Source of the DNA: Stratiformator vulcanicus
GTDB lineage: Bacteria; Planctomycetota; Planctomycetia; Planctomycetales; Planctomycetaceae
Length of the DNA stretch: 64,000 nt
Assembly (NCBI RefSeq): GCF_007744515.1
Contig: NZ_CP036268.1
Span: 5,164,202 to 5,228,201, forward strand
Reading direction: 5' to 3'
Shown: positions 1-64,000 of the stretch, piece after piece
Layout: every line of letters starts with the position of its first letter
Numbering within the stretch: position 1 is the stretch's first letter
Position numbers and translations under genes: made by a program
The notes under the pieces: generated by a model
Databases searched by the model: none
What the model was told of the DNA's origin: nothing
Seen by the model: the letters and a program-made list of their open reading frames with translations, nothing else

Positions 1-678
1 GGCGAGCCGGATGCCGCGGGCGGCGTCGCGAACATGCAGGAACTCACGCGTCGGCGAACCGTCGCCCCAGAAGACGACCTCTTTGGCGCCGCTGTCCCGC
101 GCGGTGATGAATTTGCGGATCATCGCCGGGATGACGTGTGAGGTTTCGAGATCGAAATTATCCCGCGGGCCGTACAGATTCACCGGCATCAGGTAGATGC
201 CGTTAAAGCCGTACTGGTCGCGATACGCCTGACACTGCACCAGCAGCATTTTCTTGGCGAGGCCGTAGGGGGCGTTGGTTTCTTCCGGCATGCCCGACCA
301 GAGCTCGTCTTCTTTAAAGGGAACCGGTGTCATCTTCGGATAAGCGCAAATCGTCCCGGCCACGACCGTCTTTTCGACGCCGGCCCGGCGGCAGTGTTCG
401 ATCAGATGCACGCCCATCACGGCGTTTTCATAGAAGAACAGTCCGGGTTGGTCGCGATTCGCCCCGATGCCCCCCACGACGGCGGCCAAATGCACGACCA
501 CGTCGGGTCGGTACATCACCAGCATCCGGCTGATGTCGTGTTCGCTGCGGAGATCGAAGTCGACCGACCGCGGCGCGAACAACTGTTCGCAGCCCTGAGC
601 ACGGAACTCTTCGCAGACAAATGATCCGAGGAATCCGCCGCCCCCGGTGACCAACACGCGTGCCGATTTTAAGTCCAT
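1..678 (-). CDS. fcl: GDP-L-fucose synthase (partial, C-terminus off the edge)
   Basis: NAD(P)-dependent SDR-type epimerase/reductase that converts GDP-4-keto-6-deoxy-mannose to GDP-L-fucose in the cytoplasm, supplying activated fucose for surface glycans. The visible 226 residues start at an ATG at 676-678. A Rossmann motif [12 protein letters not shown] lies at about residues 7-18, followed by [16 protein letters not shown]. The catalytic region carries GTICAYPK and the YxxxK pair in [25 protein letters not shown] is a family hallmark near the sugar-binding site. The usual catalytic Ser position reads Thr-Ile-Cys here, a variant I believe is common in this subfamily. The end of the gene lies before base 1, so neighbours on that side are unknown. 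Confidence 0.92.
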
Positions 679-1239
679 CCCTGACCGCCTTTGATCGCGT
701 CGCCAGAGGCGTATCGTACGCCCCGATTTGATTTCACTCGCGGCTTTTATATCGGTCGGCCTTTTCCGTCAATTTCGATCCGGACTTGAATTCGATCTGG
801 CGGCAATCCGTATCAGCGAAACGTTCTCGGCTAACAGTTATCGCCTTTCGGCCGGCGGGCACAGCCCGCCCTACGGGTGATCGACAATAATTGCCTGAGT
901 ACGCTCGATCGAGTTGAAAAGAAAATTCGATTCGCACCCCAAGTACTCTTGACGGGATTCGGCTCGTGATGATAAACCCCCGCCACCTCTCTCCAATAGT
1001 CTCGATTTCCACCGTCACAATTCGGCCTTACCCGGGATGAACGTCCGGCTCTCTATGAGCCAGATGCCCGAGTCGGTCCGCACGTTTCAACGTGTCGGCG
1101 GCGATCAACCTCCCCTATCCAATTCCAATCGAATCTTCGTGACGGCGTCCTCGCCATCGGTTCGTGCATTCGCACTCCGAGACGAGTTCGTCCGCCGCAT
1201 GACTTCACGTCTGCCCTCCGCTTTAGAAGGTCCACCGGC
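679..1239. other. Intergenic stretch with one REP-like hairpin
   Basis: These 560 bases separate the divergent fucose synthase and BBP7 genes. A compact hairpin GGCGGGC-ACA-GCCCGCC occupies 854-870. On the minus strand it is preceded by GTAG, which resembles a GTAG-type REP foot. Small open frames here show no recognisable protein and I do not call them genes. Promoters for both flanking genes are presumably here, but I cannot place them. Confidence 0.5.
851..876 (-). repeat. Solitary REP-like hairpin with GTAG foot
   Basis: On the minus strand the sequence reads GTAGGGCGGGCTGTGCCCGCC, a 7-bp perfect stem with a 3-base loop just after a GTAG tetranucleotide. This layout matches classical REP units. 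It differs from the GTGG-footed REPs near the RAYT at 22.4 kb, so it may belong to another family. Only one copy was seen. Confidence 0.45.
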
Positions 1240-2997
1240 ATGTCTCAGCACGCTCGTCTCTCTGCCGCACGCTTCGGCCGGGCGGTCGTCCTCGTGGTCG
1301 CGGCGTTCGCCTCGCGGCCCGGTATCGCTCAACTTCAAGAGTCGGGCGGGGCGTATGCGGTCCCCCTGACGGACGCCCCGATCGCCGTCGCTCAAAGCGA
1401 CTACAGCGATTTGAACGCGTTCGACACACCGCCGGACGTCTACCTGACTCCGCCGAGTGGTCAATCCATCGAGCCGATGCACATGGCTCAGGCGACACCG
1501 CCGGCCTTCCTGCCACAAGGCATGCCGCCAGCCGCGCCGATGCCTCAAGCGGCTCCGCCCGCGTACGCACCGCCGATGCAGGCGATGGCGCCGACACAGC
1601 AAATGCCGTTCGGCCAGCCGATGCGATATGGCCAGCCCATGCAGCAAATGCCGAACATGACACCGATGCAGCAGATGCCTTACGGGCAGCCCATCCAGCG
1701 AACAGCTTATATGCAGCAAATGCCGCCGGCAGCCCCCGCTTCGCAAATGCAGCCAGCTCCCCAAATGCAGGCCATGCCGCCGATGCAACAGATGCAGCCG
1801 ACCGCACCGGTTGCTCAAGCGGCTCCTTTTCAACAAACCAGTCAGAATCCGGTTTACATGGCGCCTGAAACCGTCGTGGGCGGCGGGCAATATCCCGGTA
1901 TCGCTCCAGCAGGCGGCCCGGTCTACTCCTCGCCTTATGGCGAACAGGTCTTTGATGGCAGCCCGGCTTTCAATGGCGGCGGCTGCGGTTGTGACACCGG
2001 TTGCGGCGTCCCCGAAGTCGGTTGCGGCTCCTGCGGCGACGCTTGTGGCTGCGGCGGAATGTCGTCCTCACTCTATCACGGCTACGGGGGCGGTAACGGC
2101 TGCCGCAAAGGCCTCGCCTTCGGTTTTGACTTCGTGTTCTTAAAGCCGCGATTCGGATCGAACGATGCCTTCTTTATTGAGCGACCGAACTCCATCATTA
2201 ATCAGGAGCTCGGACATGATTTCGAAACCGGATATCGCGTCTGGCTCGAACACATCGGTCCGGACGACTTCGGCGGACGCTTCCGCTACTTCTCCTTCGA
2301 CGAACGGGCACAGACGGAATTCGCCTCCCCGGCGGTCGGCGAAACCATCATCGTTGATCTCGACGGCATGCAGTTCGCTCCGATCCGCGGTACCAACGGG
2401 GCCACGGCGATCGGCGACTTCCAAGCTGATTCCATCGTTGCCACCGGCAATCTCGACGTCAGTGCTTTCGACGCCGAAATGTCGCAACGTATTAAGTTCA
2501 ATAATTGGCTCTTTAATGTCGGCGGTGGTCTTCGCTACGGTCGCTTTGAGCAAAGCTATCAGTCGATCTACTACAATGGCGACGACATCGTCGGCGGGGC
2601 CGCGTCGAGCCGACGGTTCGACGGTATCGGTCCGACGATCTTCGCAGAAATGCGACGCCCGATCGGGTGCAGCGGGTTCTCGATCCTCGCCAACGTCCGA
2701 GGCTCGATGTTGTATGGTCGACACCGCGACGATCTGAACAGCTTCGCCAACGGGGTCATCACCGCGGGCGGCACGACGAACAACACGACCTTCGCCTCGT
2801 TCCGCAACGACGACTTGATTCCGATCGCCGAAAGCCAACTCGGCGGCGAATGGAGTATCTGGATTTCCCCCAAGACCGTCTTCTCGGTGCAAGTCGCCTG
2901 GGAAACGCAGGTCTGGTTCGGAGCCGGCAACACCGTCAGCCGTAATGACGACCTCGGCCTCGACGGCTTCACCGTCCGACTTGGCTTCGAATTCTAA
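1240..2997 (+). CDS. BBP7-family outer-membrane beta-barrel-like protein
   Basis: Secreted 585-residue protein. An N-terminal hydrophobic signal sequence ends near GIAQ (residues 1-31). Residues 80-210 form a low-complexity stretch rich in Pro, Gln, Met and Ala with repeated QQMP/PMQQMP words. A Cys/Gly-rich segment follows at about 246-275 (GCGCDTGCG, GCGSCGDACGCGG). The C-terminal 300 residues have alternating hydrophobic/aromatic strands and end in FTVRLGFEF, a terminal aromatic residue as in outer-membrane barrels. This order (signal, P/Q-rich linker, Cys patch, barrel) fits the planctomycete BBP7 group as I know it. Function is unknown; surface exposure is an inference. The gene stands alone and has its own terminator. 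Confidence 0.75.
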   Translation: MSQHARLSAARFGRAVVLVVAAFASRPGIAQLQESGGAYAVPLTDAPIAVAQSDYSDLNAFDTPPDVYLTPPSGQSIEPMHMAQATPPAFLPQGMPPAAPMPQAAPPAYAPPMQAMAPTQQMPFGQPMRYGQPMQQMPNMTPMQQMPYGQPIQRTAYMQQMPPAAPASQMQPAPQMQAMPPMQQMQPTAPVAQAAPFQQTSQNPVYMAPETVVGGGQYPGIAPAGGPVYSSPYGEQVFDGSPAFNGGGCGCDTGCGVPEVGCGSCGDACGCGGMSSSLYHGYGGGNGCRKGLAFGFDFVFLKPRFGSNDAFFIERPNSIINQELGHDFETGYRVWLEHIGPDDFGGRFRYFSFDERAQTEFASPAVGETIIVDLDGMQFAPIRGTNGATAIGDFQADSIVATGNLDVSAFDAEMSQRIKFNNWLFNVGGGLRYGRFEQSYQSIYYNGDDIVGGAASSRRFDGIGPTIFAEMRRPIGCSGFSILANVRGSMLYGRHRDDLNSFANGVITAGGTTNNTTFASFRNDDLIPIAESQLGGEWSIWISPKTVFSVQVAWETQVWFGAGNTVSRNDDLGLDGFTVRLGFEF

Positions 2998-3020
2998 AGC
3001 ACAGTCGACACAAAACTAAG

Positions 3021-3048
3021 AAGGGGCTGACATTGGTCAGCCCCTTTT
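3021..3048 (+). terminator. Intrinsic terminator after BBP7 gene
   Basis: Perfect 9-bp stem GGGGCTGAC / GTCAGCCCC at 3023-3031 and 3036-3044 with loop ATTG, followed by a T-run. It starts 24 bases after the stop codon, with A residues upstream pairing part of the T-run. It lies between convergent genes and may also act on the minus strand. Confidence 0.9.
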
Positions 3049-3087
3049 TATTAATGGCTTCACAGGATGACGGCCGGCTGAGCATCG

Positions 3088-4008
3088 CTACGCCGCGGCG
3101 TACTGGCCGACGACCTGATCTTTCGGCGGCAGTTTTTCGCACCGTGTCGTTTCGGTTTCGGCGTCGCTGCCCTCTCTTGCGACTTCGTCGTAGACCTGCT
3201 CGACCAACACGAGCGGATCGATCGTCGGGAAGTCCTGCTCCAGCGTGACCGACAATGCGGCGAAGCGGTCGACGCCGGGGTCGACGATCGCCTGTGCGAC
3301 CGAACCGGCCGTTCGCAGAACAGTTTCAAGCTCGTTCATCTCCACCGAGTCTGAAGAGCCCGCATGATGGCGGGCCACCGCATCGACGACCGGCGACGGT
3401 AAGTCCCAGGCGGATAGGAACGTCGCGCCCAGCGCCGGGTGGTCGATCTTAAACAGCTCACGTTCCGCGGAAATTAATTCCGGCCCGTGGACACAGCTCT
3501 CGTAAGCGGGCACGTACGACTTGGGGGCATATTGAGCGAGCACGAGGACTCCGATATCGGCCAATACTCCGGCCGTATAGGCATCGTCGGTCGAAATGTC
3601 GTAACCGTCTGCATTCGCGTCGACCAAGTGAGCGGCCGCGGTGGCCGTCGTGGCCGCGCGGCGCCAATAGTCGCCGTAGAAGTCATGCAGCGGACCTTTC
3701 ATCAATCCGCCGATCACGCTGAACGAGAGTGCGAACAACCGTAGCGAGTTCTGACCCAGCAAAGCCGCAGCCTGCTTGACCGAGCCGACTTTGTGCCGCA
3801 GTCCGTATCGTGATGAGTTGACGACCCGCAAAATCCGCAGCGAGAGTGCCGGATCTCGCTCCAGACACGCGACAACCTGGTCCATGCGGTAATCGGGCGT
3901 GGCGGTCAGGCTGATCAGCTTCCGCGTGACGTCATCGGAAGCTTGAAGCTCACCGAGCGCGAGTGCAAATCGCTCCGCGCCGGTCGGTTTGGAGGTCGTG
4001 GCGACCAT
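3088..4008 (-). CDS. HDOD domain protein
   Basis: Cytoplasmic 306-residue HDOD protein, a non-enzymatic relative of HD hydrolases used in bacterial signalling. The domain begins near residue 20. LRILRVVNSSRYGL matches the HDOD signature (usually VNSxxYG), and the segment to about 230 includes DAYTAGVLADIGVLVLA and FKIDHPALGATFLSAWDLP with AVARHH. These are the positions where active HD enzymes keep metal ligands; here only some remain. No output domain is attached, and the last 60 residues are acidic. It is convergent with the BBP7 gene and divergent from the coiled-coil gene. Its target is unknown. Confidence 0.85.
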   Translation of the reverse strand: MVATTSKPTGAERFALALGELQASDDVTRKLISLTATPDYRMDQVVACLERDPALSLRILRVVNSSRYGLRHKVGSVKQAAALLGQNSLRLFALSFSVIGGLMKGPLHDFYGDYWRRAATTATAAAHLVDANADGYDISTDDAYTAGVLADIGVLVLAQYAPKSYVPAYESCVHGPELISAERELFKIDHPALGATFLSAWDLPSPVVDAVARHHAGSSDSVEMNELETVLRTAGSVAQAIVDPGVDRFAALSVTLEQDFPTIDPLVLVEQVYDEVAREGSDAETETTRCEKLPPKDQVVGQYAAA

Positions 4009-4460
4009 GAAATATCCGAAAGATGAGATGCGGCGAACGCGGACGTACCGATCGGACGTCTCTATCTCTTAGAACAGCGGCGCGGCGGTGCCTCGAACAT
4101 CGGTCGATGATCCTGCAGCGACTGACATTTAAGGTTCGGTTGTGCGGCTTCGTACGATTGCGCGGCGGATGTCGTCACGCGGCGGTCATATTGTGCTCTC
4201 AGCTCAACACTTCTCCGGCGGCCATATGCGGTGAATTCTCAACAGCCCAGCCGCCCGGCCTTATTTGTGAGCTACTCTTTCTGAAGTCCGCTGTGGATTT
4301 CCCACACGGGCCGATCCGCGATCGTCCGGTGGCGCGTTGACTTCCGCATGTTCTCGGCCTCATTCACACGGGCCCGGCGGTCGAGAACGCTCCGGACCAC
4401 AACGTGCGGCGGCAGCCGGCGGATCATCGACCTTCAGACACATCCAAGCTGGAATTGGGC
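4009..4460. other. Divergent intergenic region
   Basis: About 450 bases between the divergent HDOD and coiled-coil genes. It contains G+C-rich sequence without a hairpin or promoter I can defend. An in-frame ATG at 4404 would extend the downstream protein by 19 residues. Confidence 0.4.
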
Positions 4461-6413
4461 ATGGCCACGCTGCCGACCGGCGAGCAGCTCCGAACTCTGC
4501 CACTCCGCGCCGTAATTGCGTACTCGGCTCGCGCGGCTCGGCGGGTCTTTCGCGACTACACCGGCGGTGTCGATGAAACTCAAAAGGCACACGTCGAAGC
4601 TGTTACGGCGTCAATCAAATTCGCGTTGGAGTTTGCGTCCGGCCAGACGCCCGACATGGACGCGCTCACCGCCGCGGAAGAAGCGGTCGTCCAAGCCGTC
4701 ATTGCCGCCGGTTCGATGGAGCGACCCAATCGCACGGTCGCGTTCGCTTCAAACGCCGCCTATGCCGCTATTAATGCGACCGGTGCCGCGGTTGCTTCCA
4801 AAGAGGCCGCCGACCGGGCCGGACTGGCCGAGAAGGCCATCATGGCGGCGGTCACCTGTGTCGATGCCGCCGTGGCGGCGCGTCCGAATGTGCGTCACGC
4901 CGCGATCCGCGACTTTGCTCAACTGAGCAAATTAAATCTCGGAACGTTTCCCGACTTCGGGCGAAAGATCGATGCCTCCGACCACGGACCGCTCGGCCCG
5001 GTTGGGGAACAATCCTCGGCCAACCCATCGGACGAACTTCGCAAGCTCGCCGCGCAAAAGAGTCTCATCCAAAAAGAATTTTTAAAGCTGAAAGAAGCGC
5101 AGCAGAAATTTGAAGCAGAGAAGCAGAAATTCGAGCAGCAGCAAAATGATGCTCTTAATGAAGCTGCTGACGCTTCCGCCGCCGACCAAGCGGAACCAGT
5201 TAATAGTGAAGAACTAGCCGAGCTTCGCACCAGGGTCGAGGAACTGGCGACACAACTGGACGAAGCCACCGCCCAAAGGCAAGAGGCCGAATCTCAGCGG
5301 CAGCAGGCCGAAGAAGAATCAACTTCGCAGATCGAACGGAAGCAGCGGGAACTCGACCAGCTTTCGTCGCAGTTCGATGAAGAACGGAGCCGCCACGAGC
5401 AGGCGGTGAACGCCGCACGTGAGGAGATGGAGACCACGCTCTCCGACTTGCGAGAACAATTAGATCGCACGCACGCCGACCGCACCGCGTTGACCGAGCA
5501 GCTCGACGGACTGAAATCGTCCTTCGAACAGAAGCAAAAAGAGGCCGAGGAACTCTCGGACCGGTTCGAGCAAAAACGCGAAGAGTTTGAACAGCTCGAG
5601 CAAAAGCAGCGTGAGTTCGAAGATCGCGAACGCGAATTCGCCGACCGCGACGAAGCCTTTCGGCAGGAAGTCGAACACCTTTCGCAGGAGCGAAAGAAGC
5701 TCTCCGACGAAAAGAATGCGGCCGTCTCCGCCGCCGCGTCGAAACACAAAGCGCTTCTGCAAGTCGAGGAGAAAGAGCGGGAGCTTACTGCCGAGCGGTC
5801 GAAAATTAACGCCGCCCGCAAAGTCGTTGATCAGCAACGCCAGCAAAATGAAGTCGACACCGAACGGCTCCGTCGCGAACAGCAGAACTTCGAGAAGCAG
5901 GTGCGAAAGCTCGAAGAAGAACAGGAGCGGACCGCCAACGAAACCGATGAACTTAAGCGCCGGGCCGCCCAACTCAAGGCTGATCGACTTACGCTAAAGG
6001 GCGAGAAGGTCGACTTTAAACAATCCGTCGAAGAGTTCGAATCGCAGCGCGAACAATCGCAACGCATTGATGCCGAACGGCAGGCCGAACTCGGTCACCG
6101 CGAAGAGCAACTTCACCAACGTCAACAGGAACTAGACTCTCGCGAGGAAGACCTTGCGGAGCAGCGGCAACGCCTTGAAATCAATTGGCAGGAGTTGGAG
6201 CAGGCCCGCCAAGCAGTCGAAGCCGACCGAAAAGAAGTCGACTCGACCGCCGAGACCGTGCAGCAGGCCCAAGCTGATTTCGACGACGAGCGGGCCGCCT
6301 ACGCCGAAGAGTTGCAGAGTTATCACGCCGAGCGTCAGCGCTTTCAGGAAGCCGTCGACTCGCTGCGAAACGCGATGCGGCAATATCCCGAATTTGCGGG
6401 TGAGACGGTTTAA
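4461..6413 (+). CDS. Long coiled-coil protein with globular N-terminal domain
   Basis: About 650 residues, probably cytoplasmic. Residues 1-160 are Ala-rich and globular and are shared with no family I recognise. From about residue 190 to the end, nearly everything is heptad-rich Glu/Gln/Arg/Lys coiled coil (EQKQKEAEELSDRFEQKREE and similar), so a long rod-like dimer is likely. No signal peptide or membrane segment. I chose the ATG at 4461 because the protein reads naturally from there (MATLPTGEQL) and a GGA-containing stretch lies about ten bases upstream; 4404 is the alternative. Scaffold, chromosome or cytoskeletal roles are all possible and the sequence does not decide between them. Confidence 0.7.
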   Translation: MATLPTGEQLRTLPLRAVIAYSARAARRVFRDYTGGVDETQKAHVEAVTASIKFALEFASGQTPDMDALTAAEEAVVQAVIAAGSMERPNRTVAFASNAAYAAINATGAAVASKEAADRAGLAEKAIMAAVTCVDAAVAARPNVRHAAIRDFAQLSKLNLGTFPDFGRKIDASDHGPLGPVGEQSSANPSDELRKLAAQKSLIQKEFLKLKEAQQKFEAEKQKFEQQQNDALNEAADASAADQAEPVNSEELAELRTRVEELATQLDEATAQRQEAESQRQQAEEESTSQIERKQRELDQLSSQFDEERSRHEQAVNAAREEMETTLSDLREQLDRTHADRTALTEQLDGLKSSFEQKQKEAEELSDRFEQKREEFEQLEQKQREFEDREREFADRDEAFRQEVEHLSQERKKLSDEKNAAVSAAASKHKALLQVEEKERELTAERSKINAARKVVDQQRQQNEVDTERLRREQQNFEKQVRKLEEEQERTANETDELKRRAAQLKADRLTLKGEKVDFKQSVEEFESQREQSQRIDAERQAELGHREEQLHQRQQELDSREEDLAEQRQRLEINWQELEQARQAVEADRKEVDSTAETVQQAQADFDDERAAYAEELQSYHAERQRFQEAVDSLRNAMRQYPEFAGETV

Positions 6414-6606
6414 ACGCCCCGATCGATCGATTGAGACCGGTGATAGGGTTGGCGACTGCCTCCCGCTATTGAGCGAATCGGCAACCCTTAAAGGATTTCC
6501 CCCAGTTCGGTTTGACTGATGAAGGCCGTGACATAGGTTTTGTCGCGAAATGTCAACACGCGCGAACCGGCCGAGATTCATTAAGGCGGTTTGCCAGGAG
6601 CGATTG

Positions 6607-8754
6607 ATGTCATCTGAGCCCAGCTTCGAACTACCGTCACTAAATGAGCCGGTCGCTACGGAAGTGCCTCCGGCGCCGAAAGCCGGCGCGACGCATCCCA
6701 CCGACTCCGCCGGGACGCTCTTGTCGTTAATGACGCTCGCGAAAACGGCACGGCTCGACGTCAATGACCCCTCCACAGACGAGGCACTGGCTGGCGTCAT
6801 TGCGCCGGCAACGCTGCGGGCACTCCTCTCGGCATTGAACCATCGGGATCCGAAAACGATCCGACACGTCCGCCGGACGGCACGACTCGCTACGGGTGTC
6901 GCGTCTGCGTTCGGCTGGGACGAACGGCCGCTGAAAGCACTTGAGGTCGCGTGCCTGCTTCACGATATCGGCAAAATCGGCGTTCCGGACAGCATTCTCT
7001 TTAAGCCAGGCGCTCTCACGGGAGACGAAGCCGAGTTGATGGCACTGCACCACAATATCGGCTGTGACATCCTGCAGGCCTGCCGCGTCGATTCCGAAGT
7101 ATATGACATCGTCGTGCAAAGCAGCCAGCACTATAACGGCGCGACCGACGGTTATCGCCTGATCGGCAGCGACGTCCATCAGGGTGCGAGAATCCTGGCC
7201 GTGGCCGATGCGTACGACTCGCTGCGGACTCAGCAGGTCTACCGCGAAGCGATCCCGCACGATGAGATAATGAAGAAATTAAAGGCTGCGTCCGGAACGC
7301 AGTTCGACGGCACGATCGTCGTTGCGCTCGGTCGGTGGATCGAACAGGAAGGCCCCGGCGTGTTCGACCCGGAACTCGACGGCGGAAGCTCCGGCCGCGA
7401 GCATCCCAATGCCCCCGGAATGCTCGACCCCAACGCGCTGTGCCAGATCTTTTCTCACCTCTATATCCTCGAAAGTCTCTACGACGGCTTTTATCTGCTC
7501 GATGCCGATCTGAAGGTCGTGCTGTGGAACCTCGGTGCCGAACGCCTCTTTAAGAAAGGGCATCAGGAGGTTCTGGGCACGAACTGGAATGCCCGCGCCT
7601 GGGAGTTTGCCGACTTGATGGGGAACCCCCTGGGTGAAGGCGAATACCCGCTTCAGCGTGTGCTCAAAGAACCCCGCGCGATTTCTTCCGGCTTAAAATA
7701 TAAGCGGTTCGACGGCAAGTGGACCGAAATTGAAATCCAAAGCATTCCGCTGATCGACGGCAACGGCCAATTGCAGGGCGTCGCCGAGATCTACCGGGAC
7801 CTGTGCCGGACGACGTTTCGTCCGAACGAGTATCGCGAGCTGAAAATGGCCGCGAGCCGTGACCCGTTGACGAAAATCGCCAATCGCGGCGAGCTCGAAA
7901 CCCAACTCGCCCTGCACCTCAGCGAGATCGGTAAGCAGCAGGATCACCAGCCGTTCGGCGTCATTTTCTGCGATATCGACTTCTTTAAAGCGGTCAACGA
8001 CAATTACGGTCACCAGGTGGGTGACGATGTGCTCGTCAACACCGCCCGGCTGCTTCAAGAAGAATGCTACAGCGGGGAACTCGTCGCCCGATACGGCGGC
8101 GAAGAATTCGTCATACTCTGCCCCGACACCGACCTCGAAGGTGCGGTTCGAAGAGCCGAGCGGCTTCGTGGTTTGCTCGCGAAGACTGTGCTCAACGACG
8201 AAACCGAATTGAAAGTCACCGGCAGCTTCGGCGTGAGTGTCTATGAGAAAGGCGACAGCGTCGAAAGTTTGTGCCGGCGGGCCGATAAGGCGCTTTATCA
8301 GGCCAAAGAAACCGGTCGCAATCGCACATGCTCGATTACGAGCACGCAACTGCATGAAGACCGTCGAAAGACGCCGGATGAACCGATCGAGACCGATCCG
8401 TTTCTGGCCGAAGGCCACTTCGAGGCCCAGCTCGCCTCCGACATGATCGTCTACAAACTCGGCGGATTCGTCGACGAGATTTCGGCGAAAGTCAAAGACG
8501 TCACCCAACGGCAGGCGACGTTCGCGATCGGCACGACCGGGATGTTTGGCGGGTGGGGTAAGTCGTCTCAGAAACAGGCCGTGCAACTGGTCCTCGAATT
8601 CGGGGAGGATCGCCGTGCCTCTCGGCCTTCCAACAGCGGCACGGAAGTTCGCTACCGCTTCACTCCGATCGGACGTCCGCCCAGCCCGGAGGCATTCCAC
8701 CGGCGGGTGAAAGAGCTGCTCAAGGCCCTCCGCGGTTATTTCGGCGTTCAATAA
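6607..8754 (+). CDS. HD - PAS - GGDEF signalling protein
   Basis: 715-residue soluble signalling protein. An HD domain lies at about residues 65-240 with the metal motif LLHDIGKIGVPD at 117. Its later motif reads HYNGATDGYR instead of the usual HH...GYP, so it is a diverged HD-GYP. A PAS-like sensor follows at about 290-400 (LYDGFYLLDADLKVVLWN). A GGDEF diguanylate cyclase domain spans about 415-580, with FCDIDFFKAVNDNYGH and the active GGEEF at 497. I see no RxxD inhibitory site just before GGEEF. The last 120 residues form an extra domain I do not recognise. The start at 6607 has AGGAG six bases upstream; an upstream ATG at 6550 lacks this. Likely makes c-di-GMP, perhaps with a second hydrolase-like half. 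Confidence 0.88.
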   Translation: MSSEPSFELPSLNEPVATEVPPAPKAGATHPTDSAGTLLSLMTLAKTARLDVNDPSTDEALAGVIAPATLRALLSALNHRDPKTIRHVRRTARLATGVASAFGWDERPLKALEVACLLHDIGKIGVPDSILFKPGALTGDEAELMALHHNIGCDILQACRVDSEVYDIVVQSSQHYNGATDGYRLIGSDVHQGARILAVADAYDSLRTQQVYREAIPHDEIMKKLKAASGTQFDGTIVVALGRWIEQEGPGVFDPELDGGSSGREHPNAPGMLDPNALCQIFSHLYILESLYDGFYLLDADLKVVLWNLGAERLFKKGHQEVLGTNWNARAWEFADLMGNPLGEGEYPLQRVLKEPRAISSGLKYKRFDGKWTEIEIQSIPLIDGNGQLQGVAEIYRDLCRTTFRPNEYRELKMAASRDPLTKIANRGELETQLALHLSEIGKQQDHQPFGVIFCDIDFFKAVNDNYGHQVGDDVLVNTARLLQEECYSGELVARYGGEEFVILCPDTDLEGAVRRAERLRGLLAKTVLNDETELKVTGSFGVSVYEKGDSVESLCRRADKALYQAKETGRNRTCSITSTQLHEDRRKTPDEPIETDPFLAEGHFEAQLASDMIVYKLGGFVDEISAKVKDVTQRQATFAIGTTGMFGGWGKSSQKQAVQLVLEFGEDRRASRPSNSGTEVRYRFTPIGRPPSPEAFHRRVKELLKALRGYFGVQ

Positions 8755-9034
8755 GTAGCCGTTCAGTAGGATTGTGGCCTTCTGCAAACGAATGCATGCC
8801 AAAGCGATTGCGGCTCGAACAAGCAACGCTGACAGCCAATAGCTGACAGCCGACAGCTTCATCCTGTCAAATTCGTCGACCGTCTCCCGGTCGTTGCACG
8901 TCGCGCCTCGAAGTCGATTCCGAGCGTAGCCGACAAATGGGGTTTGCGCACGTTCGCGGTCCGGCTAAAACGACCCGCTTGTCGATCCGGAAGGAACCGG
9001 ACCGCAATCCTATATCGTCGGATGACGAATCGTG
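8755..9034. repeat. Intergenic region with short word repeats
   Basis: At 8828-8860 the word GCTGACAGCC is repeated in degenerate form (GCTGACAGCC-AATA-GCTGACAGCC-GACAGCTT). The words are partly self-complementary. This is one of several word-like repeats scattered between genes in this window. No gene is supported here. Confidence 0.5.
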
Positions 9035-10243
9035 ATGCACTTGGACGCAGTCATTTTTGGCGGCGGAGCCGCCGGTTTGTGGACACTCGATCGCCTCTGT
9101 GCCGGTGGGCATCGCGCGATCCTGCTTGAATCGAACGCCCTGGGAGCGGGCCAGACGGTCGCCTCTCAGGGCATCATTCACGGGGGTCTCAAATACACCC
9201 TCACGGGGCTGCTGACCCGCAGCGCCGAGAACATTCGCGACATGCCCGACCTGTGGCGGGAGTGCCTCGCCGGGGAACGTGTCCCCAATCTGTCGGGCAC
9301 GGTCGTTCGATCCGATTCCTGCTACCTGTGGCGGACCGAGAGTTTGACCGGCCGCGTCGGTATGATCGGCGCCCGCATGGGGCTGCGCGTCACACCAAAA
9401 ATGTTGGCCCCCGGCGAGCTGCCTTCGGTACTGCAGAGCTGCCAGGGACCGGTCGCCCGGCTCAGTGAGCAGGTGATCTCTCCGGTCAGCTTTTTGGAAA
9501 AACTCCGCGAGCGGAACCTCCCCCGCCTGTTTAAAATCGACCCCGAATCGGGTCTGTCCCTTTCGGTCGATGACGGCGGACGGGTCACGCAGATCGGACT
9601 GACCGACTCCGAAACCGGGCGGACGTTCGAGTGCGTGCCCAAATCTGTCATCCTCGCTGCCGGCAACGGCAACGCCCGGCTACTGTCGCAAGTCGGAAAA
9701 TCGGCGACCGTGATGCAGCGACGCCCGCTCCACATGGTGATGGCAAAAGGCGATCTCCCCGAATTCAACGGCCACTGCGTCGACGGAACGGTTACCCGCG
9801 TTACGATCACCTCGGAGCGAATCGACGAGCAGACCGTCGTCTGGCAAATCGGGGGGCAGATTGCCGAAGACGGCGTCGGCCTGTCGGAGCCCGACCTCAT
9901 CGCACGGGCGCGTCGCGAACTGGCCGCCGCCCTACCTGATCTGTCGCAGGATGGCATCGAATGGGCCACCTACCGCGTTGACCGGGCCGAAGGCGAAACG
10001 CCGCAAAATCGACGGCCGGACGACATCCAGGTCATGGCCGACGGCAACACCCTGACGTGCTGGCCGACGAAACTGGCACTCGTGCCCGCTATGGCCCGCC
10101 GAATCGCCCAACTGCTGCCCCATCCCGAGAATTCGGGTTCGGGTGAATCGCAGCAATTGCCTGAATGGACGCGGCCCGAGGTCGCAGCTCCTCCCTGGGA
10201 AACATGTCATTGGTATTCCGACCGCATCACCCGCGCCGCGTGA
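9035..10243 (+). CDS. FAD-dependent oxidoreductase (DAO/GlpD-like fold)
   Basis: 402 residues, cytoplasmic or peripheral. It opens with the dinucleotide-binding segment AVIFGGGAAGLWTLDRL and an acidic end of the second strand (ILLES), followed by ASQGIIHGGLKYTL, which is typical of the D-amino-acid oxidase/glycerol-3-phosphate dehydrogenase superfamily. A second FAD-contact strand VILAAGNGNARLL lies near residue 208. The C-terminal third lacks a family signature I can name, so the substrate is unknown. GTG at 9032 directly precedes the ATG at 9035 and either could start. It lies 40 bases before an aldo/keto reductase, so the two may be co-transcribed. Confidence 0.82.
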   Translation: MHLDAVIFGGGAAGLWTLDRLCAGGHRAILLESNALGAGQTVASQGIIHGGLKYTLTGLLTRSAENIRDMPDLWRECLAGERVPNLSGTVVRSDSCYLWRTESLTGRVGMIGARMGLRVTPKMLAPGELPSVLQSCQGPVARLSEQVISPVSFLEKLRERNLPRLFKIDPESGLSLSVDDGGRVTQIGLTDSETGRTFECVPKSVILAAGNGNARLLSQVGKSATVMQRRPLHMVMAKGDLPEFNGHCVDGTVTRVTITSERIDEQTVVWQIGGQIAEDGVGLSEPDLIARARRELAAALPDLSQDGIEWATYRVDRAEGETPQNRRPDDIQVMADGNTLTCWPTKLALVPAMARRIAQLLPHPENSGSGESQQLPEWTRPEVAAPPWETCHWYSDRITRAA

Positions 10244-10283
10244 TCGGCTTTCGAATCAATTCGACTGTGTAAAGAAAATTCTT

Positions 10284-11072
10284 ATGGAACGCCGCCCCCT
10301 CGGCCGCACCGGTACGGATGTCAGCCCGATCGGTTTCGGCGCCTTTAAAATCGGTCGCAATCAAAAGATCAAATACCCTCAGCCGTATGCCCTGCCCGAT
10401 GAATCGCAGGTCGACCGGCTTTTGGGCGGCGTGCTCGATCTCGGCATCAATCTGATCGACACCGCCCCGGCTTACGGAGTCAGCGAGGAGCGGATCGGCC
10501 GACATCTGTCTCACCGCCGCGACGAGTTCGTTCTTTCGACAAAGGTCGGCGAAAACTTCTGGACCGATCGCACCGGGCAGTCGAACTCGAATTACGAATT
10601 CAGCGCCAAGGCGATCATCGCGAGTGTGGAACGCAGCCTGAAGCGACTTCGGTCCGATCGGCTCGACCTCGTTCTGCTGCATTCGGACGGTCGCGACCTG
10701 TTCATTCTTCGCGATACTCCCGCGGTTGAAACGCTGGTGTGGCTGAGGGACGCAGGAAAGATCGGACACATCGGGCTCTCCGGCAAGACCGCCGCGGGCC
10801 ATCACGCCGCCCTCGACTGGGCCGACGTAATCATGGTCGAATACAACGCCCTCGATACCGGGCAGAGCGTCGTGATGGACGAAGCCGCCAAGCGCGGCGT
10901 CGGCGTGCTTGTCAAGAAAGGGCTCGCCGCCGGGCATCTTGATCCGGAGACAGCCATTCCGTTCGCGCTCGCGCATGACGCCGTAGCCAGCCTGACGCTT
11001 GGCGGGCTGAATCTTGACCACTTCGCCGCGAATGTGTCGCTGGCGGCCGATCGCGTGGCTGCGGCAGCCTGA
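10284..11072 (+). CDS. Aldo/keto reductase
   Basis: 262-residue NAD(P)H-dependent reductase. MERRPLGRTGTDVSPIGFG is the standard opening of the family. The catalytic tetrad is visible: Asp and Tyr in LIDTAPAYGVSEERIG, Lys in VLSTKVGE and His in LVLLHSDG. The protein is short for an AKR (often about 300 or more), and the C-terminal part is compressed. The ATG at 10284 matches the conserved N-terminus; a longer in-frame extension overlapping the upstream gene is unlikely. It follows the FAD oxidoreductase by 40 bases, suggesting a shared redox pathway, but the substrate is not known. Confidence 0.88.
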   Translation: MERRPLGRTGTDVSPIGFGAFKIGRNQKIKYPQPYALPDESQVDRLLGGVLDLGINLIDTAPAYGVSEERIGRHLSHRRDEFVLSTKVGENFWTDRTGQSNSNYEFSAKAIIASVERSLKRLRSDRLDLVLLHSDGRDLFILRDTPAVETLVWLRDAGKIGHIGLSGKTAAGHHAALDWADVIMVEYNALDTGQSVVMDEAAKRGVGVLVKKGLAAGHLDPETAIPFALAHDAVASLTLGGLNLDHFAANVSLAADRVAAAA

Positions 11073-11147
11073 GCCTGCTCGGCGTGTCGCGTACCTCGGC
11101 AAGGACGCACGGTCGACATTCGCTGGCGGGCGTTTGATAATTGGCGA

Positions 11148-12140
11148 ATGCCCGGCCCGTCGGTCTCTGTCATCATTCCGTGCTTCAACGCCGCGCCGTT
11201 CCTCGGCGAAGCGATTCGCTCCGCATTGGATCAGTCATTGCCGCCGGTCGAAGTGATCGTGGTCGATGACGGGTCGACCGATGATTCAGCCGAGATCGCC
11301 CAGAGTTTCGGACCGCCGGTACGGGTGCTTCGCCAAGAAAATCATGGCGAAAGCGTGGCCCGCAATCGCGGGATAGACGAGGCCGCGGGTGACTGGGTGG
11401 CCCTGCTGGATGCCGATGACGTGTGGCTTCCCTCCAAGCTGCGGCAGCAATGGGAGTTGGTCGAGGCCGACCCTTCCGGCGACGAGGTCGTTTGCATTGG
11501 GACCCGCTGTTTCGCGTTCGCTGAGGACGGGCGGCAGTCAGAATTCCCGCAGCCCGATACCTTCGATCTACCGGAGCCGTCGCTCGAACTGCTTGTTGAG
11601 TGCGCCATCTCGCCCTCGGCTGCGATGTTCCGAAGACGCGACGGCTTGGCCTGCGGGTTTCCCGAGGAGACGCGGTCGAGCGAAGACATGATCTTCTTTG
11701 CTCATCTGAGAACACGGGGCCGGTTCCTGCGGGTCGACGACCCGCTAACCGGCTATCGACGTTCGGATGCCCAGCAGACGAAAACACCCGGCCATCTCGC
11801 GCGATCGATCCGCTGCCGCTACGAGTGGGCCGAAAGGCACCCGGATGTCATCCCTCCGGCCCGACTGCCGCACCTCCGCTCCCGATTGCTCGACGAAGTC
11901 GCGACGTTCATCCGCCGATCCGAAGCGCTCGACGATCTCGTCTCCGCCTCCGAACTTCGAACGATCGCCCTCGAACTTGATCCCGAGCATGACAGCGGGT
12001 CACGCCCGACCGGCTGGCGGAAATGGGCCATCCGGGCTGATGCGCACGACGCGGTGCGACGCGGCAGTCGGCGGAATGGCCCTGCCTCGCTCTTTTATCG
12101 CATCATGCGTCGCCTCGCCGAAATCGGACAACCGAGGTGA
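11148..12140 (+). CDS. Family 2 glycosyltransferase
   Basis: 330-residue inverting GT-A enzyme that transfers a sugar from a nucleotide donor. Residues 3-35 give VSVIIPCFNAAPFLGEAI and EVIVVDDGSTDDS, with the metal-binding LLDADDVW near residue 85. An acidic catalytic region is probably near EETRSSEDMIFF. No membrane segment, so it is a cytoplasmic or peripheral enzyme of glycan or cell-surface sugar assembly. It lies 75 bases after the aldo/keto reductase on the same strand and ends 137 bases before clpB. Acceptor and donor cannot be read from the sequence. Confidence 0.9.
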   Translation: MPGPSVSVIIPCFNAAPFLGEAIRSALDQSLPPVEVIVVDDGSTDDSAEIAQSFGPPVRVLRQENHGESVARNRGIDEAAGDWVALLDADDVWLPSKLRQQWELVEADPSGDEVVCIGTRCFAFAEDGRQSEFPQPDTFDLPEPSLELLVECAISPSAAMFRRRDGLACGFPEETRSSEDMIFFAHLRTRGRFLRVDDPLTGYRRSDAQQTKTPGHLARSIRCRYEWAERHPDVIPPARLPHLRSRLLDEVATFIRRSEALDDLVSASELRTIALELDPEHDSGSRPTGWRKWAIRADAHDAVRRGSRRNGPASLFYRIMRRLAEIGQPR

Positions 12141-12277
12141 GGCCCGCTGGGGAACCTCCCGACTCCGGTTTTCGGCTCCGACCGTTCATACCTTTCGTCG
12201 AGGGCGTATATTGGAGATTGTGAATGGGAGGTTCCTGAAATCCTTTTGCAACGACCGACGCGCCCGGTGAAAGACCA

Positions 12278-14896
12278 ATGCCGTTTCAACCTGAAAAACT
12301 GACCGTCAAAGCCTCCGAGGCCGTTCAAAACTCGCAGCACCTCGCCGAAAGCCGGGGCAATCCGCAATTGCTGCCACTGCATCTGCTTAAGGCCCTTCTC
12401 GAAGAACAGGGAGGCGTTGTCGCCCCGCTGCTGGGGCGGATCGGCGTCAACATGGGACAGCTTAATTCGCTCGTCGATTCCGAACTCGATCGGCTGCCGA
12501 AGATGTCCGGCTCCGGGCAACAGCCGGGACCGGGGCCCTACTTCATGCAGGTGCTCGAAGGCGCGCAATCCCGCGCCGATGAGATGAAGGATGAATACGT
12601 CAGCACCGAGCACCTGCTACTCGCACTGGCCACAACGGAAGACGACACGGCAGGCCGGCTGCTTAATATGAACGGTGTTCGCGAACAGGACATTCTCGCA
12701 GCGCTCAAAGACATCCGCGGAGGACAATCAGTGCAATCACAGAATCCGGAAGCGACCTATCAATCGCTCGAGAAATACGGAAAAGATCTCGTTGAACTCG
12801 CCCGCACGGGCAAGATCGACCCTGTGATCGGGCGAGACACCGAAATCCGTCGCGTCATTCAAGTCCTCAGCCGCCGGCGAAAAAATAACCCGGTCCTGAT
12901 CGGCGATCCCGGCGTCGGAAAGACGGCCATCGCCGAAGGACTCGCCATGCGGATCGTCGACGGCGACGTCCCCCAGAACTTAAAAGAGAAAACGGTTGTC
13001 GCCCTCGACATGGGCGCCCTCGTCGCCGGGGCCAAGTACCGTGGCGAATTTGAAGAACGACTTAAAGCCGTGCTGCAGGAAGTGACCGACTCCGAAGGCC
13101 AGATCGTCCTCTTTATTGACGAGCTGCACACCGTCATCGGCGCGGGCAAAACCGACGGCGCGATGGACGCGTCGAACCTATTAAAGCCCGCACTCGCCCG
13201 CGGCGAACTGCACTGCATCGGTGCGACAACGCTCGACGAGTACCGTAAATACATCGAGAAAGACCCGGCCCTCGAACGCCGCTTTCAACCGGTGCTGGTC
13301 AAGGAACCGAGCGTCGAGGATACCCTCAGTATCCTGAGAGGAATTAAAGAGAAGTATGAAAAGCATCACGGCGTTCGCATTAACGACGAAGCTCTAAGGT
13401 CGGCCGCCTCGCTCTCGGACCGCTATATCAACGATCGCTTCCTGCCCGATAAAGCGATTGACTTAATCGACGAAGCCGCGAGTCGACTTAGGATGGAGAT
13501 CGACTCAATGCCGGTCGAGCTCGATGAGCTCAATCGCGCCCTCGCCCGGATGAAGATCGAGGCGAAGGTGCTCGAAGACGAATCGAGCGAAGAGTCGCAA
13601 CAGCGACTGGACGCCTTAAAGAAAGACATCGCCGACCGCGAAGAAACCGTCACAGGTCTTCGCGCTCGCTGGGAATCGGAAAAGGAAGTCCTTGCGAATC
13701 TCAAGCCGTTGCAAGAAGAGATCGACCAATTAAGAGGCGAACGGGATCGAGCTCTCGGTCAGGCGCAGCGGTCTTCTTCCAATGAGGATTATCAAAAAGC
13801 CTACGAAGCCGAAGTAAAGCTGAAAGAAGCCGAGCAAAAGCTCAGCCAACTCGAGGAGCGATTTGAACAGATGCAGCAGTCGGGTGAAGAACGCCTGCTG
13901 CGCGAAGCGGTCACGGGCGAAGACATTGCCAAGGTCGTTTCGACTTGGACCGGAGTGCCGGTTGCCCGGATGCTGCAAACGGAGAAGGATAAGCTCTTAA
14001 AGATGGAGCAACGAATCCACGAGCGGATGATTAATCAGGAGGAAGCCGTCGAAGCCGTGGCCAATGCCGTTCGTCGCTCGCGCTCGGGTCTGACCGATCA
14101 GAAACGACCCATCGGATCGTTCCTGTTTCTTGGCCCGACGGGTGTCGGCAAGACCGAACTTTGTAAGGCGCTCGCCGAATTCTTGTTCGATGACGAGCGC
14201 GCGATGGTCCGCATCGATATGTCGGAATTTATGGAGAAGCACTCGGTCGCCCGCATGATCGGTGCCCCTCCCGGATACGTCGGCTATGAAGAAGGAGGCA
14301 AACTCACCGAAGCCGTCCGCCGCAATCCTTACAGCGTGATTCTCCTCGACGAAGTCGAAAAGGCGCACCCCGACGTCTTTAACGTGCTGTTGCAGGTGCT
14401 CGACGACGGCCGACTCACCGACGGCCAAGGCCGCACCGTCGACTTCACGAACTGCATCATCGCCATGACCTCGAACATCGGCAGTCAGAAAATTCTCGAC
14501 CTTGCCGACGATGAGCTCTATACCGAAATTAAGAGCCGCGTGATGGAGGACCTCCGACTTCACTTCCGGCCCGAATTCTTAAATCGCGTCGACGAGGTCA
14601 TCGTCTTTCACCCGCTCGGCCGCAAAGAAATCAGGCAGATCGTCGACCTGCAACTCGAATTCCTGCGGCAGAATCTCGAAGATGAAGGCTACGGTCTTGA
14701 GGTCACCGACCAAGCCAAAGACCTGTTGGCTCAAGAAGGTTATGACCCCCAGTATGGAGCACGACCGCTCAAACGAGTCATTCAAAACCGACTGGAAAAC
14801 TCTCTCGCCAACGAAATCCTCACCGGTCGCTTCGAAGAAGGCACGATAATTAAAGTCGACGCAACACCGGACGGTTTCGTGTTTACGGCGGATTAA
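12278..14896 (+). CDS. clpB: ATP-dependent chaperone ClpB
   Basis: 872-residue hexameric disaggregase that works with DnaK to pull apart aggregated proteins. Domains in order: Clp N domain (1-145); first AAA+ module with Walker [10 protein letters not shown] near residue 210 and Walker B LFIDELHT; coiled-coil middle domain (about 410-540) that separates ClpB from ClpA; second AAA+ module with GPTGVGKTE and [20 protein letters not shown]-terminal small domain with [10 protein letters not shown]. Length is normal for the family (about 860). The leader contains a possible -10 TATATT at 12207-12212. I did not find a CIRCE-type inverted repeat, so heat regulation is not shown here. Confidence 0.97.
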
Positions 14897-14977
14897 TTTC
14901 CGCCGTGATTCCAACGTCATCTCTTGGTTTCGCGACGACGTGAATCGGACTCATCAATCTCTAAAGTATTGGCCAAC

Positions 14978-16288
14978 ATGAAGACACCAACCGGACTTTC
15001 ACGCCGACACATGCTCAAGACCACGGCCGCGGCGACGGCGGCAGCGTGGTGGAACCCGCTGGCTTCCACCGGCCGAGCGGAGAGTCCGAACGAGAAGCTA
15101 AACATTGCCTGTATCGGAATTGGCGGGCAGGGCGCAGCAAACATCCGTAGGGTCGACGGACAGAACCTCATCGCATTTGCGGATGTCGACAAGGAAAGAG
15201 CCGCGAAAACTCTTAAGAAGTACCCGGAGGTACCGCTCTACAGCGACTACCGCAAGATGTTCGATCAGCTCGAACAACAGATCGACGCGGTCGTTGTCAG
15301 CACACCGGATCACGCTCACTTTCATCCCTCAATGATGGCGATTGAGCGGGGGATGCACCTTTATTGCGAGAAGCCGCTGGCTCATTCGGTGAATGAGGTC
15401 CGCTTGCTCACCGAAGCCGCCAAAGCGAAGGGTGTGGCGACGCAACTTGGCACGCAGCGTCACAATCTGTCCTCGATGCGGCGCTCGGTTGAATTGGTTA
15501 AGTCGGGGGCGATCGGCGAAGTGAGTGATGTTCACGCGTGGGTTTCGTCGAGCCGGGGGATGCCCAATTACCCCGCGAAGACTGCGGACGTCCCCAAACA
15601 TCTCGACTGGGATCTATGGCTTAATCGCGCCGCCGAGCGGCCTTATAGTCCGAAGATCTGCCCTTACAATTGGCGGTTCTGGTGGAACTTCGGAACCGGT
15701 GAGACCGGCAACTGGGGCTGCCATATTCTCGATACTTCGTTCTGGGCACTCGATCTTAAATACCCCAAGCGGGTCGACGTCACCGACCCCGATCCGCATC
15801 CGTACGTCACGCCGAAGTCGATGGCGACAACGCTGACCTTCCCCACTGATAGCGGCAGTGACGTTCGGCTGCACTGGTCGCAGGTGCCATCGGTGCCGGA
15901 CGCGGTCGTCCGTCAGTCGGGCCTCAGCGAGAACGACCTCAAGCCGCACAACACGCTCTTCGTCGGCGAGAAAGGGATGCTCGCATGTGGCTTCAAAGGC
16001 TATCAACTCCTGCCCGCCGGTGACTTCACCGACTTCCAAGAACCCGAGTCGTTTATTCCCAAGCCGAGGGGCTTCCATCAACAGTGGATCGATGCCGCCC
16101 GCGGGGGCGACCCGGCTTCGTGCGGCTTCGACTATGGCGGCCCGCTCACCGAGGCCGTACTGCTGGCGAATGTCGCCTTCCGAGCTGGCGGCGGCTTCGA
16201 CTGGGATGCGGAACTGATGACCGCCTCCGGCACGCCTGCCGCGACGGACTTTCTGACGTCTCACTGCCGGGATGCCTGGCGCATTTAA
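14978..16288 (+). CDS. Tat-exported Gfo/Idh/MocA family oxidoreductase
   Basis: 436 residues. The N-terminus has a twin-arginine signal (LSRRHMLKTTAAATAAA), so the folded cofactor-bearing enzyme is exported. A Rossmann fold follows (IACIGIGGQGAANI), then the conserved CEKPLAHSVNEV near residue 130 whose Lys is the usual catalytic residue, and the GTQRH segment. The C-terminal alpha/beta dehydrogenase-like domain contains the WWNFGTGETGNWGCHILD pattern seen in secreted planctomycete members. ATG 14978 was chosen because it places the Tat motif about ten residues in. It follows clpB by 81 bases but is functionally unrelated. The substrate, probably a sugar or inositol, is not determined. Confidence 0.9.
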   Translation: MKTPTGLSRRHMLKTTAAATAAAWWNPLASTGRAESPNEKLNIACIGIGGQGAANIRRVDGQNLIAFADVDKERAAKTLKKYPEVPLYSDYRKMFDQLEQQIDAVVVSTPDHAHFHPSMMAIERGMHLYCEKPLAHSVNEVRLLTEAAKAKGVATQLGTQRHNLSSMRRSVELVKSGAIGEVSDVHAWVSSSRGMPNYPAKTADVPKHLDWDLWLNRAAERPYSPKICPYNWRFWWNFGTGETGNWGCHILDTSFWALDLKYPKRVDVTDPDPHPYVTPKSMATTLTFPTDSGSDVRLHWSQVPSVPDAVVRQSGLSENDLKPHNTLFVGEKGMLACGFKGYQLLPAGDFTDFQEPESFIPKPRGFHQQWIDAARGGDPASCGFDYGGPLTEAVLLANVAFRAGGGFDWDAELMTASGTPAATDFLTSHCRDAWRI

Positions 16289-16496
16289 GGCATCGCGACG
16301 GCTCAAATTCTCGTTCCGTTACCGCTGGCATTCGGCGGTGCAAGGCGTCAGACTGCTGTGACATCAGCGGTTGCCGATCTGTCGCGCCGTTGTCCCTTTT
16401 GGATTCGACCTCGCGCCGTGCCGGAGTTGCCGACGGCGGCGAGGGGGATGTCCGTCTCACCTGAAGTCAGCGATTAAAAAACGTTCAGGAGAAGTC

Positions 16497-17072
16497 ATGG
16501 AGCGAGAGGTCAATCCGAACCGAGCAAAAGTGCTCTTTTTTGCTGTACTGCTCGCGGCGCTAGGCGGCGCTGTCGCTTTCACGTTCTATCGGAACCGCCC
16601 CAGCCCTGACCCAACTAATCAATATATTGGCGAACTTGGGCGTGAAATCGGTTTTGACCCTGACGAAGCTAAGGCGAAGGGGGCCGAATTTGCAGCGACA
16701 CCGGAAGGGCGCGAAGCGATCGAGAATTTCCAACGACGCGCGGCCGAGACCCTTGCAAAGTCTGACGAGGCGGCTGCACAGGTCGAAGACCTATTCGCAA
16801 AAGCCAACGAAAATTACGAATCCGGCAACTTTCAAGAAGCACTTGATCTTTGCAATGAAGCACTTGCGATAGAAAAGAGCTCAAAGACGAAGTCGAGCAC
16901 TACGCCACGCCTGCTCAATCTCGCCGGACTCTCGCTCTGGATGCTTGGAGAACATGACGAGGCAATAAATCATCTCGAAGAGGCTCTGGCGGCAAAGTAT
17001 CTTCTTTCGAGAGACAAAAAGGTAATTGAAGAAAGCCTTGAGTTCTTTAAAGAGGTCCAAGCTGACCAATAG
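16497..17072 (+). CDS. Membrane-anchored TPR-like protein
   Basis: 191 residues. One hydrophobic helix lies near the N-terminus (VLFFAVLLAALGGAVAFTF, residues 11-29), preceded by charged residues, so it is an anchor with the rest outside the cytoplasm. The C-terminal 90 residues form two or three helix pairs with TPR character (AKANENYESGNFQEALDLCN and GEHDEAINHLEEALAA). The start at 16497 has AGGAG at a good distance. It lies alone between an exported oxidoreductase and an Asp-box protein. The DNA around it is slightly less G+C-rich than its neighbours. Role unknown; it is perhaps a scaffold. Confidence 0.7.
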   Translation: MEREVNPNRAKVLFFAVLLAALGGAVAFTFYRNRPSPDPTNQYIGELGREIGFDPDEAKAKGAEFAATPEGREAIENFQRRAAETLAKSDEAAAQVEDLFAKANENYESGNFQEALDLCNEALAIEKSSKTKSSTTPRLLNLAGLSLWMLGEHDEAINHLEEALAAKYLLSRDKKVIEESLEFFKEVQADQ

Positions 17073-17203
17073 GGATGGTGAAATTGCTCCGTGGCCAAAC
17101 ACCATTTCCTTTCGGCGTTGCAAACCTGTTAAGAGTCAGCATGCTTTTTCGTTGCCACCCACTGAAATTAGTATCGAACTTTTCGTCCTTCGTAGGAATT
17201 ATC

Positions 17204-18349
17204 ATGAGATCACTCGTCGCTGCACTTTGCCTGACATTGTCCGTCGCCGTCCACGCCGCCGAGAAGCCTCCTGAAGAATGGGTGGCCAAGGGGGAGGCCC
17301 GGCGGCAGGAGATTCCGCTCGGGGGCGACTTTAATCCCGATCCTCAGCAGCCCGTAATTATCGCGGTCGGGCACGGGGCGCGGGTGCTGATGTCGAACGA
17401 TGACGGTGCAAATTGGAAGCAGGTCTTCTTCGGCTATCCCGGCTCCGATCATGGTGGTTGGGCGACGAATTCAATCGCCTACACCGACGGCGTGTTCGCC
17501 TTCCCCGTGGGCTGGACCAAGCCAACCTCTTATTTCGCTTCGGACGACGGCGTGACCTGGCGGCACCTGAGCGACGGCAACACGATTCTTGATCGCCGCA
17601 GCAAAGATCCGCGGATCATGCCGACCGCGATGTCGATCGCCGGCGGGGATGGCACATTTGTCATGACCGGCTATATGGACGCGACCTCCACCCCCGACTT
17701 CGGCAAGACTTGGAATCAGACATCGTTTCGCAGCGTGAAAGACGACCAGCCGGGCCGCAAACTCGTCACGCACCACATCAAATCGATTTACTGCAAAGAC
17801 GCGGAACGCTTCCTCGCGATCGGCGATGATCGCAGCAAAGAGGACACCGAGTTCGGCAACCTCTTCGCCAGCGACGACATGGGCAAGACTTGGAAGTGGA
17901 TCGACCCCAAAGGCCTCGATGGACTCGACAGCAAGAGCGCGATGATTTCCAAGGAAGGCATCGTGCTTTTGGCCGACAAGAAAGGCGAACATGTTTACCG
18001 CTCGACCGATGCCGGTGAGACCTGGGAGGGCCCGATCATGACCGGCTCGCGCAACGGCACGCTCTCTGTGGTCGACGGCGAATTCTGGCTCGCCGGCTAT
18101 CCGTCACGGGCCTCCGAAGACGGTAAAACATGGCGTGACCTACCCAGAGCCGTGCCACAGGGGCAGGTGCTGAAGACCGATAAGGGCACGCTCCTGAGTG
18201 TCTCCCGCAAACGGTCCAATATCCTCCGCAGCACCGATGGCGGCGAGTCGTGGGAAGAGGTCTTCAGCTACGAGCCCGAGACAAAATACGTCCACGGCTC
18301 ACAGGGGCTTAAAGACATTGCCTTCGGTTATGTCAAAGCGGCGAATTAA
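17204..18349 (+). CDS. Secreted Asp-box (BNR) beta-propeller protein
   Basis: 381 residues with a signal peptide (MRSLVAALCLTLSVAVHAA). I count about seven Asp boxes of the S/T-x-D-x-G-x-T/S-W kind: SNDDGANWKQV, SDDGVTWRHL, TPDFGKTWNQT, SDDMGKTWKW, STDAGETWEGP, SEDGKTWRDL and STDGGESWEEV. This is the repeat of sialidase-like and Vps10-like propellers. I see no sialidase FRIP motif or Arg triad, so an enzyme activity is not implied. The ATG at 17204 has TAGGAA upstream; an earlier in-frame start would precede the signal peptide. A large inverted repeat follows the stop codon. Confidence 0.8.
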   Translation: MRSLVAALCLTLSVAVHAAEKPPEEWVAKGEARRQEIPLGGDFNPDPQQPVIIAVGHGARVLMSNDDGANWKQVFFGYPGSDHGGWATNSIAYTDGVFAFPVGWTKPTSYFASDDGVTWRHLSDGNTILDRRSKDPRIMPTAMSIAGGDGTFVMTGYMDATSTPDFGKTWNQTSFRSVKDDQPGRKLVTHHIKSIYCKDAERFLAIGDDRSKEDTEFGNLFASDDMGKTWKWIDPKGLDGLDSKSAMISKEGIVLLADKKGEHVYRSTDAGETWEGPIMTGSRNGTLSVVDGEFWLAGYPSRASEDGKTWRDLPRAVPQGQVLKTDKGTLLSVSRKRSNILRSTDGGESWEEVFSYEPETKYVHGSQGLKDIAFGYVKAAN

Positions 18350-18366
18350 TTCGCGCCGTACCCAAT

Positions 18367-18480
18367 AGGCGCCGATTTGCAGCCGCGACTGGCAAGGAGC
18401 GGATCAGGGCGAAGGTTTCAAGAGTTAATGAAACCTTTCACTTGATCCGCTTCCTACCGGGCGCGGCTGCATTGGCGTCT
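18367..18480. repeat. Long imperfect inverted repeat between convergent genes
   Basis: Arms of about 50 bp at 18367-18420 and 18429-18480 are inverted copies around the loop AGAGTTAA. The inner parts read AAGGTTTCA / TGAAACCTT, the middle AGCGGATCA / TGATCCGCT and the outer CAGCCGCG / CGCGGCTG, with scattered mismatches. There is no long T-run. It lies between the Asp-box gene and the TM2 genes and could form a bidirectional terminator-like hairpin or be a small mobile palindrome. Confidence 0.75.
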
Positions 18481-18501
18481 ATTGAGCAGGACGACAAGCA
18501 A

Positions 18502-18780
18502 TTAAAACCAAGGCTTCTCAGCATTCACATAGGTGTCGACGAATTCTTGGTCGGACATCGTCAAATATTTAATGCCTTCGATAATGCCGATGACCTGCAT
18601 CACCAACGCTCCGATTCCGCACGTGAGCAGCGACACGAGCAGCATGATGATCCCGGGCGTTGTATATCCCAAGATAAACTTATGAACGCCAAAACTGCCC
18701 AGCAGGATCGCGCAGATGCCAGCGGCCAGTTTCTTGTCGGCACCTTCCGGCTTGGCAGCCGGCACTGTTTCTTCAGACAT
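18502..18780 (-). CDS. TM2 domain protein (distal copy)
   Basis: 92-residue membrane protein. After a short charged N-terminus (MSEETVPAAKPEGADKKLAA), two hydrophobic helices flank a turn, with HKFILGYTTPG in the first part and an Asp/Glu-rich tail ending NAEKPWF. This is the TM2 architecture (two helices and a short loop). It is a paralogue of the next gene upstream: both share the ADKKLAAG/AEKKLAAG start, a G-HKFIL motif and an aromatic end. The ATG at 18780 gives the conserved start. The pair is probably one transcript. No function is known for this group. Confidence 0.85.
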   Translation of the reverse strand: MSEETVPAAKPEGADKKLAAGICAILLGSFGVHKFILGYTTPGIIMLLVSLLTCGIGALVMQVIGIIEGIKYLTMSDQEFVDTYVNAEKPWF

Positions 18781-18814
18781 TAGCGGTCCTTTTTTCAAAA
18801 GTGAGTCGAGGGGA

Positions 18815-19150
18815 TCAAAACCATTCGCGTTTGCCGACGACATACGTCTCGACAAATTCTTCATCGGTTTTCGTCAGGTAGATAATGCCCTCGGCGATGC
18901 TGATGACCTGCATGGCGATCGCGCCAAGGATCGGAATAATCAGGCAGAAGCCGAAGAAACCACAGGAGACCGTGATTGCCAACATAATGGCTCCGGCGAC
19001 CGGCATGTCGAGAATGAATTTGTGGATGCCCAGACCCGGCAGCAAGATCGCGATCAGCCCTGCCGCGAGCTTCTTCTCTGCACCGGGTGGCGCAGCGCGA
19101 TAGACCGGCTGCGGAGGTGGCTGTTGGGTGTCGGACGGGTCGCCGCTCAT
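18815..19150 (-). CDS. TM2 domain protein (proximal copy)
   Basis: 111-residue membrane protein, longer than its neighbour by a Pro/Gln-rich N-terminal tail (DTQQPPPQPVYRAAPPG). Then AEKKLAAGLIAILLPGLGIHKFIL, a second helical pair of hydrophobic segments, and an end EEFVETYVVGKREWF matching EFVDTYVNAEKPWF in the downstream copy. The two genes are 34 bases apart on the same strand and probably arose by tandem duplication. The start is an ATG at 19148-19150. TM2 proteins are found from bacteria to animals and this one adds nothing that shows its job. Confidence 0.85.
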   Translation of the reverse strand: MSGDPSDTQQPPPQPVYRAAPPGAEKKLAAGLIAILLPGLGIHKFILDMPVAGAIMLAITVSCGFFGFCLIIPILGAIAMQVISIAEGIIYLTKTDEEFVETYVVGKREWF

Positions 19151-19326
19151 CAGGCTCGCTCAGTGCTGAACATCATCGGTCTGTGGACATCAACATAGAC
19201 GACGCTGTCGGCTCTTCAAGCAGAATCGCCACTACCGATCCGGCAACGGCGAAATTGGCGACCCGGATCACGAAAATCTTCGCGAAAGTCCCGCTTTTCG
19301 GGTGATCGCCTATACTGGTCGGCATC

Positions 19327-21630
19327 ATGTCCGACAGCCCGCTCGACAGCCCCGCCCAATATCTCAAAGGAGCCGGCCCCCGCCGCGCGGCCGCCCTTGA
19401 GAAATTGAACCTCTCGACCGTCCGCGACGTCCTGTTCAACCTGCCGCGCGACGTACTCGATCTGACCGATGTGAAGTCGGCCTCTGAGCTGACAGGCAAG
19501 TCGATCGAGACGGTCCGCGGCGTCGTGGTTGATCGCGACGCCCGGCTAATCTCCCGCGGCCGGTCCATGACCACCATCCTGCTCGACTCTGGCGGCGAGT
19601 ACGTTCGCGGCGTGTGGTTCAACCAGCAGTGGATTCTCAAAAAATACTCCGATGGCGAGCCGCTGCTCTTCAGCGCGAAAGCTAAGAAACGCGACGGCCG
19701 CTGGGAGATGTCGCATCCCAGAGTGCAACAGTTGGGGGAGGACGAGGCGGCGGAGAGTTTAGAGTTGAGGGGTGAGAGGTCAGAGAAAGAATTACTCGAT
19801 CCGCAACCCTCACCTCTCACCTCTCACCCCTCACCTCTCACCACTCCGCATGGCGAGGTCCTCCCGCGGTATTCGCTGGTTGAGGGCCTCACGATGGAGG
19901 CGTTGCGGACGATCTCGCGGGATGCTGTTGATCGGTATGCCGGTGAAGTCAGCGACCCCCTGCCCGCGACGTTTCGGGACGAAGCCGCTCTACCCGAACT
20001 CTCGGACGCGATGCGGGCGCTGCATCGACCGGCGACTGTCGCCGCGTTCGAAGAGGCGAAGCGACGAATTCTGTTTGACGATCTGTTCGAGTTTCAGATC
20101 GGCATGGCGCTGCGCCGCCGGGCGTGGACGGCGACCGACGGCTCGCCGCGCATCGAAACGCCTGCCAAGGTCGACGCCCGCATCCGGCGGCTGTTCCCCT
20201 TTGAATTCACGCCGGGGCAGAATCAGGCGATCCGGGAAATCACGAGCGACCTTGCCACGCCGCGGGCGATGCACCGGCTCCTTCAGGCAGACGTTGGTGC
20301 CGGCAAGACGGTCGTTGCGGTTTACGCGATGCTCTCAGCTATTGCGGCGGGGTATCAGGCGGTCGTGATGGCTCCGACAGAAGTGCTCGCCAATCAGCAT
20401 TGGAAGACGATCGACGCCGCCTTGTCGCGCAGTCGGGTCAAGCGCCGCCTGCTGACCGGCTCGCTGACCCCTGCCGAGCGCAAGCGCACGCTTGCCGACA
20501 TCGCCGAAGGGAAAGTCGACCTCGTGGTTGGCACTCAGGCACTGATTCAAGAAGACGTGACGCTTCCGCGGCTGGGCCTCGCGGTGGTCGACGAACAACA
20601 CAAATTCGGCGTCGCCCAACGCTCGCGATTCGCTCGCGCGAATGAGGTTGAGAGTTTAGAGACGATAGGAGAGCAAGCAGTTAAAGACGCTGACCTCTCG
20701 TCTCTGAACTCTCAACCGGAAGCGTCAGCTCCGCATCTGCTCGTGATGACCGCGACTCCGATTCCGCGATCGTTGTGCCTGACGCAGTTCGGGGATTTGG
20801 ACGTGACGCGGATCACCGATCTCCCCCCCGGTCGGCAGCGCGTCGTGACGAGCCGTGTGGATGGCAAACTGGGACGGAAAAAGGCATGGGAATTCATCCG
20901 CCAACGGCTCGCCGAAGGACGGCAGGCCTACGTCGTCTGCCCACGCATCGAACCGAACGGCGAGGACCTTGATGCCGCGGTGCCGGGGAGCGTGGAGACG
21001 GTGTTCGAGCGGCTTCGCATGAACGAACTGAGCGAGGGGTGGGGCGAGGCGGGAGATCGGACGAACAAAGACTCGCCCGCTCCCGAAGTCGCTCTGCTTC
21101 ACGGGCGGATGTCGTCCGATGAGAAAGACGCCGTGATGACGGCGTTTCGTCGCGGCGACATCCGGGTGCTCGTGACCACCACCGTGATCGAGGTCGGGGT
21201 CGACGTGCCCAACGCGACGTTGATGGTCATCTATCAGGCCAACCGCTTCGGGCTCTCGCAGTTGCATCAGCTCCGCGGACGCATCGGACGCGGTCGGCAC
21301 CAGGGGTATTGCTTCCTGCTGCCCGATGGCGAAACCGACGACGCGACGAAGCGACTGGCGGTGATGGAACAGACGAGCGACGGCTTCAAGATTGCCGAAG
21401 CCGACTTCGAAATCCGTGGTCCCGGCGACGTGCTAGGCACCCGGCAATCGGGGGGCATGCCGCTGCGCGTGGCTCACCCCGGTCGTGATTTGGAGCTGCT
21501 GATCGAGGCACGCCAGCACGCTTTCAACACCGTCGACTCTGGTGCAATTGACGCGGGGGCGTGGGACGAGGTCCGGCAAGTGGTACTCTCACGCTTTGCC
21601 GAAACACTGGACCTGCCGCAGGGCGGGTGA
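19327..21630 (+). CDS. recG: ATP-dependent DNA helicase RecG, with inserted repeat-coded segments
   Basis: 767 residues. RecG reverses stalled replication forks and processes branched DNA. An N-terminal wedge/OB part (YLKGAGPRRAAALEKL) is followed by helicase motif I ADVGAGKT (about residue 320), DEQH with HKFGVAQR, MTATPIPRSL and motif VI LRGRIGRGRHQGYC. It is longer than E. coli RecG (about 693). The excess comes from segments that look inserted: residues 140-175 from a quasi-palindrome at 19753-19846, residues 440-465 from one at 20646-20717, and a weaker one near 21031-21085. All keep the frame. They fall at linkers between structural elements, so the enzyme may still work. Confidence 0.93.
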   Translation: MSDSPLDSPAQYLKGAGPRRAAALEKLNLSTVRDVLFNLPRDVLDLTDVKSASELTGKSIETVRGVVVDRDARLISRGRSMTTILLDSGGEYVRGVWFNQQWILKKYSDGEPLLFSAKAKKRDGRWEMSHPRVQQLGEDEAAESLELRGERSEKELLDPQPSPLTSHPSPLTTPHGEVLPRYSLVEGLTMEALRTISRDAVDRYAGEVSDPLPATFRDEAALPELSDAMRALHRPATVAAFEEAKRRILFDDLFEFQIGMALRRRAWTATDGSPRIETPAKVDARIRRLFPFEFTPGQNQAIREITSDLATPRAMHRLLQADVGAGKTVVAVYAMLSAIAAGYQAVVMAPTEVLANQHWKTIDAALSRSRVKRRLLTGSLTPAERKRTLADIAEGKVDLVVGTQALIQEDVTLPRLGLAVVDEQHKFGVAQRSRFARANEVESLETIGEQAVKDADLSSLNSQPEASAPHLLVMTATPIPRSLCLTQFGDLDVTRITDLPPGRQRVVTSRVDGKLGRKKAWEFIRQRLAEGRQAYVVCPRIEPNGEDLDAAVPGSVETVFERLRMNELSEGWGEAGDRTNKDSPAPEVALLHGRMSSDEKDAVMTAFRRGDIRVLVTTTVIEVGVDVPNATLMVIYQANRFGLSQLHQLRGRIGRGRHQGYCFLLPDGETDDATKRLAVMEQTSDGFKIAEADFEIRGPGDVLGTRQSGGMPLRVAHPGRDLELLIEARQHAFNTVDSGAIDAGAWDEVRQVVLSRFAETLDLPQGG
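19753..19846. repeat. Quasi-palindrome of GAGAGG-type words in frame inside recG
   Basis: The left part has GAGAGTTTAGAGTTGAGG and GTGAGAGGTCAGAG. The right part has CCTCTCACCTCTCACCCC and CTCACCTCTCACC, an inverted, degenerate copy of the same words around a loop of about 20 bases. The translated segment is charged and Ser/Pro-rich and looks unlike RecG, with a PSPLTSHPSPLT repeat. The words also recur elsewhere in this window. Confidence 0.8.
20646..20717. repeat. Second in-frame quasi-palindrome inside recG
   Basis: Arms of 20 bp, 20646-20665 and 20698-20717, are inverted copies with one mismatch (left arm GGTTGAGAGTTTAGAGACGA). The loop is 32 bases. The segment lies between the DEQH motif and TATPIP. 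It uses the same GAGAGTTTAGAG word as the first recG repeat. The reading frame stays open and no stop is introduced. Confidence 0.85.
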
Positions 21631-21638
21631 GCCGGAGA

Positions 21639-21718
21639 GATAGGAAATAGGGGATTGGGGATTGGAAATACGCTGGCAGGCCTGTCCCTTACTCATCCCC
21701 CATCCCCTATTTCCTATC
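21639..21718. repeat. 24-bp inverted repeat directly after recG
   Basis: Arms at 21639-21662 and 21695-21718 are inverted copies with one mismatch; the left begins GATAGGAAATAGGGGATT. The words repeat inside each arm (AGGAAATAGG, GGGGATTGGGGATT). It begins nine bases after the recG stop and is not followed by a T-run, so a terminator role is uncertain. It is the intergenic counterpart of the in-frame repeats within recG. Confidence 0.85.
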
Positions 21719-21778
21719 GCCGAGTCGTTTTGTGGCACAACTGACCATTGGAGCTTGGATTTTCTAGCGGAGCGGGAC

Positions 21779-22240
21779 ATGGCTGAAGCACTCAGGGAAC
21801 TGTCGCTGAGCTCGTATCCGGAGATCGCGGCTGAGATCGAGCGGTTGGAGCGCGCGGGTTACCGACCGCTCGGGAAGTGGAATCTCGGGCAAATCTGCAA
21901 GCACCTAAATTACTACTTTCGCGGCTCGCTCGACGGCTTCGGCTTCATGATGCCCTGGCTGGCCCGCAAGTTCTGGGGCCGACCGCTGGTGATGAAATTT
22001 CTGGTCGAAGGCAGCATGCGCCGCGGCCAGATGACCGCCCCGCAATCGGTTCCCAAGGGCGAAGTCGACGATGCGGCGGAAATCGCAGCCGCGAAAGAAT
22101 TGCTCTCGCGGCTGGAAACGGCAGACTCGGTGCACCCCTCACCGCTCGCGGGCGAACTTTCTGTCGAAGAATGGAAGCGGCTGCACTGCATCCACGCCGC
22201 GCACCACCTCAGTTTTCTGGTGCCTGAAGAACAAGAATGA
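21779..22240 (+). CDS. DUF1569 (DinB-like) protein
   Basis: 153 residues. Contains LGKWNLGQICKHLNYYFRGS and, near the end, CIHAAHHLSFL. His residues in these places are the presumed metal ligands of the DinB/YfiT fold (four-helix bundle), which DUF1569 resembles. No known substrate; thiol-transferase-like chemistry is typical for the fold. The ATG at 21779 begins a natural N-terminus (MAEALRELSLSSYP). Its stop codon overlaps a REP unit (22239 on), so the repeat sits right at the gene's end. Confidence 0.8.
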   Translation: MAEALRELSLSSYPEIAAEIERLERAGYRPLGKWNLGQICKHLNYYFRGSLDGFGFMMPWLARKFWGRPLVMKFLVEGSMRRGQMTAPQSVPKGEVDDAAEIAAAKELLSRLETADSVHPSPLAGELSVEEWKRLHCIHAAHHLSFLVPEEQE

Positions 22241-22271
22241 GTGGCACGGACAACGTCCGTATCTCGCGCTG
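22239..22271 (+). repeat. REP unit upstream of RAYT, GTGG foot
   Basis: GAGTGGCACGGACAACGTCCGT: foot GTGG and a hairpin whose stem pairs CACGGAC with GTCCGT. It overlaps the TGA of the DUF1569 gene (22238-22240). The same unit recurs at 22952, 23121, 27653 and 39335. It is the first element of the RAYT flanks. Confidence 0.8.
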
Positions 22272-22283
22272 CTTCATAGCTCG

Positions 22284-22348
22284 ACAAGCCGCGCACGAAG
22301 TAAGCGGATCAACCCGTGCGATATCCGCTCACTTCGTGCGCGGCTTGT
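22284..22348. repeat. 26-bp inverted-repeat element, copy 1
   Basis: Left arm 22284-22309 begins ACAAGCCGCGCACGAAGTAA. Right arm 22323-22348 is its inverted copy with one mismatch. The loop is 13 bases. An exact relative lies at 56876-56947 and a solo arm at 35416-35441. It lies between two REP units upstream of the RAYT. Confidence 0.9.
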
Positions 22349-22374
22349 ATTCGTTGACCTTTCTGACTTCGCTC

Positions 22375-22424
22375 AATGCTCTTGCGGCTGCGCCGCCCGG
22401 ACGGTGTCCGGGCCACACGAGGAG
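22375..22424 (-). repeat. REP unit (inverse orientation) just before RAYT start
   Basis: Two hairpins, GCGGCTGCGCCGC and CCGGACGGTGTCCGG, followed by GCCAC, which is the complement of the GTGG foot. The unit is the mirror of the GTGG-footed REPs. The ribosome-binding site GAGGAG of the RAYT gene begins about three bases past its end, so a folded REP could influence translation. Confidence 0.8.
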
Positions 22425-22433
22425 TTGCTAATT

Positions 22434-22943
22434 ATGCCGGTTTCTAGACGCATTATTGATGACCGGCTCTACGTTCACTTCGTGACGTTTTCTTGCTACC
22501 GGCGTCGGATGCTGCTCGATGCCGACCGATCGAAGCGCATCGTTCTAGGGTGTCTGCATTCCGAAATGCAGCGACAGGCGGCGAAGTGCGTGGGATTCGT
22601 GTTGATGTCGAACCATGTTCACTTTCTGCTCTGGTTCGATGTGACGGACCAGCTCTCACATTTCTTGAAGGATTGGAAGCGGAACAGTTCATCGGAGCTC
22701 GCGACGTTCCTGCGGCGGACTGAATATGGAAAGTCGATTCCTCCCAGTGACCCGATTTGGACGCCGCGGTACTACGCCTTCGAAATTGAGACCACGGGAG
22801 TGCTTGAGCAGAAGCTGAATTACATCCACGACAATCCTGTTCGGGCAGGGATGGTCTCCCGACAGGCCGATTATCGGTGGAGTTCGGCGCGCTGGTACGA
22901 ACGGCGAGAGGATGTCGGTATCCCAATCTCGTGGACTGACTGA
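22434..22943 (+). CDS. REP-associated tyrosine transposase (RAYT, Y1 family)
   Basis: 169 residues, single-domain HUH-type nuclease related to IS200/IS605 transposases. The conserved HUH appears as SNHVHFLLWF, and the usual opening RLYVHFVTFSCYRRR is present. The catalytic Tyr lies in the C-terminal helix region near LNYIHDNPVRAGMV (family motif Y-x-x-x-NP). RAYTs act on REP hairpins and recognise a tetranucleotide at their foot. It is surrounded by such REPs on both sides, so the unit looks like a complete REPtron. ATG 22434 has a strong GAGGAG seven bases upstream. Mobility of the family is generally limited; activity here is inferred only. Confidence 0.9.
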   Translation: MPVSRRIIDDRLYVHFVTFSCYRRRMLLDADRSKRIVLGCLHSEMQRQAAKCVGFVLMSNHVHFLLWFDVTDQLSHFLKDWKRNSSSELATFLRRTEYGKSIPPSDPIWTPRYYAFEIETTGVLEQKLNYIHDNPVRAGMVSRQADYRWSSARWYERREDVGIPISWTD

Positions 22944-23270
22944 ATAAATCAGAGTGGCACGGACAACGTCCGTGTCGCGCAGCGACCAGAGCACTCAGCT
23001 CACCATTTCGAGCTTGTCGGGGCGCTGACCACAATCGAAAGAGTCAGCTGAATGCTCTTGCGGCTGCGCCGCCCGGACGATGTCCGGGCCACACGAGGAA
23101 TTGATTGACTGAATAGACCAGAGTGGCACGGACACCGTCCGTGTCGCGCAGCGACCAGAGCACTCAGCTCACTGTTTCGAGCTTGTCGGGGCGCTGACCA
23201 TTATCGAAAAAGTCAGCTGAATGCTCCCGCGGCTGCGCCGCCGGGACGATGTCCGGGCCACACCGGCAAA
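22933..23270. repeat. Tandem duplication of a 169-bp REP-pair unit after RAYT
   Basis: Copies at 22933-23101 and 23102-23270. Each contains the last bases of the RAYT gene (TGACTGAAT), a GTGG-foot REP (GTGGCACGGAC...GTCCGTG then GTCGCGCAGCGAC), a spacer with GAGCTTGTCGGGGCGCTGACC, and an inverse REP (GCGGCTGCGCCGC, CCGG...TCCGGGCCAC). The two differ at scattered bases, such as ACAACG versus ACACCG, so the duplication is not brand new. Confidence 0.85.
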
Positions 23271-23300
23271 AAATTATTCGAAAAGCGCCAACGTTCCAAG

Positions 23301-23312
23301 ACGACCGGTCGT
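23301..23312. promoter_or_regulatory. Putative TetR operator, copy 1
   Basis: Perfect 12-bp palindrome ACGACCGGTCGT, 22 bases upstream of the TetR start codon. The 12-base AGACGACCGGTC string that begins two bases earlier is repeated before the thioredoxin gene. The position suits autorepression by the adjacent TetR regulator. Confidence 0.7.
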
Positions 23313-23334
23313 ACTAGAGGCAGGAGACAAAATC

Positions 23335-23928
23335 ATGGCACGACCCAGACTCAGTGACGACAAGCGGCGGGAATTAATCGACCGGGGAGCACAGTTGCTT
23401 CTCAGCGGCGGATTCCACGGCACGGGGCTCAAGACGCTGCTCGACGACGTCGGCGTGCCCAAGGGCTCGTTCTACAACTATTTCGAAAGCAAAGAGCACT
23501 TCGGGGCCGAGGTCATCCGTGAAGTTGGTCGACGATCGGTCGAGAAGCTGCGGGCCCAAGTCGAACGCTTTCGCGACGGCATTTCGGGCTTGCGGGCGTT
23601 CTTTCGCGAACAAATTCGGGGCTATGAAGCCAATCCCTGCCACGGCGGATGCCTTCTGGGCGCAATGGGGAACGAAATTGCGGGCGAAAGTAAGCTGTGC
23701 CGGGAAGCCCTCGCCGCTCGCTTCTGTGACTTCGAGGAGACGTTGGCCAAGGGCATCGCGAAGGCACAGGCGGCCGGCAAGGTCCGAGAAGACCTCTCCG
23801 CTGAGGTACTCGGTCGGGCGATTTTTGCCGCGTGGGAGGGCGCGTTGATCCGGATGAAAGTCGCCGGTTCGACGGCTCCGCTGACCGAGTTCGAAACCGT
23901 TTTTCTGAAAGGCTTCTTGGCAAAATAG
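23335..23928 (+). CDS. TetR/AcrR family transcriptional repressor
   Basis: 197 residues. The N-terminal helix-turn-helix reads GFHGTGLKTLLDDVGVPKGSFYNYF (residues 26-50), the hallmark of the family. The ligand domain contains NPCHGGCLLGAMGNE near residue 100, with closely spaced Cys residues. That region resembles NemR/AcuR-type regulators that sense electrophiles through Cys, but the analogy is mine. ATG 23335 has AGGAG eight bases upstream. A perfect palindrome overlaps its promoter region, and a matching site lies before the thioredoxin gene, so it probably controls both itself and the next two genes. The REP tandem ends only about 65 bases upstream. Confidence 0.92.
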   Translation: MARPRLSDDKRRELIDRGAQLLLSGGFHGTGLKTLLDDVGVPKGSFYNYFESKEHFGAEVIREVGRRSVEKLRAQVERFRDGISGLRAFFREQIRGYEANPCHGGCLLGAMGNEIAGESKLCREALAARFCDFEETLAKGIAKAQAAGKVREDLSAEVLGRAIFAAWEGALIRMKVAGSTAPLTEFETVFLKGFLAK

Positions 23929-23956
23929 ACGAGGCATTCTTTTTTAGGTCGCATTT

Positions 23957-23972
23957 GTAGACGACCGGTCAC
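23957..23972. promoter_or_regulatory. Putative TetR operator, copy 2
   Basis: GTAGACGACCGGTCAC shares AGACGACCGGTC with the first operator; only the last bases of the second half-site differ. It lies 28 bases after the TetR stop and about 29 before the thioredoxin ATG, where a promoter for the thioredoxin gene would be. Confidence 0.65.
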
Positions 23973-24000
23973 TTTTTTACCTGAACGAAAGAGAGAAACC

Positions 24001-24342
24001 ATGGCTGCCACAACTTCCAAAGCAACCAGGACATTGACCGACGAGAACTTCCAACGGGAAGTCGAGGACGCTCAGCAACCGGTGCTGGTCGACGTGTGGG
24101 CCGAGTGGTGCGGCCCCTGTCGCCTCGTCGGGCCAGTGATCGACGAGGTCGCCGAACAGTTCGCGGGCCGCGCCGTCGTCGGAAAACTCGACGCCGATGC
24201 TAATCCGCAAACGGCGGCATCGCTGAAGGTCAGCGCCCTGCCGACGGTCCTGGTCTATCGGGACGGCGAGGTCATCGATCGCATCATCGGCGTGCAGAGC
24301 AAGGACCGTTACGCGGGGGCCTTGCAAAAGGCGCTCGGCTGA
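24001..24342 (+). CDS. trxA: Thioredoxin
   Basis: 113 residues. The active site WCGPC is preceded by VDVWAEWCGPCRLVGPVIDEV, and the cis-Pro segment SALPTVLVYRDGEV follows, so all functional parts are present. Reduces disulfides in the cytoplasm with electrons from thioredoxin reductase, which is not in this window. It lies 72 bases after the TetR gene with a likely operator between them, and 106 bases before an AhpD-like gene. The cluster suggests an inducible thiol-repair response. ATG 24001 has GAGAGAAAC upstream. It is probably an accessory thioredoxin, because of the regulatory setting; that is inference. Confidence 0.95.
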   Translation: MAATTSKATRTLTDENFQREVEDAQQPVLVDVWAEWCGPCRLVGPVIDEVAEQFAGRAVVGKLDADANPQTAASLKVSALPTVLVYRDGEVIDRIIGVQSKDRYAGALQKALG

Positions 24343-24376
24343 TCGGTACCGCCGCAGTCCGGTTTGTTTCTTCGAA

Positions 24377-24399
24377 GCCGGCGGCCAGTCGCCGCCGGC
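24377..24399. other. GC-rich hairpin between trx and AhpD-like gene
   Basis: 9-bp perfect stem GCCGGCGGC / GCCGCCGGC with loop CAGTC. No T-run follows, so a classical terminator is not shown. It could stabilise the upstream message or partly separate expression of the two genes. Confidence 0.6.
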
Positions 24400-24448
24400 C
24401 TCATCCGGCTGAATTTTCACTGCAATTTCCGCCTTAAGGACTCTGACA

Positions 24449-25018
24449 ATGGCTGATTTCATCCGACACACTCATGACACCGTTTCTGACGCCGGCCAGG
24501 CGGCCTTCCAGAAGGCCGAGCAGACGTGGGGCATGATCCCCAATCTGATTCGATTCCAAGCCGAGGCCCCGGCGGTGGCTGATGCCTACATGACGATGCA
24601 CGGCATCTTTTCGAAGCAGACGTCGTTCAGCCCGACGGAGCAGCAGGTCGTCCTGATGACGTCAAACTTTGAAAACGACTGCCACTACTGCATGGCCGCT
24701 CATTCCATGATTGCTGAGAAAAACGGAATGCCGGAGGACGTGCTCCGAGCGCTTCGCGAAGCAACGCCGATTGCCGATCCGAAATTGGAGGCGCTGCGCG
24801 AGTTCAGCCGGAAAGTCGTCGTGAACCGCGGCTGGGTTGAGGAGGCAGACATCAGCGATTTCCTCGACGCCGGCTGGACCAAGCAGCAGGTGCTGGAGGT
24901 GATCCTTGGGGTCAGTTTCAAGGTCCTGAGTAACTACACCAACCACGTCGTTGAAACTCCGGTGGATAAACCCTTCGAAGGGCACGCGTGGACGAAACCG
25001 GTCGACGCGGCGGTCTAA
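24449..25018 (+). CDS. Carboxymuconolactone decarboxylase/AhpD-like protein
   Basis: 189 residues. Alkylhydroperoxidase D family: the conserved DCHYCMAAHSMIAEK near residue 75 contains CxxC and the downstream His. In AhpD these Cys residues reduce peroxiredoxins or peroxides. The trailing TPIADPKLEALREFSRKVV is also family-typical. The neighbour thioredoxin could supply reducing equivalents. It lies 106 bases downstream of trx and probably belongs to the same TetR-controlled cluster. No operator copy was seen right before this gene. The precise substrate is uncertain, as most family members are uncharacterised. Confidence 0.88.
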   Translation: MADFIRHTHDTVSDAGQAAFQKAEQTWGMIPNLIRFQAEAPAVADAYMTMHGIFSKQTSFSPTEQQVVLMTSNFENDCHYCMAAHSMIAEKNGMPEDVLRALREATPIADPKLEALREFSRKVVVNRGWVEEADISDFLDAGWTKQQVLEVILGVSFKVLSNYTNHVVETPVDKPFEGHAWTKPVDAAV

Positions 25019-25409
25019 CCGTCGACTCGCCGTGGTTACGACAAACGGCAGAGGAGCCGGATCGCGACGCGCGATTCGGCTCTTGCCGTCTGAAGCGTTC
25101 CCCATTGGGAAAAAATCGGGATTGGTCGCAGATCGACCCATCAGCGATTGTGAATATGGGCTAATTTTTCAAGTGACGACCCTCGCAGAGGATTCAGCCT
25201 TCCCCCGATGCAAAGATTTCATTAACGTCCGCTGCCTTCCTGATTCTCCCCGGCGAATATCTCTTTAAACGGTTATTCCATAACGCTTTGCAACGCGACA
25301 CACTCCGTTGTAACGCCGACCGGCCGTTTCCCGCCACGTTGTAAATTCAGCAATAACCCTAAGAGGTTTCCTCGACATATCATCAATTGTTGATCTATAA
25401 TTGGATGTT
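25019..25409. other. Long intergenic region upstream of glucanase-like gene
   Basis: About 390 bases. The end contains a promoter-like pair (see next entry). The first 250 bases show no hairpin or gene I can support. AT content rises toward the downstream gene. Confidence 0.45.
25372..25401 (+). promoter_or_regulatory. Candidate sigma-70-type promoter with leaderless start
   Basis: TCGACA at 25372-25377 and a perfect TATAAT at 25396-25401 are separated by 18 bases. The likely transcription start is near 25408, almost on the ATG at 25410, leaving no room for a ribosome-binding site. This suggests a leaderless message. Confidence 0.6.
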
Positions 25410-26393
25410 ATGAACGCCGCACTCCTCCTCACAGTTGCCCTCACCGCATCGCCGGCGACCGACTACGGGTCGCTATTCGAGCGGATGACGCACGCCAACG
25501 GCCTCGTTCAAGATCGGCTGACCGATCGTGAAACGGTGAGCTGTGCCGCAACCGGTTTCGTTGCCTACGGGTCCGCCATGCTCGTGGAGCAGGGTGCGGC
25601 CGATCGCGACGAAGTGCTGGATCGGCTCCGCCGAGGGTTTCGTACGACCGTTCATGCCAACCCGGCCCGCAATCGCGGCTGGTTGGCACACTTTACGGAT
25701 AGCGCGGGACGACCGAAGCCGTATTCCGAAATCTCCACGATCGACACCGCGATCTTCTATTCCGGCTATCTGCGAGCCGCTGAAATTCTCGGCGATCGGG
25801 AATTCGTCACCGAAGTACAGACCTATTTGGGTCAGATCGACGTCGACTGGATGATGCGCGACGGTTATTTCGTCCACGGTTTCTTCTGGCCGGAACAGGC
25901 CGACCATCCGCGCTGGATCAATCACAACTGGAACGACTCGTCCGAAGGGGCGATTCTGTACCACCTGTTCAATCGACCGTTCGAACCTCAGGTCGTGCGG
26001 TATGACTTCCCACTATTCGTGTATTGCTATCCGCTTTGCTTCTTCGACGATGCTCGCTACGAGGGATACCTCACGAAGGCGATCGACTACCAAACGCGGA
26101 CGTTCGGCTATTGCGGCGTGACCGCAACAGACGGGCCCGACGGCTACGTCGTCGACAGCACCGACGTCGTCTCGCCCCTGCTGCTCGGTTCGCTGGCCGG
26201 GAAATATCCCGCGGCGCAAAAAACCCTCAGCGACCTCCGCCTCGATCCGAAAGCTCCGGCCGTTCACCTGTCGACCGGTTGGTCGTCGAAGGACCCGATC
26301 GCGATCGACATTGCCAGTGCTCTGATTCTACGGCACCGCCTCGAAGCGCAACGCCGCAAAGAGGCGGCTTCGCGAGTCGACACGACGGGCTGA
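25410..26393 (+). CDS. Secreted glucanase/glycoamylase-like protein
   Basis: 327 residues with a short hydrophobic start (MNAALLLTVALTASPATDY) suggesting export. The core motif SEISTIDTAIFYSGYLRAAEI resembles the E-ISTIDTA-L-AG pattern of glycoamylase-like (alpha/alpha)6 barrels, as in beta-1,2-glucan hydrolases. More aromatic and Asp-rich helices follow (INHNWNDSSEGAILYHLF, TDGPDGYVVDSTDVVSP). Domain assignment is by motif memory, so moderate only. The ATG at 25410 gives a better N-terminus than an upstream TTG. A TATAAT box sits directly upstream. The gene is not in an operon with its neighbours. Confidence 0.6.
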   Translation: MNAALLLTVALTASPATDYGSLFERMTHANGLVQDRLTDRETVSCAATGFVAYGSAMLVEQGAADRDEVLDRLRRGFRTTVHANPARNRGWLAHFTDSAGRPKPYSEISTIDTAIFYSGYLRAAEILGDREFVTEVQTYLGQIDVDWMMRDGYFVHGFFWPEQADHPRWINHNWNDSSEGAILYHLFNRPFEPQVVRYDFPLFVYCYPLCFFDDARYEGYLTKAIDYQTRTFGYCGVTATDGPDGYVVDSTDVVSPLLLGSLAGKYPAAQKTLSDLRLDPKAPAVHLSTGWSSKDPIAIDIASALILRHRLEAQRRKEAASRVDTTG

Positions 26394-26490
26394 GCACCTT
26401 CGGTTTCGATTTAGGAATTTGAATCGGTCCGGCGCTCCCCACTTTCCCTGTCTCGCGCTATCCTTTCGCATCACGCGAGAGAGAGCATAG

Positions 26491-27069
26491 ATGGGACGCA
26501 AAGTTCTGGTCGTATTGGGCCACCCGCGAATCGACAGCTACTGCGGCGCATTAGCGACCGCGTACGCCACCGGGGCCGCCGGTGCGGGTCACGATGTCCG
26601 TCGGCTCGACCTCGCCGAGTCGGAGTTCGACCCGGTCGTGCGGCTGACCTCCGCCAAAGACCAACCCACCGAGCCGGAGATCATCCGCTCGCGCGAACTG
26701 ATCGAGTGGTGCGAGCATCTCGTGCTCGTCTATCCCACCTGGTGGGGCACGACGCCCGCACTGCTCAAAGGCTGGTTCGATCGCGTTTTCGTCTCCGATT
26801 GGGCGTTCCGCACCCGCGAAGATTCGCCCCTGTGGGATGGCCTGCTGGGCGGCCGCTCCGCCCGCATCATCACCACCATGGACGCCCCGCCCTGGGCCCA
26901 TCGCCTGCTGTTCGGCGCCCCCGGCGTTAAGGCCATCAAGTACGCCACGCTCCGCTTCTGCGGCATCAAACCGGTGAAGACAAAGCTCATTGGTTCGGTA
27001 AAAGGATCGACTCCATCGCGCCGCGAAAAATGGTTGAGCAGCGTCGAGCGTCTTGGCGCTGTCGACTGA
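26491..27069 (+). CDS. NAD(P)H-dependent oxidoreductase (flavodoxin fold)
   Basis: 192 residues. KVLVVLGHPRIDSYCGAL begins the flavodoxin-like fold, LVLVYPTWWGTTPALLKGWF is the FMN/partner-binding signature of the quinone reductase/KefF-MdaB group, and an RRLDL acidic strand lies between. Such enzymes pass two electrons from NAD(P)H to quinones. The start ATG at 26491 is preceded by GAGAGAG. It ends 18 bases before the visible start of a pseudogene derived from a peptidase-like amidohydrolase, so its downstream neighbourhood has decayed. Confidence 0.88.
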   Translation: MGRKVLVVLGHPRIDSYCGALATAYATGAAGAGHDVRRLDLAESEFDPVVRLTSAKDQPTEPEIIRSRELIEWCEHLVLVYPTWWGTTPALLKGWFDRVFVSDWAFRTREDSPLWDGLLGGRSARIITTMDAPPWAHRLLFGAPGVKAIKYATLRFCGIKPVKTKLIGSVKGSTPSRREKWLSSVERLGAVD

Positions 27070-27086
27070 ACCCCGTCCGCTCGACG

Positions 27087-27614
27087 ATGAAAATTCTTGT
27101 TGGCGGCGATTGCATCGAACTGGCCTCAAGCTTTCCGGTGCATGTGGTTGTGGGTGCGGGCGACTCACTCCGCGGCATTTCCGATCGCTACTTCGTAAAC
27201 CATGGCTATACCGGTTTCACGGTCGAAGCCGGTCAGCATGACAGCCTCGAATCGCTCGAAAGTCAGGAAGCCACGATCTGGGCCGCCCTACACCGCATCG
27301 GCTGTATCGACTCTCAATTTCGCCACAGCGAAGAACGCCTCGCACGCACGCAACTCGACGGGGGAACCATCTTCGAAATTCGGCACGCGCACCCACTTGA
27401 GCAAGGCACCAAATTTCGAATGCAGCCCGGCTACTATAATTTTCGCCGCGTCCTGGAAGACGAACTGCTGGCATACGAAGACGGCCGCGAAGTCCGCGCC
27501 CCCATCCCCGGCCGCATCTTCATGCCACTCTAACAACCCCTCGGCGACGAAGGCTTTTCAATCGTGCAAGAGCTGACTGGCTACAGCCACTTCGACCGCC
27601 CAACGAAACATTGA
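27087..27614 (+). pseudogene. Remnant of a succinylglutamate desuccinylase/aspartoacylase gene
   Basis: The frame encodes the C-terminal half of an AstE/AspA-type zinc enzyme (YTGFTVEAGQHDSLES, then FEIRHAHPLEQGTKFRMQPG and GREVRAPIPGRIFMPL). The zinc-site half that should precede it is absent. A TAA at 27531-27533 interrupts the frame where the family has Tyr (FMPLY). Reading on in the same frame gives QPLGDEGFSIVQELT up to TGA at 27612-27614, matching the family end. So it has an N-terminal deletion plus a nonsense change. If the first part were still translated it would be a fragment without the active site. Confidence 0.75.
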
Positions 27615-27621
27615 AAAAGTA

Positions 27622-28020
27622 GGGTCCGCTGTGCGGACCAGCGTTTAATCCGAGTGGCACGGACACCGTCCGTGCGGCGCAGCCGCCAGAACGGGTAGCC
27701 CGGCCCAACTCGGGCCGGGTCGCGAAGCGACAAGAGGCGATTCATTAAGAAGGCAATTGATGGGTTCATCCACTGCAAAAAGGCGTGGCATTGCCCACGG
27801 AACATGGGCATGAGTATTAAACGTGACAGGCATTAGAAAACCAAAACCGCAGGGTGGCCCGGACGCTATACGTCCGGGTCGCGCAGCGACAAGAGGTCTC
27901 AGTGCGCTGCCGATCATAAAGCGTCTGCAGCGAGTTGATGCCCAGCCCTGAGACCTCTTGCGGCTGCGCCGCCCGGTTCTATAGGAACCGGGCCACCCGC
28001 TAAGAAGCTGATCGGCGGGT
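27622..28020. repeat. REP cluster left of the two-gene island
   Basis: Contains several hairpins: GGTCCGC-TGT-GCGGACC (27623-27639), a GTGG-foot REP with GCGGCGCAGCCGC (27653-27687), CCCGGCCCAACTCGGGCCGGG, a variant REP GTGGCCCGGACGC...CGTCCGGGTCGCGCAGCGAC (27854-27890), and an inverse REP GCGGCTGCGCCGCCCGGTTC...GAACCGGGCCAC (27960-27996). The last 55 bases of interest (27928-27982) recur at 30249-30303. Confidence 0.8.
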
Positions 28021-28214
28021 TCAGCGCCTTAAATTGGGAGCGTGGTATGTCCACGGAAAATGAGAAATTAGTATCGACCCAGCACGACTAAATAAGAGAC
28101 ATTGCGAAGCATGGCGAGGAATGCATTCTTGCATTTAAACCTGCAGTTCAATCGCGGCCCTGATGACACGAAGCGGCGGCAAGTATGCCGGGTGAAACCG
28201 CATGCGTGATCTTA
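28021..28214. other. Spacer between REP cluster and island
   Basis: No gene or hairpin could be supported in these 194 bases. The sequence is less G+C-rich than the REP cluster before it. Confidence 0.4.
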
Positions 28215-28667
28215 CTAAGTGAGCCAACGCTGAATTAGTTGAAATGATGCCGTCGCTGGGTCACGCAAGGGTGTGATTGTTGCGGTCATCGGGATCCGCT
28301 CCCACGAATGTGCATTCGTAACAAAGTCTCCGTAGTAACGTACATCGTCTACGGCTCTGAAATGCCGAAACCAAACGCCTATTTCAGGTGCGGCCTCCCT
28401 GATGTAGTTGTAGTCACCCGAGACTCGCGCAAGTGCCAAAGGGAAATGATGTGCGAATAGTAGCACCCTATCTCCGGTTTGCATTTCGTGGGCGAAAGCC
28501 CAGTAGTTGCGCTGGCCGTCCGGCAAATCTTCTTGCTGCACGACCATCAAGTCTGACACCGGCGAAGAAAAATCAAGACCAATATAGCCCGCCGAAAGGC
28601 TTTCAACTGTGTGTTTGATTGCGCCTGCCGCCTCGTCCGGGTGCATTTGCATACGCCAGAAAGTCAT
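28215..28667 (-). CDS. Small PUA/EVE-like domain protein, unclassified
   Basis: 150 residues. MTFWRMQMHPDEA, then AGYIGLDFSSP, QRNYWAFAHEMQTGDRVLLF, HHFPLALARVSGDYNYI and VWFRHFRAVDDVRYYGDF. The alternating short strands and a central Gly-Asp turn with basic residues recall PUA/EVE-type beta-barrel domains that read modified nucleotides, often N-terminal in restriction enzymes. I cannot name an exact family. The start ATG (28665-28667) has AGGAG on the minus strand. Base composition is more AT-rich than the surrounding genes. Next to a trypsin-like protease on the same strand, so the pair may have been acquired together; joint function is unproven. Confidence 0.5.
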   Translation of the reverse strand: MTFWRMQMHPDEAAGAIKHTVESLSAGYIGLDFSSPVSDLMVVQQEDLPDGQRNYWAFAHEMQTGDRVLLFAHHFPLALARVSGDYNYIREAAPEIGVWFRHFRAVDDVRYYGDFVTNAHSWERIPMTATITPLRDPATASFQLIQRWLT

Positions 28668-28912
28668 CTCTTTCTCCTATTCGGCCCCACACTACGAGCG
28701 GCCGGTGCTAAAGCCCTGGGATAAGCAACGGGCAAAAACGACATTTGATTCTATCGGTCAACGGCCCACCACAATAAGAAGAAGCCGCCACAACGAATAC
28801 ACGTTAATTGCAGAGTCGTTTAAGGGCTGACGCCCCGGCTACCCGTCGGGCCGCCGCGAACGTGTTGGAACCGTAGAATCTGCATAGCCCTCGGCGCCGG
28901 TGCGACAAATCG

Positions 28913-29764
28913 TTATGCGGCACTTTCGACCGCTTCCTGCAACTCCGGGAATCGCCGCTTAATCAAATTAAGCCAGTGAGCAATCTGAACCGCGCGAACA
29001 TGTCGTTTGTTAGGAAACCAAGCACTTTGGATACCAATAAGAAACGCTGAGTCAGGCGACCACATTTCGTCAGTATCAAAGCCTTGATCCCAGAGCCCGC
29101 CACCGCTCATACCTTTAGGATCCGGCAATTTAACGGGTTCCCCTGTATCCATTCGAGTAGTATCTGCGGTGCCGCTGGGATATTCCATCAGTATATCAAT
29201 GGACCGGTCAAGTGTCGGGGCCGCATTGAATGTCGGCCAATCGCTCTGATTTAATGGCAAGCTTGTGTAGCCCATGACCACGGCCTTGAGTCCTCTTGAT
29301 GGGGCTCTAATTTCGTGTTCGACGTTTTGACTTGGCGAGCCGATCAACTGAGCCGTGCGTTTATCTCGCCCTGTTCCAACGGGTTTGATTCGCGAAAGTG
29401 GTACTCCAGTTTTCGGCGAAATTTTACGAAAAGAGTCGGGATCCAACTCGATGAGACCAACATCCGGACGATCGTTTGCTGTTCCATGTGTAGCGATAAC
29501 CTGTGGAACTTCCGGAGCTTTGAAGGCAGGAATATCACCAAGCAGCCAATACCGAGAGGGCCGTATCAGGTTTTCGATGCAATGCGAAGCGGTTGCGACG
29601 AACAAGCGGTCTTCGATTTCGACTAGAGTGCCACTGAAGATGCTCCACTCCTCCGGATTTTCTGAATCGGCGGTGTCAATGATGCTGACCGAAAACCCAA
29701 AAAGATGTTGATGGAGAACATTCGTTGACTGTGATGCGATCTTGAGTTTCTCTTCAAGAGTCAT
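28913..29764 (-). CDS. Trypsin-like serine protease domain protein
   Basis: 283 residues, no signal peptide. Catalytic triad candidates: His in FVATASHCIENL (residue 60 region), Asp in RPDVGLIELDPDS, and Ser in KGMSGGGLWDQ, the GxSGG of trypsin-like enzymes. Start is the ATG at 29764 with AAGGAG six bases upstream; the earlier ATG is less good. It is probably a cytoplasmic protease, unusual because no export signal is seen. It sits with the PUA/EVE-like gene in a low-GC island. Cytoplasmic trypsin-like proteases also occur in phage-defence systems; this is only a comparison, not an assignment. Confidence 0.75.
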   Translation of the reverse strand: MTLEEKLKIASQSTNVLHQHLFGFSVSIIDTADSENPEEWSIFSGTLVEIEDRLFVATASHCIENLIRPSRYWLLGDIPAFKAPEVPQVIATHGTANDRPDVGLIELDPDSFRKISPKTGVPLSRIKPVGTGRDKRTAQLIGSPSQNVEHEIRAPSRGLKAVVMGYTSLPLNQSDWPTFNAAPTLDRSIDILMEYPSGTADTTRMDTGEPVKLPDPKGMSGGGLWDQGFDTDEMWSPDSAFLIGIQSAWFPNKRHVRAVQIAHWLNLIKRRFPELQEAVESAA

Positions 29765-29809
29765 ATCTGCTCCTTCATTCGTCAGCACTCCGATGACGCA
29801 CAACTAGTG

Positions 29810-29853
29810 ATTATCACGAAAAATTCCGAATAACGTACGCACGTTATTCGGAA
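29810..29853 (-). promoter_or_regulatory. Perfect inverted repeat and -10-like box upstream of the protease
   Basis: 13-bp perfect arms at 29824-29836 and 29841-29853 (TTCCGAATAACGT / ACGTTATTCGGAA) around loop ACGC, 60 bases before the protease start. On the minus strand it is followed by TTTTT and then by GATAAT at 29810-29815, which could be a -10 box. It is either an operator over a promoter or a terminator/attenuator that insulates the gene. Confidence 0.65.
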
Positions 29854-30379
29854 CGGAAATCGCCGAATTACCCAGCGCTGCGCCTGCCGCGACCACCGCG
29901 ATTAAGTATATACGTGACAACCATCGTCGTCTTGCCCATCCATTCTGCCGCGATGCGGAATACAAGCGGACGACGGGTGCGGTAATTAGACGTCACACAT
30001 GTGCATCTAAACATCTAAGCGTGAGGCGATCGGAAAATCAAGGAGTTGGTTTGAGCTTATTTTGAGGCCACCACCGTACAGCGGATCATTCGTCTGGCTC
30101 TCCAATGCGGGCTAACGTCAGAAATCACTTCTGACAGTGAACTGCATGCTCTGGTCGCTGCGCGACCCGGACGTTGTCCGGGCCACTCGGAAGAGTGGGT
30201 AATGAGCAAGAGCCATTGGTTTGGTCTCCGCCGAGCATCAGATCCGAACAGCGACTTGAAGCCCAACCCTGAGACCTCTTGCGGCTGCGCCGCCCGGTTC
30301 TATTAAGAGGGAAACTTGGCACTCGATCGCCTCCTGTGCCTGCGGCACTCAGCCCGGGTGGGCTGAGCCACCCGGCACT
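29854..30379. repeat. Intergenic region with REP units right of the island
   Basis: Contains an inverse REP, GGTCGCTGCGCGACC then CCGGACGTTGTCCGGGCCAC, at 30151-30185, the right copy of the 55-bp direct repeat (30249-30303) ending in an inverse REP cut short at TTCTAT, and the hairpin AGCCCGGGTGGGCT near 30350. No gene is supported. Confidence 0.7.
30249..30303. repeat. Right copy of a 55-bp direct repeat flanking the island
   Basis: CAGCGACTTGAAGCCCAACC... differs from the left copy at 27928-27982 at three bases. Both end in the inverse REP core GCGGCTGCGCCGCCCGG. The stretch between the copies (27983-30248) holds the PUA/EVE-like and protease genes. Confidence 0.8.
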
Positions 30380-30838
30380 TTATCCCTTCCCCGAGGCGGC
30401 CACGGCGGCGGCGACGGCGAGTTCGTCGCAGCGGTCGTTTTCCGGGTGGCCGGAGTGGCCTTTGACTTTGGTGAAGCTGACCTCGTGCTTTTGGAGCAGG
30501 TCGTCGAGGCGGCGCCACAGGTCTTCATTCTTGACCGGTTTAAGCTGTTTGCCCTCGCGGCGTTTCCAGCCGTTGCGTTTCCAGCCCGCCAACCATTGGC
30601 TGCAGCCGTTGGCGACGTAGGTGCTGTCGGTCAGGACTTCAACGGCGGTGGGGCGGGAAAGCGCTTCGAGGCCGTTGATGACGCCGAGCAGCTCCATGCG
30701 GTTGTTGGTCGTCTCGGCTTCGCCGCCGCTGGCTTCTTTTTCGGTCTGGGTGGCAACGTGCCGGAGGATATACGACCAACCGCCCGGACCGGGGTTTCCT
30801 TTACAGGCACCGTCGGTGAACAGACAGACTTCGGGCAT
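30380..30838 (-). CDS. rnhA: Ribonuclease HI
   Basis: 152 residues. Cleaves the RNA strand of RNA-DNA hybrids. The metal-binding catalytic set is visible: Asp in [16 protein letters not shown], Glu in [13 protein letters not shown], Asp in [11 protein letters not shown], and the last Asp and preceding His in [17 protein letters not shown]. Length matches bacterial RNase HI (about 155). The genome segment downstream is REP-rich. Between this gene and infA lies a word-repeat stretch. Monocistronic by spacing. Confidence 0.96.
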
Positions 30839-30842
30839 TTGG

Positions 30843-30991
30843 AAAGGCTAGTGGCTAGGGGCGAGTGGCCAGAGCGGAGGGCTCGCTGCGCTCGCGGTTT
30901 GGGGTTGAGGGGTGCGAGTTTAGGGTCAAAGTGAGGGACGTCGGCCGGAGGCGCATCCCTCAACTCTCGTCTCAACTCTCAACCATTCGCG
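30843..30991. repeat. Word-repeat palindrome between rnhA and infA
   Basis: The left side has GGGGTTGAGGGGTGCGAGTTTAGG with AAAGTGAGGGAC. The right side has CCCTCAACTCTCGTCTCAAC and TCTCAACC, an inverted degenerate copy. The words match those inside recG. It fills most of the rnhA-infA gap. Confidence 0.65.
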
Positions 30992-31005
30992 AGGCGAATC
31001 CCGGC

Positions 31006-31224
31006 TTAGCGCTCGCGGAAGGTGATGCGGCCGCGTTTGGGGTCGTAGGGGGAGACTTCGACTTTGACGCGGTCTCCCGGGACGATGCGGATGAAGTGCT
31101 TGCGCATCTTGCCGGCGACGTGCGCAAGGACCTGGTGTCCGACGTCGAGATCGACGCGGAACTGGGTGTTGGCGAGGGCTTCGGTGACGACGCCCTCCAT
31201 CTCGATGGCCTCTTCTTTGGCCAT
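31006..31224 (-). CDS. infA: Translation initiation factor IF-1
   Basis: 72 residues, the standard length, a single OB-fold that blocks the ribosomal A site and assists IF-2. It begins [17 protein letters not shown] and includes [42 protein letters not shown] and the terminal KGRITFRER-like end (RGRITFRER). The start is unambiguous. No close partner genes: the flanking Flp pilin gene is on the opposite strand. Normally essential. Confidence 0.97.
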
Positions 31225-31512
31225 AAATACCTGCCTGTGTAGAAATTAAGCGCGAAACGATAGTGTGACTTCGTGGATTATAGCATCCTCGACCCACTCT
31301 ATTCTACCCGGACGGCACGTTGCCGGTGATGCCGGTTTTGTCGGCGGTGCGGTTTTCTTGGAAGAAACCTCGTGCGAGTCCGACTCGGTTGCTCCATTTG
31401 GGCCGACATGGCCCGTGGGGCGATTCTAAAGTTGAGGGACTGCGGAATCCGTCCCCCCGGCGTTCCGCTCCAAGGAATCGTCCGCGACGACGTCGCAGAC
31501 CGGGGACATCCC
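31225..31512. other. Divergent intergenic region infA / flp
   Basis: Nearly 290 bases between divergent infA and pilin genes. No T-run hairpin or repeat I can support was found. Promoters for both genes are expected in it. Confidence 0.35.
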
Positions 31513-31719
31513 ATGCGAACCGAGATGCCAATCGAGATGACATTTTCGGCGATTCGAGCATTTCTCCGCGATGAGAGTGGACCGACCACGGTCGAGTATG
31601 CGGTGATGCTGGCGATGATTCTGATGGCCATCATTGCCGGAATCGGAACCCTCGGCAGCAGCACCGGCAGTCTCTACGGCGACATCCAAGGCGACATGGA
31701 CGCCCACGGCATCAACTGA
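31513..31719 (+). CDS. Flp/Fap-type IVb pilin
   Basis: 68 residues. The processing site DESG-PTTVEYAVMLAMILM is the IVb prepilin pattern: Gly before the cleavage point and Glu at +5. A hydrophobic helix follows and the mature protein is about 45-50 residues, normal for Flp. A GGGGAC stretch precedes the ATG at 31513; ATGs at 31528 and 31537 are possible too. No tad secretion genes lie in the window, so assembly partners are elsewhere. Located just before folK. Confidence 0.87.
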   Translation: MRTEMPIEMTFSAIRAFLRDESGPTTVEYAVMLAMILMAIIAGIGTLGSSTGSLYGDIQGDMDAHGIN

Positions 31720-31787
31720 CGCCGCGGAGCGTTTCGTCCCCGCCAGACAGTTCGTGCTATTGAGCCGAAATCGTTAGATTCGGCGGC

Positions 31788-32516
31788 ATGGAAACCGTCC
31801 TCATCGCATTCGGCGGCAACCTTGGCGATTCGCTGAGCATCATCCGCGAAGCTCTCAAGCGACTCGGCGACGATCGCTGCACGGTCGAGCGGGTCAGTTC
31901 GCTGTTCCAGACCGCCCCCATCGGGACCTCAGCCGGCCAGCCCTATCTGAACGGGGCCGCGGTGCTGCGTACCGCGATCGAACCGGAAGCCCTGCTGGCA
32001 CGCTTGCAACAACTCGAGGCCGAAGCCGGGCGTGTCCGAGATGTGCCGTGGGGACCGCGGTCGCTGGACCTCGATATCATCGCATTCGGGGACCGGGTAA
32101 TCGATACGCCGGCACTTCGGATTCCGCATCCCGCGTGTCTCTACCGGCGGTTTGTGCTCGACCCGGTCGCGGAGATCGCCGCCGACTTGGTGCACCCGGC
32201 GGAAGGGGTGACATTCGGGCAACTGCTGGCGAATCTTCAGCCGCGCCCGCTGCCACTGAGTGCCGATGACGCGGCTCTTCCCTTCTTGAAGTCCGCTCTG
32301 GCATCGCGAGACGATCTCTGCCTCGTCGAGCCGGGTGATCCACGGGCCGCTTTGCACCTGACGACTGATGCAGCAGCGAAGTCAGGCCGGCCCACCGGTT
32401 TCGTTGATTTGTCCCTCGCGATCGGCAGCACCGCCGAGGCGATCGCCTCAATCTTGGACGCGGCCACCGATATTCCGCGCATTCGTTACGACGCGTCTAC
32501 GATTCGCCCGGGTTAA
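31788..32516 (+). CDS. folK: 6-hydroxymethyldihydropteridine diphosphokinase (HPPK), with C-terminal extension
   Basis: 242 residues; HPPK itself needs about 160. Transfers pyrophosphate from ATP to the pterin in folate synthesis. The family motifs FGGNLGDS, then GPRSLDLDIIAFGD with metal-binding Asp residues, and PHPACLYRRFVLDPVAEIA are intact. After about residue 165, an extra segment of 75 residues has no recognised domain and includes ALPFLKSALASRDDL. The ATG at 31788 has weak RBS character. The gene is followed by a PilZ gene at 110 bases. Confidence 0.9.
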   Translation: METVLIAFGGNLGDSLSIIREALKRLGDDRCTVERVSSLFQTAPIGTSAGQPYLNGAAVLRTAIEPEALLARLQQLEAEAGRVRDVPWGPRSLDLDIIAFGDRVIDTPALRIPHPACLYRRFVLDPVAEIAADLVHPAEGVTFGQLLANLQPRPLPLSADDAALPFLKSALASRDDLCLVEPGDPRAALHLTTDAAAKSGRPTGFVDLSLAIGSTAEAIASILDAATDIPRIRYDASTIRPG

Positions 32517-32626
32517 CAGGCCTTGATGTTGACCGAATGCCACAGCGACCTACGTTCGTATGAATCACCTCTTCGACAGTCCGTTGACGCAGCTCCCATC
32601 CCACGACCGTTTCACGAGTCGACCCC

Positions 32627-33028
32627 ATGTCGGTCACATCAGTCACTGAATTCAACGACAAGCAATTGCGGGCGTCTCAGCGTGTCCTCGACACGCTCGA
32701 TCGTCTCGATGCGCGGACCGACGACCATTACGCCACGAAGCGGCAATACGAGCGGCGGACGTTCCGCGGACAGGCGACCCTGCTGATGTCGACCTTCGGC
32801 GACGATGACGTCCGTCGACAAGTGAAAGTCTGGACGCGGTCGATCTCGGCCAGCGGGCTCTCGTTCATCTGCCCCGGTATCATCAACGGCGACAAGGTCG
32901 TTATCGGACTCGACATCCCGGACAAAGAAACCGCCTGGTTCGACGCCGAGATCAAACGGCGTCGCAAAGTGCCTGATGAGACCTTCTGGGAATACGGCGT
33001 CGCCTTCCACGGCCGCACCGAGATTTGA
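32627..33028 (+). CDS. PilZ domain protein
   Basis: 133 residues. PilZ c-di-GMP receptor domain at about residues 40-125. The ligand motif is visible as YERRTFRG (RxxxR type) near residue 41 and D/NxSxxG-type SISASGLSF near residue 70. No other domain, so it is probably an adaptor that binds c-di-GMP and contacts a partner. Such signals could be produced by the GGDEF protein at 6.6 kb, but that is only a co-occurrence. Start ATG 32627; no strong RBS. Confidence 0.85.
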   Translation: MSVTSVTEFNDKQLRASQRVLDTLDRLDARTDDHYATKRQYERRTFRGQATLLMSTFGDDDVRRQVKVWTRSISASGLSFICPGIINGDKVVIGLDIPDKETAWFDAEIKRRRKVPDETFWEYGVAFHGRTEI

Positions 33029-33072
33029 GTGGTTCCGGCGTGCGGCTATAACATCAGCGGACCTCGAATTTC

Positions 33073-33795
33073 TTGAATCCGCAATCAGCCGTGCCTGCTT
33101 CGCCCAAAACCGTTGCCGAACGACTTGCCGACATCCGGTCGCGGATTGAGAGCGCCTGCGAGCGTTCCGATCGCCACCCGAGTGACGTTCGTTTGGTCGC
33201 CGTCACGAAATACGCCCCGCTCGAACTGGTCCATGCCGTCGTCGATCTGGGGGTCTGCGATCTCGGGGAGAGTCGGCCTCAGCAGTTACTCGAACGGGCT
33301 GACTTGCTTCACGAGCAGCGACCGGAGGCCTTGAGCTGGCATCAGATCGGGCACCTGCAGCGAAACAAAGTTCGCAAGGTGCTTCCCGCCGTCACGCTGA
33401 CTCACTCGGTCGACACGCTGAAATTGGCCGAAGCGATCGACCGCATCGCCGGTGAGGACGGCCTCACGCCGCGGATTCTACTTGAGGTGAATATTGCCGG
33501 TGACGAGGCCAAAGACGGCTTTGCGCCCCAGACACTTCGTGAGCAATGGTCCCGACTGACGGCCCTTCCGCGACTCGAGATCGCCGGGTTGATGACCATG
33601 GCGCCGCACTCGGCCGATCCCGAGGCCGCACGCCCGGTCTTCGCGGGGCTTCGCGAATTGCGCGACGAACTGCGCGGCTTGAGCGAGGACGGTCCGACTT
33701 TGAAGACGCTGTCGATGGGCATGAGCGGCGACTTCGAAATCGCCATTGAAGAAGGCGCGACGATCATCCGCCCCGGCAGCGGGTTGTTCGGCTGA
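33073..33795 (+). CDS. YggS family PLP-binding protein
   Basis: 240 residues. Non-enzymatic pyridoxal-phosphate homeostasis protein of the alanine racemase fold. Motifs: [15 protein letters not shown], with the Lys that carries [29 protein letters not shown]; and [25 protein letters not shown] near the end. It may start at TTG 33073 or GTG 33091, with no ATG nearby, so I list 33073 with low certainty for the start. Found alone between PilZ and a PQQ propeller gene. Confidence 0.93.
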
Positions 33796-34016
33796 CATTA
33801 AGACACCGCCAAAAAGCGCTGGGCATATTTCATCCGTCGCCAGAAGCGCTTCCGGCAACCGGCTCCGACGACACCTCGCCCCGGCAACCCGCACGACCCG
33901 GTAATGTGCATCGGGGGTCGCCAAATTGAAGCGGTGCGGAGTTGGCGGTATTGTCGAGGCTGCAATTTCGCATCGCCTTCCGCCCTGCCCCGCCGTCCGG
34001 CTCTACAGGTTCGAAC

Positions 34017-35306
34017 ATGACACGCCCGGTGAATTGTCTTCTGGTTGTCGCACTCCTGCTTTCGGCGACGTCGGTCGTGGCCGGGGATTGGTCCCAATGG
34101 CGTGGACCGAACCGTGACGGCAAAGCCGTGGGAGAATCGATCCGCACCGATTGGGACGCCAATCCCCCCAAGTTGCTTTGGAAAACCGAGGGCATCGGCA
34201 CCGGCTACGGCAGCGTCGCCATTGTCGGCGATCGACTTTACACGATGGGCTACAGCAATCAGGGGCAGACGGTCTTCGCGATCAACCTGAATTCGCACGA
34301 GATCGTCTGGTCGGCGGTCATCGCGCCGAAGGGAGATATCGGCTACCCGGGCTCGCGCTCGACGCCGACAGTGGTTGATGATCGTCTCTACGTCGTCGGA
34401 TCAACGGGCGTGCTGTCCTGCTTGAATACGAGCGATGGCGAGGTTCTGTGGAAAAAGGATTTCGCGCTGGAATTCGACAGCCAGCCGCAGCGTTGGGGTT
34501 ACGCCGAATCGCCTCTGGTTGACGGCGACCTCGTTATCGCAACGCCCGGCGCCGCGGACGCCATGCTGGCTGCCTTCGATCGAACGACCGGTCGGATCGT
34601 CTGGACGACTCCCTACCCCGATTTGGACGGCAACGGCAAAGCACAAGCGGGATACTCCAGCGCGGTGATTTCCGAAGGCGGGGGCGTGCGGCAGTACGTC
34701 CAGAATACCGGCAAAGGCGTCGTTGGGGTGCGAGCCGAGGACGGCAAGTTCCTGTGGGCCAACACGGCCGCTGCCAACAGAGTAGCCGTGATTCCCACGC
34801 CGCTGATCAAAGACGACCTCGTGTTCGCCTCAAGCAGCTACAAGCAGGGCTCGGTCGGACTGCGTCTGATTTCCGACGGGGACGGGGGCGTCGAAGCGGA
34901 GCAGCTCTACTTCCTGGACGGCCGCCGCATCTTCGAAAATCATCACGGTCAAATGATCCTGCACGAAGGCTACGTGTACGGCGGCCACGGACAGAACTCC
35001 GGCTTCCCCATGTGTATCGAACTCGAGACGGGTGAGGTCATGTGGGGTGGTCGCCAGTCGAAATTGCGCGGCCCCAAAGGTGCGTCGAAGTCGGCGGCCG
35101 TCCTCTTCGTCGATGGCCATATCATCTGGCGCTATCAGAACGGGGTCGTCGCCGTCACCGAAGCATCACCCGAGGAGTATCGGCTCAAGGGAACGTTCAC
35201 CCCTGAGTTCGTCGAGTCGCCCAGTTGGGCGCACCCCGTGGTGGTCGACGGCAAGCTGTACCTGCGCGAGAATGACATGCTGATGGTCTACGACATCTCG
35301 TCGTAG
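34017..35306 (+). CDS. Secreted PQQ-type beta-propeller protein
   Basis: 429 residues with an N-terminal signal (MTRPVNCLLVVALLLSATSVVAG). Right after it, DWSQWRGPNRDGKAVGES is the standard opening of planctomycete PQQ-like proteins. Blades with W/GxxxG-like turns follow: KLLWKTEGIGTGYGSVAIVG, VFAINLNSHEIVWSAVI, GVLSCLNTSDGEVLWKKDF, AAFDRTTGRIVWTTPYP and others. I see no catalytic quinone dehydrogenase residues. Likely periplasmic scaffold or sugar/aldehyde-related protein. ATG 34017 chosen so the signal begins at the N-terminus. Confidence 0.87.
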   Translation: MTRPVNCLLVVALLLSATSVVAGDWSQWRGPNRDGKAVGESIRTDWDANPPKLLWKTEGIGTGYGSVAIVGDRLYTMGYSNQGQTVFAINLNSHEIVWSAVIAPKGDIGYPGSRSTPTVVDDRLYVVGSTGVLSCLNTSDGEVLWKKDFALEFDSQPQRWGYAESPLVDGDLVIATPGAADAMLAAFDRTTGRIVWTTPYPDLDGNGKAQAGYSSAVISEGGGVRQYVQNTGKGVVGVRAEDGKFLWANTAAANRVAVIPTPLIKDDLVFASSSYKQGSVGLRLISDGDGGVEAEQLYFLDGRRIFENHHGQMILHEGYVYGGHGQNSGFPMCIELETGEVMWGGRQSKLRGPKGASKSAAVLFVDGHIIWRYQNGVVAVTEASPEEYRLKGTFTPEFVESPSWAHPVVVDGKLYLRENDMLMVYDISS

Positions 35307-35736
35307 AAGTGCGGAACCCGCTTCGCTCTCAACGAGCGTAAGAGCCGATTAAAGCCCCGACCGGGAGGGAGGGGATCAAGGCGGGGCCTTTGCGATACTC
35401 GTTGCCTCCCCATTGATCCGCTTACTTCGTGCGCGGCTTGTGTGGATGACCCGCTTACTGCCGTGCGCGGGTTGTTTGCTTCGTGAGCGGGTCGTTTCGA
35501 AGACGTTTCCTCGCCTCCGCATCTTCCGCACAAGCGGAATAGGTCCGCCTACCCGCCAGCGTGTCCGGTCGGGTTGGTGGGGATATTACCGATTCGGCCC
35601 GCCCTGACCGGTGTGTTGAGCTAGATCAACAGAGAGCCTCCGTACGTCACCATCGCGATGACGCCTTTCGCGAGTTATCCACGGAGCGGCTCGGTCGACG
35701 TCTCCTTTCGACGGACCGCACATCGGTATCCCTTCT
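35307..35736. repeat. Intergenic region with a solo arm of the 26-bp element
   Basis: At 35416-35441 the stretch is identical to one arm of the inverted repeats at 22284 and 56876. A degenerate partial copy follows (CCGCTTACTGCCGTGCGCGG). No inverted partner is complete here. The remainder holds no gene. Confidence 0.75.
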
Positions 35737-37065
35737 ATGTCTTCACCCGCGCCTCAATCGTCCGCCGCTCGGTCTACGCCTATGGCCCGGCTGCGCCTGA
35801 AGGATCTGCGACCGGGCGCGCGGCTTCCCGTTCCGCTGTACGACGACCAGGAACGATTGCTGCTCAACGCCGGCATCGTGCTGTCGCGTCGAAATCTCGA
35901 TCGCCTGCTCGCCCGGGGCGTCTCGCACGTCCGAGTCGATCAACGTCACGCGGAGCAACTGACCAACGACGGCAAAGCTGCCCGGGCTCGCCGACAGCAA
36001 CTTTCGAACGACGCGGCACGCTCGGAGCCGCAAGAGTCGTTCGGAGGCCGAACGTTTCCGATCGATGCGTTCATCCATCAGGTGAAACGATCCCGCGGTC
36101 GTGTGCCGTCAGTCGATGTCGAACAGCAATTCGACCAGACGATCCGTGCAGCCGAAGCCAACGTCAAATTGCTGTTTGCCGAGATCGGCGCGTCAGCAAA
36201 GATTCCCGGCGCGAAGGTCAAAGACATCACTGTCGAAACCGCCGAACAGCTTGCCGCCGACCTCGACCTCTTTATGCGACTGGGCATCAATGTCGACCAC
36301 TCCGACAGCTCCGCCTATATGCACGGCGTACGCGTCGCCCGCTTGGCGATGTCGGCCGGAACCATTGCGGGACTGACCCGCGATCGACTGCTCGGTCTCG
36401 GTATGGGCTGCCTGATCGCCGACGCGGGCATGGCCGCAATCGACCGCTCGATCTACAACCTGCCCCGCCGACTGACCCGCTCGGAATTCCTCGAAATCAC
36501 CAAACACCCGGGTCGCACGTTCGACATGCTGACAAAGGTCCCGGAGATTCCGCCCGATGCGCGAACCGTGGCCTATCAGATTCATGAGCGCTGGGACGGC
36601 AGCGGGTATCCCAGACAGCGACGCGGCGTGCAGATTCATCCCCTTGCGCGACTCGCCATGGTCGCCGACGTGTTCGTCGCCCTCGTCTCGCCGCGACCGC
36701 ATCGCGCAGCCTATTCGGCGTACGATGCGATCCGGATCGTGTTGACGGAAACCAGCCAGGGGCGGTTCGATCCGGCTTCCGTGCGGACCGTTCTGGAGAC
36801 CATTTCCCTCTTCCCGATCGGTTCGATCGTCAGCCTCAATACCGGGCAGGTGGGTCGCGTCGTCAGCACGAATTTGCAGGACTATACGCGGCCGATCATT
36901 GAACCCTTCCTACGTGGCTCGCGAGACTGGTCGGGACAACCGATCGATCTGTTGAAAGATCAGGATCTGAGAATTCTCTCCGCGCACGCATCACTCGACG
37001 ACGCGCTCGAAGCGATTTCGAATAGCCCGGGTTTTGAAGAAGCACTGGCAAGCGAGTTCGATTAG
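35737..37065 (+). CDS. Degenerate HD-GYP domain protein
   Basis: 442 residues, cytoplasmic. An N-terminal 130-residue region (RLKDLRPGARLPVPLYDDQE) resembles that found before HD-GYP domains. The HD-GYP core follows, with HERWDGSGYPRQRRGVQIH and ARLAMVADVFVALVSPRPHR, which is good. The HD dyad segment, normally LLHDIGK, reads CLIADAGMA, so the first His is replaced by Ala. Cyclic-di-GMP hydrolysis is therefore doubtful; it may bind only. ATG 35737 (MSSPAPQ) or ATG 35782 (MARLRLKD) could start it; no clear RBS. It is followed by a direct repeat. Confidence 0.82.
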   Translation: MSSPAPQSSAARSTPMARLRLKDLRPGARLPVPLYDDQERLLLNAGIVLSRRNLDRLLARGVSHVRVDQRHAEQLTNDGKAARARRQQLSNDAARSEPQESFGGRTFPIDAFIHQVKRSRGRVPSVDVEQQFDQTIRAAEANVKLLFAEIGASAKIPGAKVKDITVETAEQLAADLDLFMRLGINVDHSDSSAYMHGVRVARLAMSAGTIAGLTRDRLLGLGMGCLIADAGMAAIDRSIYNLPRRLTRSEFLEITKHPGRTFDMLTKVPEIPPDARTVAYQIHERWDGSGYPRQRRGVQIHPLARLAMVADVFVALVSPRPHRAAYSAYDAIRIVLTETSQGRFDPASVRTVLETISLFPIGSIVSLNTGQVGRVVSTNLQDYTRPIIEPFLRGSRDWSGQPIDLLKDQDLRILSAHASLDDALEAISNSPGFEEALASEFD

Positions 37066-37167
37066 AGAGCCGTTCGAGTGCTGATCGGGTGGCCGGGGAC
37101 GGCGCTTTCGCCGCCCCCGAAATGCGAGTTTTCGAAACTGCGATTGCTTGAAGTGGGCGCCGCGTGA

Positions 37168-37395
37168 GCTTCTGGTTCGTCGAGCCAATTCTCAATCGCT
37201 TTCAAGCCGTTTATTTACCGCCTCGCTGGCGCGTCGGGCTATCGTTGGGTGCGGCTGATAGCAACGGGCTTCGTCGAGACACCGTCGACTACTGCCATCT
37301 GCTTAAGCTTCAGATTCTTCGAGCCGGCTTACGATCGTTTTCGGGCCGTAGTCACACTGCCTCGCTGGCGCGTCGGGCTATCGTTGGGTGGGGCT
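37168..37395. repeat. Direct imperfect repeat of about 90 bp
   Basis: Copies at 37168-37257 and 37307-37395. They begin GCTTCTGGTTCGTCGAGCC and GCTTCAGATTCTTCGAGCC. They share a strong 36-bp core at 37222-37257 and 37360-37395 (one mismatch) that begins CCTCGCTGGCGCGTCGGGCT. That core also resembles the translated 25-bp element found in dapF and at 39465. Confidence 0.75.
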
Positions 37396-37414
37396 AACGG
37401 TCGACCTGCTCGGT

Positions 37415-37657
37415 TCAGTCGTCCGGCTTCGCTCGTGAACGGTCGGCGTCGGAGTGATATCCGAACGCGATCCCGGCGATCGACATCACAATGCCAACCG
37501 CCGCGACGATCATCGCCACGCGTGACGATTGCCCGGCGCTGGCGAGCGCCCCGAGCACCACGCCCACCCCCATCGTCACCAGCGGCGATGCGCGATAGAT
37601 CGACCAATGCCCGTGTTCATCCACGGATGGCGATTCTTCCGGATCGGTTGACTCCAT
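37415..37657 (-). CDS. Small membrane protein, unknown
   Basis: 80 residues. Start ATG 37657 with GGAGGGAGC on the minus strand. A charged N-terminus (MESTDPEESPSVDEHGHWSIY) is followed by two helices of about 20 residues (PLVTMGVGVVLGALASA and VAMIVAAVGIVMSIAGIAFG) and a short Arg/Lys/Asp tail. No family recognised. It lies 34 bases after a ferredoxin gene on the same strand, and the two could form an operon, but a shared function is not shown. Confidence 0.6.
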   Translation of the reverse strand: MESTDPEESPSVDEHGHWSIYRASPLVTMGVGVVLGALASAGQSSRVAMIVAAVGIVMSIAGIAFGYHSDADRSRAKPDD

Positions 37658-37691
37658 TCGTTGCTCCCTCCTTAGACGTCGGACGACCGTC

Positions 37692-38051
37692 TTATTTCTC
37701 GACCCATTCGACCGGTTGCGGCTCCAATTCATCGGCGGGTCGACTTCCGCAGTCGACGCGACCGCTCCCCTCAAGCCGGCTGGTGCAGCGGACGGTCATG
37801 TCTTGGTCGCAGAGGATTTGGCAGGAAAGCCGTGCGTCGGTGACGCCTTTCTTTTCGAGAACCTTCTTCTCGGCCGCCGTCATCTTCTGAGGCTCTCCCC
37901 CGACATATTCGACGCGGCACGTCGTGCAGGCCGCGTTCCCGCCGCAGGCGTGCAACTGATCGACGCCGGCCTCATCGACCAGTGCATTGACGAGCCGCTT
38001 CCCAGCGGGCACCTCGAACTCACCCACTCCTTCAACACTCAACTTCGGCAT
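37692..38051 (-). CDS. 2Fe-2S ferredoxin
   Basis: 119 residues. Plant-type [2Fe-2S] ferredoxin: cluster ligands appear as CGGNAACTTC and a later CQIL, after HA and before a short tail. The core KLSVEGVGEFEVPAGKRLVNALVDEAG is typical. The tail from residue 85 has several more Cys (CDQDMTVRC, VDCGS), which is unusual. The ATG at 38051 gives a clean start MPKLSV. Likely electron donor for an oxidoreductase not visible here. Located 205 bases from the divergent Mrp/ApbC gene. Confidence 0.88.
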   Translation of the reverse strand: MPKLSVEGVGEFEVPAGKRLVNALVDEAGVDQLHACGGNAACTTCRVEYVGGEPQKMTAAEKKVLEKKGVTDARLSCQILCDQDMTVRCTSRLEGSGRVDCGSRPADELEPQPVEWVEK

Positions 38052-38255
38052 CAGTATTTCCTGTTCGCGATGAGAAACTTCGTCAGATAGCAATCGTACT
38101 ATTCAATGCTGCCGTGGACCGGGTTTGAACGAAGGCAAGGCGGTCTTGCTCATTGTGATGCTCAGCCGCGGCGTCTACGATCTTAGAGCAATGCGTTCCA
38201 TTTTGCGCTCGTTGACTTCGAATCAAATTTCGACCCCCGCCCCCTGAATTGATCC

Positions 38256-39284
38256 ATGCCCGACCTCCAGTCGACCCTCGCCAAAGTCACCGTTCCCAAG
38301 TTCGGGCGGACGCTCGGCGACTTGAAGATGCTCAAATCGGTCAGCGATGAGTCGGTCACCGTCGCCCTGCCGGTACCGATGTACTCGGCGACGGACGAAC
38401 TCATCTCCGCGATGAATGCCGCGGCGGGCAAAGACTTGAACGTCGAGTTCACGACCGACATTCGCGGCAAACACGCCGGTGGCAAGGTCGGGCTGAACGT
38501 CGCCAATGTGATCGCGGTCGGCAGCGGCAAGGGAGGCGTCGGGAAGAGTACGATCGCGGCGTCACTCGCCTGCGGACTTGATCACGCCGGGGCTAAGGTC
38601 GGGTTGATGGACGCCGATGTTTACGGGCCGAGCATTCCTCACCTGATGGGCGTGACCGCGACGCCCGCCGTCCGCGAAGTCACCGGTCCCGACGGACAGC
38701 AGTATCAGCGGATGGTACCGATCGACGTCGACGGGATGCCCGTTCTCTCGATGGGTTTCCTGATCGAGAAGGATCAGGCCGTCGTCTGGCGCGGGCCAAT
38801 GCTGCACAAAGCCCTGCAGCAGTTTTTGCAGCAAACCGAGTGGGGAGAACTCGACTACCTCGTGATCGACCTCCCCCCCGGAACCGGCGACGTGGCGTTG
38901 ACGCTCTCACAAATGATGGGACTCTCCGGCGCGGTCGTCGTTTGCTCGCCGCAGGAGGTCGCACTGCTCGACGCCGTCAAAGCCTGCAGCATGTACAATC
39001 AGGTCGAGATTCCGATTTTGGGCATCGTTGAGAATATGAGCGGCGACCTGTTCGGCCGCGGCGGTGCCAAGCAGCAGGCGACCAAACTTGGCCTGCCGTT
39101 TTTGGGAGAGATCCCCGCGATCGCGTCGATCCGCGAAGCCGGCGATGCGGGAAAAATGGCCGGACTCTTCGACGAAGGCAACCCGGCACGCGAACCTTTA
39201 CTCGCGATGTGCGAGGCGGTCTCGATTGAGGTCGCCAAAGAAGTCATCGAAAGCGGCCCCGCCCCGAGCCTGCAAATTTTGTAA
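38256..39284 (+). CDS. Mrp/ApbC-type iron-sulfur carrier ATPase
   Basis: 342 residues. N-terminal MIP18-like segment (residues 1-85) then P-loop NTPase with deviant Walker A GSGKGGVGKST near residue 95, LMDADVYGPSIPHLMG and VIDLPPGTGDVALTL. In the usual bacterial Mrp, ENMS is followed by a CxxC that holds the bridging cluster. Here the text reads GIVENMSGDLFGRGGAKQQA, with no CxxC and about ten residues fewer. So either clusters are held differently or the protein is not a cluster carrier. The divergent ferredoxin supports Fe-S context. Confidence 0.87.
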   Translation: MPDLQSTLAKVTVPKFGRTLGDLKMLKSVSDESVTVALPVPMYSATDELISAMNAAAGKDLNVEFTTDIRGKHAGGKVGLNVANVIAVGSGKGGVGKSTIAASLACGLDHAGAKVGLMDADVYGPSIPHLMGVTATPAVREVTGPDGQQYQRMVPIDVDGMPVLSMGFLIEKDQAVVWRGPMLHKALQQFLQQTEWGELDYLVIDLPPGTGDVALTLSQMMGLSGAVVVCSPQEVALLDAVKACSMYNQVEIPILGIVENMSGDLFGRGGAKQQATKLGLPFLGEIPAIASIREAGDAGKMAGLFDEGNPAREPLLAMCEAVSIEVAKEVIESGPAPSLQIL

Positions 39285-39334
39285 GGCACACAAGCCCGAC
39301 GCACGACCCCGTCGAGTCCCCCCAAGCTCATTTC

Positions 39335-39374
39335 GAGTGGCACGGACAACGTCCGTGCGGCGTAGCCGCCAGAG
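39335..39374 (+). repeat. REP unit after the Mrp gene
   Basis: GAGTGGCACGGACAACGTCCGTG followed by the hairpin GCGGCGTAGCCGC and CAGAGC. It is the GTGG-foot unit of the RAYT family, about 50 bases past the gene's stop. It is 17 kb from the RAYT, so the element has spread along the chromosome. Confidence 0.8.
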
Positions 39375-39464
39375 CATCCAGCTGCCGGTCACAAAAGGCA
39401 TTCGATGCCGGTCTTGCAGGGAAGCCTTTGCATGAATGCTCTATGCGACCGGCGATGAGCGGAA

Positions 39465-39489
39465 TCCCTCGCTCGCGCGTCGGGCTTGT
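39465..39489 (-). repeat. Copy of the translated 25-bp element (intergenic)
   Basis: On the minus strand it reads ACAAGCCCGACGCGCGAGCG followed by AGGGA. Its coding potential is Q-A-R-R-A-S-E-G if read in the right frame. It ends two bases before the stop of the Uma2 gene. Similar units are at 52129-52154 and 54479-54504. Confidence 0.8.
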
Positions 39490-39490
39490 T

Positions 39491-40123
39491 TTAACGCTTT
39501 CCGAATATCGCGCTGACCGCGATCTCGAATCCGTCGAGCAATGCCGATCTCGCCGTTGTTCCGACTCCGCCGCGGAAATTCTCGCAATAAGCCGCCGTCG
39601 ATGCGTCGAGCGCGAAGACCGTCACCGTGCGATCACGCGGATCTATGATCCAATACTCGGTAACGCCCGAAGCCGCATACTCCGCGAACTTTTCCTCCCA
39701 ATCGCGGTTGGAATCGTCCTCACTGACGATCTCCATCACGAGGTCGGCGCCGTCCCAGTAGCGATTGTTCCGACGGGCTTGATGCTCGGCCTTCATGAAT
39801 ACGATGTCGGGCAGCCGCACATTCCCGTCAACCATCCGCACTCGAATTCCCGCCGTACTCGGCTTACCCGCACCGGTCCGATCACAGTAGGCAAGAAGTT
39901 CGACATAAAGGTAGTTCTGGGCGTCCTGATGCTCTTCGGTCGTCATTGGCATCATCTCCACGCGACCATTGACCAATTCGACCGGGCAATCATCATCGTC
40001 AAGCATCAGAAACCGCTCGACCGACCACATTCCCTGTCGCGGAAGCATTTCGGCCACGCGATAGACGGGCTCGCCGTCCCGCGGGTGTTCGTAGACTTCG
40101 GTAAATGAGCGTTCGGCGGGCAT
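39491..40123 (-). CDS. Uma2 family (DUF820) restriction-endonuclease-fold protein
   Basis: 210 residues. PD-(D/E)xK-like core: RLPDIVFMKAEHQ, ADLVMEIVSEDDSNRDWEEK and VTEYWIIDPRDR, the standard Uma2 order. The first Asp and the E-x-K pair are intact, so the nuclease site may be active. Uma2 proteins are extremely abundant in Planctomycetota and cyanobacteria but of unknown role. Start ATG 40123 has GAGAGGGGAC upstream; an upstream TTG is less good. Its stop is close to a 25-bp repeat copy. Confidence 0.88.
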   Translation of the reverse strand: MPAERSFTEVYEHPRDGEPVYRVAEMLPRQGMWSVERFLMLDDDDCPVELVNGRVEMMPMTTEEHQDAQNYLYVELLAYCDRTGAGKPSTAGIRVRMVDGNVRLPDIVFMKAEHQARRNNRYWDGADLVMEIVSEDDSNRDWEEKFAEYAASGVTEYWIIDPRDRTVTVFALDASTAAYCENFRGGVGTTARSALLDGFEIAVSAIFGKR

Positions 40124-40249
40124 GTCCCCTCTCTTCAAGACCAAGTCCAATATAACAACTCACCCCGCCTGACGATGCACCCGGCACGGCGATCGGGTTA
40201 CCATGGAATGAGCGTCGACTGATTCTTTCCCCTATTAGGAACCCGCACC

Positions 40250-40615
40250 ATGGCCAAGAATGACTTTCGCGACCTCGTCGCCTGGCAACAGGGCAGCGAA
40301 CTGGTCATGGAAATCTACGATCTGACCGGCAAGCTCCCCAAAGAGGAAATCGAAGGTCTGACCGGTCAGATGCGTCGAGCGGCGATCAACATCCCGGCGA
40401 AGCTCGCCCGCGGCTACGGCGTGAACCGCCGCAAATCGATCATCAACGGGCTGCTCGCCGCGCACGGCTATCTGAAAGAGTTGGAGAGCCACCTGCTTGT
40501 GGCAGTCAAACTGGGCTTGGTCTACGGCGACGACATCGCCCCGGCCCTCGACCAGTGCCGCACGCTCGGTCAGGAAATCGAGCAGCTCGAAGAGTCACTG
40601 TTCGACGAAGATTAA
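40250..40615 (+). CDS. Four-helix bundle protein (S23/IVP family)
   Basis: 121 residues. Typical start DFRDLVAWQQGSELVMEIYDLTGKLPKEEIEGLTGQMRRAAINIPAKLARG, seen in the S23 ribosomal intervening-sequence protein family (also called bacterial diversity-generating-associated four-helix). Continues with GYLKELESHLLVA and ALDQCRTLGQEIEQLEES. No 23S intervening sequence is visible in this window, so the gene is probably not tied to one. Role unknown. A word-repeat palindrome follows. Confidence 0.88.
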   Translation: MAKNDFRDLVAWQQGSELVMEIYDLTGKLPKEEIEGLTGQMRRAAINIPAKLARGYGVNRRKSIINGLLAAHGYLKELESHLLVAVKLGLVYGDDIAPALDQCRTLGQEIEQLEESLFDED

Positions 40616-40696
40616 CCGATCGAGAACCGCGAAGGGAGAAGCGGCCTCCACTCGCGCATCTTGTTATTTTTTGCTTCTCGCTCATCGATTCTCGCC
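40616..40696. repeat. Word-repeat quasi-palindrome after four-helix gene
   Basis: Left part GATCGAGAACCGCGAAGGG with AGAAGCGG, right part GCTTCTCGCTCATCGATTCTCGCC, inverted with mismatches. The word GCTCATCGATTC is nearly the same as one at 52645-52661 in front of dapF. No T-run at the correct position to make a terminator certain. Confidence 0.65.
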
Positions 40697-40709
40697 CAAA
40701 GGGCTATTA

Positions 40710-41660
40710 ATGTTTGACCCGAATAACTCCGATCTTGACCGATCGGTCCGCGATTCGATCGACCTGTTTCAAAAGGCCCGGGTCGGCGATGCCGCCCCGG
40801 TCAAGCCGCGCGTGCCGAAGTCTGTGCTTGTGGTCATTGACGGCTCAACTCAGGACGGGACTTCGATCGGTTTCGCCCGCACGCTCAAAGAGCAATTCGA
40901 CTGCAAACTCGGCGTCGTCGATGCTCGAGAAAGCTATGCCGAAAATGACGTTGCCGATGGCGTCGCAGCCGGCTTGGAAGCACAGACGCTCAGCCGAACC
41001 GAGGGCGACAGCTACGAACAAATTCTGGCGGCTGTTGAGAAATCGGGTTGTGATTTCTTAATCGTTCCCTGCCCCTACGGCCGTGACTTAAATCACGTCG
41101 GGGCCGACAGCGCCGGAACCGTGATCGACGTGCTGCTCTCCCGCTCCCCGGTCCCGCTGCTGGTCGTGCGCGAGCCCTATGAAGTTGGGCAGAACCCCTT
41201 TCGCAGCGTGATCTTAGTGTTGATCGGAGAGAACGCCGCGGCGCCCGATGCCGCCGCGTTAGCCACCGGCCTGACCCGCGCGACCGGCGACGTCGAACTG
41301 GTGCTACTGCTCGAAGAAGAGTTCTACGAAAACTTCCGCGATATTTTTAAGGCTTTAAACCCCGAAAGTCAGATCACGCGCGAGCAGCTCGTCGAAGCGC
41401 TTCAAAAAGAACATTTAAGGCTGCATCAAAGCCTGCTCAAATCCTCCGCGGAGGTCGGCTTCACCTATCGGATGGAAGCGCACGGCGAGGGTGATCCGGA
41501 ACTTAACGAGCTCGACGCCGATCAGGGCCACCCCCTCGTCGTCCTCGCCCTCGAACACGGCGACCACGCCAGCGAAGGCCACGTCGCCGACCGCGTGAGG
41601 CGGTCAAAGAACCCGCTGTTGATCGTGCCTACGGCTCGAGCACCCAAGCCCAACGAGTAA
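40710..41660 (+). CDS. Tandem universal stress protein-like
   Basis: 316 residues with two Usp-like modules. First: KSVLVVIDGSTQDGTSIGFARTL, LIVPCPYGRDLNHVGADSAGT and VPLLVVREPYEV (residues 30-170). Second: SVILVLIGENAAAPDAAALA to PLVVLALEHGDHASEGHVAD and PLLIVPTAR (about 170-310). ATP-binding Gly patterns (G-2x-G-9x-G-S/T) are only partly kept, so one half may be non-binding. Cytoplasmic. The ATG at 40710 starts MFDPNN, preceded by AAAGGGC. Next gene is 47 bases on and may be co-transcribed. Confidence 0.8.
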   Translation: MFDPNNSDLDRSVRDSIDLFQKARVGDAAPVKPRVPKSVLVVIDGSTQDGTSIGFARTLKEQFDCKLGVVDARESYAENDVADGVAAGLEAQTLSRTEGDSYEQILAAVEKSGCDFLIVPCPYGRDLNHVGADSAGTVIDVLLSRSPVPLLVVREPYEVGQNPFRSVILVLIGENAAAPDAAALATGLTRATGDVELVLLLEEEFYENFRDIFKALNPESQITREQLVEALQKEHLRLHQSLLKSSAEVGFTYRMEAHGEGDPELNELDADQGHPLVVLALEHGDHASEGHVADRVRRSKNPLLIVPTARAPKPNE

Positions 41661-41707
41661 ATGGTTCGCCTCCGTATCCCGTCTCGTTTCTTAGCCAGAG
41701 TTTTAAG

Positions 41708-42061
41708 ATGTCATCTGAAATCAATCCGAGTGGCGAAGAGCCAGTCGATTTGCCCGACGATTCTTTCGAAAAAACCGCCAGTCCCGCGAAGCGACAGAAG
41801 ATGTCGAACCGGCAGGTTTATAATACCGTGACCGACATCGGCACCGGACCCAACGTCCGCTTAAGCGATAACTTGCTCCAACTCGCCTGCATTTTGGTCA
41901 CGATGAGTATCGGAGCTGCCATCGGCATTGTCGTCGCTCCGGACGTTTTCATTGGGATATTGGTCGGCGGATTCTGCGGCATGGTCCTCGGACTCCTTGG
42001 TAGCGGCGCCGTGATCGGACTCTATCGCGCTTGGCAGCACGGCCGGGGAAAACACGACTGA
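41708..42061 (+). CDS. Small two-helix membrane protein, unknown
   Basis: 117 residues. A soluble N-terminal half (charged, with KRQKMSNRQVYNTVTDIGTG) precedes two hydrophobic helices near residues 58-78 and 84-104 (LACILVTMSIGAAIGIVVA, IGILVGGFCGMVLGLLG). Ends with a basic tail RAWQHGRGKHD. No family recognised. It is 47 bases after the Usp gene and 84 before the MsrB start, so a small stress-response transcript is possible. Confidence 0.65.
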   Translation: MSSEINPSGEEPVDLPDDSFEKTASPAKRQKMSNRQVYNTVTDIGTGPNVRLSDNLLQLACILVTMSIGAAIGIVVAPDVFIGILVGGFCGMVLGLLGSGAVIGLYRAWQHGRGKHD

Positions 42062-42145
42062 CCACTTCACATCAGACCGATGGCTGCGAGAATAGAGAAA
42101 CAGACCTATTCGAGTTTCCGTCAAATGTCCGTTGAGAATCGCCTG

Positions 42146-42799
42146 ATGTCTTGCACTTCGAAATTCCGACCGCAGCTTCAAGGAGTGTTCGGGCTGCTGC
42201 TCACTGCCCTTTTCGCCATCGGCTGTGCCCAAGCGACGACTTTGGCCGTCGAGGATGATCGATCTGCTTCAGGTGACGCCACGGCCGGCTCTGCTACGAT
42301 GTTGGTGGAGAACACCGAGGCCGAAGCCAATGAGGGAATCATTCCAATGAGTGCTGCCGAATCTTCCGAATCGACCACTGAACCGGCTTTCGATGACAAA
42401 GTCGAGAAAACCGAAGCCGAGTGGAAGGAGCAATTGACCCCGCTGCAGTACAAGGTCACCCGCAAGCACGGGACCGAGCGGGCGTTTGACAACGAGTATT
42501 GGGATGAAAAAACCGCCGGCATCTACCGCTGCATTTGCTGCGGCAATCCGCTGTTCGACTCCAAAGACAAATATAAATCGGGCACCGGTTGGCCCAGTTA
42601 CACGCAGCCGATCGACAAGAAGCGTATCGGCGAGTCCGAGGACAACACCCTCTTCATGCGACGTACCGAAGTGCACTGCGCTCGCTGCGAAGCGCACCTG
42701 GGCCACGTGTTTCCCGATGGCCCTGCACCGACCGGCTTGCGCTATTGCATGAACTCGGCGGCACTGAAGCTCGACCCGAAGGACGAAGTGGCGGAGTAG
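42146..42799 (+). CDS. msrB: Lipoprotein MsrB, peptide-methionine (R)-S-oxide reductase
   Basis: About 217 residues. A hydrophobic leader with lipobox LFAIGC (near residue 28) suggests a lipid-anchored, extracytoplasmic enzyme, unlike the cytoplasmic norm. A variable acidic spacer follows. The MsrB domain (about 95-215) has both Zn CxxC pairs (CICC, CARC), the WPSYTQPI segment and the catalytic Cys in [10 protein letters not shown]. Repairs methionine sulfoxide in the R form. ATG 42146 is chosen since it makes a signal of normal length; 42080 and 42125 are alternatives. Its stop lies three bases before the stop of the convergent sulfatase. Confidence 0.88.
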
Positions 42800-42802
42800 C
42801 CA

Positions 42803-44269
42803 TCATTTGACGGGCGTATCGATGCCATTGAGCGGGAATAACTCCGACGGCGTGTGTTCGCGAGCCATAATCGCTTCCAGTTCGGCGACGACCGCGGGAT
42901 GCGATGCGGCAACGTCGCTCGTCTCCCCCGGATCATCTTCGAGGTCATAAAGCTCCGTCCGCAGGCTCTTCGCGGTATTCGGCCGGATGGCTTTCCATTT
43001 CCCGCGGCGTACCGCCTGCTTGTGGCCCCCTTCGGTGAACTCCCAGTAGAGGAATTCGTGGGGCACCTGATCCTCCGGCCGACCGAGCAATGTCGGGGCG
43101 AAGTCGATCCCGTCGATGTCGGCAGGCATCGCCCCATCGCCAATTCCGGTGAGGCCGACCAGCGTCGGCATCCAATCGGGGAAATAGGTCGGCAGGTCAC
43201 TGACGGTGCCCGCCGGAACCTTGCCGGACCACTGCACGATCAGCGGCTCGCGAATACCGCCTTCGTAGAGCGATCGCTTTCGCCCTCGCAGGCCGCCGGA
43301 TGAATTAAAGAACGTGGAATCGGTTCCCGCCAGGCGTTCGACGGCGGGTCCGTTATCGCTCGTAAAGATAAAGATCGTGTCGCCGGTCAGGCCCAGTTTG
43401 TCAACCAGCGAAACCAGTTCGCCGATCCCGCGATCCATGTGCGTAATCATTGCGGCGTAGGCGGCGCGGGCCTGCGGATGATTGGCGTAGTGGCGGCTTT
43501 TCTTATACGGCTCTTCCTTAAACTCACCGGCATACTCGGCGAGCGTTTCCTCCGGTACTTGAATCCCGACGTGCGGAATCGTGAAAGGCAGATACAGAAA
43601 AAACGGCCGGTTGCTGTTTCCCGTAATAAATCCCTTCGCCACGCGGATGAACTCATCCTGCGAATGGACTTCATCGCTTAAGCCGCGGCGGTTTCCTTGA
43701 TAGCGGATCGTCTCATCGTTTTGTCTTAAGAACGTCGGGTAGTGATTGTGGGCGTGGGTCTGCGAAACGAAGCCGAAGTAAAGATCGAAACCCTGCGCTA
43801 GAGGATCGCCTTCGGAGTCCACATAACCGAGGCCCCACTTCCCGATCGCCGCGGTGGCATAGTCGGCATCTTGAAACAGCTCGGCCAGTGTGACCGTCTC
43901 GTCCGGAATCGGTCGTTCGCCGGCATAGATTTCTTCGCGATAATTGCTCGGGCGTCCCGGCGCTTTCGAATTACCGCGGATGTAACAATGCCCCGCATGG
44001 TAGCCCGTCATTAATGAACACCGCGACGGCGCACAGACCGGGAAACCCGTGTAATGATCGGTAAATCGCATCCCGCGCCCGGCCATGCGATCGAGATGCG
44101 GCGTGCGAATCTTCTCGTTACCGTAACAGCCAAGGTCCCCGTAGCCGAGGTCATCAGCCATCATAAAGATGACATTCGGCGGACGATCGGCCGCCGATGC
44201 CGGCAGGGCGAAGGCAGCAACGGCGAGGCACAATGTGATCCGCCTGACGCAAACACCAAAGCTTGGCAT
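42803..44269 (-). CDS. Secreted arylsulfatase-type sulfatase
   Basis: 488 residues with a signal peptide (LCLAVAAFALPASAADR). The sulfatase signature VCAPSRCSLMTG contains C-x-P-x-R whose Cys becomes formylglycine; the metal site VIFMMADDLGYGD and IFTSDNGPAVE are intact. Planctomycetes use many such enzymes on sulfated marine polysaccharides. The start overlaps the stop of the upstream DUF1552 gene by one base (TGATG), so translation is probably coupled. The third gene of the operon here is a membrane cytochrome-like protein. Needs a formylglycine-generating enzyme, not seen in the window. Confidence 0.93.
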   Translation of the reverse strand: MPSFGVCVRRITLCLAVAAFALPASAADRPPNVIFMMADDLGYGDLGCYGNEKIRTPHLDRMAGRGMRFTDHYTGFPVCAPSRCSLMTGYHAGHCYIRGNSKAPGRPSNYREEIYAGERPIPDETVTLAELFQDADYATAAIGKWGLGYVDSEGDPLAQGFDLYFGFVSQTHAHNHYPTFLRQNDETIRYQGNRRGLSDEVHSQDEFIRVAKGFITGNSNRPFFLYLPFTIPHVGIQVPEETLAEYAGEFKEEPYKKSRHYANHPQARAAYAAMITHMDRGIGELVSLVDKLGLTGDTIFIFTSDNGPAVERLAGTDSTFFNSSGGLRGRKRSLYEGGIREPLIVQWSGKVPAGTVSDLPTYFPDWMPTLVGLTGIGDGAMPADIDGIDFAPTLLGRPEDQVPHEFLYWEFTEGGHKQAVRRGKWKAIRPNTAKSLRTELYDLEDDPGETSDVAASHPAVVAELEAIMAREHTPSELFPLNGIDTPVK

Positions 44270-45540
44270 CAGCCCAATTCCGTCAAAGTTCCGGTGCTGC
44301 TCGCAAACTCATCGGTCTCAAGCCCCAGATTTTGAAGCATCGACACGAACGCGTTGCAAACCGGCGGAGCTTTTGCCTGGTCATATCCGACGTGACCTTG
44401 GTGCTTAAACCCGCCCCCGGCGACGATGATCGGCAGATTGCGATTGTGGTGGCTGTTGGCATCGCCGAGGTTCGAGCCGAACAGAATCGACGTGCGATCA
44501 AGAATCGACTCGTCGCCTTCATTCGAGTCCCGAAGTCGGCCCATCAGATTCGCGATCTCTTTAAATTCTTCGACCTCGATCTTCTTTAGCTGCTCCAACT
44601 TGTCCGGGTCGCGACCGTGGTGCGACAGCGGGTGCCAGCCTTCGTCGACGCCATCGATCGGCGGAACCGACGCATCGCCCGCCATTTGCACGGTCACGAG
44701 CCGCGTCGAGTCGGTCTGCAACGCGAGATAGATCATGTCATACATCAGCCGCGTACGACCGACGAAGTCGGCTTTGTCCGAAATATCGTTCGGCTTTTTC
44801 ACATCGACCTTCGGCTTCGGCCTCTTAGCCCAGTCCTCGCCTTTAACGAGTCGGCCTTCGAGATCACGGACCGCCGTGAAGTATTGGTCGAGCGTTTCTT
44901 TATCACGTTTGCCGAGTTTGCCCTCGACCCGCTTCGCCTGATCACGCACGAGATCCATGATGCTCTGGCCGTCACGCAGCCGGGCGACCTGCTGCGCCTG
45001 CTCCTGCTTGGAGCCTTCCATAAACAATCGCTGAAAGACCTTCGACGGACTGTCGTCGGCAGGAATCATGACGCCGTCGCGGGACCACGAAAGTCCGCCG
45101 TTGCCCTTAATGCTCAGCGTCAGCGACCCGTAGCGGGTCAGGTGCCCGATCTGCTCGGCGGCATACTGATCGACCGAGATCGTGTTCTTAAAGCTGCTGC
45201 CGCCGGGATGCGGGGCCGCGGTCAAAAAACTTGCCGTGGCCGAGTGACCGCCGTCGACGTCGGGGTGCTGCATCCCGCCGAAGATCGAAAACTGTCCGCG
45301 AAACTCGTCCAGCGGCTCCAGGTATGGGGTCGATTCAAAATCGGTACCGGTCTTCTTCGGATAAAGAAAGTTGCGGTGAATCCCGAGCGGAAAGTTCATG
45401 CACAGCATTCGCTTGGGCACGTCGGCCGCATCGGCGGCACGGGCGGTGCCACCGACTCGCATACTTTCCAACATCGGCAGCGCCAGGGCGATACCGGTGC
45501 CACGCAGAAACGTCCGCCGATCCAGATGAAACCGTGACAT
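44269..45540 (-). CDS. DUF1552 protein, Tat-exported
   Basis: 423 residues. N-terminal MSRFHLDRRTFLRGTGIAL is a twin-arginine leader. Conserved DUF1552 segments: PKRMLCMNFPLGIHRNFLYP, IFGGMQHPDVDGGHSATASF and VDGVDEGWHPLSHHGRDP. The group is almost always encoded with a DUF1592/1588 cytochrome-like gene, as it is here (64 bases downstream of it on the same strand). Function is unknown. Its TGA overlaps the sulfatase ATG by one base, so the three may be translated from one message. ATG 45540 is clear. Confidence 0.93.
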   Translation of the reverse strand: MSRFHLDRRTFLRGTGIALALPMLESMRVGGTARAADAADVPKRMLCMNFPLGIHRNFLYPKKTGTDFESTPYLEPLDEFRGQFSIFGGMQHPDVDGGHSATASFLTAAPHPGGSSFKNTISVDQYAAEQIGHLTRYGSLTLSIKGNGGLSWSRDGVMIPADDSPSKVFQRLFMEGSKQEQAQQVARLRDGQSIMDLVRDQAKRVEGKLGKRDKETLDQYFTAVRDLEGRLVKGEDWAKRPKPKVDVKKPNDISDKADFVGRTRLMYDMIYLALQTDSTRLVTVQMAGDASVPPIDGVDEGWHPLSHHGRDPDKLEQLKKIEVEEFKEIANLMGRLRDSNEGDESILDRTSILFGSNLGDANSHHNRNLPIIVAGGGFKHQGHVGYDQAKAPPVCNAFVSMLQNLGLETDEFASSTGTLTELG

Positions 45541-45604
45541 GAAATTCGCTCCGATCTTAATTTTCGCGTGATTATTAATTGTGCGTATTGCGTTTGGACC
45601 CAGC

Positions 45605-48600
45605 TCAGCCGTCGAGGAATGTCGGACTGGCCACAATCTCGTGGATCAATGTTCTTAAACCGTAGTTCTTGCCCTTCACCTTCTCGATGATGTGCTCGAT
45701 CTCCGGCTCGTCGCCGTGGCTGGGGCCGCGGGCGATCGCGTAGGTCATCAGCTTTTCCGTCATGTTCCGCGCGATCTGATCGGGATCGGAGAGGATCAAC
45801 TCTTTGTACTCACGCACATCCCTAAATTTCCGACCGTCCTGCAATTGATATTGGGCGTTGACCGCCGGTCCGAGTTTGAACGGCATTCGATCCTTTGACT
45901 TCGGGTCGACCACGTTATCCCCCTGCCCCAACGACCGGTATCGATCGCGGTAGCGACCCATGACGTCGAAGTTCTCCAGAGCGAAGCCCGGCGGGTCAAT
46001 CTTCGCATGACAGCCGGCGCACGCCGGGTCGGCCCGGTGCTTGGCAAGCTGTTCGCGAATGGTCGTCGCCCCGCGGATATCGGGCTCGACCGCGGGCACA
46101 ACCGGTGGCGGAGGCGGCGGTGGCGACCCAAGGACGTTCTCCAGCAGCCAAGTGCCACGCAGCACCGGCGACGTATTTGTGCCGTTGGCGGTCACCTTTA
46201 ATACGCTGGCCTGCGTCATCACGCCGCCGCGAACACTGTTCTTCGGCAGCGACACGCGTTGGAGTGTTTCATAACCGCGGACGCCGTTGATGTCGTAGAG
46301 CATTGCCAATCGCTCATTCAGCATCACGAAGTCGGAATCGACCACGTTCAGCAAGCTCATGTTGCCCGCAAGCAGTTCTCGGAAGAAGGCCTCGCTTTCA
46401 CGAACCATCGAGTCCTGCAGAAGCGAGTCGAACTCCGGATAGAGCTTCGAGTCGGGCATCGTGGCCTCGATCTCACGTAAGTCGAGCCACTGGCCAACGA
46501 AGTTTTGAATGAAACGTTCCGACCGCGGATCGCCGAGCATCCGCTCGACCTGATCGTGGAGCACGCTCTTGTCCGCGAGCCGGCCTTGATCGGCGAGCGT
46601 GATTAATTCTTCGTCCGGCATCGACGACCACAGAAAATACGACAAACGCGACGCGAGGTCGTGCTGCGTCGACTCCCCCGGGTTGAGATTCAAGAACAGG
46701 AATTGCGGGCTGGCGAGCACCGCCTTAAAGCCGGCTTTCATCGCGGTCTCGAAGTCATAACCCTGGTCGAGGCGACTGTTGACGAACTGGATATAAGGCT
46801 GAATCGTTTGTGAGTCGACCGGTCGGCGAAACGCCTTAGGTACGAAGTCGGCCAGCAACCGGCCCGCATCGGCTTTCGCGTTTCTGGGCTGCAGACCAAA
46901 CACCGGCACCTGAACGCGTTTGCCGCCCTGCCGCACTTGCTGCTCACCAACCTTTGCAAAAGGAACACCTTGATAGAGCTTCTGATACCCATCGGGCGGC
47001 CATTGGACGTCGAGCGGGCCTTCAAGAGTAATTTCGCCGACGGCCAGTCCGGGGCCGGGGAAGGTGTTCGGCTTTTTCTTTCGCTTGCGGACATGATTCT
47101 GAAACTGCCGACCGGTCCACGTTCCGTAGACGTCAATCTGAAAGCGGTCCCCCTGCTTAAGATCAGTTTCGACGACGATCTGCCCGGGATTCTGCTGCGT
47201 CCCCGTCACGTCGAAGAAGCCGATGGTTCGAGACGTCTGATTATTAAAGAAACCGCCGGCGTACAGGTCCATCGCCAGCGAGAGTCCGTCCGGCTGATGT
47301 GCATAGACGTTAAATGTCAGCCGGTACTTTCCGTCCGACGGGACGTTCAGATCGTAGATTTCTTTCGGCGGGTAGCCCCCGCGATTAAAGAAGATGCCGT
47401 AATCGCCGCGCTGAGCGAAGGCCTTACCGAGATGCTGCTTAAAGCGCTTGCTGTCGACCCAGCGTGTGGTTTGCACCGAGGATGACGGAGGCTGCACCTT
47501 CGGCAGAGCGGCATCGAGAGCGACATCGGCCGCTTCGAGATATCGTTCCATTAAGACCGTGGAAATCGAAAGGCCGTCGGCGACGCTATCAAACCCGTGA
47601 GATTCTCCGTCCTCAGGCAGCAGGCTTTGCAACTCTGATTGAACGCCGAGTAAATCGCGCATCGTGTTTTCGTATTCAACGCGGTTGAGCCGCCGGGTGG
47701 CTACACGACCCTCGCGATCGAGCTCGGCGGTCTCTCCGGCAATTAAACCTTCACGCAGCCAGCGAACGAACTCGGTGCGGTCCTTGTCCGACGGACGACT
47801 CCCTTCGGGCGGAGGCATTTCGCCATCGGCAACGCGGCGGAGGATTTTCGACCAGCGGTGACGATCCGGACCACCTAAGAGATCGCCATCGATATCATCC
47901 ACGCGGAACTTGGCTTCCTGAATAAAGTCGCCATGGCAATCGGTGCAGTACGTTTCAATAAAGGGTCGCATCTCGCTATTAAACTTCGCGCTGTGAACCG
48001 CGCCGTCGAAGTGCTCCAGCGTCGATGTCTCCAACGATGCCAGTTTCACCGGTGGCGAAGGCTGATACGCAGCGGGTTCCGGAGAAGCAGTGGGCAAACC
48101 GGTCGGTGCTCCGCTGTCGCCGAAGTTGTCGACGGGTTCAATCGTGGCGACTTGAGTCGGCGCAATGCCTGCACCAGTGCCATCAGGATTAAGAAAGGAA
48201 TTAAATCCGGTGGCGATTGGCGGTGAGGTTGTTACCGGCGTCTCGGCGGCTTGGGTCGCACTATCGCCGGAATCGAGACTGATCGGGGATGTCGGCTCAG
48301 ACGCCTGACCGCTGTCGACTTGATTCTCGACGGCCGGGTTGCCCACCGCAGGCGTGTCGGTCGAGACGATCGGCGCGGGGCCGGCCGGATCTCCGGGTAG
48401 AAACATCATCGCCGCCACTCCACCACCGACGAGCAGAAACAGGGCCGCGGCCGAGCCGGCGATAATCGCGATCGGTGGTCCGCCGGCAGACTTCGCCTTG
48501 CGGCTCTTGGCCGAGCTCTTTCGCTTTGCGCCACGACGGGACCTCACACTCGCCGGTGCGGGAGCATCGACATAGTCCTGCTCGAGGCTCAGGTCGCCGA

Positions 48601-48892
48601 GGGCCAGATCATCCAGTGCCGATTCTACCGGAGCCGGACGACTCTTTTTTCGAGTCGGGCGCGTTTGTTTCGCGGTCGGCTTTGCTGGAGCCTCTGACTT
48701 CGACTGTGGAGGGCGTGTTGACTTCGCCGCTGCCGACGGCTTCGGCTCTTTCGGCGGACCGGTGATTACGACCGCTGCCTGACACTTGGGGCAGCGAGCC
48801 TTCTTGCCGATGAGTTCCGGCTTGCTGATGCGGAGTTTGGTACCGCATGCTTTGCAGGGAACTTTCCAGGATGTCGTTGAAACGCTGCTCAT
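45605..48892 (-). CDS. Planctomycete cytochrome-domain protein (DUF1587/1592/1588/1585) with N-terminal zinc ribbon
   Basis: 1095 residues, first gene of a three-gene operon. Residues 13-41 form a zinc ribbon with two CxxC pairs (CKACGTKL, CPKCQAAV). A basic Pro/Lys/Ser-rich linker follows, then one membrane helix at about 145-170 (IAIIAGSAAALFLLVGGG). Outside the cell: a PSCyt1-like heme motif CTDCHGD near residue 315, RLNRVEYENTMRDLLG (DUF1587), RLSYFLWSSMPDEELI (DUF1592), RRGTWLLENVLGSPPPPPPP (DUF1588), CAGCHAKIDPPGFALENFD and a final DUF1585 region. The cytoplasmic zinc ribbon on such a protein is uncommon in my experience. Confidence 0.9.
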   Translation of the reverse strand: MSSVSTTSWKVPCKACGTKLRISKPELIGKKARCPKCQAAVVITGPPKEPKPSAAAKSTRPPQSKSEAPAKPTAKQTRPTRKKSRPAPVESALDDLALGDLSLEQDYVDAPAPASVRSRRGAKRKSSAKSRKAKSAGGPPIAIIAGSAAALFLLVGGGVAAMMFLPGDPAGPAPIVSTDTPAVGNPAVENQVDSGQASEPTSPISLDSGDSATQAAETPVTTSPPIATGFNSFLNPDGTGAGIAPTQVATIEPVDNFGDSGAPTGLPTASPEPAAYQPSPPVKLASLETSTLEHFDGAVHSAKFNSEMRPFIETYCTDCHGDFIQEAKFRVDDIDGDLLGGPDRHRWSKILRRVADGEMPPPEGSRPSDKDRTEFVRWLREGLIAGETAELDREGRVATRRLNRVEYENTMRDLLGVQSELQSLLPEDGESHGFDSVADGLSISTVLMERYLEAADVALDAALPKVQPPSSSVQTTRWVDSKRFKQHLGKAFAQRGDYGIFFNRGGYPPKEIYDLNVPSDGKYRLTFNVYAHQPDGLSLAMDLYAGGFFNNQTSRTIGFFDVTGTQQNPGQIVVETDLKQGDRFQIDVYGTWTGRQFQNHVRKRKKKPNTFPGPGLAVGEITLEGPLDVQWPPDGYQKLYQGVPFAKVGEQQVRQGGKRVQVPVFGLQPRNAKADAGRLLADFVPKAFRRPVDSQTIQPYIQFVNSRLDQGYDFETAMKAGFKAVLASPQFLFLNLNPGESTQHDLASRLSYFLWSSMPDEELITLADQGRLADKSVLHDQVERMLGDPRSERFIQNFVGQWLDLREIEATMPDSKLYPEFDSLLQDSMVRESEAFFRELLAGNMSLLNVVDSDFVMLNERLAMLYDINGVRGYETLQRVSLPKNSVRGGVMTQASVLKVTANGTNTSPVLRGTWLLENVLGSPPPPPPPVVPAVEPDIRGATTIREQLAKHRADPACAGCHAKIDPPGFALENFDVMGRYRDRYRSLGQGDNVVDPKSKDRMPFKLGPAVNAQYQLQDGRKFRDVREYKELILSDPDQIARNMTEKLMTYAIARGPSHGDEPEIEHIIEKVKGKNYGLRTLIHEIVASPTFLDG

Positions 48893-49098
48893 AGGAGGTC
48901 GGAGCCGTGGGGCTGGGCTGGCAGGCGACCGCGACGCCCCGCGGCGGCGCAGTCGTGTGGATGCAGTATGATACGGCTCGCTCGGCCGCGCACATAACGT
49001 GCAACAGGGGCGGTTAGCTCGGCCTGCTGCGTTTTATCGCGTCTCAGGCCATAATCGATGCGGTCGCGAGCGAAGGTCCATCAATATATCTGCATGAT

Positions 49099-50865
49099 AT
49101 GACGAATCCTGCGCCAAATTCTTCTCCTAATCCCAATTTCGACGAAGAATGGCTCGCCAACGCGGTTGCCTACATATCAACGCAACCCGATGCAGTGAAT
49201 GCACTTACGGAGAAAATCGCTGAAAATCCGGCCGCAGAGCAGGATCTGAGAGAGTTGGCCGCACTCGCCGAGATGGCCAACGACCTCGGTTCCGGATGGT
49301 TTGACGAGACCGCCCCCGCCATCGCCCCGAGCGATTCGGCGCCTTCTCCGACCCTCGATGACTACGAAATTCTGGGCGAACTGGGCCGCGGGGGAATGGG
49401 AGTCGTCTACCGGGCCCGGCAGAAGAGCCTCAATCGCATCGTCGCTTTGAAGATGCTCCGGCTGAGCGAACTCACCACGCCCGAGGAACGGGCGCGGTTT
49501 GAAGCCGAAGCCGAGGCGGCAGCGGCGCTGGCCTACCCGCACATCGTCCCGATCCACGACATCGGCATGGTCGACCGCGACGGACAGGCCGTCCCGTTCT
49601 TCAGCATGAAATTGATCGAGGGGGAAACGCTGGCCGACCGCATCGCGACCGGCCCTCTGCCCCCGCATCAAATCGCCCGTTTGCTCGTGCCCATCTGCCG
49701 CGCGATCGACTATGCCCACTCTCAAGGCGTCCTGCACCGCGATCTGAAGCCGTCGAATATCTTGATCGACCCGGAGGGCCGGCCGTACGTGAGCGACTTC
49801 GGCTTGGCGAAGCGGGTCGCGGGTCGATGGGGTGAGGCGCGGGAGACGAGCGATCGAGAGACCGAGGCCGCAGTTCTTGCTTCCTCTCCCCCGATTCTCT
49901 CGTCTCCCTCGCTCACTCAAACCGGCGCCGTCCTCGGCACTCCGGCTTACATGTCCCCCGAACAAGCGGCCGGCAATCGGGGGGACATCGGCCCGCGGTC
50001 CGATGTTTATTCGTTGGGGGCGATCCTTTATGCCTGCCTGGCGGGACGGCCGCCATTTCAGGGGGCCACGCCGGTTGATATTCTCTTAAGAGTCTTAGAA
50101 CAGGACGCCCCGCCGCCGCGAACGATTCATCCGAATTGCGACCGCGATCTGGAATTAATCGCTGTGAAGTGCCTGCAGAAGCCGGCCGATTTACGGTATG
50201 AATCGGCCGGCACTCTAGCCGATGATTTAGAGCGCTATCTCGCCAGTGAACCTCTCGCCGCGCGCAGCGGTCGGTTCAGCGGCATCTTTACTCGGGCCTT
50301 TCGCGAGACGCACCATGCTACGGTATTGGAGAACTGGGGCCTGCTATGGATGTGGCACGCCCTCGCGCTCTTAATACTTTGCGTCGTGACGAATGCCTTA
50401 CAGCTCGGTGCGGCCGACGGCGTCATCAGCGGATTAAGTACGTCGCGCTGGCCCTATTTATTTCTCTGGACCGTCGGCCTCGGTCTGTGGGCAGTGATCT
50501 TCTGGAACCTCCGCAAACGCAGCGGACCGATCACGTTCGTCGAACGCCAGATCGCCCACACCTGGGCCGGAGCCATGGCGGGCTCGACCTTGCTTTACGC
50601 CATTGAGTGGACCCTCAACCTGCCGGTTTTAAGTCTCTCGCCAGTTCTCGCCCTGCTCGCCGGGATTACCTTCTTAGTCAAAGCCGGCATCCTCACGGGA
50701 AGGTTTTATCTCCAAGCCGCCGTCCTCTTCGCCACCTCGGTCGTCATGGCCGCCTGGGAAAGCTGGTCCGAACGAACCGGCGTACCGAACCTGAGCATCA
50801 CGCTCTTCGGGGTTGTGAGCGGGCTGTGCTTTTTAGTGCCGGGATGGCGATATTGGCGTCGTTAA
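49099..50865 (+). CDS. PknB-type Ser/Thr kinase with repeat-coded activation-loop insertion
   Basis: 588 residues. N-terminal 90 residues are acidic, as in planctomycete kinases. Kinase domain: YEILGELGRGGMGVVYRARQ (Gly loop), VALKML (Lys), HRDLKPSNIL (catalytic loop), DFGLAKR and PAYMSPEQA. Between DFG and APE-like motifs about 30 residues more than usual, including RWGEARETSDRETEAAV and PPILSSPSLTQTG, are encoded by a quasi-palindrome at 49829-49916. After about 400, four membrane helices (WMWHALALLILCVVTNALQL and others) form an unknown C-terminal sensor. The ATG at 49099 is the only sensible start. Confidence 0.9.
   Translation: MTNPAPNSSPNPNFDEEWLANAVAYISTQPDAVNALTEKIAENPAAEQDLRELAALAEMANDLGSGWFDETAPAIAPSDSAPSPTLDDYEILGELGRGGMGVVYRARQKSLNRIVALKMLRLSELTTPEERARFEAEAEAAAALAYPHIVPIHDIGMVDRDGQAVPFFSMKLIEGETLADRIATGPLPPHQIARLLVPICRAIDYAHSQGVLHRDLKPSNILIDPEGRPYVSDFGLAKRVAGRWGEARETSDRETEAAVLASSPPILSSPSLTQTGAVLGTPAYMSPEQAAGNRGDIGPRSDVYSLGAILYACLAGRPPFQGATPVDILLRVLEQDAPPPRTIHPNCDRDLELIAVKCLQKPADLRYESAGTLADDLERYLASEPLAARSGRFSGIFTRAFRETHHATVLENWGLLWMWHALALLILCVVTNALQLGAADGVISGLSTSRWPYLFLWTVGLGLWAVIFWNLRKRSGPITFVERQIAHTWAGAMAGSTLLYAIEWTLNLPVLSLSPVLALLAGITFLVKAGILTGRFYLQAAVLFATSVVMAAWESWSERTGVPNLSITLFGVVSGLCFLVPGWRYWRR
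49829..49916. repeat. Quasi-palindrome in the kinase activation-loop coding region
   Basis: Left GGGTGAGGCGCGGGAGACG with AGCGATCGAGAGACC, right CCTCTCCCCCGATTCTCTCG and TCTCCCTCGCTCACTC, an inverted degenerate copy. The stretch has the same makeup (purine-rich words on one arm, pyrimidine-rich on the other) as the two in recG and keeps the frame. Confidence 0.65.
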
Positions 50866-51010
50866 TTTGAAAACAGTACCGTAAAATGGTACTATCATAC
50901 CTGCATTGCTTTCTGGCTTGCGAACCAGAATTCCTCGTTGAGGAGAGCAGTTGCCCCTTCGGAGACGAAAGCCCGATGACAATTACTCATCTTGTCGAGA
51001 AGCTGTCGCA

Positions 51011-51268
51011 ATGCAAAAGCACAGGAAGATGCTGCATTCGATATTTGAGGAGCCTGTCAAATCAAATCTCGCGTGGCGAGATATTGAAAGCATGCTCAAG
51101 TGGCTCGGTTCTGATGTGAGAGAGGGCCGTGGATCTCGTGTGCGGGTCGCTCTCAATGGGGTGCGAGCTGTATTTCACCGACCACATCCTGCGCCGGAAG
51201 CGAGTCGAGCTCAGATTAGGTCCGTACGAAGGTTCTTAATTGAGGCAGGTGTTGATCAGTACCGTTGA
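51011..51268 (+). CDS. hicA: HicA-type toxin
   Basis: 85 residues. Ribosome-independent mRNA interferase family. KHRKMLHSIFEEPVKSNLAW, then the DRBD-like fold WRDIESMLKWLGSDVREGRG, SRVRVALNGVRAVFHRPHP and AQIRSVRRFLIEAGV. The His in FHRPHP matches the PHP of the longer HicA branch. ATG 51011 begins MQKHRKM. It is followed 27 bases on by a HicB antitoxin gene; HicA before HicB is the common order. Together they form a type II toxin-antitoxin module next to dapF. Confidence 0.85.
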   Translation: MQKHRKMLHSIFEEPVKSNLAWRDIESMLKWLGSDVREGRGSRVRVALNGVRAVFHRPHPAPEASRAQIRSVRRFLIEAGVDQYR

Positions 51269-51295
51269 CGTGATCATCAACTTTTGGACAAGCAT

Positions 51296-51622
51296 GTGAT
51301 TGAATACCAAGGCTATTTCGGCCGCATCGAGTTCGACGACTCGGCCGATATTTTTCACGGCGAGGTACTCGGCATTCGGGACGTGATTACGTTCGAAGGT
51401 CGGTCAGTGGAAGAACTTAAGCAGGCGTTTCGCGACTCTGTCGACGACTACATCGAATTTTGCACTGAGCGGGGCGAGGAGCCGGAGAAGCCGTTTTCGG
51501 GGAAATTTCTACTTAGGCTCGGTCCCGATCTTCACCGGCGCGTTTCGGCTCAGGCCGAGGCATCCGGCAAGAGCCTCAATGCGTGGATCAGCGAGCGATT
51601 GGAAGAGTCGAGCGCTTCTTGA
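51296..51622 (+). CDS. hicB: HicB-type antitoxin
   Basis: About 108 residues. The N-terminal half is the HicB RNase-H-like fold (IEYQGYFGRIEFDDSADIFH, GEVLGIRDVITFEGRSVEEL and DSVDDYIEF), then a C-terminal DNA-binding part of ribbon-helix-helix type, with SGKFLLRLGPDLHRRVSAQAEASGKSLNAW. It should neutralise HicA and repress the pair. No ATG fits; GTG 51296 gives the standard IEYQGY start, TTG 51284 is an alternative. Ends 21 bases before the convergent dapF stop. Confidence 0.87.
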   Translation: MIEYQGYFGRIEFDDSADIFHGEVLGIRDVITFEGRSVEELKQAFRDSVDDYIEFCTERGEEPEKPFSGKFLLRLGPDLHRRVSAQAEASGKSLNAWISERLEESSAS

Positions 51623-51643
51623 ACCAGAGGTGTTTCGACGGCA

Positions 51644-52573
51644 TCATGCCGCTTTCGCGAACTGATCCGGCTGTTCCCACGCCACCACCCCCACCGTCAC
51701 GGCCGGCCCGGTTAATCGAATCTGACTACCGGCATTAATCCAGCTCACCTGCAGGTCGCCGCCGGGGAGGTGGCAGGTGGCGTCGCGGTTTAAGAGGCCC
51801 GCGTGAATGCCTGCGGCAATGGCCGCGCAGGCGCCGGTGCCGCAGGCAGCGGTTTCGCCCACGCCGCGTTCCCAGACGCGGAGGGCTACGTCGGTTCGGG
51901 AATTAATTCTCGCAAATTCAACGTTGGTGCGATCGGGGAAGGCGGGATGAGTCTCAATGGCCGGACCGAGTTCGTGAATTAATTCATCGCTTAACTCGTC
52001 GACGAAGAACACGCAGTGGGGATTGCCGACTTGGACGACGGTTGAGGGTTGCGGGACGACGGAGAGATCGGCTTGGCGGAGCTCTTGGAGCGGCCAGATT
52101 TTATAGCGATCGGGAGGCGGTCCCTGGAGTCCCTTGCTTGCGCTGCGGGCTTGTGTGTTTTTGTCCTCTCGCCTCTCGCCTCTGGCCTCTAGCCTCACAT
52201 TCCCCATCCACACGCTGACGCTGACAACTTCGCCCGCGACAACTTCAAGTGTGAGTTCTCGCTTGCCCGAAGCGGTGGCGATCGTGGCGTCTTTGCGGCG
52301 GATGTATTTGTGGTCGTAAAGATATTTCCCGACGCAACGCAGGCCATTGCCGCAGGCGCCGGCTTCGCTGCCGTCGGCGTTAAAGATCCGCATGCGGGCG
52401 TCAAGGCCGCTGGCGTGCTCCAACACGATGAGCCCATCGGCCCCGGGACCGGTCGAGCGATCACAGGCTCGCGCCGCGATCGAAGCGAAGTCGAGATGCG
52501 GGGGAAGGGGGAGATCGAGGCCATCAATGAGCAGGAATTCGTTTCCCGCTCCGTGCATTTTAGTGAAGAGCAT
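51644..52573 (-). CDS. dapF: Diaminopimelate epimerase with a repeat-coded insertion
   Basis: 309 residues; typical DapF is about 275. Interconverts LL- and meso-diaminopimelate for peptidoglycan and lysine. Both catalytic Cys motifs are intact: ACGNGLRC and AACGTGACA. MLFTKMHGAGNEFLLIDGL opens it. The excess is about residues 125-155: RLEARGERREDKNTQARSA then SKGLQGPPPD. This peptide is encoded by the 26-bp element at 52129-52154 and by CCTCTCGCC-like words at 52165-52198, so mobile-type DNA has been absorbed without frame loss. It lies on a surface loop, since both active-site regions are far from it in sequence. Confidence 0.92.
   Translation of the reverse strand: MLFTKMHGAGNEFLLIDGLDLPLPPHLDFASIAARACDRSTGPGADGLIVLEHASGLDARMRIFNADGSEAGACGNGLRCVGKYLYDHKYIRRKDATIATASGKRELTLEVVAGEVVSVSVWMGNVRLEARGERREDKNTQARSASKGLQGPPPDRYKIWPLQELRQADLSVVPQPSTVVQVGNPHCVFFVDELSDELIHELGPAIETHPAFPDRTNVEFARINSRTDVALRVWERGVGETAACGTGACAAIAAGIHAGLLNRDATCHLPGGDLQVSWINAGSQIRLTGPAVTVGVVAWEQPDQFAKAA
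52129..52154 (-). repeat. 26-bp element translated in frame inside dapF
   Basis: On the minus strand it reads ACAAGCCCGCAGCGCAAGCA followed by AGGGAC, encoding T-Q-A-R-S-A-S-K-G within DapF (frame offset by the neighbouring codon). Other copies are at 39465-39489 and 54479-54504, both intergenic. It is the clearest case of a repeat family entering a coding region in this window. Confidence 0.9.
52160..52199. repeat. Pyrimidine word repeat inside dapF
   Basis: A run of CCTCTCGCCTCTCGCCTCTG and GCCTCTAGCCTC repeats the seven-base word CCTCTCG or variants. It is translated in DapF as part of the E-A-R-G-E-R-R-E segment on the minus strand. No inverted arm was found within it. Confidence 0.7.
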
Positions 52574-52705
52574 CTTGAGTCGAGAGTTTAGAGCAACGAG
52601 AAGGTTGAAGCGGTGAGCGAGAAGCGAAGTAACGTCGCTTCGCGTTTCTAGCTCATCGCTTCTTGCGATGAACCCGGCAGGTGTGCCACGAACCCGCTCG
52701 CGCGG
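52574..52705. repeat. Word-repeat palindrome upstream of dapF
   Basis: Left GAAGCGGTGAGCGAGAAGCG (52607-52626) and right CGCTTCGCGTTTCTAGCTCA continuing TCGCTTC (to 52661) are inverted with two mismatches and a two-base offset. A second word (GAGAGTTTAGAG) at 52582-52593 is shared with recG. It lies between dapF and the Uma2 gene and holds dapF's promoter area. Confidence 0.7.
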
Positions 52706-53407
52706 TCAAGACGAATTTTCGTCGTCGCCCAAGTTCAAACGCTCTCGCACGATTTCGGTATATCGATCCATCCATTCGAGGTCGTCGTCAACATCCATGA
52801 CTTCGAGCGATTCAAGAATCAGTTCTGACGTGACGCCGGGGAAGCAAACGCTTTGCTCGATACGGACATATCCTCCGTCGCGAAGCTGTAGAATGTCCAA
52901 GTTGCGATTGTCGTAACGCCAGACCTCGCCAATTCCGAAATCTGCGTAAAGAGGAAGCCGCTCGAGGCTCTTGCTGAAGACGTCGACTTCAATCCCGAGA
53001 TCAGGAGGGACGTCTTTCGTGGGCTCGTAAGTACCAAGCCGACCCAGACTGGGAATCGACATGATGTGATAAGCCTGATCGGGTTCGAAACCCTTGTCGG
53101 ACGACTTGCGTTTGTGAGTCGTCGAGCCACACGCCCTGATTTTTATTTTCAACTGCCGCGCCAGTACCAGCACGGCGTTGTGGAAATACATCTTTGCCCA
53201 GTCATGCTTGTAGCTCGGGGACATAATTTCCAATTCACCATCGATGTAGGTGATCCGAATATTCCGCTCGCCGATTGCTTCTGAGATGGCGTCGTATTCG
53301 TCATAGCTGACTCCGGAGAGACGGAGGCAACGCCCCGGCTCCGGCATCGGCCGGGGATCAACTTCAGCATCGGCCTGCACGGCCTGTTCAAGTTGCGTGG
53401 CGGGCAT
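52706..53407 (-). CDS. Uma2 family (DUF820) protein, second copy
   Basis: 233 residues. Uma2 fold like the gene at 39.5 kb but only distantly similar. Segments: RLSGVSYDEYDAISEAIGER, YIDGELEIMSPSYKHDWAK, PPDLGIEVDVFSKSLERLPLY and IGEVWRYDNRNL. The D-E-x-V triad is partly visible (GIEVDVF). Start ATG 53407 (MPATQLEQ) preceded by GGAGTGACG. It starts five bases after the stop of the YhaM-like gene, so the two are probably co-transcribed. Function unknown. Confidence 0.85.
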   Translation of the reverse strand: MPATQLEQAVQADAEVDPRPMPEPGRCLRLSGVSYDEYDAISEAIGERNIRITYIDGELEIMSPSYKHDWAKMYFHNAVLVLARQLKIKIRACGSTTHKRKSSDKGFEPDQAYHIMSIPSLGRLGTYEPTKDVPPDLGIEVDVFSKSLERLPLYADFGIGEVWRYDNRNLDILQLRDGGYVRIEQSVCFPGVTSELILESLEVMDVDDDLEWMDRYTEIVRERLNLGDDENSS

Positions 53408-53412
53408 GGTCG

Positions 53413-54444
53413 TCACTCCGGTGATTCGGATTCGCGGTGGAGTCCACGAAAGATCATACGACGCAGCCCGTTGTCCCGCCCGGTAAATTCGTCCTGCGCA
53501 TCGGTCGGCGACAACGCGGAGGCCATCATCTGGAACTTGGCGTCGATGTCGTCGGCGTAGTGGACGAGCAGGGCCTCGGGGGTGTGCGGGCTGATGGGGC
53601 TGCCCCATTCGGGGAGGTTCTGGTGGCTGATCACGATGTGCTCGAGCCGGAGGAGCGTCTCGGCATCGAAGTCTTCGATCTGGTTCGCCTTGTCGCGGAC
53701 GATGTCTCGGCCGAGGAGAATGTGCCCGACGAGCCGGCCTTCGGCGGTGTACTCGGCCCCGGCGGGGGTCGCGCGGAGTTCGATCAGCTTGCCGATGTCG
53801 TGTAAGATCGCCCCGGCGACGACAAGGCCTTTCGACAGCGGCGGCGACATCTCCGGGTAAAGGTCAACGTACTTGTCGGCGAGATAGGCCGCGGTGCGGG
53901 TGACGGAGACGACGTGCTCGAGAAAGCCGCCGACGAAAGCGTGGTGATTGCGGGCGGCCGCGGGATGGGTCAGCAGCATTGCTTCGTTGTCATCAAGAAT
54001 CTCGGTGACGAGGCGGAGCACCTGCGGGTCGTCGATATGCTCTTGGGCGAGCGAATTCAACTCGGCGAAGAGGCCGGGGCGGTCGAACTTTGTCGATTCG
54101 CTGAAGTCGGCGGGGTCGAAGCCGTCGGTACGGTCGTCGTCGGTCACCGCGCGAATCTCGCGGAGGTCGATCTGCGGGCCGTACTTTGTTTGGCCGAACT
54201 TGGCGGTCATCCGAAAGAAGTGCCCCGGCTGCCACGAGCCATGGCAATCGGCGAACTGCGGCGAGTCATTCCACACCATCGCCGTCACGGTCCGCCCGGG
54301 ATCGCGGAACTGGACGCGGTAGTACGGCTTGCCGTCGCGAGTCGTGCTCTTGTCTTTCTGCACCAAGAGGGCAAAGAACTCGGCCTCCTCACCGTCTTCA
54401 AGGTCGGCAAGGCGGGTGCGGGGAGTGTCGGGGAACAGGGGCAT
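53413..54444 (-). CDS. YhaM-like 3'-5' exonuclease (OB fold plus HD domain)
   Basis: 343 residues. OB-fold (residues 10-105, AEFFALLVQKDKSTTRDGK and FRMTAKFGQTKYGPQIDLRE) then HD domain from about 165: HHAFVGGFLEHVVSVTRTAA, AGAILHDIGKLIEL (metal His-Asp) and LEHIVISHQNLPEWGSP. This is the order of YhaM family RNases that trim RNA and DNA ends. Normal length (about 310-350). First gene of a two-gene unit with the Uma2 protein. The 25-bp repeat copy at 54479 lies about 35 bases upstream of its start. Confidence 0.9.
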   Translation of the reverse strand: MPLFPDTPRTRLADLEDGEEAEFFALLVQKDKSTTRDGKPYYRVQFRDPGRTVTAMVWNDSPQFADCHGSWQPGHFFRMTAKFGQTKYGPQIDLREIRAVTDDDRTDGFDPADFSESTKFDRPGLFAELNSLAQEHIDDPQVLRLVTEILDDNEAMLLTHPAAARNHHAFVGGFLEHVVSVTRTAAYLADKYVDLYPEMSPPLSKGLVVAGAILHDIGKLIELRATPAGAEYTAEGRLVGHILLGRDIVRDKANQIEDFDAETLLRLEHIVISHQNLPEWGSPISPHTPEALLVHYADDIDAKFQMMASALSPTDAQDEFTGRDNGLRRMIFRGLHRESESPE

Positions 54445-54478
54445 GGTTTCAGCTCAGCATCATTTCGATTGTCGATAA

Positions 54479-54504
54479 ACAAGCCCGCCGCGCGAGCAAG
54501 GGAC
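54479..54504 (+). repeat. Copy of the 26-bp element between genes
   Basis: ACAAGCCCGCCGCGCGAGCA followed by AGGGAC. Same consensus as at 39465 and 52129, with two differences to the dapF copy. It is upstream of the YhaM-like gene and its end falls about two bases before the 54506 stop of the next gene. Confidence 0.85.
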
Positions 54505-54505
54505 A

Positions 54506-54901
54506 TTAGTGTCGAGTGAACAATATCGGTGAAGCGGCGTACATCCAAATTGGCCAGATACCGAACAGGAGAATCGCGGTGAATAATGGCCAATTCCCAC
54601 AATCGCGATGAGTTGACCACTCTGAATACATCGCTGTCGCCACCAACGCTAATATTGCGAACGGAATAAACATTCCCGACATAATCAGCGACAACCAGAC
54701 CATTCGAAGAGCGTCCGTCAGGATTGGAATGGCGGCCGGACCGGTCGATATCGACCGAAAGAATTGATCGTCGAATTCCTTTGCCATCAGAGCCGAACCG
54801 ATTGATCCGACTTCGAGGCTGGTGAATAGGTAGATCAACTGATGCAACAGCGATGACCCTTTCAGATCGACCATTTCATTCCCCTGCATGTTCTCGCCCA
54901 T
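54506..54901 (-). CDS. Three-helix membrane protein, unknown
   Basis: 131 residues. Three hydrophobic segments near residues 20-40 (LLHQLIYLFTSLEVGSIGSA), 68-95 (MVWLSLIMSGMFIPFAILAL) and 105-125 (WPLFTAILLFGIWPIWMYAA). Charged loops hold few conserved-looking residues. No family recognised. Codon use is slightly more AT-rich. The ATG at 54901 has AGGG upstream; an in-frame GTG at 54916 is also open. It lies divergent to iscA (87 bases) and ends by the 26-bp repeat copy. Confidence 0.55.
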   Translation of the reverse strand: MGENMQGNEMVDLKGSSLLHQLIYLFTSLEVGSIGSALMAKEFDDQFFRSISTGPAAIPILTDALRMVWLSLIMSGMFIPFAILALVATAMYSEWSTHRDCGNWPLFTAILLFGIWPIWMYAASPILFTRH

Positions 54902-54988
54902 CGACCCTGTTGACACCCGATGCTATACTACTTACTCATTACCTGCCTAAAACTGTGTTCCCATTTTGCATAGCGGAGATTCCAAGCG

Positions 54989-55387
54989 ATGTCCGAAACG
55001 ACCACCGCTCCTGAAAACACCGAAACCGTCGCAACACCCGTTCAGTCCGGGCCTTCGATCATCAACGTGACCGAGGGAGCGGTCGGCGAGATCAAGCGGG
55101 TCATGGAAGAACAGGGCATGTCGGACGACTCGGTCCTCCGCGTCGGCGTCGCCGGTGGTGGATGCAGCGGCTTCTCCTACAGCCTCGGCTTCGACGAAAA
55201 GACCGATGCCGGCAAGGATCACGTCTCCCTGCAGCATGGCCTCAAGGTCGCTGTCGACAAGAAGAGCGCTCTCTACCTCGACGGCACCACGATCGACTTC
55301 TACAACGGCCTCGACAAGCGCGGCTTCACGTTCGACAACCCAAATGCGAAGAACAGCTGCGGCTGCGGCAGCAGCTTCTCGTCCTGA
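54989..55387 (+). CDS. Iron-sulfur cluster assembly protein IscA/ErpA family
   Basis: 132 residues. A-type carrier for Fe-S clusters. The three conserved Cys appear in [15 protein letters not shown] and in [12 protein letters not shown] at the end. N-terminal 20 residues are an extra Thr/Glu-rich tail. Typical A-type length is 110-130. A strong terminator follows, so it is probably monocistronic. A cysteine desulfurase gene for sulfur supply is at 62.3-63.4 kb, and Mrp and a ferredoxin are at 38 kb, which fits a distributed Fe-S system. ATG 54989. Confidence 0.95.
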
Positions 55388-55759
55388 ATGGCGAGGATGA
55401 GAAAAGAGCAAAATCCAAAGCCCACGGGTCCCACCCCGTGGGTCTTTTTGTGGGATCGCCGCTCGCCCGCCAAGGGATCATGCGACTCTATCGAGGGAGC
55501 CGCCGCACTGGTGGGCGACTTTCTTGTTTTGTCGGCCATCTGTCTTGTCGTCTCCGGCTTCGGCCTCGCTCTCAATAGTCGGTGGATGGTTGCCGCGGCC
55601 TGCGCCCCACCGGTCGTCGTGCCCATCGCGTTCGGCATCTCAGGCTACGGCCTGATCCGTTATCGCGATCGCCGATTCGTCTGGCCGTTCATTGCGTCGA
55701 CGATCATGCTGGCCGTGGTTTCGGCGATATGCGTTTCGCTTTTCTTCGACTCAGTCTAA
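55388..55759 (+). CDS. Small membrane protein; 5' end contains iscA terminator
   Basis: Open frame of 123 residues. Three hydrophobic stretches (FLVLSAICLVVSGFGLAL, VAAACAPPVVVPIAFGISG and WPFIASTIMLAVVSAICVSL) suggest a polytopic protein. The first 20 codons overlap the terminator hairpin at 55417-55449, which is unusual; the real start may be further on, for example near GTG 55510. The ATG at 55388 is immediately after the iscA TGA. No family recognised. If real, its transcription must begin within or after the terminator. Confidence 0.5.
   Translation: MARMRKEQNPKPTGPTPWVFLWDRRSPAKGSCDSIEGAAALVGDFLVLSAICLVVSGFGLALNSRWMVAAACAPPVVVPIAFGISGYGLIRYRDRRFVWPFIASTIMLAVVSAICVSLFFDSV
55417..55449 (+). 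terminator. Intrinsic terminator after iscA
   Basis: 8-bp perfect stem CCCACGGG / CCCGTGGG (55421-55428, 55435-55442) with loop TCCCAC, followed by TCTTTTTG. It is strong and lies 30 bases past the iscA stop. Confidence 0.85.
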
Positions 55760-55917
55760 CTGAGTGCGATGTCCCCTATGATCATTCGCCCTGCCTGAGT
55801 GCGATCGAGCCCGCATCAACAATTGCAGTTGCTCGCGCGTCACCGTAAAACCGAATGCATCAACGGTTCCTGAATTGTCTAACGGTGACTCTGTCACTGC
55901 ATCGAAAGAGGCCAACT

Positions 55918-56868
55918 ATGCTGCGTTCTGTCTTCTGCGGATTGACTCTGATTCTCGCCGGCCAAGTTGTGGCCGGGGAGACGACTTCGGATGCGGAACC
56001 GATCAAAATCCTCACGATCGGCAACAGCTTCGCCAATAACGCGACATCATTTCTCGATGAGATCGGTGACGACGCCGGGACTCCATTTGTGATCGGCAAG
56101 GCGAACATTGGCGGGGGGCGGATGGAGCAGCACGCATCGGCTCTCAAGAAAGCGTTAACCGATCCGGAGGACCGGGAAGGACGACGTTACCGTCGCTTTA
56201 AGGAGGACAAGCAACGGTTCAATCTCATCGAGCGATTGCAAGCGGACGATTGGGACTATGTCACCATTCAACAATTCAGCGCCCACAGCTTTCGGCCCGA
56301 AACATTTGAACCGCACGGTCGGGAGTTGATCGAAGCCGTGCGGAAGTATGCTCCCGACGCCGAGATTCTCGTTTTGGAATCGTGGGCGTATCGCGCCGAT
56401 CACGAGATGTTCCAAGACGGCTCACTGAATCAACAATCGATGTACGAGGGCCTGCACGCGGCGTACAACGAATTTGCCGATCGCTATGATCTGCGAGTCA
56501 TCCCCATCGGCACCGCCTTCCAGAAGGCCCGGGCGATGCCTAATTGGCGAGTCGTCGTTCCCGATCCCGACTTCGACTATTCCGACACGACGCAGAAGAG
56601 CCTGCCGAACGAACGCGGCAGCTTGGTCGTCGGTTCCTGGTGGCGACGAAATTCGGACACCGGCGAGAAAAAGCTCGGTCTCGATGCCAAGCACGCCAAC
56701 GATGCGGGCTGCTATCTCGGGGGCTGCACCATCTATGAGTTGACCACCGGCAATAGCGCCGTCGAGATCGATTGGAAACCCGATGGGCTCTCGCAAGAGC
56801 AAGCGGAGTCATTGCGAGAAGCCGCCCATCAGGCGATCGAAGAGTCGGCCTCGGTCGTCGTGAATTAG
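55918..56868 (+). CDS. DUF4886 secreted SGNH-like protein
   Basis: 316 residues with signal peptide MLRSVFCGLTLILAGQVVAG. The start IKILTIGNSFANNATSFLDE resembles block I of SGNH hydrolases (G-N-S) in DUF4886, and VTIQQFSAHSFRPETFEPHG and DAKHANDAGCYLGGCTIY carry the later conserved Asn/Asp/His positions (DAKHANDAG near the end resembles the D-x-x-H block V). Likely an extracytoplasmic esterase/deacetylase, though no substrate is known. ATG 55918 gives the signal; an upstream in-frame ATG at 55855 does not. A perfect inverted repeat follows. Confidence 0.8.
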   Translation: MLRSVFCGLTLILAGQVVAGETTSDAEPIKILTIGNSFANNATSFLDEIGDDAGTPFVIGKANIGGGRMEQHASALKKALTDPEDREGRRYRRFKEDKQRFNLIERLQADDWDYVTIQQFSAHSFRPETFEPHGRELIEAVRKYAPDAEILVLESWAYRADHEMFQDGSLNQQSMYEGLHAAYNEFADRYDLRVIPIGTAFQKARAMPNWRVVVPDPDFDYSDTTQKSLPNERGSLVVGSWWRRNSDTGEKKLGLDAKHANDAGCYLGGCTIYELTTGNSAVEIDWKPDGLSQEQAESLREAAHQAIEESASVVVN

Positions 56869-56875
56869 AAAGAAA

Positions 56876-56947
56876 ACAAGCCGCGCACGAAGTAAGCGGA
56901 TGAACGGGCGGCGCAACATCGATCCGCTTACTTCGTGCGCGGCTTGT
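56876..56947. repeat. 26-bp inverted-repeat element, copy 2 (perfect arms)
   Basis: Left arm 56876-56901, right arm 56922-56947, with no mismatch. Left begins ACAAGCCGCGCACGAAGTAA. The 20-base loop is unrelated to that of copy 1 at 22284-22348. It lies between convergent genes (DUF4886 and DUF3500), eight bases after one stop and 11 before the other. No T-run. Confidence 0.95.
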
Positions 56948-56958
56948 GTCGTTGGCGA

Positions 56959-58053
56959 TCACTCACTGTGCGATGCTTTGTGGTGATCGCCTAAGAGATC
57001 GCGGCCGAAGTCGCCGTTGAAATCACGCCAGACGGCGTGGATGTGATTGGCTCCGTTCTGCGTGTTGTCGAGTTCGAACAGGAACTCGGGCGTCTGGATG
57101 CGGTAGTAGTGCTTTTCGCCCCGCGTCGTGCTGCCGGCCCAGGCGAAGTGGATGTCGGTTTGCTCTTTCGTTTTGCGACGCGCTCGGAACTGGCTGATGA
57201 CGCCATCGGCGTATTTGTCGGTCGTGTAGGTTCCGATCAGTTTGTGGAGCATGGCCTGCTGATCCTTGCTCAGCTCGCTGTAGCGGATGCCTTTCGCCGG
57301 AAGAAAGTCGTCCTTGCTGACGCGGCTTTTCGCCTTGGTGATGACATCAGCCGGGGCCCGCTTCTGGAAGACCGCCTTCTCCAACTGCTCGGGGCTCATT
57401 GAGTCAATGAGCTGATAGGCGAAGTCTTCTTCATCCGCAATCACCCGCAGCCCGGCCCGTGGACCCGACAGGACTTCCGCCGGATTGGTGCCGAAGAAGC
57501 TGGGTGTGACCGAGAACGTTTTGCCGTCGATCAGCATCACGTTGAGTGAAAGGTGATGGCCTTCGAACCGCCAGCCCCATGACTTGCTCTCCGACGGCGT
57601 TCCGAAGATCGATACGTAGTAGAGTTCGGGCTTGCGATGAGGCGCCCCGTTTTCGAGCTCGAACAGGACCGCCTCAAGCGATTGGATCGCCAGAACCTGC
57701 AAGTGACCTTTGTTGGTCAGCGCCGACTGCACCAGCCCACGAGCCCAAAGGCGCTGTTCGGGCTTCATGTCTTCGATGGCGAGGCCGAAGCGTTTGCCTT
57801 CCGGCTTGATGAATTTATCGGGCAGGTAGGCCCATTTCTCACGTCGATCGGAGTTCCACTCGAACGTCGCTTTTTCCTTCTGCTCTTTGTCGAGCGTCGC
57901 CAGGAATTGCCGGGCGGCCTTGAGCATCGCCGCCTTCGTCTCGGCGGAGGCTTCCTGATGCGCGTGGCTGTGTCCCTCGTGCGCAGTGACGACAGAGGGG
58001 GCAAGGAGCAGGGCTGCCAGAGGGAGGGCGAAGACGTTTCGAGCGTTAGTCAT
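56959..58053 (-). CDS. DUF3500 secreted protein
   Basis: 364 residues with an N-terminal signal (NVFALPLAALLLAPSVVTAHE) and a His-rich start HEGHSHAHQ right after it, likely metal binding. DUF3500 blocks: KATFEWNSDRREKWAYLPD, GRFEGHHLS-like GWRFEGHHLSLNVMLID, SVTPSFFGTNPAEV, and IHFAWAGSTTRGEKHYYRIQ, ending HIHAVWRDFNGDFG. The conserved His pairs suggest a metal-dependent fold but no activity is known. Start ATG 58053. Divergent from the SDR gene, with 213 bases between. Confidence 0.85.
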   Translation of the reverse strand: MTNARNVFALPLAALLLAPSVVTAHEGHSHAHQEASAETKAAMLKAARQFLATLDKEQKEKATFEWNSDRREKWAYLPDKFIKPEGKRFGLAIEDMKPEQRLWARGLVQSALTNKGHLQVLAIQSLEAVLFELENGAPHRKPELYYVSIFGTPSESKSWGWRFEGHHLSLNVMLIDGKTFSVTPSFFGTNPAEVLSGPRAGLRVIADEEDFAYQLIDSMSPEQLEKAVFQKRAPADVITKAKSRVSKDDFLPAKGIRYSELSKDQQAMLHKLIGTYTTDKYADGVISQFRARRKTKEQTDIHFAWAGSTTRGEKHYYRIQTPEFLFELDNTQNGANHIHAVWRDFNGDFGRDLLGDHHKASHSE

Positions 58054-58266
58054 GGCGGGTCCGCGGTGAGAAAATTCTATCCTGTCGCTCTCGGTATCAA
58101 CCGGGGCGACCAGCGAACATAGGGCACGGCTGATGCGTTCGCAACAACCGCCGGGTCAGCAGACGCTTTGCCCGCCCGGCGAACCCCGGTATCTTTCGGG
58201 GTTGCCTGCCCACACGGGCTGGTTTTTGTTTCCGATATGTCACGGTAGATCCCGCAGGAGTCGCCG

Positions 58267-59055
58267 ATGTCCGGCTTGCGTTTGGAAGGTAAGAAGTTGC
58301 TCGTCACCGGTTCCAGTAAGGGAATCGGAGCGGGCTGTATTTTGGCAGCGGCGAAAGATGGAGCCGATTGCGCGATCAATTACCGCGGTGACAAAGAGTC
58401 GGCCGAGAAGGTCGCCGACGAAGTCCGCTCACTCGGCCGCAAAGCCGTGGTGCTTCAGGCCGATGCCTCCGACCAGGCACAGGTCGAAGAACTGGTCGCC
58501 AAAGCGGCCGAGGGTCTGGGCGGCTTGAACGCCTTCGTCTCGAACGCTGCCTTTTCTGACCGCGAGCCATTTCTCGATGCTGACATGGCAGGCGTCAAGA
58601 AAACGATCGACATCAGCATGTGGGGCGCGTTCTACGCGCTCCGCGCCGCCGGACGGCACATGCGGGACAACGGCGGCGGGACGTGCGTCGTGATCAGCAG
58701 CCCGCACGCGGAAATCGCCTTCCCGACCGCGATCGCCTACAACATGGCCAAAGCGGCGATCGATCACATGGCCCGCACCGCCGCGGTCGAATGCTACAAG
58801 TACGGCATCCGCATCAACATCTGCCACCCCGGCTGGATCGACACCCCCGGCGAGCGCAAGTTCTTCACCGAGGAGCAGCTCAAAGAGGGGGGCGAGTCAC
58901 TGCTCGTCGGCCGTCTCGGCCAACCCTCCGAAGTCGGCGACGCCGTCGTCTATCTGCTCAGCGAGGAAAGCCGCTACATGATCGGCTCCACCCTCACCAT
59001 CGACGGCGGCGTGAAACTTCCGTTCTGGAGCAAACGCGAAGAAGGCGGGCAGTAG
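58267..59055 (+). CDS. Short-chain dehydrogenase/reductase
   Basis: 262 residues, classical SDR. LLVTGSSKGIGAGCILAA has the TGxxxGIG cofactor site, SNAAF the NAG-like motif, and the active site Ser in VVISSPHAEIAF then Tyr-Lys in AYNMAKAAIDH. The C-terminal DGG motif (IDGGV) is present. Substrate unknown; resembles glucose 1-dehydrogenase-like enzymes. ATG 58267 has AGGAG six bases upstream, an ideal RBS. Followed by a bidirectional terminator. Confidence 0.92.
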   Translation: MSGLRLEGKKLLVTGSSKGIGAGCILAAAKDGADCAINYRGDKESAEKVADEVRSLGRKAVVLQADASDQAQVEELVAKAAEGLGGLNAFVSNAAFSDREPFLDADMAGVKKTIDISMWGAFYALRAAGRHMRDNGGGTCVVISSPHAEIAFPTAIAYNMAKAAIDHMARTAAVECYKYGIRINICHPGWIDTPGERKFFTEEQLKEGGESLLVGRLGQPSEVGDAVVYLLSEESRYMIGSTLTIDGGVKLPFWSKREEGGQ

Positions 59056-59063
59056 AAACGCGA

Positions 59064-59093
59064 AAAGCCCACGGATTGCAATCCGTGGGCTTT
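59064..59093. terminator. Bidirectional intrinsic terminator
   Basis: Perfect 15-bp palindrome AAAGCCCACGGATTG with its inverted copy directly adjacent, no loop spacer. A-run at one side and T-run at the other work for both strands, between the convergent SDR gene and the first Gly/Tyr-rich gene. Confidence 0.88.
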
Positions 59094-59119
59094 GGAAGCG
59101 TGACCCATTTCACGAGTTC

Positions 59120-59479
59120 TTAGAACCGGATTCCGATTCCGACTCGCGGACCGAAGTACGAGAAGCCGCGACCGTAGCCGCCATAGCCGTAGTAGCCACC
59201 GTAGGGTCGGCCGTAAAAGCCGCCGTAATAAGGTCGGTAGACGCGCGGCCGAACGACGGCTCCATAGTAGCCACCGTAGTAGGGTCGGCCGTAAAAGCCT
59301 CGGTAGCCGCTGTAATAAGGTCGACTGTAGTAGCCGCCTCCGTAATAGCCGCCGCCCGCGTAAAACACTTGGGCGTCCGCCTGGCTGGCACCGACGACCG
59401 TGTTGCCGGCGGTGTCACTGATTTCCGCAAAGCCCAGCGCCAGCGCAACGGCTCCCGCCATCAACATACTCTTGAACAT
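59120..59479 (-). CDS. Small secreted Gly/Tyr-rich protein A
   Basis: 119 residues. Signal sequence MFKSMLMAGAVALALGF with likely cleavage near ADA (residues 34-36). The mature part is a dense run of GYY, PYY, RPYYGG and YGGY units with Arg, no Cys and no Lys/Glu/Asp. It ends RVGIGIRF, aromatic last as in outer-membrane strands. Two relatives on the same strand follow. The start has GGAGAAG upstream. Unknown function; a structural or adhesive surface protein is one idea. It lies right after the bidirectional terminator. Confidence 0.8.
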   Translation of the reverse strand: MFKSMLMAGAVALALGFAEISDTAGNTVVGASQADAQVFYAGGGYYGGGYYSRPYYSGYRGFYGRPYYGGYYGAVVRPRVYRPYYGGFYGRPYGGYYGYGGYGRGFSYFGPRVGIGIRF

Positions 59480-59899
59480 CCTGCTTCTCCCCTGATTTTG
59501 ATTCGACCTGTCGACGTGCGAATCCGTCCGTCGTGCGGCCACTCCGTGGATGCCCCTCCACGGGGAATCATACCCGGAATCGGCAAAAGGTGTACCGATT
59601 CGTCGATTCGCGATAATCGATTCTACCCGCAAGCCGCCCTATAAAGTTGACCCGGCTTTGGGATGGCACTGATTTTGAGCCGAATTGCCTCGGCTCTTCG
59701 CTTGGTTTCCGCGTCCTTCGGCCAACATGGCCCATGCCGATTTACGGCGCGATAAGCGACCACTCCGATCGGCGAGCGAGCGAATGCAACCCTCGCGACA
59801 CGCCATCAGAATCTGGCCAACTCACTTCGGTTCTCGCGAGAAAGCCCCGGACAAGAGCCGCCCGGGGCTTCGCGTGCGACAATTGTCGACTCGCGCGGA
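59480..59899. other. Intergenic between Gly/Tyr-rich genes A and B
   Basis: About 420 bases with no recognised gene or repeat. It must contain the leader of gene A. A TTTACGGCGCGATAAGCGACC stretch shows no motif I can defend. Confidence 0.4.
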
Positions 59900-60256
59900 T
59901 CAATAACGAAAGCCGAAGCTGAAGTTGTTGCCGCGGTAGTAAAACGCGTTACCGCGATTGAAACGGCGTCCACCGTTGAAGTGACGGCCACCGTAGTAGC
60001 CTCGATTACCGTAAAAGTTGTTGAAGCGGCCGCGGTGGAACGACTGATGTCGATTGAAATTGTGATAGCCGCCGTAATAGCGACGATCTTGGAATCGACG
60101 GTCGAATTGCCGACCGCGATTATAGTTGCGGCCGATGTAGATCCGCTGCGCCTGAGCTTCGTTCGCTCCGACGATCGGACGTCCGTTGGTGCCGATCAAA
60201 TCGACAGCTCCGACTCCGAGTGTGACGGCGCCGGCCATTAGTAGTTTCTGGAACAT
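59900..60256 (-). CDS. Small secreted Asn/Arg/Gly/Tyr-rich protein B
   Basis: 118 residues. Signal MFQKLLMAGAVTLGVGAVDL closely matches proteins A and C, cleaved near AQA. The mature part alternates NRG, RRF, YGG and FNRH/FHRG words, richer in Asn, Arg and His than A. The end NFSFGFRY matches the aromatic-terminal pattern of A. RBS GGAGAATAAG before the ATG at 60256. Same strand and similar length as A and C, with a gap of about 380-420 bases on each side, so the three probably have separate promoters and one duplicated ancestor. Confidence 0.78.
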   Translation of the reverse strand: MFQKLLMAGAVTLGVGAVDLIGTNGRPIVGANEAQAQRIYIGRNYNRGRQFDRRFQDRRYYGGYHNFNRHQSFHRGRFNNFYGNRGYYGGRHFNGGRRFNRGNAFYYRGNNFSFGFRY

Positions 60257-60633
60257 CTTATTCTCCAGTTGGATTCGAGCGTTCGGCTTGCCGGCAAACG
60301 CTGCCTGCGTGCCGAAGCTTCGTAAGTGTCCCTCAACAGGGCCCTTTGCGTCCGATGTCGGGCTAAGTGTCGGGAGCATTCCCGACATGGCATCGTGCGG
60401 GTTCGAGGAAACGGATAAATCGAACGGGCGGCGGCGTGACGGGTGAGAAGACGGGAGGGACGGAACACAGTGTCCACCCACACCGCCACGCCGACCTTGC
60501 CCGGATGAAAGGTGAGGGTTGAGAGGCCAGAGGTGAGAGGCATTCCTGCGAACACCTCACCCCCCGGTCTCATCCCCTGCTGCCGCAGGCCCAAAGACAC
60601 GAAGTGTCCCGGAGACACGAACGGCCTGTGGCC
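60257..60633. repeat. Intergenic between B and C with word repeats
   Basis: At 60508-60540 the purine words GGTGAGGGTTGAGAGG and AGAGGTGAGAGG recur, with a short inverse CACCTCACCCCCC at 60553. This is a weak version of the recG quasi-palindromes. No gene. Confidence 0.5.
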
Positions 60634-60990
60634 CTAGCGGCGGATGCCGAGTGCAAAGTTGGGAGTTTGCACGAAGAAACCTCTGCGACCGCCGCGGTTC
60701 CCGTAAGGGAGGTACGGGTTGATTCCCGGTCGTCCCCGGTAGAGGCCTTGGCCGTACCCGAAGTTGCCAATACCGCGGTTGAAACCAACGTTGTTAAGAC
60801 CGCCGTTATTAAATCCACGATTAAAGCCACGGTTGTAGACCGGGCCGTAAGGTTGGACCGGCCCGCCGTAGTAACCGCAACCGGGGTTGATCGGCGGATA
60901 ATAGCCGTGTCCGGCCTGAGCTTCCTGAGTGGTGCCGATCGCACCAACGCCGAGGGCCATTGCTCCGCACAGCATGATCTTGGTCAACAT
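60634..60990 (-). CDS. Small secreted Gly/Asn/Tyr-rich protein C
   Basis: 118 residues. Signal MLTKIMLCGAMALGVGAIGT, cleaved near AQA. The mature part carries GYYPPINPGCGYYGG, then repeats FNRGFN, NGGLNNVGFNRG, and RGGRRGFFVQTPNFALGIRR. It shares the signal core (MALGVGAI) and length with A and B. RBS GGAGATGAG before the ATG at 60990. A single Cys occurs in the mature part. No known family. The three-gene array is on the minus strand, with gene C farthest upstream. Confidence 0.78.
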   Translation of the reverse strand: MLTKIMLCGAMALGVGAIGTTQEAQAGHGYYPPINPGCGYYGGPVQPYGPVYNRGFNRGFNNGGLNNVGFNRGIGNFGYGQGLYRGRPGINPYLPYGNRGGRRGFFVQTPNFALGIRR

Positions 60991-61336
60991 TATCTCATCT
61001 CCATAGGGTCGCTTGGGGAAAGCGTGGGTGTGTTGTTTTCTGCTGACTGATCCCCGTCGTCGGCGATATCAGAAAATGCGATGGGCGTGCCACAGTACGG
61101 TCTACGGCGATACTTTGCGCGCAAAGTATTCCTGGAAAAAGACTTACCTTCGATTACAAAATTTGATTTGAAATCGTCATTCGGCGAGAACCGTGATCAA
61201 TTTCACCTCGGGTGAACCCGAATCGACGACAGTCCAGCACTCGTGCTGCCAGTTTTCGGCGAACGTTGGTACGCTCCGCGTGGGTAAAACTTGGCCGAGG
61301 TGCTGCCATTGGTCCGTAGCGACGAGATGTCAAAAG
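60991..61336. other. Divergent intergenic region with AT-rich segment
   Basis: About 345 bases between divergent genes. The segment around 61140-61180 is AT-rich (AAAAAGACTTACC, TACAAAATTTGATTTG), which suits promoters. TTTGCGCGCAAA at 61116-61127 is a short perfect palindrome, possibly an operator. Confidence 0.45.
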
Positions 61337-62263
61337 ATGAATCGATCACTCGAAATCGCCCTGTTCAGCCTCACGGCGATCCTGATTTGTGGATGCTCCG
61401 AGAAGCCCTCGGGTGATTCGGTTTCGGAAGTCGATGCCGCGACCGACTCGCAGCGGGCCGCGGCGACCGCGGAATCAACGAACGGGACTTCCGATTCGCC
61501 AGATATCTCGGACCGAACCTTCCGCCCCGTCGTGTTGGACTTGGCGCCGTCGAACGAAGTTGCCGGCGGAAACGCCGGCGCGGCCGATCGCGCGTCGGCG
61601 AAGTCCGTTCGCGAGGCACTCAAGCCGTTACAAATCGTCGTCGGCGGGTGGGACGGCAACACCTATCGCGGCCACACCGTCCACATGACCGATTGGCTGT
61701 GGGACCATCGCACCAACCCGAAGCAACCCGCGTTGGTGATGCAGTCCGAGGAAAACCCGTACCTCAGCGAAGCCCGGCTGACATGGCTGCCCGACGAAGA
61801 GAAGTTCCGGTTCGTGATCCTGGACGCCGATAGACGCGAACGCGTTCTTGAAGGGGGCTTCATCGCCCAACCGGAGAGCGAATACGATGACGATGGTCGT
61901 CCGCAGCGATCCTTCAAGATCGAAATGGCCGAAGTCGACCCGGTCGATCCGAGTGAGCGGTGGAAAGTCGTGTTTAATCAGCAGGAGAACAACCGCTTTC
62001 TGTTGGAAATGTTCAAAGCCCGCGGGGCCGGCCGGTTCAACAAATTCGACACGGTCTCGAATCAACGGTCCGGCACGTCGTTCGCGCTCATTGACGAAGG
62101 CTACGGCGAACGGACCTGCGTCGTCTCACAGGGTCTGGGCACGATGCAGGTCACGTACAAAGGCCGGACCTACTGGGTCTGCTGTTCCGGCTGCAAATCG
62201 GAATTCGAAGCCGATCCCGAACCGTGGATCGCGGAGTTTGAGAAGAAACAGGCGGCACGCTGA
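61337..62263 (+). CDS. Lipoprotein with C-terminal YHS/TRASH-like Cys motif
   Basis: 308 residues. Signal with lipobox LICGC near residue 18, so it is lipid-anchored outside the cytoplasm. Spacer rich in Ser/Asp/Ala. Middle domain contains HMTDWLWDHRTNPKQPALVMQ. The end TYKGRTYWVCCSGCKSEFEA matches the YHS/TRASH metal-binding pattern (C-x-x-C with aromatic). Possibly a metal or copper sensor or chaperone. Its stop lies four bases before the convergent cysteine desulfurase stop. ATG 61337 is chosen for the signal; an in-frame ATG upstream (61193) would make a longer non-signal start. Confidence 0.72.
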   Translation: MNRSLEIALFSLTAILICGCSEKPSGDSVSEVDAATDSQRAAATAESTNGTSDSPDISDRTFRPVVLDLAPSNEVAGGNAGAADRASAKSVREALKPLQIVVGGWDGNTYRGHTVHMTDWLWDHRTNPKQPALVMQSEENPYLSEARLTWLPDEEKFRFVILDADRRERVLEGGFIAQPESEYDDDGRPQRSFKIEMAEVDPVDPSERWKVVFNQQENNRFLLEMFKARGAGRFNKFDTVSNQRSGTSFALIDEGYGERTCVVSQGLGTMQVTYKGRTYWVCCSGCKSEFEADPEPWIAEFEKKQAAR

Positions 62264-62266
62264 GCG

Positions 62267-63415
62267 TCAGACCGCCGCTTCGACAGCCCGCAGGCTGGCG
62301 ACCACCCCCGCAATTCGACTGACCGCCTCATCGATCTCCGCCTCGGACGTGTCGGCTCCGAGTGAGAAGCGGACGCTGGCGTTGTAGATGTCCGCCGTTA
62401 GGCCCATCGCGACCAGAACCGGCGATGGCTCGACCGAGCCGCTTTTGCACGCGCTACCAAGCGAGCAGGCGATGCCTTCGAGGTCGAGCGTGACGAGCAG
62501 CGCTTCGCCGTCGAGACCCGGAAACGCGATATTCGACGTGTTGGGCAGACGGTTCGCTTCGGACCCGTTGATCACGATCGGGCCGCATTTCTCGGCAAGA
62601 CTCGACTCGAAGCGGTCCCGCAGCGACGTCATGCGAGCCGTGCGGTCGTCACGCTCGTTTGACCACAGTTCCAAGGCTTTCGCCATTCCGGCGACCAACG
62701 CGACCGGTTCGGTCCCCGGTCGTAGTTCGTGCTCCTGGAACCCGCCGAATTGCAACGGCGTCGGCTTCCAGCCGCGACAAATCACAAGGCCGCCCACACC
62801 GCGTGGCCCATGAAACTTGTGGGCCCCGAACGACAGCGCAGCGCAGCCAAGTTCGCGGAACGAGACCGGCATTTTGCCGACCGCTTGCAGGGCGTCGATA
62901 TGCAGAGGGACCCGTTGTTCCCGACAGCGAGCAGCGAGTGGCGCGAGATCCTGAATCACACCGGTCTCATTGTGTGCCAGGAGCGAAGTCGCTAAGCCGA
63001 CCTGTGTCCAATCGATCGCATCGAGCGAAGCCGGGGCGAACCGCCCTGCCCCGTCGAGCGCGATTTCGGCGATGCCCCAGCCACGCTGGCGAAGCGATTC
63101 GGTCGCTTCAACTGTCGCGGGATGCTCGCCGGCGGGGCGCACGAGCTTGCGGCGCGGACCCGTGGCGAAACCGAACAGTGCCAGATTGATCGACTCGGTG
63201 CCGCCACTGGTGAAGATCAATTCGGACGGGTCGCAATCGATGATCTTCGCAATCGATTCGCGGGAATCCTCCAGGATCTGCCGGGCCTGGCGGCCCAAAC
63301 CGTGACGGCTGCCCGGGTTGGCGAAGGCGATACGCGACGCCTCGGCGACCGTCTCGATGACCTCCGGCAGAGGCCGGGTCGTTGCGTTGTTGTCGAGATA
63401 GATGGGATCGGGCAT
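62267..63415 (-). CDS. Cysteine desulfurase (class V aminotransferase, NifS/IscS type)
   Basis: 382 residues. PLP enzyme that removes sulfur from cysteine to build Fe-S clusters and thio-nucleosides. YLDNNATT opens it, the PLP Lys is in SFGAHKFHGPRGVG, and the sulfur-bearing Cys in SLGSACKSGSVEPSPV. The long active-site loop is that of IscS/NifS rather than SufS. Start ATG 63415. Convergent with the YHS-like lipoprotein, divergent from the cupredoxin-like gene. Partner scaffolds are not in this stretch; an A-type carrier is at 55 kb. Confidence 0.94.
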   Translation of the reverse strand: MPDPIYLDNNATTRPLPEVIETVAEASRIAFANPGSRHGLGRQARQILEDSRESIAKIIDCDPSELIFTSGGTESINLALFGFATGPRRKLVRPAGEHPATVEATESLRQRGWGIAEIALDGAGRFAPASLDAIDWTQVGLATSLLAHNETGVIQDLAPLAARCREQRVPLHIDALQAVGKMPVSFRELGCAALSFGAHKFHGPRGVGGLVICRGWKPTPLQFGGFQEHELRPGTEPVALVAGMAKALELWSNERDDRTARMTSLRDRFESSLAEKCGPIVINGSEANRLPNTSNIAFPGLDGEALLVTLDLEGIACSLGSACKSGSVEPSPVLVAMGLTADIYNASVRFSLGADTSEAEIDEAVSRIAGVVASLRAVEAAV

Positions 63416-63573
63416 GGGTTGAGCGAGACTCGTCGACCCTGCGGCTGACGGAATTCGATACTGGCGGAACCTGCACCGAGATACTAATAATGGAGACGGA
63501 CGACAATTGTAGAGGACGGCCCCGGCCTGTCCGCGATCCGTTGGGACCGAGTTTACCGATTCGAGGTTTTTTC

Positions 63574-64000
63574 ATGCGACGCTCACTACTCGTGTTCGCC
63601 ATTGCGGCGACCGCTAGCTTCTGCCTGACAGATATTGAAGCCCATGCCGAAGGCTGGGGGAATCTGACCGGGCAATTCGTGATTAAAGGCGACATCCCGG
63701 AGCCGACGTTCCTTCCAAAGAACAAGATCAACAAGGATCCCGCGATCTGCGCGGTCAATCCGATCCCGGAAAATGAGGTCGTCATCGATCAGGAAACCGG
63801 CGGCGTCGCGAACGTCTTCGTGTACTGGTACGGCCGCCGCGGGGCAAAGCCGGACGTCCACCCGGACCTGCAGGATCCGCCCGAAGAACCGTTCGTATTC
63901 GACAATCAGGGCTGTGTGTTCGTTCCGCACGCCGCCATCGTCCGCGTGGGCCAGCCACTCAAATTCATCAATAGCGATGGTTGCTCACACAACATCCACA
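63574..64000 (+). CDS. Secreted cupredoxin-like protein (partial, runs off the end)
   Basis: 142 residues visible. A signal (MRRSLLVFAIAATASFCLTD) is followed by GNLTGQFVIKGDIPEP, a beta-strand-rich part, GGVANVFVYWYGRRGAKPD, and CVFVPHAAIVRVGQPLKFIN, then SDGCSHNIH, the last a His as in type I copper sites. This layout resembles methylamine-utilisation or plastocyanin-like planctomycete proteins. The sequence ends inside the copper-site region. ATG 63574 chosen as the only sensible start. Copper binding is inferred. Confidence 0.75.
   Translation, partial: MRRSLLVFAIAATASFCLTDIEAHAEGWGNLTGQFVIKGDIPEPTFLPKNKINKDPAICAVNPIPENEVVIDQETGGVANVFVYWYGRRGAKPDVHPDLQDPPEEPFVFDNQGCVFVPHAAIVRVGQPLKFINSDGCSHNIH

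Follow-up and report, generated by a model that had tools for sequence, protein, structure and literature searches.

Palindromes built from seven-nucleotide words lie in frame within recG of Stratiformator vulcanicus and recur across its genome

Many bacterial genomes contain an excess of heptamer repeats, and the accessible text of the literature compared here names no function for them and puts polymerase slippage forward no more firmly than as a hypothesis. G-rich heptameric repeats have been described in Xanthomonas (GGGAATC) and Nostoc (GGGGA(C/T)T) (Rehm et al, 2015; PMC4692102). According to the accessible part of that paper, about 70 of 186 heptamer sites in X. campestris form convergent inverted pairs, and sites of the Xanthomonas type are kept between close relatives while their lengths and sequences differ. 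TAACTGA heptamer repeats occur in Beggiatoaceae, cyanobacteria and Bacteroidetes, where they sit near start codons (MacGregor, 2015; PMC4679880). Rickettsia palindromic elements (RPE) form families of ~150 bp with conserved sequence (Ogata et al, 2000, 2002, as given in the accessible text of PMC10969869), and REPs tagged with GTAG/CGTC lie in frame in many repair genes (Di Nocera et al, 2013; PMC3733652), recG being absent from the text of that paper.

The DNA analysed here (the window) is a stretch of 64,000 nucleotides from S. vulcanicus that contains recG and the following features.

19327..21630, forward strand: recG, host of the inserts; 767 aa, matching NCBIfam RecG and aligned with 29 relatives
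19750..19849, forward strand: site 1, in-frame heptad palindrome in recG, arms 19750-19785 and 19814-19849, adding ~31 aa (AESLELRGERSEKELLDPQPSPLTSHPSPLTT)
20646..20717, forward strand: site 2, in-frame heptad palindrome in recG, 72 nt or 24 codons, adding 24-27 aa (VESLETIGEQAVKDADLSSLNSQP)
21031..21085, forward strand: additional linker stretch in recG of ~15 aa, claimed as a third palindrome, not palindromic beyond chance
21639..21718, no strand assigned: heptad palindrome 3′ of recG, beginning 9 nt past the stop, with the words ATAGGAA ATAGGGG ATTGGGG

The original prediction had claimed four inverted repeats at this locus, and three of them withstood scoring, shuffling and folding. Their arms measure 36 nt at site 1 (86% complementary, loop of 28 nt), 29 nt at site 2 (20646-20674 and 20689-20717; 86%, loop of 14 nt) and 24 nt in the 3′ element (21639-21662 and 21695-21718; 96%, loop of 32 nt). 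The inverted-repeat scores were 21, 18 and 21, respectively, compared with a top score of 14 in 200 order-2 Markov shuffles of positions 19000-22500; the native top score in that interval, 23, came from a repeat flanking a RAYT gene (22284-22348). RNA folding gave z values of -5.6, -8.1 and -4.7, which no shuffle out of 200 equalled. The stretch at 21031-21085, proposed as a third palindrome inside recG, fell away at this point (folding z -0.3; 73 of 200 shuffles equally good). Its linker varies in length, being 47 aa here and 26-114 aa in relatives (median 31).

The RAYT gene lies at about 22434-22943, at most 0.9 kb from the recG stop. The REP-type inverted repeats that flank it (22284-22348 and 23035-23180), of which more copies are found at 27852-27998 and 56876-56947, are distinct from the heptad class in their sequence. 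Inspection of the three recG-locus elements revealed neither a REP tag (GTAG/GGAG or CGTC) nor a conserved stem common to them.

The arms are degenerate tandem arrays of 7-nt words, for example GAGAGTT, GAGAGGT and ATAGGGG. The site 1 arm reads GAGAGTT TAGAGTT GAGGGGT GAGAGGT CAGAG, with the complementary array beyond the loop, and lag 7 was the best period in all three elements. The original prediction had noted neither this 7-nt word period, which defines the class, nor the intergenic position of most copies. Permuting word order within single elements gave fractions of 0.07, 0.14 and 0.10 for the arm register, a test underpowered for any one element. The architecture is shared with the Xanthomonas and Nostoc heptamers, which in the accessible description are likewise degenerate 7-nt tandem arrays, dispersed and mostly intergenic near gene ends, and which also form convergent inverted pairs. 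However, the elements here do not belong to the same named family, because that family is defined by a G-tract word (GGGNATC or GGGGAYT, four units, with G4 potential), whereas the recG inserts carry GAGAGTT/GAGAGGT and words containing GGGG occur only in the 3′ element. The TAACTGA repeats are similar in being dispersed heptamer arrays, patchy over phyla, with 7-nt indels between strains, but they consist of one fixed word in direct orientation with a single inverted exception.

RecG was aligned with 29 relatives, 24 of the same family and none of the same genus. Around site 1, the region is 45 aa long in S. vulcanicus but only 12-18 aa in every one of the 29 relatives. Around site 2, its 41 aa compare with 14-18 aa in 26 relatives, and the other three (L012, L014 and L017) carry extra sequence of their own that differs from the S. 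vulcanicus insert. Because both palindromic segments are missing from the RecGs of all 29 relatives, they are insertions, and their boundaries coincide with the inverted-repeat ends or lie within a few nucleotides of them, as the check proposed with the original prediction asks of insertions. The expectation that they would sit where other RecGs have short linkers was likewise borne out by the solved RecG chain 9wm0 (693 aa), in which the aligned blocks abut at site 1 (query 139|172, chain 139|140) and are six residues apart at site 2 (query 434|463, chain 409|415). An AlphaFold model, made with an alignment of 15 RecGs, assigned pLDDT <50 to residues 140-174 and 437-464, which are precisely the two inserts, and this low model confidence suggests that both are disordered. 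MITEs have conserved terminal inverted repeats with a target-site duplication and are related to a known transposase; by eye, no obvious duplication was seen at the recG boundaries, which no close empty-site genome defines.

The recG reading frame is open throughout, in agreement with the original description of segments that preserve the frame and bring in no stop, and tolerance of insertion into the protein is supported. A computed flip of the loop leaves the frame open at site 1 and creates a stop at site 2. The purine arm in recG uses GAGAGTTTAGAG and not GAGAGTTGAGAG, which would read TGA; with two cases, and with both variants existing elsewhere, this is suggestive of stop avoidance. The recG case suggests that heptad repeats can lengthen a core protein while leaving its reading frame undisturbed.

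The wider genome was sampled through the window and 100 stretches of 20 kb each, together ~39% of 5.23 Mb. Strong lag-7 arrays numbered 33 in 2.0 Mb, whereas the remaining lags between 4 and 22, leaving aside multiples of three, gave 0-5 each. The word sets are of the GAGAGGT/GAGAGTT/GAGTCGA, GAAGTCA, GAAGCGA, GCTATCA and GGGGATT types. The same words were found at unrelated loci, which the original prediction had named as support for insertion: GAGAGTTTAGAG has nine copies in the genome, two of them within recG, and multi-word blocks are repeated at unrelated loci (for example, site 1 and L071 match over 26 nt at 96%). BLAST of the recG elements against the sampled 2 Mb matched heptad words only, with no shared core or loop sequence. 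Four consecutive GARNYNA words matched 120 times here versus 7 for a backwards control. Across the phylum this pattern is patchy, being present in 64 of 294 genomes, a tally that is an upper bound for the GARNYNA word set because some of those genomes have as many control matches. In four genomes (G119, G115, G106 and G265) the backwards-control matches outnumber those of the heptad pattern, and other word sets may dominate there.

Within 2.06 Mb, 28 inverted repeats passed the heptad filter. Inspection left ~18 convincing ones, which are almost all intergenic. Neighbouring informative arrays within 250 nt of each other were inverted in 8/8 cases here and 2/2 in family relatives, and in 4/6 cases at the RecG loci of named planctomycetes and other phyla. 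Large ORFs with arrays at L207, L224 and L277 had no Pfam match and are probably spurious. At L063 (10959-11154, genome G000), a 136-nt heptad array was observed between the halves of a GTAGGGCGGGCTGTGCC-type REP repeat.

Orthologous copies were compared in g75, a genus of another family in the phylum represented by two species (G070 and G192), over ~45 kb with a flank identity of 90-94%. There, 132 lag-7 arrays were found in 229 kb versus 1-2 for other lags, and 53 of 55 neighbouring arrays were inverted, with none direct and two ties. Heptad-armed elements are very dense in stretches L270-L283 and L310-L313 of these species. Most g75 elements enclose a ~45-nt REP-like, GGAG-tagged core with GGAGTTT and GCGAAGCG motifs. 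Words vary among copies, while the two arms of a given copy resemble each other more closely than they do the arms of other copies (permutation p 0.016 and 0.0002). Between the two species, steps of 7 or 14 nt separate orthologous arms; six sites have an inverted core according to an automatic score (four of them unambiguous), while at three it is kept; and at other sites one species has a different heptad element or none, although some of these replacements may be misaligned or lost arms. In g75, sites persist and elements turn over. The observations of length steps, core flips and replacement come from g75, and it is period, words and inverted pairing that lead us to regard the recG and g75 elements as one putative class, the recG copies being without a g75-type core.

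Other genes also contain in-frame copies. Within the window these concern dapF:

52165..52196, reverse strand: heptad array in frame in dapF (ORF 51647-52705, reverse strand), encoding RLEARGERRE
52607..52662, no strand assigned: weak inverted repeat of heptads immediately upstream of dapF

The dapF array is single, with no inverted partner, and is missing in relatives; it adjoins a REP-like remnant. In a DUF7133 protein of genome G001, the Pfam domain is split by a heptad inverted repeat, the break falling at profile position 91|97. Among other RecGs, that of G020 (L014) has heptad arms enclosing ~170 nt of REP-like sequence in the site 2 linker, that of G012 (L021) has CGAACAT heptad words at a further linker, site 3, and two from Omnitrophota (L142 and L148) have in-frame heptad copies at site 3. 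Several additional sequences were noted at this third site: a similar REP-like sequence in frame in G020 (GGCGCAGCCGGCGGGCTTC), a short palindrome beside the CGAACAT heptads of G012, also in frame (CCCCCCCTTACTAAGGGGGGG), and, in the named RecG loci L155 and L156, long linkers whose peptides look REP-encoded (CHPEAKPKDLR..., ARGCLAALPATRNDN). Since RecG loci were oversampled, this recurrence does not show a preference for RecG.

Two described systems share this behaviour. The likeness to RPE proposed in the original prediction holds as an analogy, since short palindromic inserts are tolerated in frame in unrelated genes (here recG, dapF as a single array, and the G001 DUF7133 gene), but does not extend to a common sequence family: compared with the RPE of the accessible text, the copies here share just 7-nt words and architecture, and they occur in other phyla. 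Intragenic REPs (PMC3733652) are also in-frame palindromic inserts, found repeatedly in replication and repair genes and sometimes at the same site in relatives; unlike the present elements, they are tetranucleotide-tagged stem-loops and not heptad arrays. In-frame protein inserts, core flipping and word replacement are undescribed for the Xanthomonas and Nostoc heptamers in the accessible text of PMC4692102.

The reading we favour, with a probability of roughly 0.6, is that these heptad palindromes are dispersed and unstable and, within genes, survive only when in frame at tolerant linkers. Each would consist of a degenerate tandem 7-nt array and, beyond a short core, a second array of matching words in inverted orientation, and the class would lie mostly between genes. 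Slippage would grow and shrink the arrays, and the paired arms could form hairpins on single-stranded DNA. Template switching or recombination between arms might then keep the arms matched and flip the core, and might also copy or exchange elements between loci. Gene-breaking insertions would be purged by purifying selection, so that coding DNA would keep only in-frame, stop-free copies at tolerant linkers, and the encoded peptides, judged from the model, would be passive disordered loops. A bolder proposal, which we put forward tentatively, is that heptad-armed palindromes are a distinct element class, neither conventional transposon nor passive microsatellite, whose matched arms act as exchange ends that flip the core, permit whole elements to replace one another where the site stays fixed, and allow in-frame entry into proteins.

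The alternative that survives best, though we think it rather unlikely, is growth in place, in which purine-rich seeds in recG were expanded by 7-nt slippage and a single fold-back template switch produced the inverted arm, with no movement between loci. Slippage is one hypothesis that has been put forward for heptamers (Mrazek, 2007, cited in PMC4679880 and the accessible text of PMC4692102), and the steps of 7 and 14 nt in g75 agree with it; however, the same few word sets and multi-word blocks at many unrelated loci argue against purely local origins, and replacement of a word set at the same site is hard to obtain from slippage alone.

We also consider it unlikely that the elements are non-autonomous mobile elements of the REP/REPIN type, moved by a RAYT (Y1) transposase and with heptad arms as accessory or degenerate ends. 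Y1_Tnp matches number 11 in this genome, including the one near recG, and 1-2 in each g75 genome, where most heptad elements enclose a tagged core, and REPs in frame in repair genes are known. Nevertheless, neither a consistent tag nor a REP core is seen in the recG elements, the REP families of the REP-rich genomes examined here are separate ones whose lag-7 identity is close to background, and in g75 only 63 of 131 core motifs lie within 110 nt of heptad arrays, about half falling outside them, while some heptad pairs are core-less. Involvement of RAYT in heptad elements is possible, though the recG copies lack a REP core.

Selection for a function, either as a RecG linker or as an mRNA hairpin governing recG expression or transcript ends, is improbable: the hairpins are very stable, the 3′ element has a terminator-like position and Xanthomonas heptamers cluster near gene ends (accessible text of PMC4692102), but no relative needs the inserts, low model confidence points to disorder, and lineages differ in sites and words. 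Finally, nothing was found in favour of the segments being ancestral and lost by relatives, arising by chance or reflecting faulty assembly, and we regard this as scarcely credible, as the relatives were examined for conservation of the same residues and, like the aligned solved structures, have none (an ancestral origin was rejected for this reason), 200 shuffles gave no comparable inverted repeat, and the class is found throughout a single-contig genome.

Inverted heptamers in Xanthomonas and intragenic REPs in repair genes are already known; judged by the searchable open-access literature, heptad palindromes as protein inserts appear new, as do core flipping and turnover. To what is known of heptamer repeats, the dispersed heptad palindromes favoured here add inverted pairing, in-frame entry into core genes, where different lineages have the insert at the same protein linkers, and orthologous copies that flip or are replaced in sister species, and the origin of heptad arrays becomes testable in species pairs. 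Heptad inserts also account for odd low-complexity linkers in annotated proteins, and heptad repeats are a little-understood, fast-changing class throughout this and related genomes.

Follow-up and report, generated by a model that had tools for sequence, protein, structure and literature searches.

Palindromic DNA repeats have probably been captured in frame, and recurrently, within one insertion-tolerant loop of a planctomycete kinase. In the mechanism that we propose, a palindromic DNA element would have inserted in frame in a membrane kinase found throughout the planctomycete family, between its DFG and its TQTG phospho-motif. The DFG-TQTG stretch may tolerate change in both length and sequence and, being tolerant, would time and again have preserved the palindromic repeats active in the lineage concerned, the spacer presumably being retained since it is harmless. 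The loop thus looks like a tolerated landing pad used recurrently by such DNA, and less like a single regulatory innovation. The elements captured so far would comprise at least four unrelated ones in relatives plus that of the window, i.e. the whole stretch of 64,000 nucleotides analysed here. Insertion of dispersed repeats in the relatives is well supported; by analogy, the window's copy would have inserted as theirs did, and its effect is likely to be neutral or mild.

The window kinase displays the complete Hanks-type signature (Gly-rich loop, VAxK Lys, HRDxKPxN, DFG and SPE/APE), and its nearest PDB entry is M. tuberculosis PknB (1MRU). The two proteins share the family, the motifs and an aligned TQT phospho-motif, but differ in that the window kinase has its own C-terminal multi-helix hydrophobic part, which is common to all 127 orthologues used, and 25 extra residues before TQT. 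The alignment with 1MRU contains one gap, of exactly these 25 residues, and shortly past it the TQT of the kinase aligns with PknB T171/T173. Directly downstream of the kinase gene lies a HicA toxin and HicB antitoxin pair (50951-51268 and 51284-51622, + strand).

Table 1. The kinase gene, its activation segment and the arms of the quasi-palindrome (positions in the window).
Feature	Position	Strand	Basis and remarks
PknB-like (Hanks-type) Ser/Thr kinase gene, 588 aa, membrane-linked	49099-50865	+	Pfam Pkinase E = 7.4e-40; PknB 1MRU 2e-55; orthologues
DFG-to-GTP part of activation segment, 47 residues (kinase residues 233-279)	49795-49935	+	motif-to-motif loop lengths
25 residues without counterpart in PknB: RWGEARETSDRETEAAVLASSPPIL, residues 243-267	49825-49899	+	phmmer alignment with 1MRU
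Left arm of quasi-palindrome, purine-rich (74% purine)	49830-49868	+	gapped arm alignment, ends approximate
Right arm of quasi-palindrome, pyrimidine-rich (83% purine on complementary strand)	49880-49920	+	gapped arm alignment, ends approximate
TQTG motif, residues 273-276, matching PknB T171/T173	49915-49926	+	1MRU alignment, orthologues

A quasi-palindrome (49830-49920) sits in frame within the kinase gene, with core arms of 17 nt at 49837-49853 and 49896-49912 that are 88% complementary. The match greatly exceeds chance expectation: local self-complementarity scores 22, with no score of 17 or more anywhere in the dinucleotide-shuffled 64 kb; the RNA fold of 49820-49930 reaches -56.6 kcal/mol (z = -3.2), with 0 of 200 shuffles as good; and when the letters of the window loop itself are shuffled, the palindrome stands at z = 8.5. 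The inverted repeat is confirmed where the initial annotation had put it, at the right coordinates and in frame in the kinase. The accompanying claim that the repeat encodes extra activation-segment residues also holds. Since the region is compositionally skewed, purine-rich and then pyrimidine-rich, the palindrome might be no more than what a low-complexity loop rich in Ser, Glu, Arg and Pro yields by chance, but self-complementarity above that of all shuffles, together with the z value against letter shuffles of the loop, makes this highly improbable.

Loop length was counted from DFG to the residue preceding GTPAYMSPE. By this measure the 47-residue loop is unusual in comparison with own-genome paralogues and less so in comparison with orthologues. 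The paralogues that could be read have 20-23 loop residues, which makes the window kinase 24-27 residues longer, and the other kinases read have loops of 18-26 residues. Across the 127 orthologues (123 distinct loops) the loop ranges from 21 to 68 residues with a median of 31, and the window loop lies ~16 residues above this median. The segment had been described as having about 30 residues more than usual: extra length there is, but its size is nearer 25 by 1MRU and ~16 when set against the orthologue median. As to homologues sharing both the length and the residues of the loop, several orthologues have loops of similar length, but their residues are unrelated to those of the window kinase, which indicates that the insert is lineage-specific and that many members of the family have long loops. 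Loops of 21-22 residues are found in more distant orthologues (L080, L081, L084-L090), which suggests that a short loop may be ancestral. Long loops arise without palindromes too, as seen in the 43-aa palindrome-free loop of L203, the third row of the window's weakly supported tree group. In L076 the long loop consists of arrayed CCATCAG-like words with no inverted arm.

Twelve of the 123 distinct loops have a palindrome z > 4, each of these 12 being at least 40 aa long, and the loop palindromes represent five kinds without relation to one another, that of the window included. The best-scoring relative, G020 (60% identity), carries in its loop a palindrome other than the window's, and the loop palindrome of G162 encodes TRSVSEG..SPSLTLRVG. 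In the genus coded g72, the QHDAPASG and VGHVSNVP..KHVENVLH elements are both present in one genome, in two gene copies (G139; L178 and L200). These elements are high-copy repeats in the genomes that carry them: QHDAPASG in G140, G139 and G134, VGHVSNVP in G139, G140 and G141, TRSVSEG in G162 and the G020 loop element in its own genome. Each of the four relatives' elements has about 60-80 matches above threshold in its host genome, counts that include both strands of a palindrome and were obtained with only the 40 first-look candidates scored. When the loop elements were aligned with one another, most pairs were no better than shuffles, with 12 of 300 shuffles as good as the best pair (L176-L178). 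Descent of the window palindrome and the G020 palindrome from one ancestor was rejected, the alignment being at chance level (88 of 300 shuffles as good). The inserts start at differing residues across the orthologue loops, which would fit tolerance of a region, not one target sequence.

Strong palindromes (score of at least 22) are concentrated in the loop: its 12.5 kb of DNA contain eight, and the remaining 201 kb of reading-frame DNA contain one. The loop makes up 6% of the orthologue open-frame DNA yet holds eight of the nine, a ratio for which a binomial value overstates the case as the rows are related by descent. The ninth (L189, ~nt 250-330 of the open frame, REGEAPAEP..ARREPRPP) is a long way upstream of the kinase domain and may precede the true start, outside the gene. 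On a tree of the orthologues built without the loop, the presence of an element takes at least four changes and element identity takes seven; since many forks of this tree are weak, the safe count of independent events is four to five as a minimum. In G140, ~2 of 20 QHDAPASG copies lie in frame deep inside other genes, and so intragenic capture is ordinary for such repeats. Though intragenic insertion is ordinary, one would not expect the same loop to be hit repeatedly. The kinase gene was chosen since one insert was already there, and therefore only the additional events in relatives count as evidence.

A multi-copy family for the window element was rejected: blastn of its own genome returned no significant match to a second copy, and a search for the word GAGAGTTTAGAGTT was not clearly above the reversed-word control. 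Being single-copy, the palindrome could have been made in place by template-switch (strand-switch) copying, as an inverted copy of one arm, and the kinase arms do match each other far better than any other palindrome tested. However, both arms are new relative to the short-loop orthologues and PknB, so that a single inverted copying of older sequence would be insufficient. The loop element is, moreover, a dispersed repeat in relatives of three other genera, and the purine-first, GAG-rich anatomy of the window kinase arms is shared with other palindromes of this genome, as surveyed in a 400-kb sample of stretches, part of one of them masked N. We consider template switching unlikely and favour in-frame insertion of a palindromic element.

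The insert had also been called the same type of DNA as in recG. The likeness extends to purine-first, GAG-like inverted-repeat anatomy and composition, but not clearly to alignable arms: eight comparisons of kinase with recG arms against composition-matched shuffles gave p values of 0.04-0.45. Among themselves, the arms of recG and dapF do align, mostly at p < 0.02. Compared with T. maritima RecG (1GM5), recG (19327-21630, + strand) has quasi-palindromic inserts at two sites, both in frame (nt 19736-19865 and 20646-20717), the arms of which are mutually alignable GAGAGTTTAGAG-like words, and a third recG-like palindrome (GATAGGAAATAGGGG) is located at 21639-21718, just past the recG stop codon. 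The dapF gene (51644-52573, - strand) has ~20 residues (ARGERREDKNTQARSASKGLQ) beyond DapF 2OTN, and the DNA that encodes them consists of GAG-type words and, after these, a CAAGCCCGCAGCGCAAGCAAGGG stretch. The window further contains an IS200-like (Y1_Tnp, RAYT-type) transposase gene (22434-22943, + strand) with REP-like palindrome clusters on both sides (22239-22427 and 22952-23263), and this gene and its flanking palindromes are likely to form a RAYT-REP unit. The kinase palindrome is absent beside this one RAYT-type gene examined, its flanks being other palindromes (GTGGCACGGAC.., ACAAGCCGCG..). Inverted short-word arrays (GTCAGCTGTCAGC, GAAGCGAGAAGCG) at L166 17541-18603 and L158 15931-16055, outside longer open frames, show that this genome has word palindromes of a second style. 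A word palindrome at L158 17300-17391 was considered as intragenic and rejected, as it sits upstream of the gene's likely true start.

The motifs of the kinase are strongly conserved around the variable loop. DFG is invariant in 127 of 127 orthologues, as are the Thr and Gly of TxTG, the third position of which is Ser/Thr in 125; the Thr matching PknB T171 is present in every orthologue, HRDxKP in 124 and VAxK in 126. AlphaFold2, run on an input alignment of 17 rows, assigned pLDDT < 50 to residues 235-278 inside a confident kinase fold, a low value being expected for disorder and no proof of it. The insert probably forms a disordered spacer, with no damage to the kinase fold, the activation Thr or the P+1 loop.

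Such an insertion might instead be adaptive, giving the activation loop additional Ser/Thr residues for phosphorylation or a segment for regulatory docking. The insert lies directly 5' of the phospho-motif and has several Ser/Thr, and of all kinases read, those of this orthologue group are the only ones with long loops. However, the inserted peptides of different lineages are unrelated in sequence, and without a common sequence no conserved phosphosite is created; the segment is modelled without confidence, like disordered loops; and the TxTG motif is the same with or without inserts. Adaptive gain of phosphosites is therefore disfavoured, and we regard it as improbable. A rather unlikely possibility is that selfish palindromic repeats keep rewriting this regulatory segment, with the activation loop acting as a landing pad that would give a lineage-specific loop and, possibly, a different activation threshold. 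The suggestion made with the initial annotation, that the insertion could alter regulation or create new phosphosites, gains no support from the sequences compared, in which the activation Thr/Ser and the catalytic motifs are conserved; tolerance of the loop would account for the pattern more simply.

Palindromic repeats read in frame are already known from two systems. As far as the account cited in PMC3733652 goes, Rickettsia palindromic elements (RPEs) lie in frame in protein genes and form multi-copy families over many genes. The window element resembles RPEs in being palindromic DNA read through in frame in the gene of a functional protein, with an insert of similar size (tens of residues), and the elements of G020, G139, G140 and G162 additionally form multi-copy families in their own genomes. 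It differs from RPEs in that the window copy is single, without the multi-copy trait by blastn of its own genome, and in that one loop of one gene receives unrelated elements in different genera. Intragenic REPs of the GTAG/CGTC families encode 20-30 aa, occurring as dimers or groups in many genes, and Planctomycetes are among the REP-bearing phyla (PMC3733652). In Xanthomonas recB, two different REPs are found at about the same site in two species (PMC3733652). The likeness to intragenic REPs lies in the in-frame palindromes in genes; the differences are that the window element is not multi-copy and that here at least five unrelated elements are found in one kinase activation loop, in four genera. 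In the literature searched, which mostly excludes subscription journals, no paper came to light that describes repeated capture within the activation loop of a kinase. It is the recurrence in the kinase activation loop that is the new part, in-frame palindromic repeats as such (RPEs and intragenic REPs) being known.

In-frame palindromic repeats are commonly viewed as accidents scattered over genomes. In this kinase, by contrast, unrelated repeats have been retained by orthologues of several genera in a single regulatory loop, and the adjoining phospho-motif has stayed constant. The resulting natural series of loops, from 21 to 68 residues, bears on how far an activation loop may be stretched before kinase control changes, as well as on how repeat DNA turns into protein.
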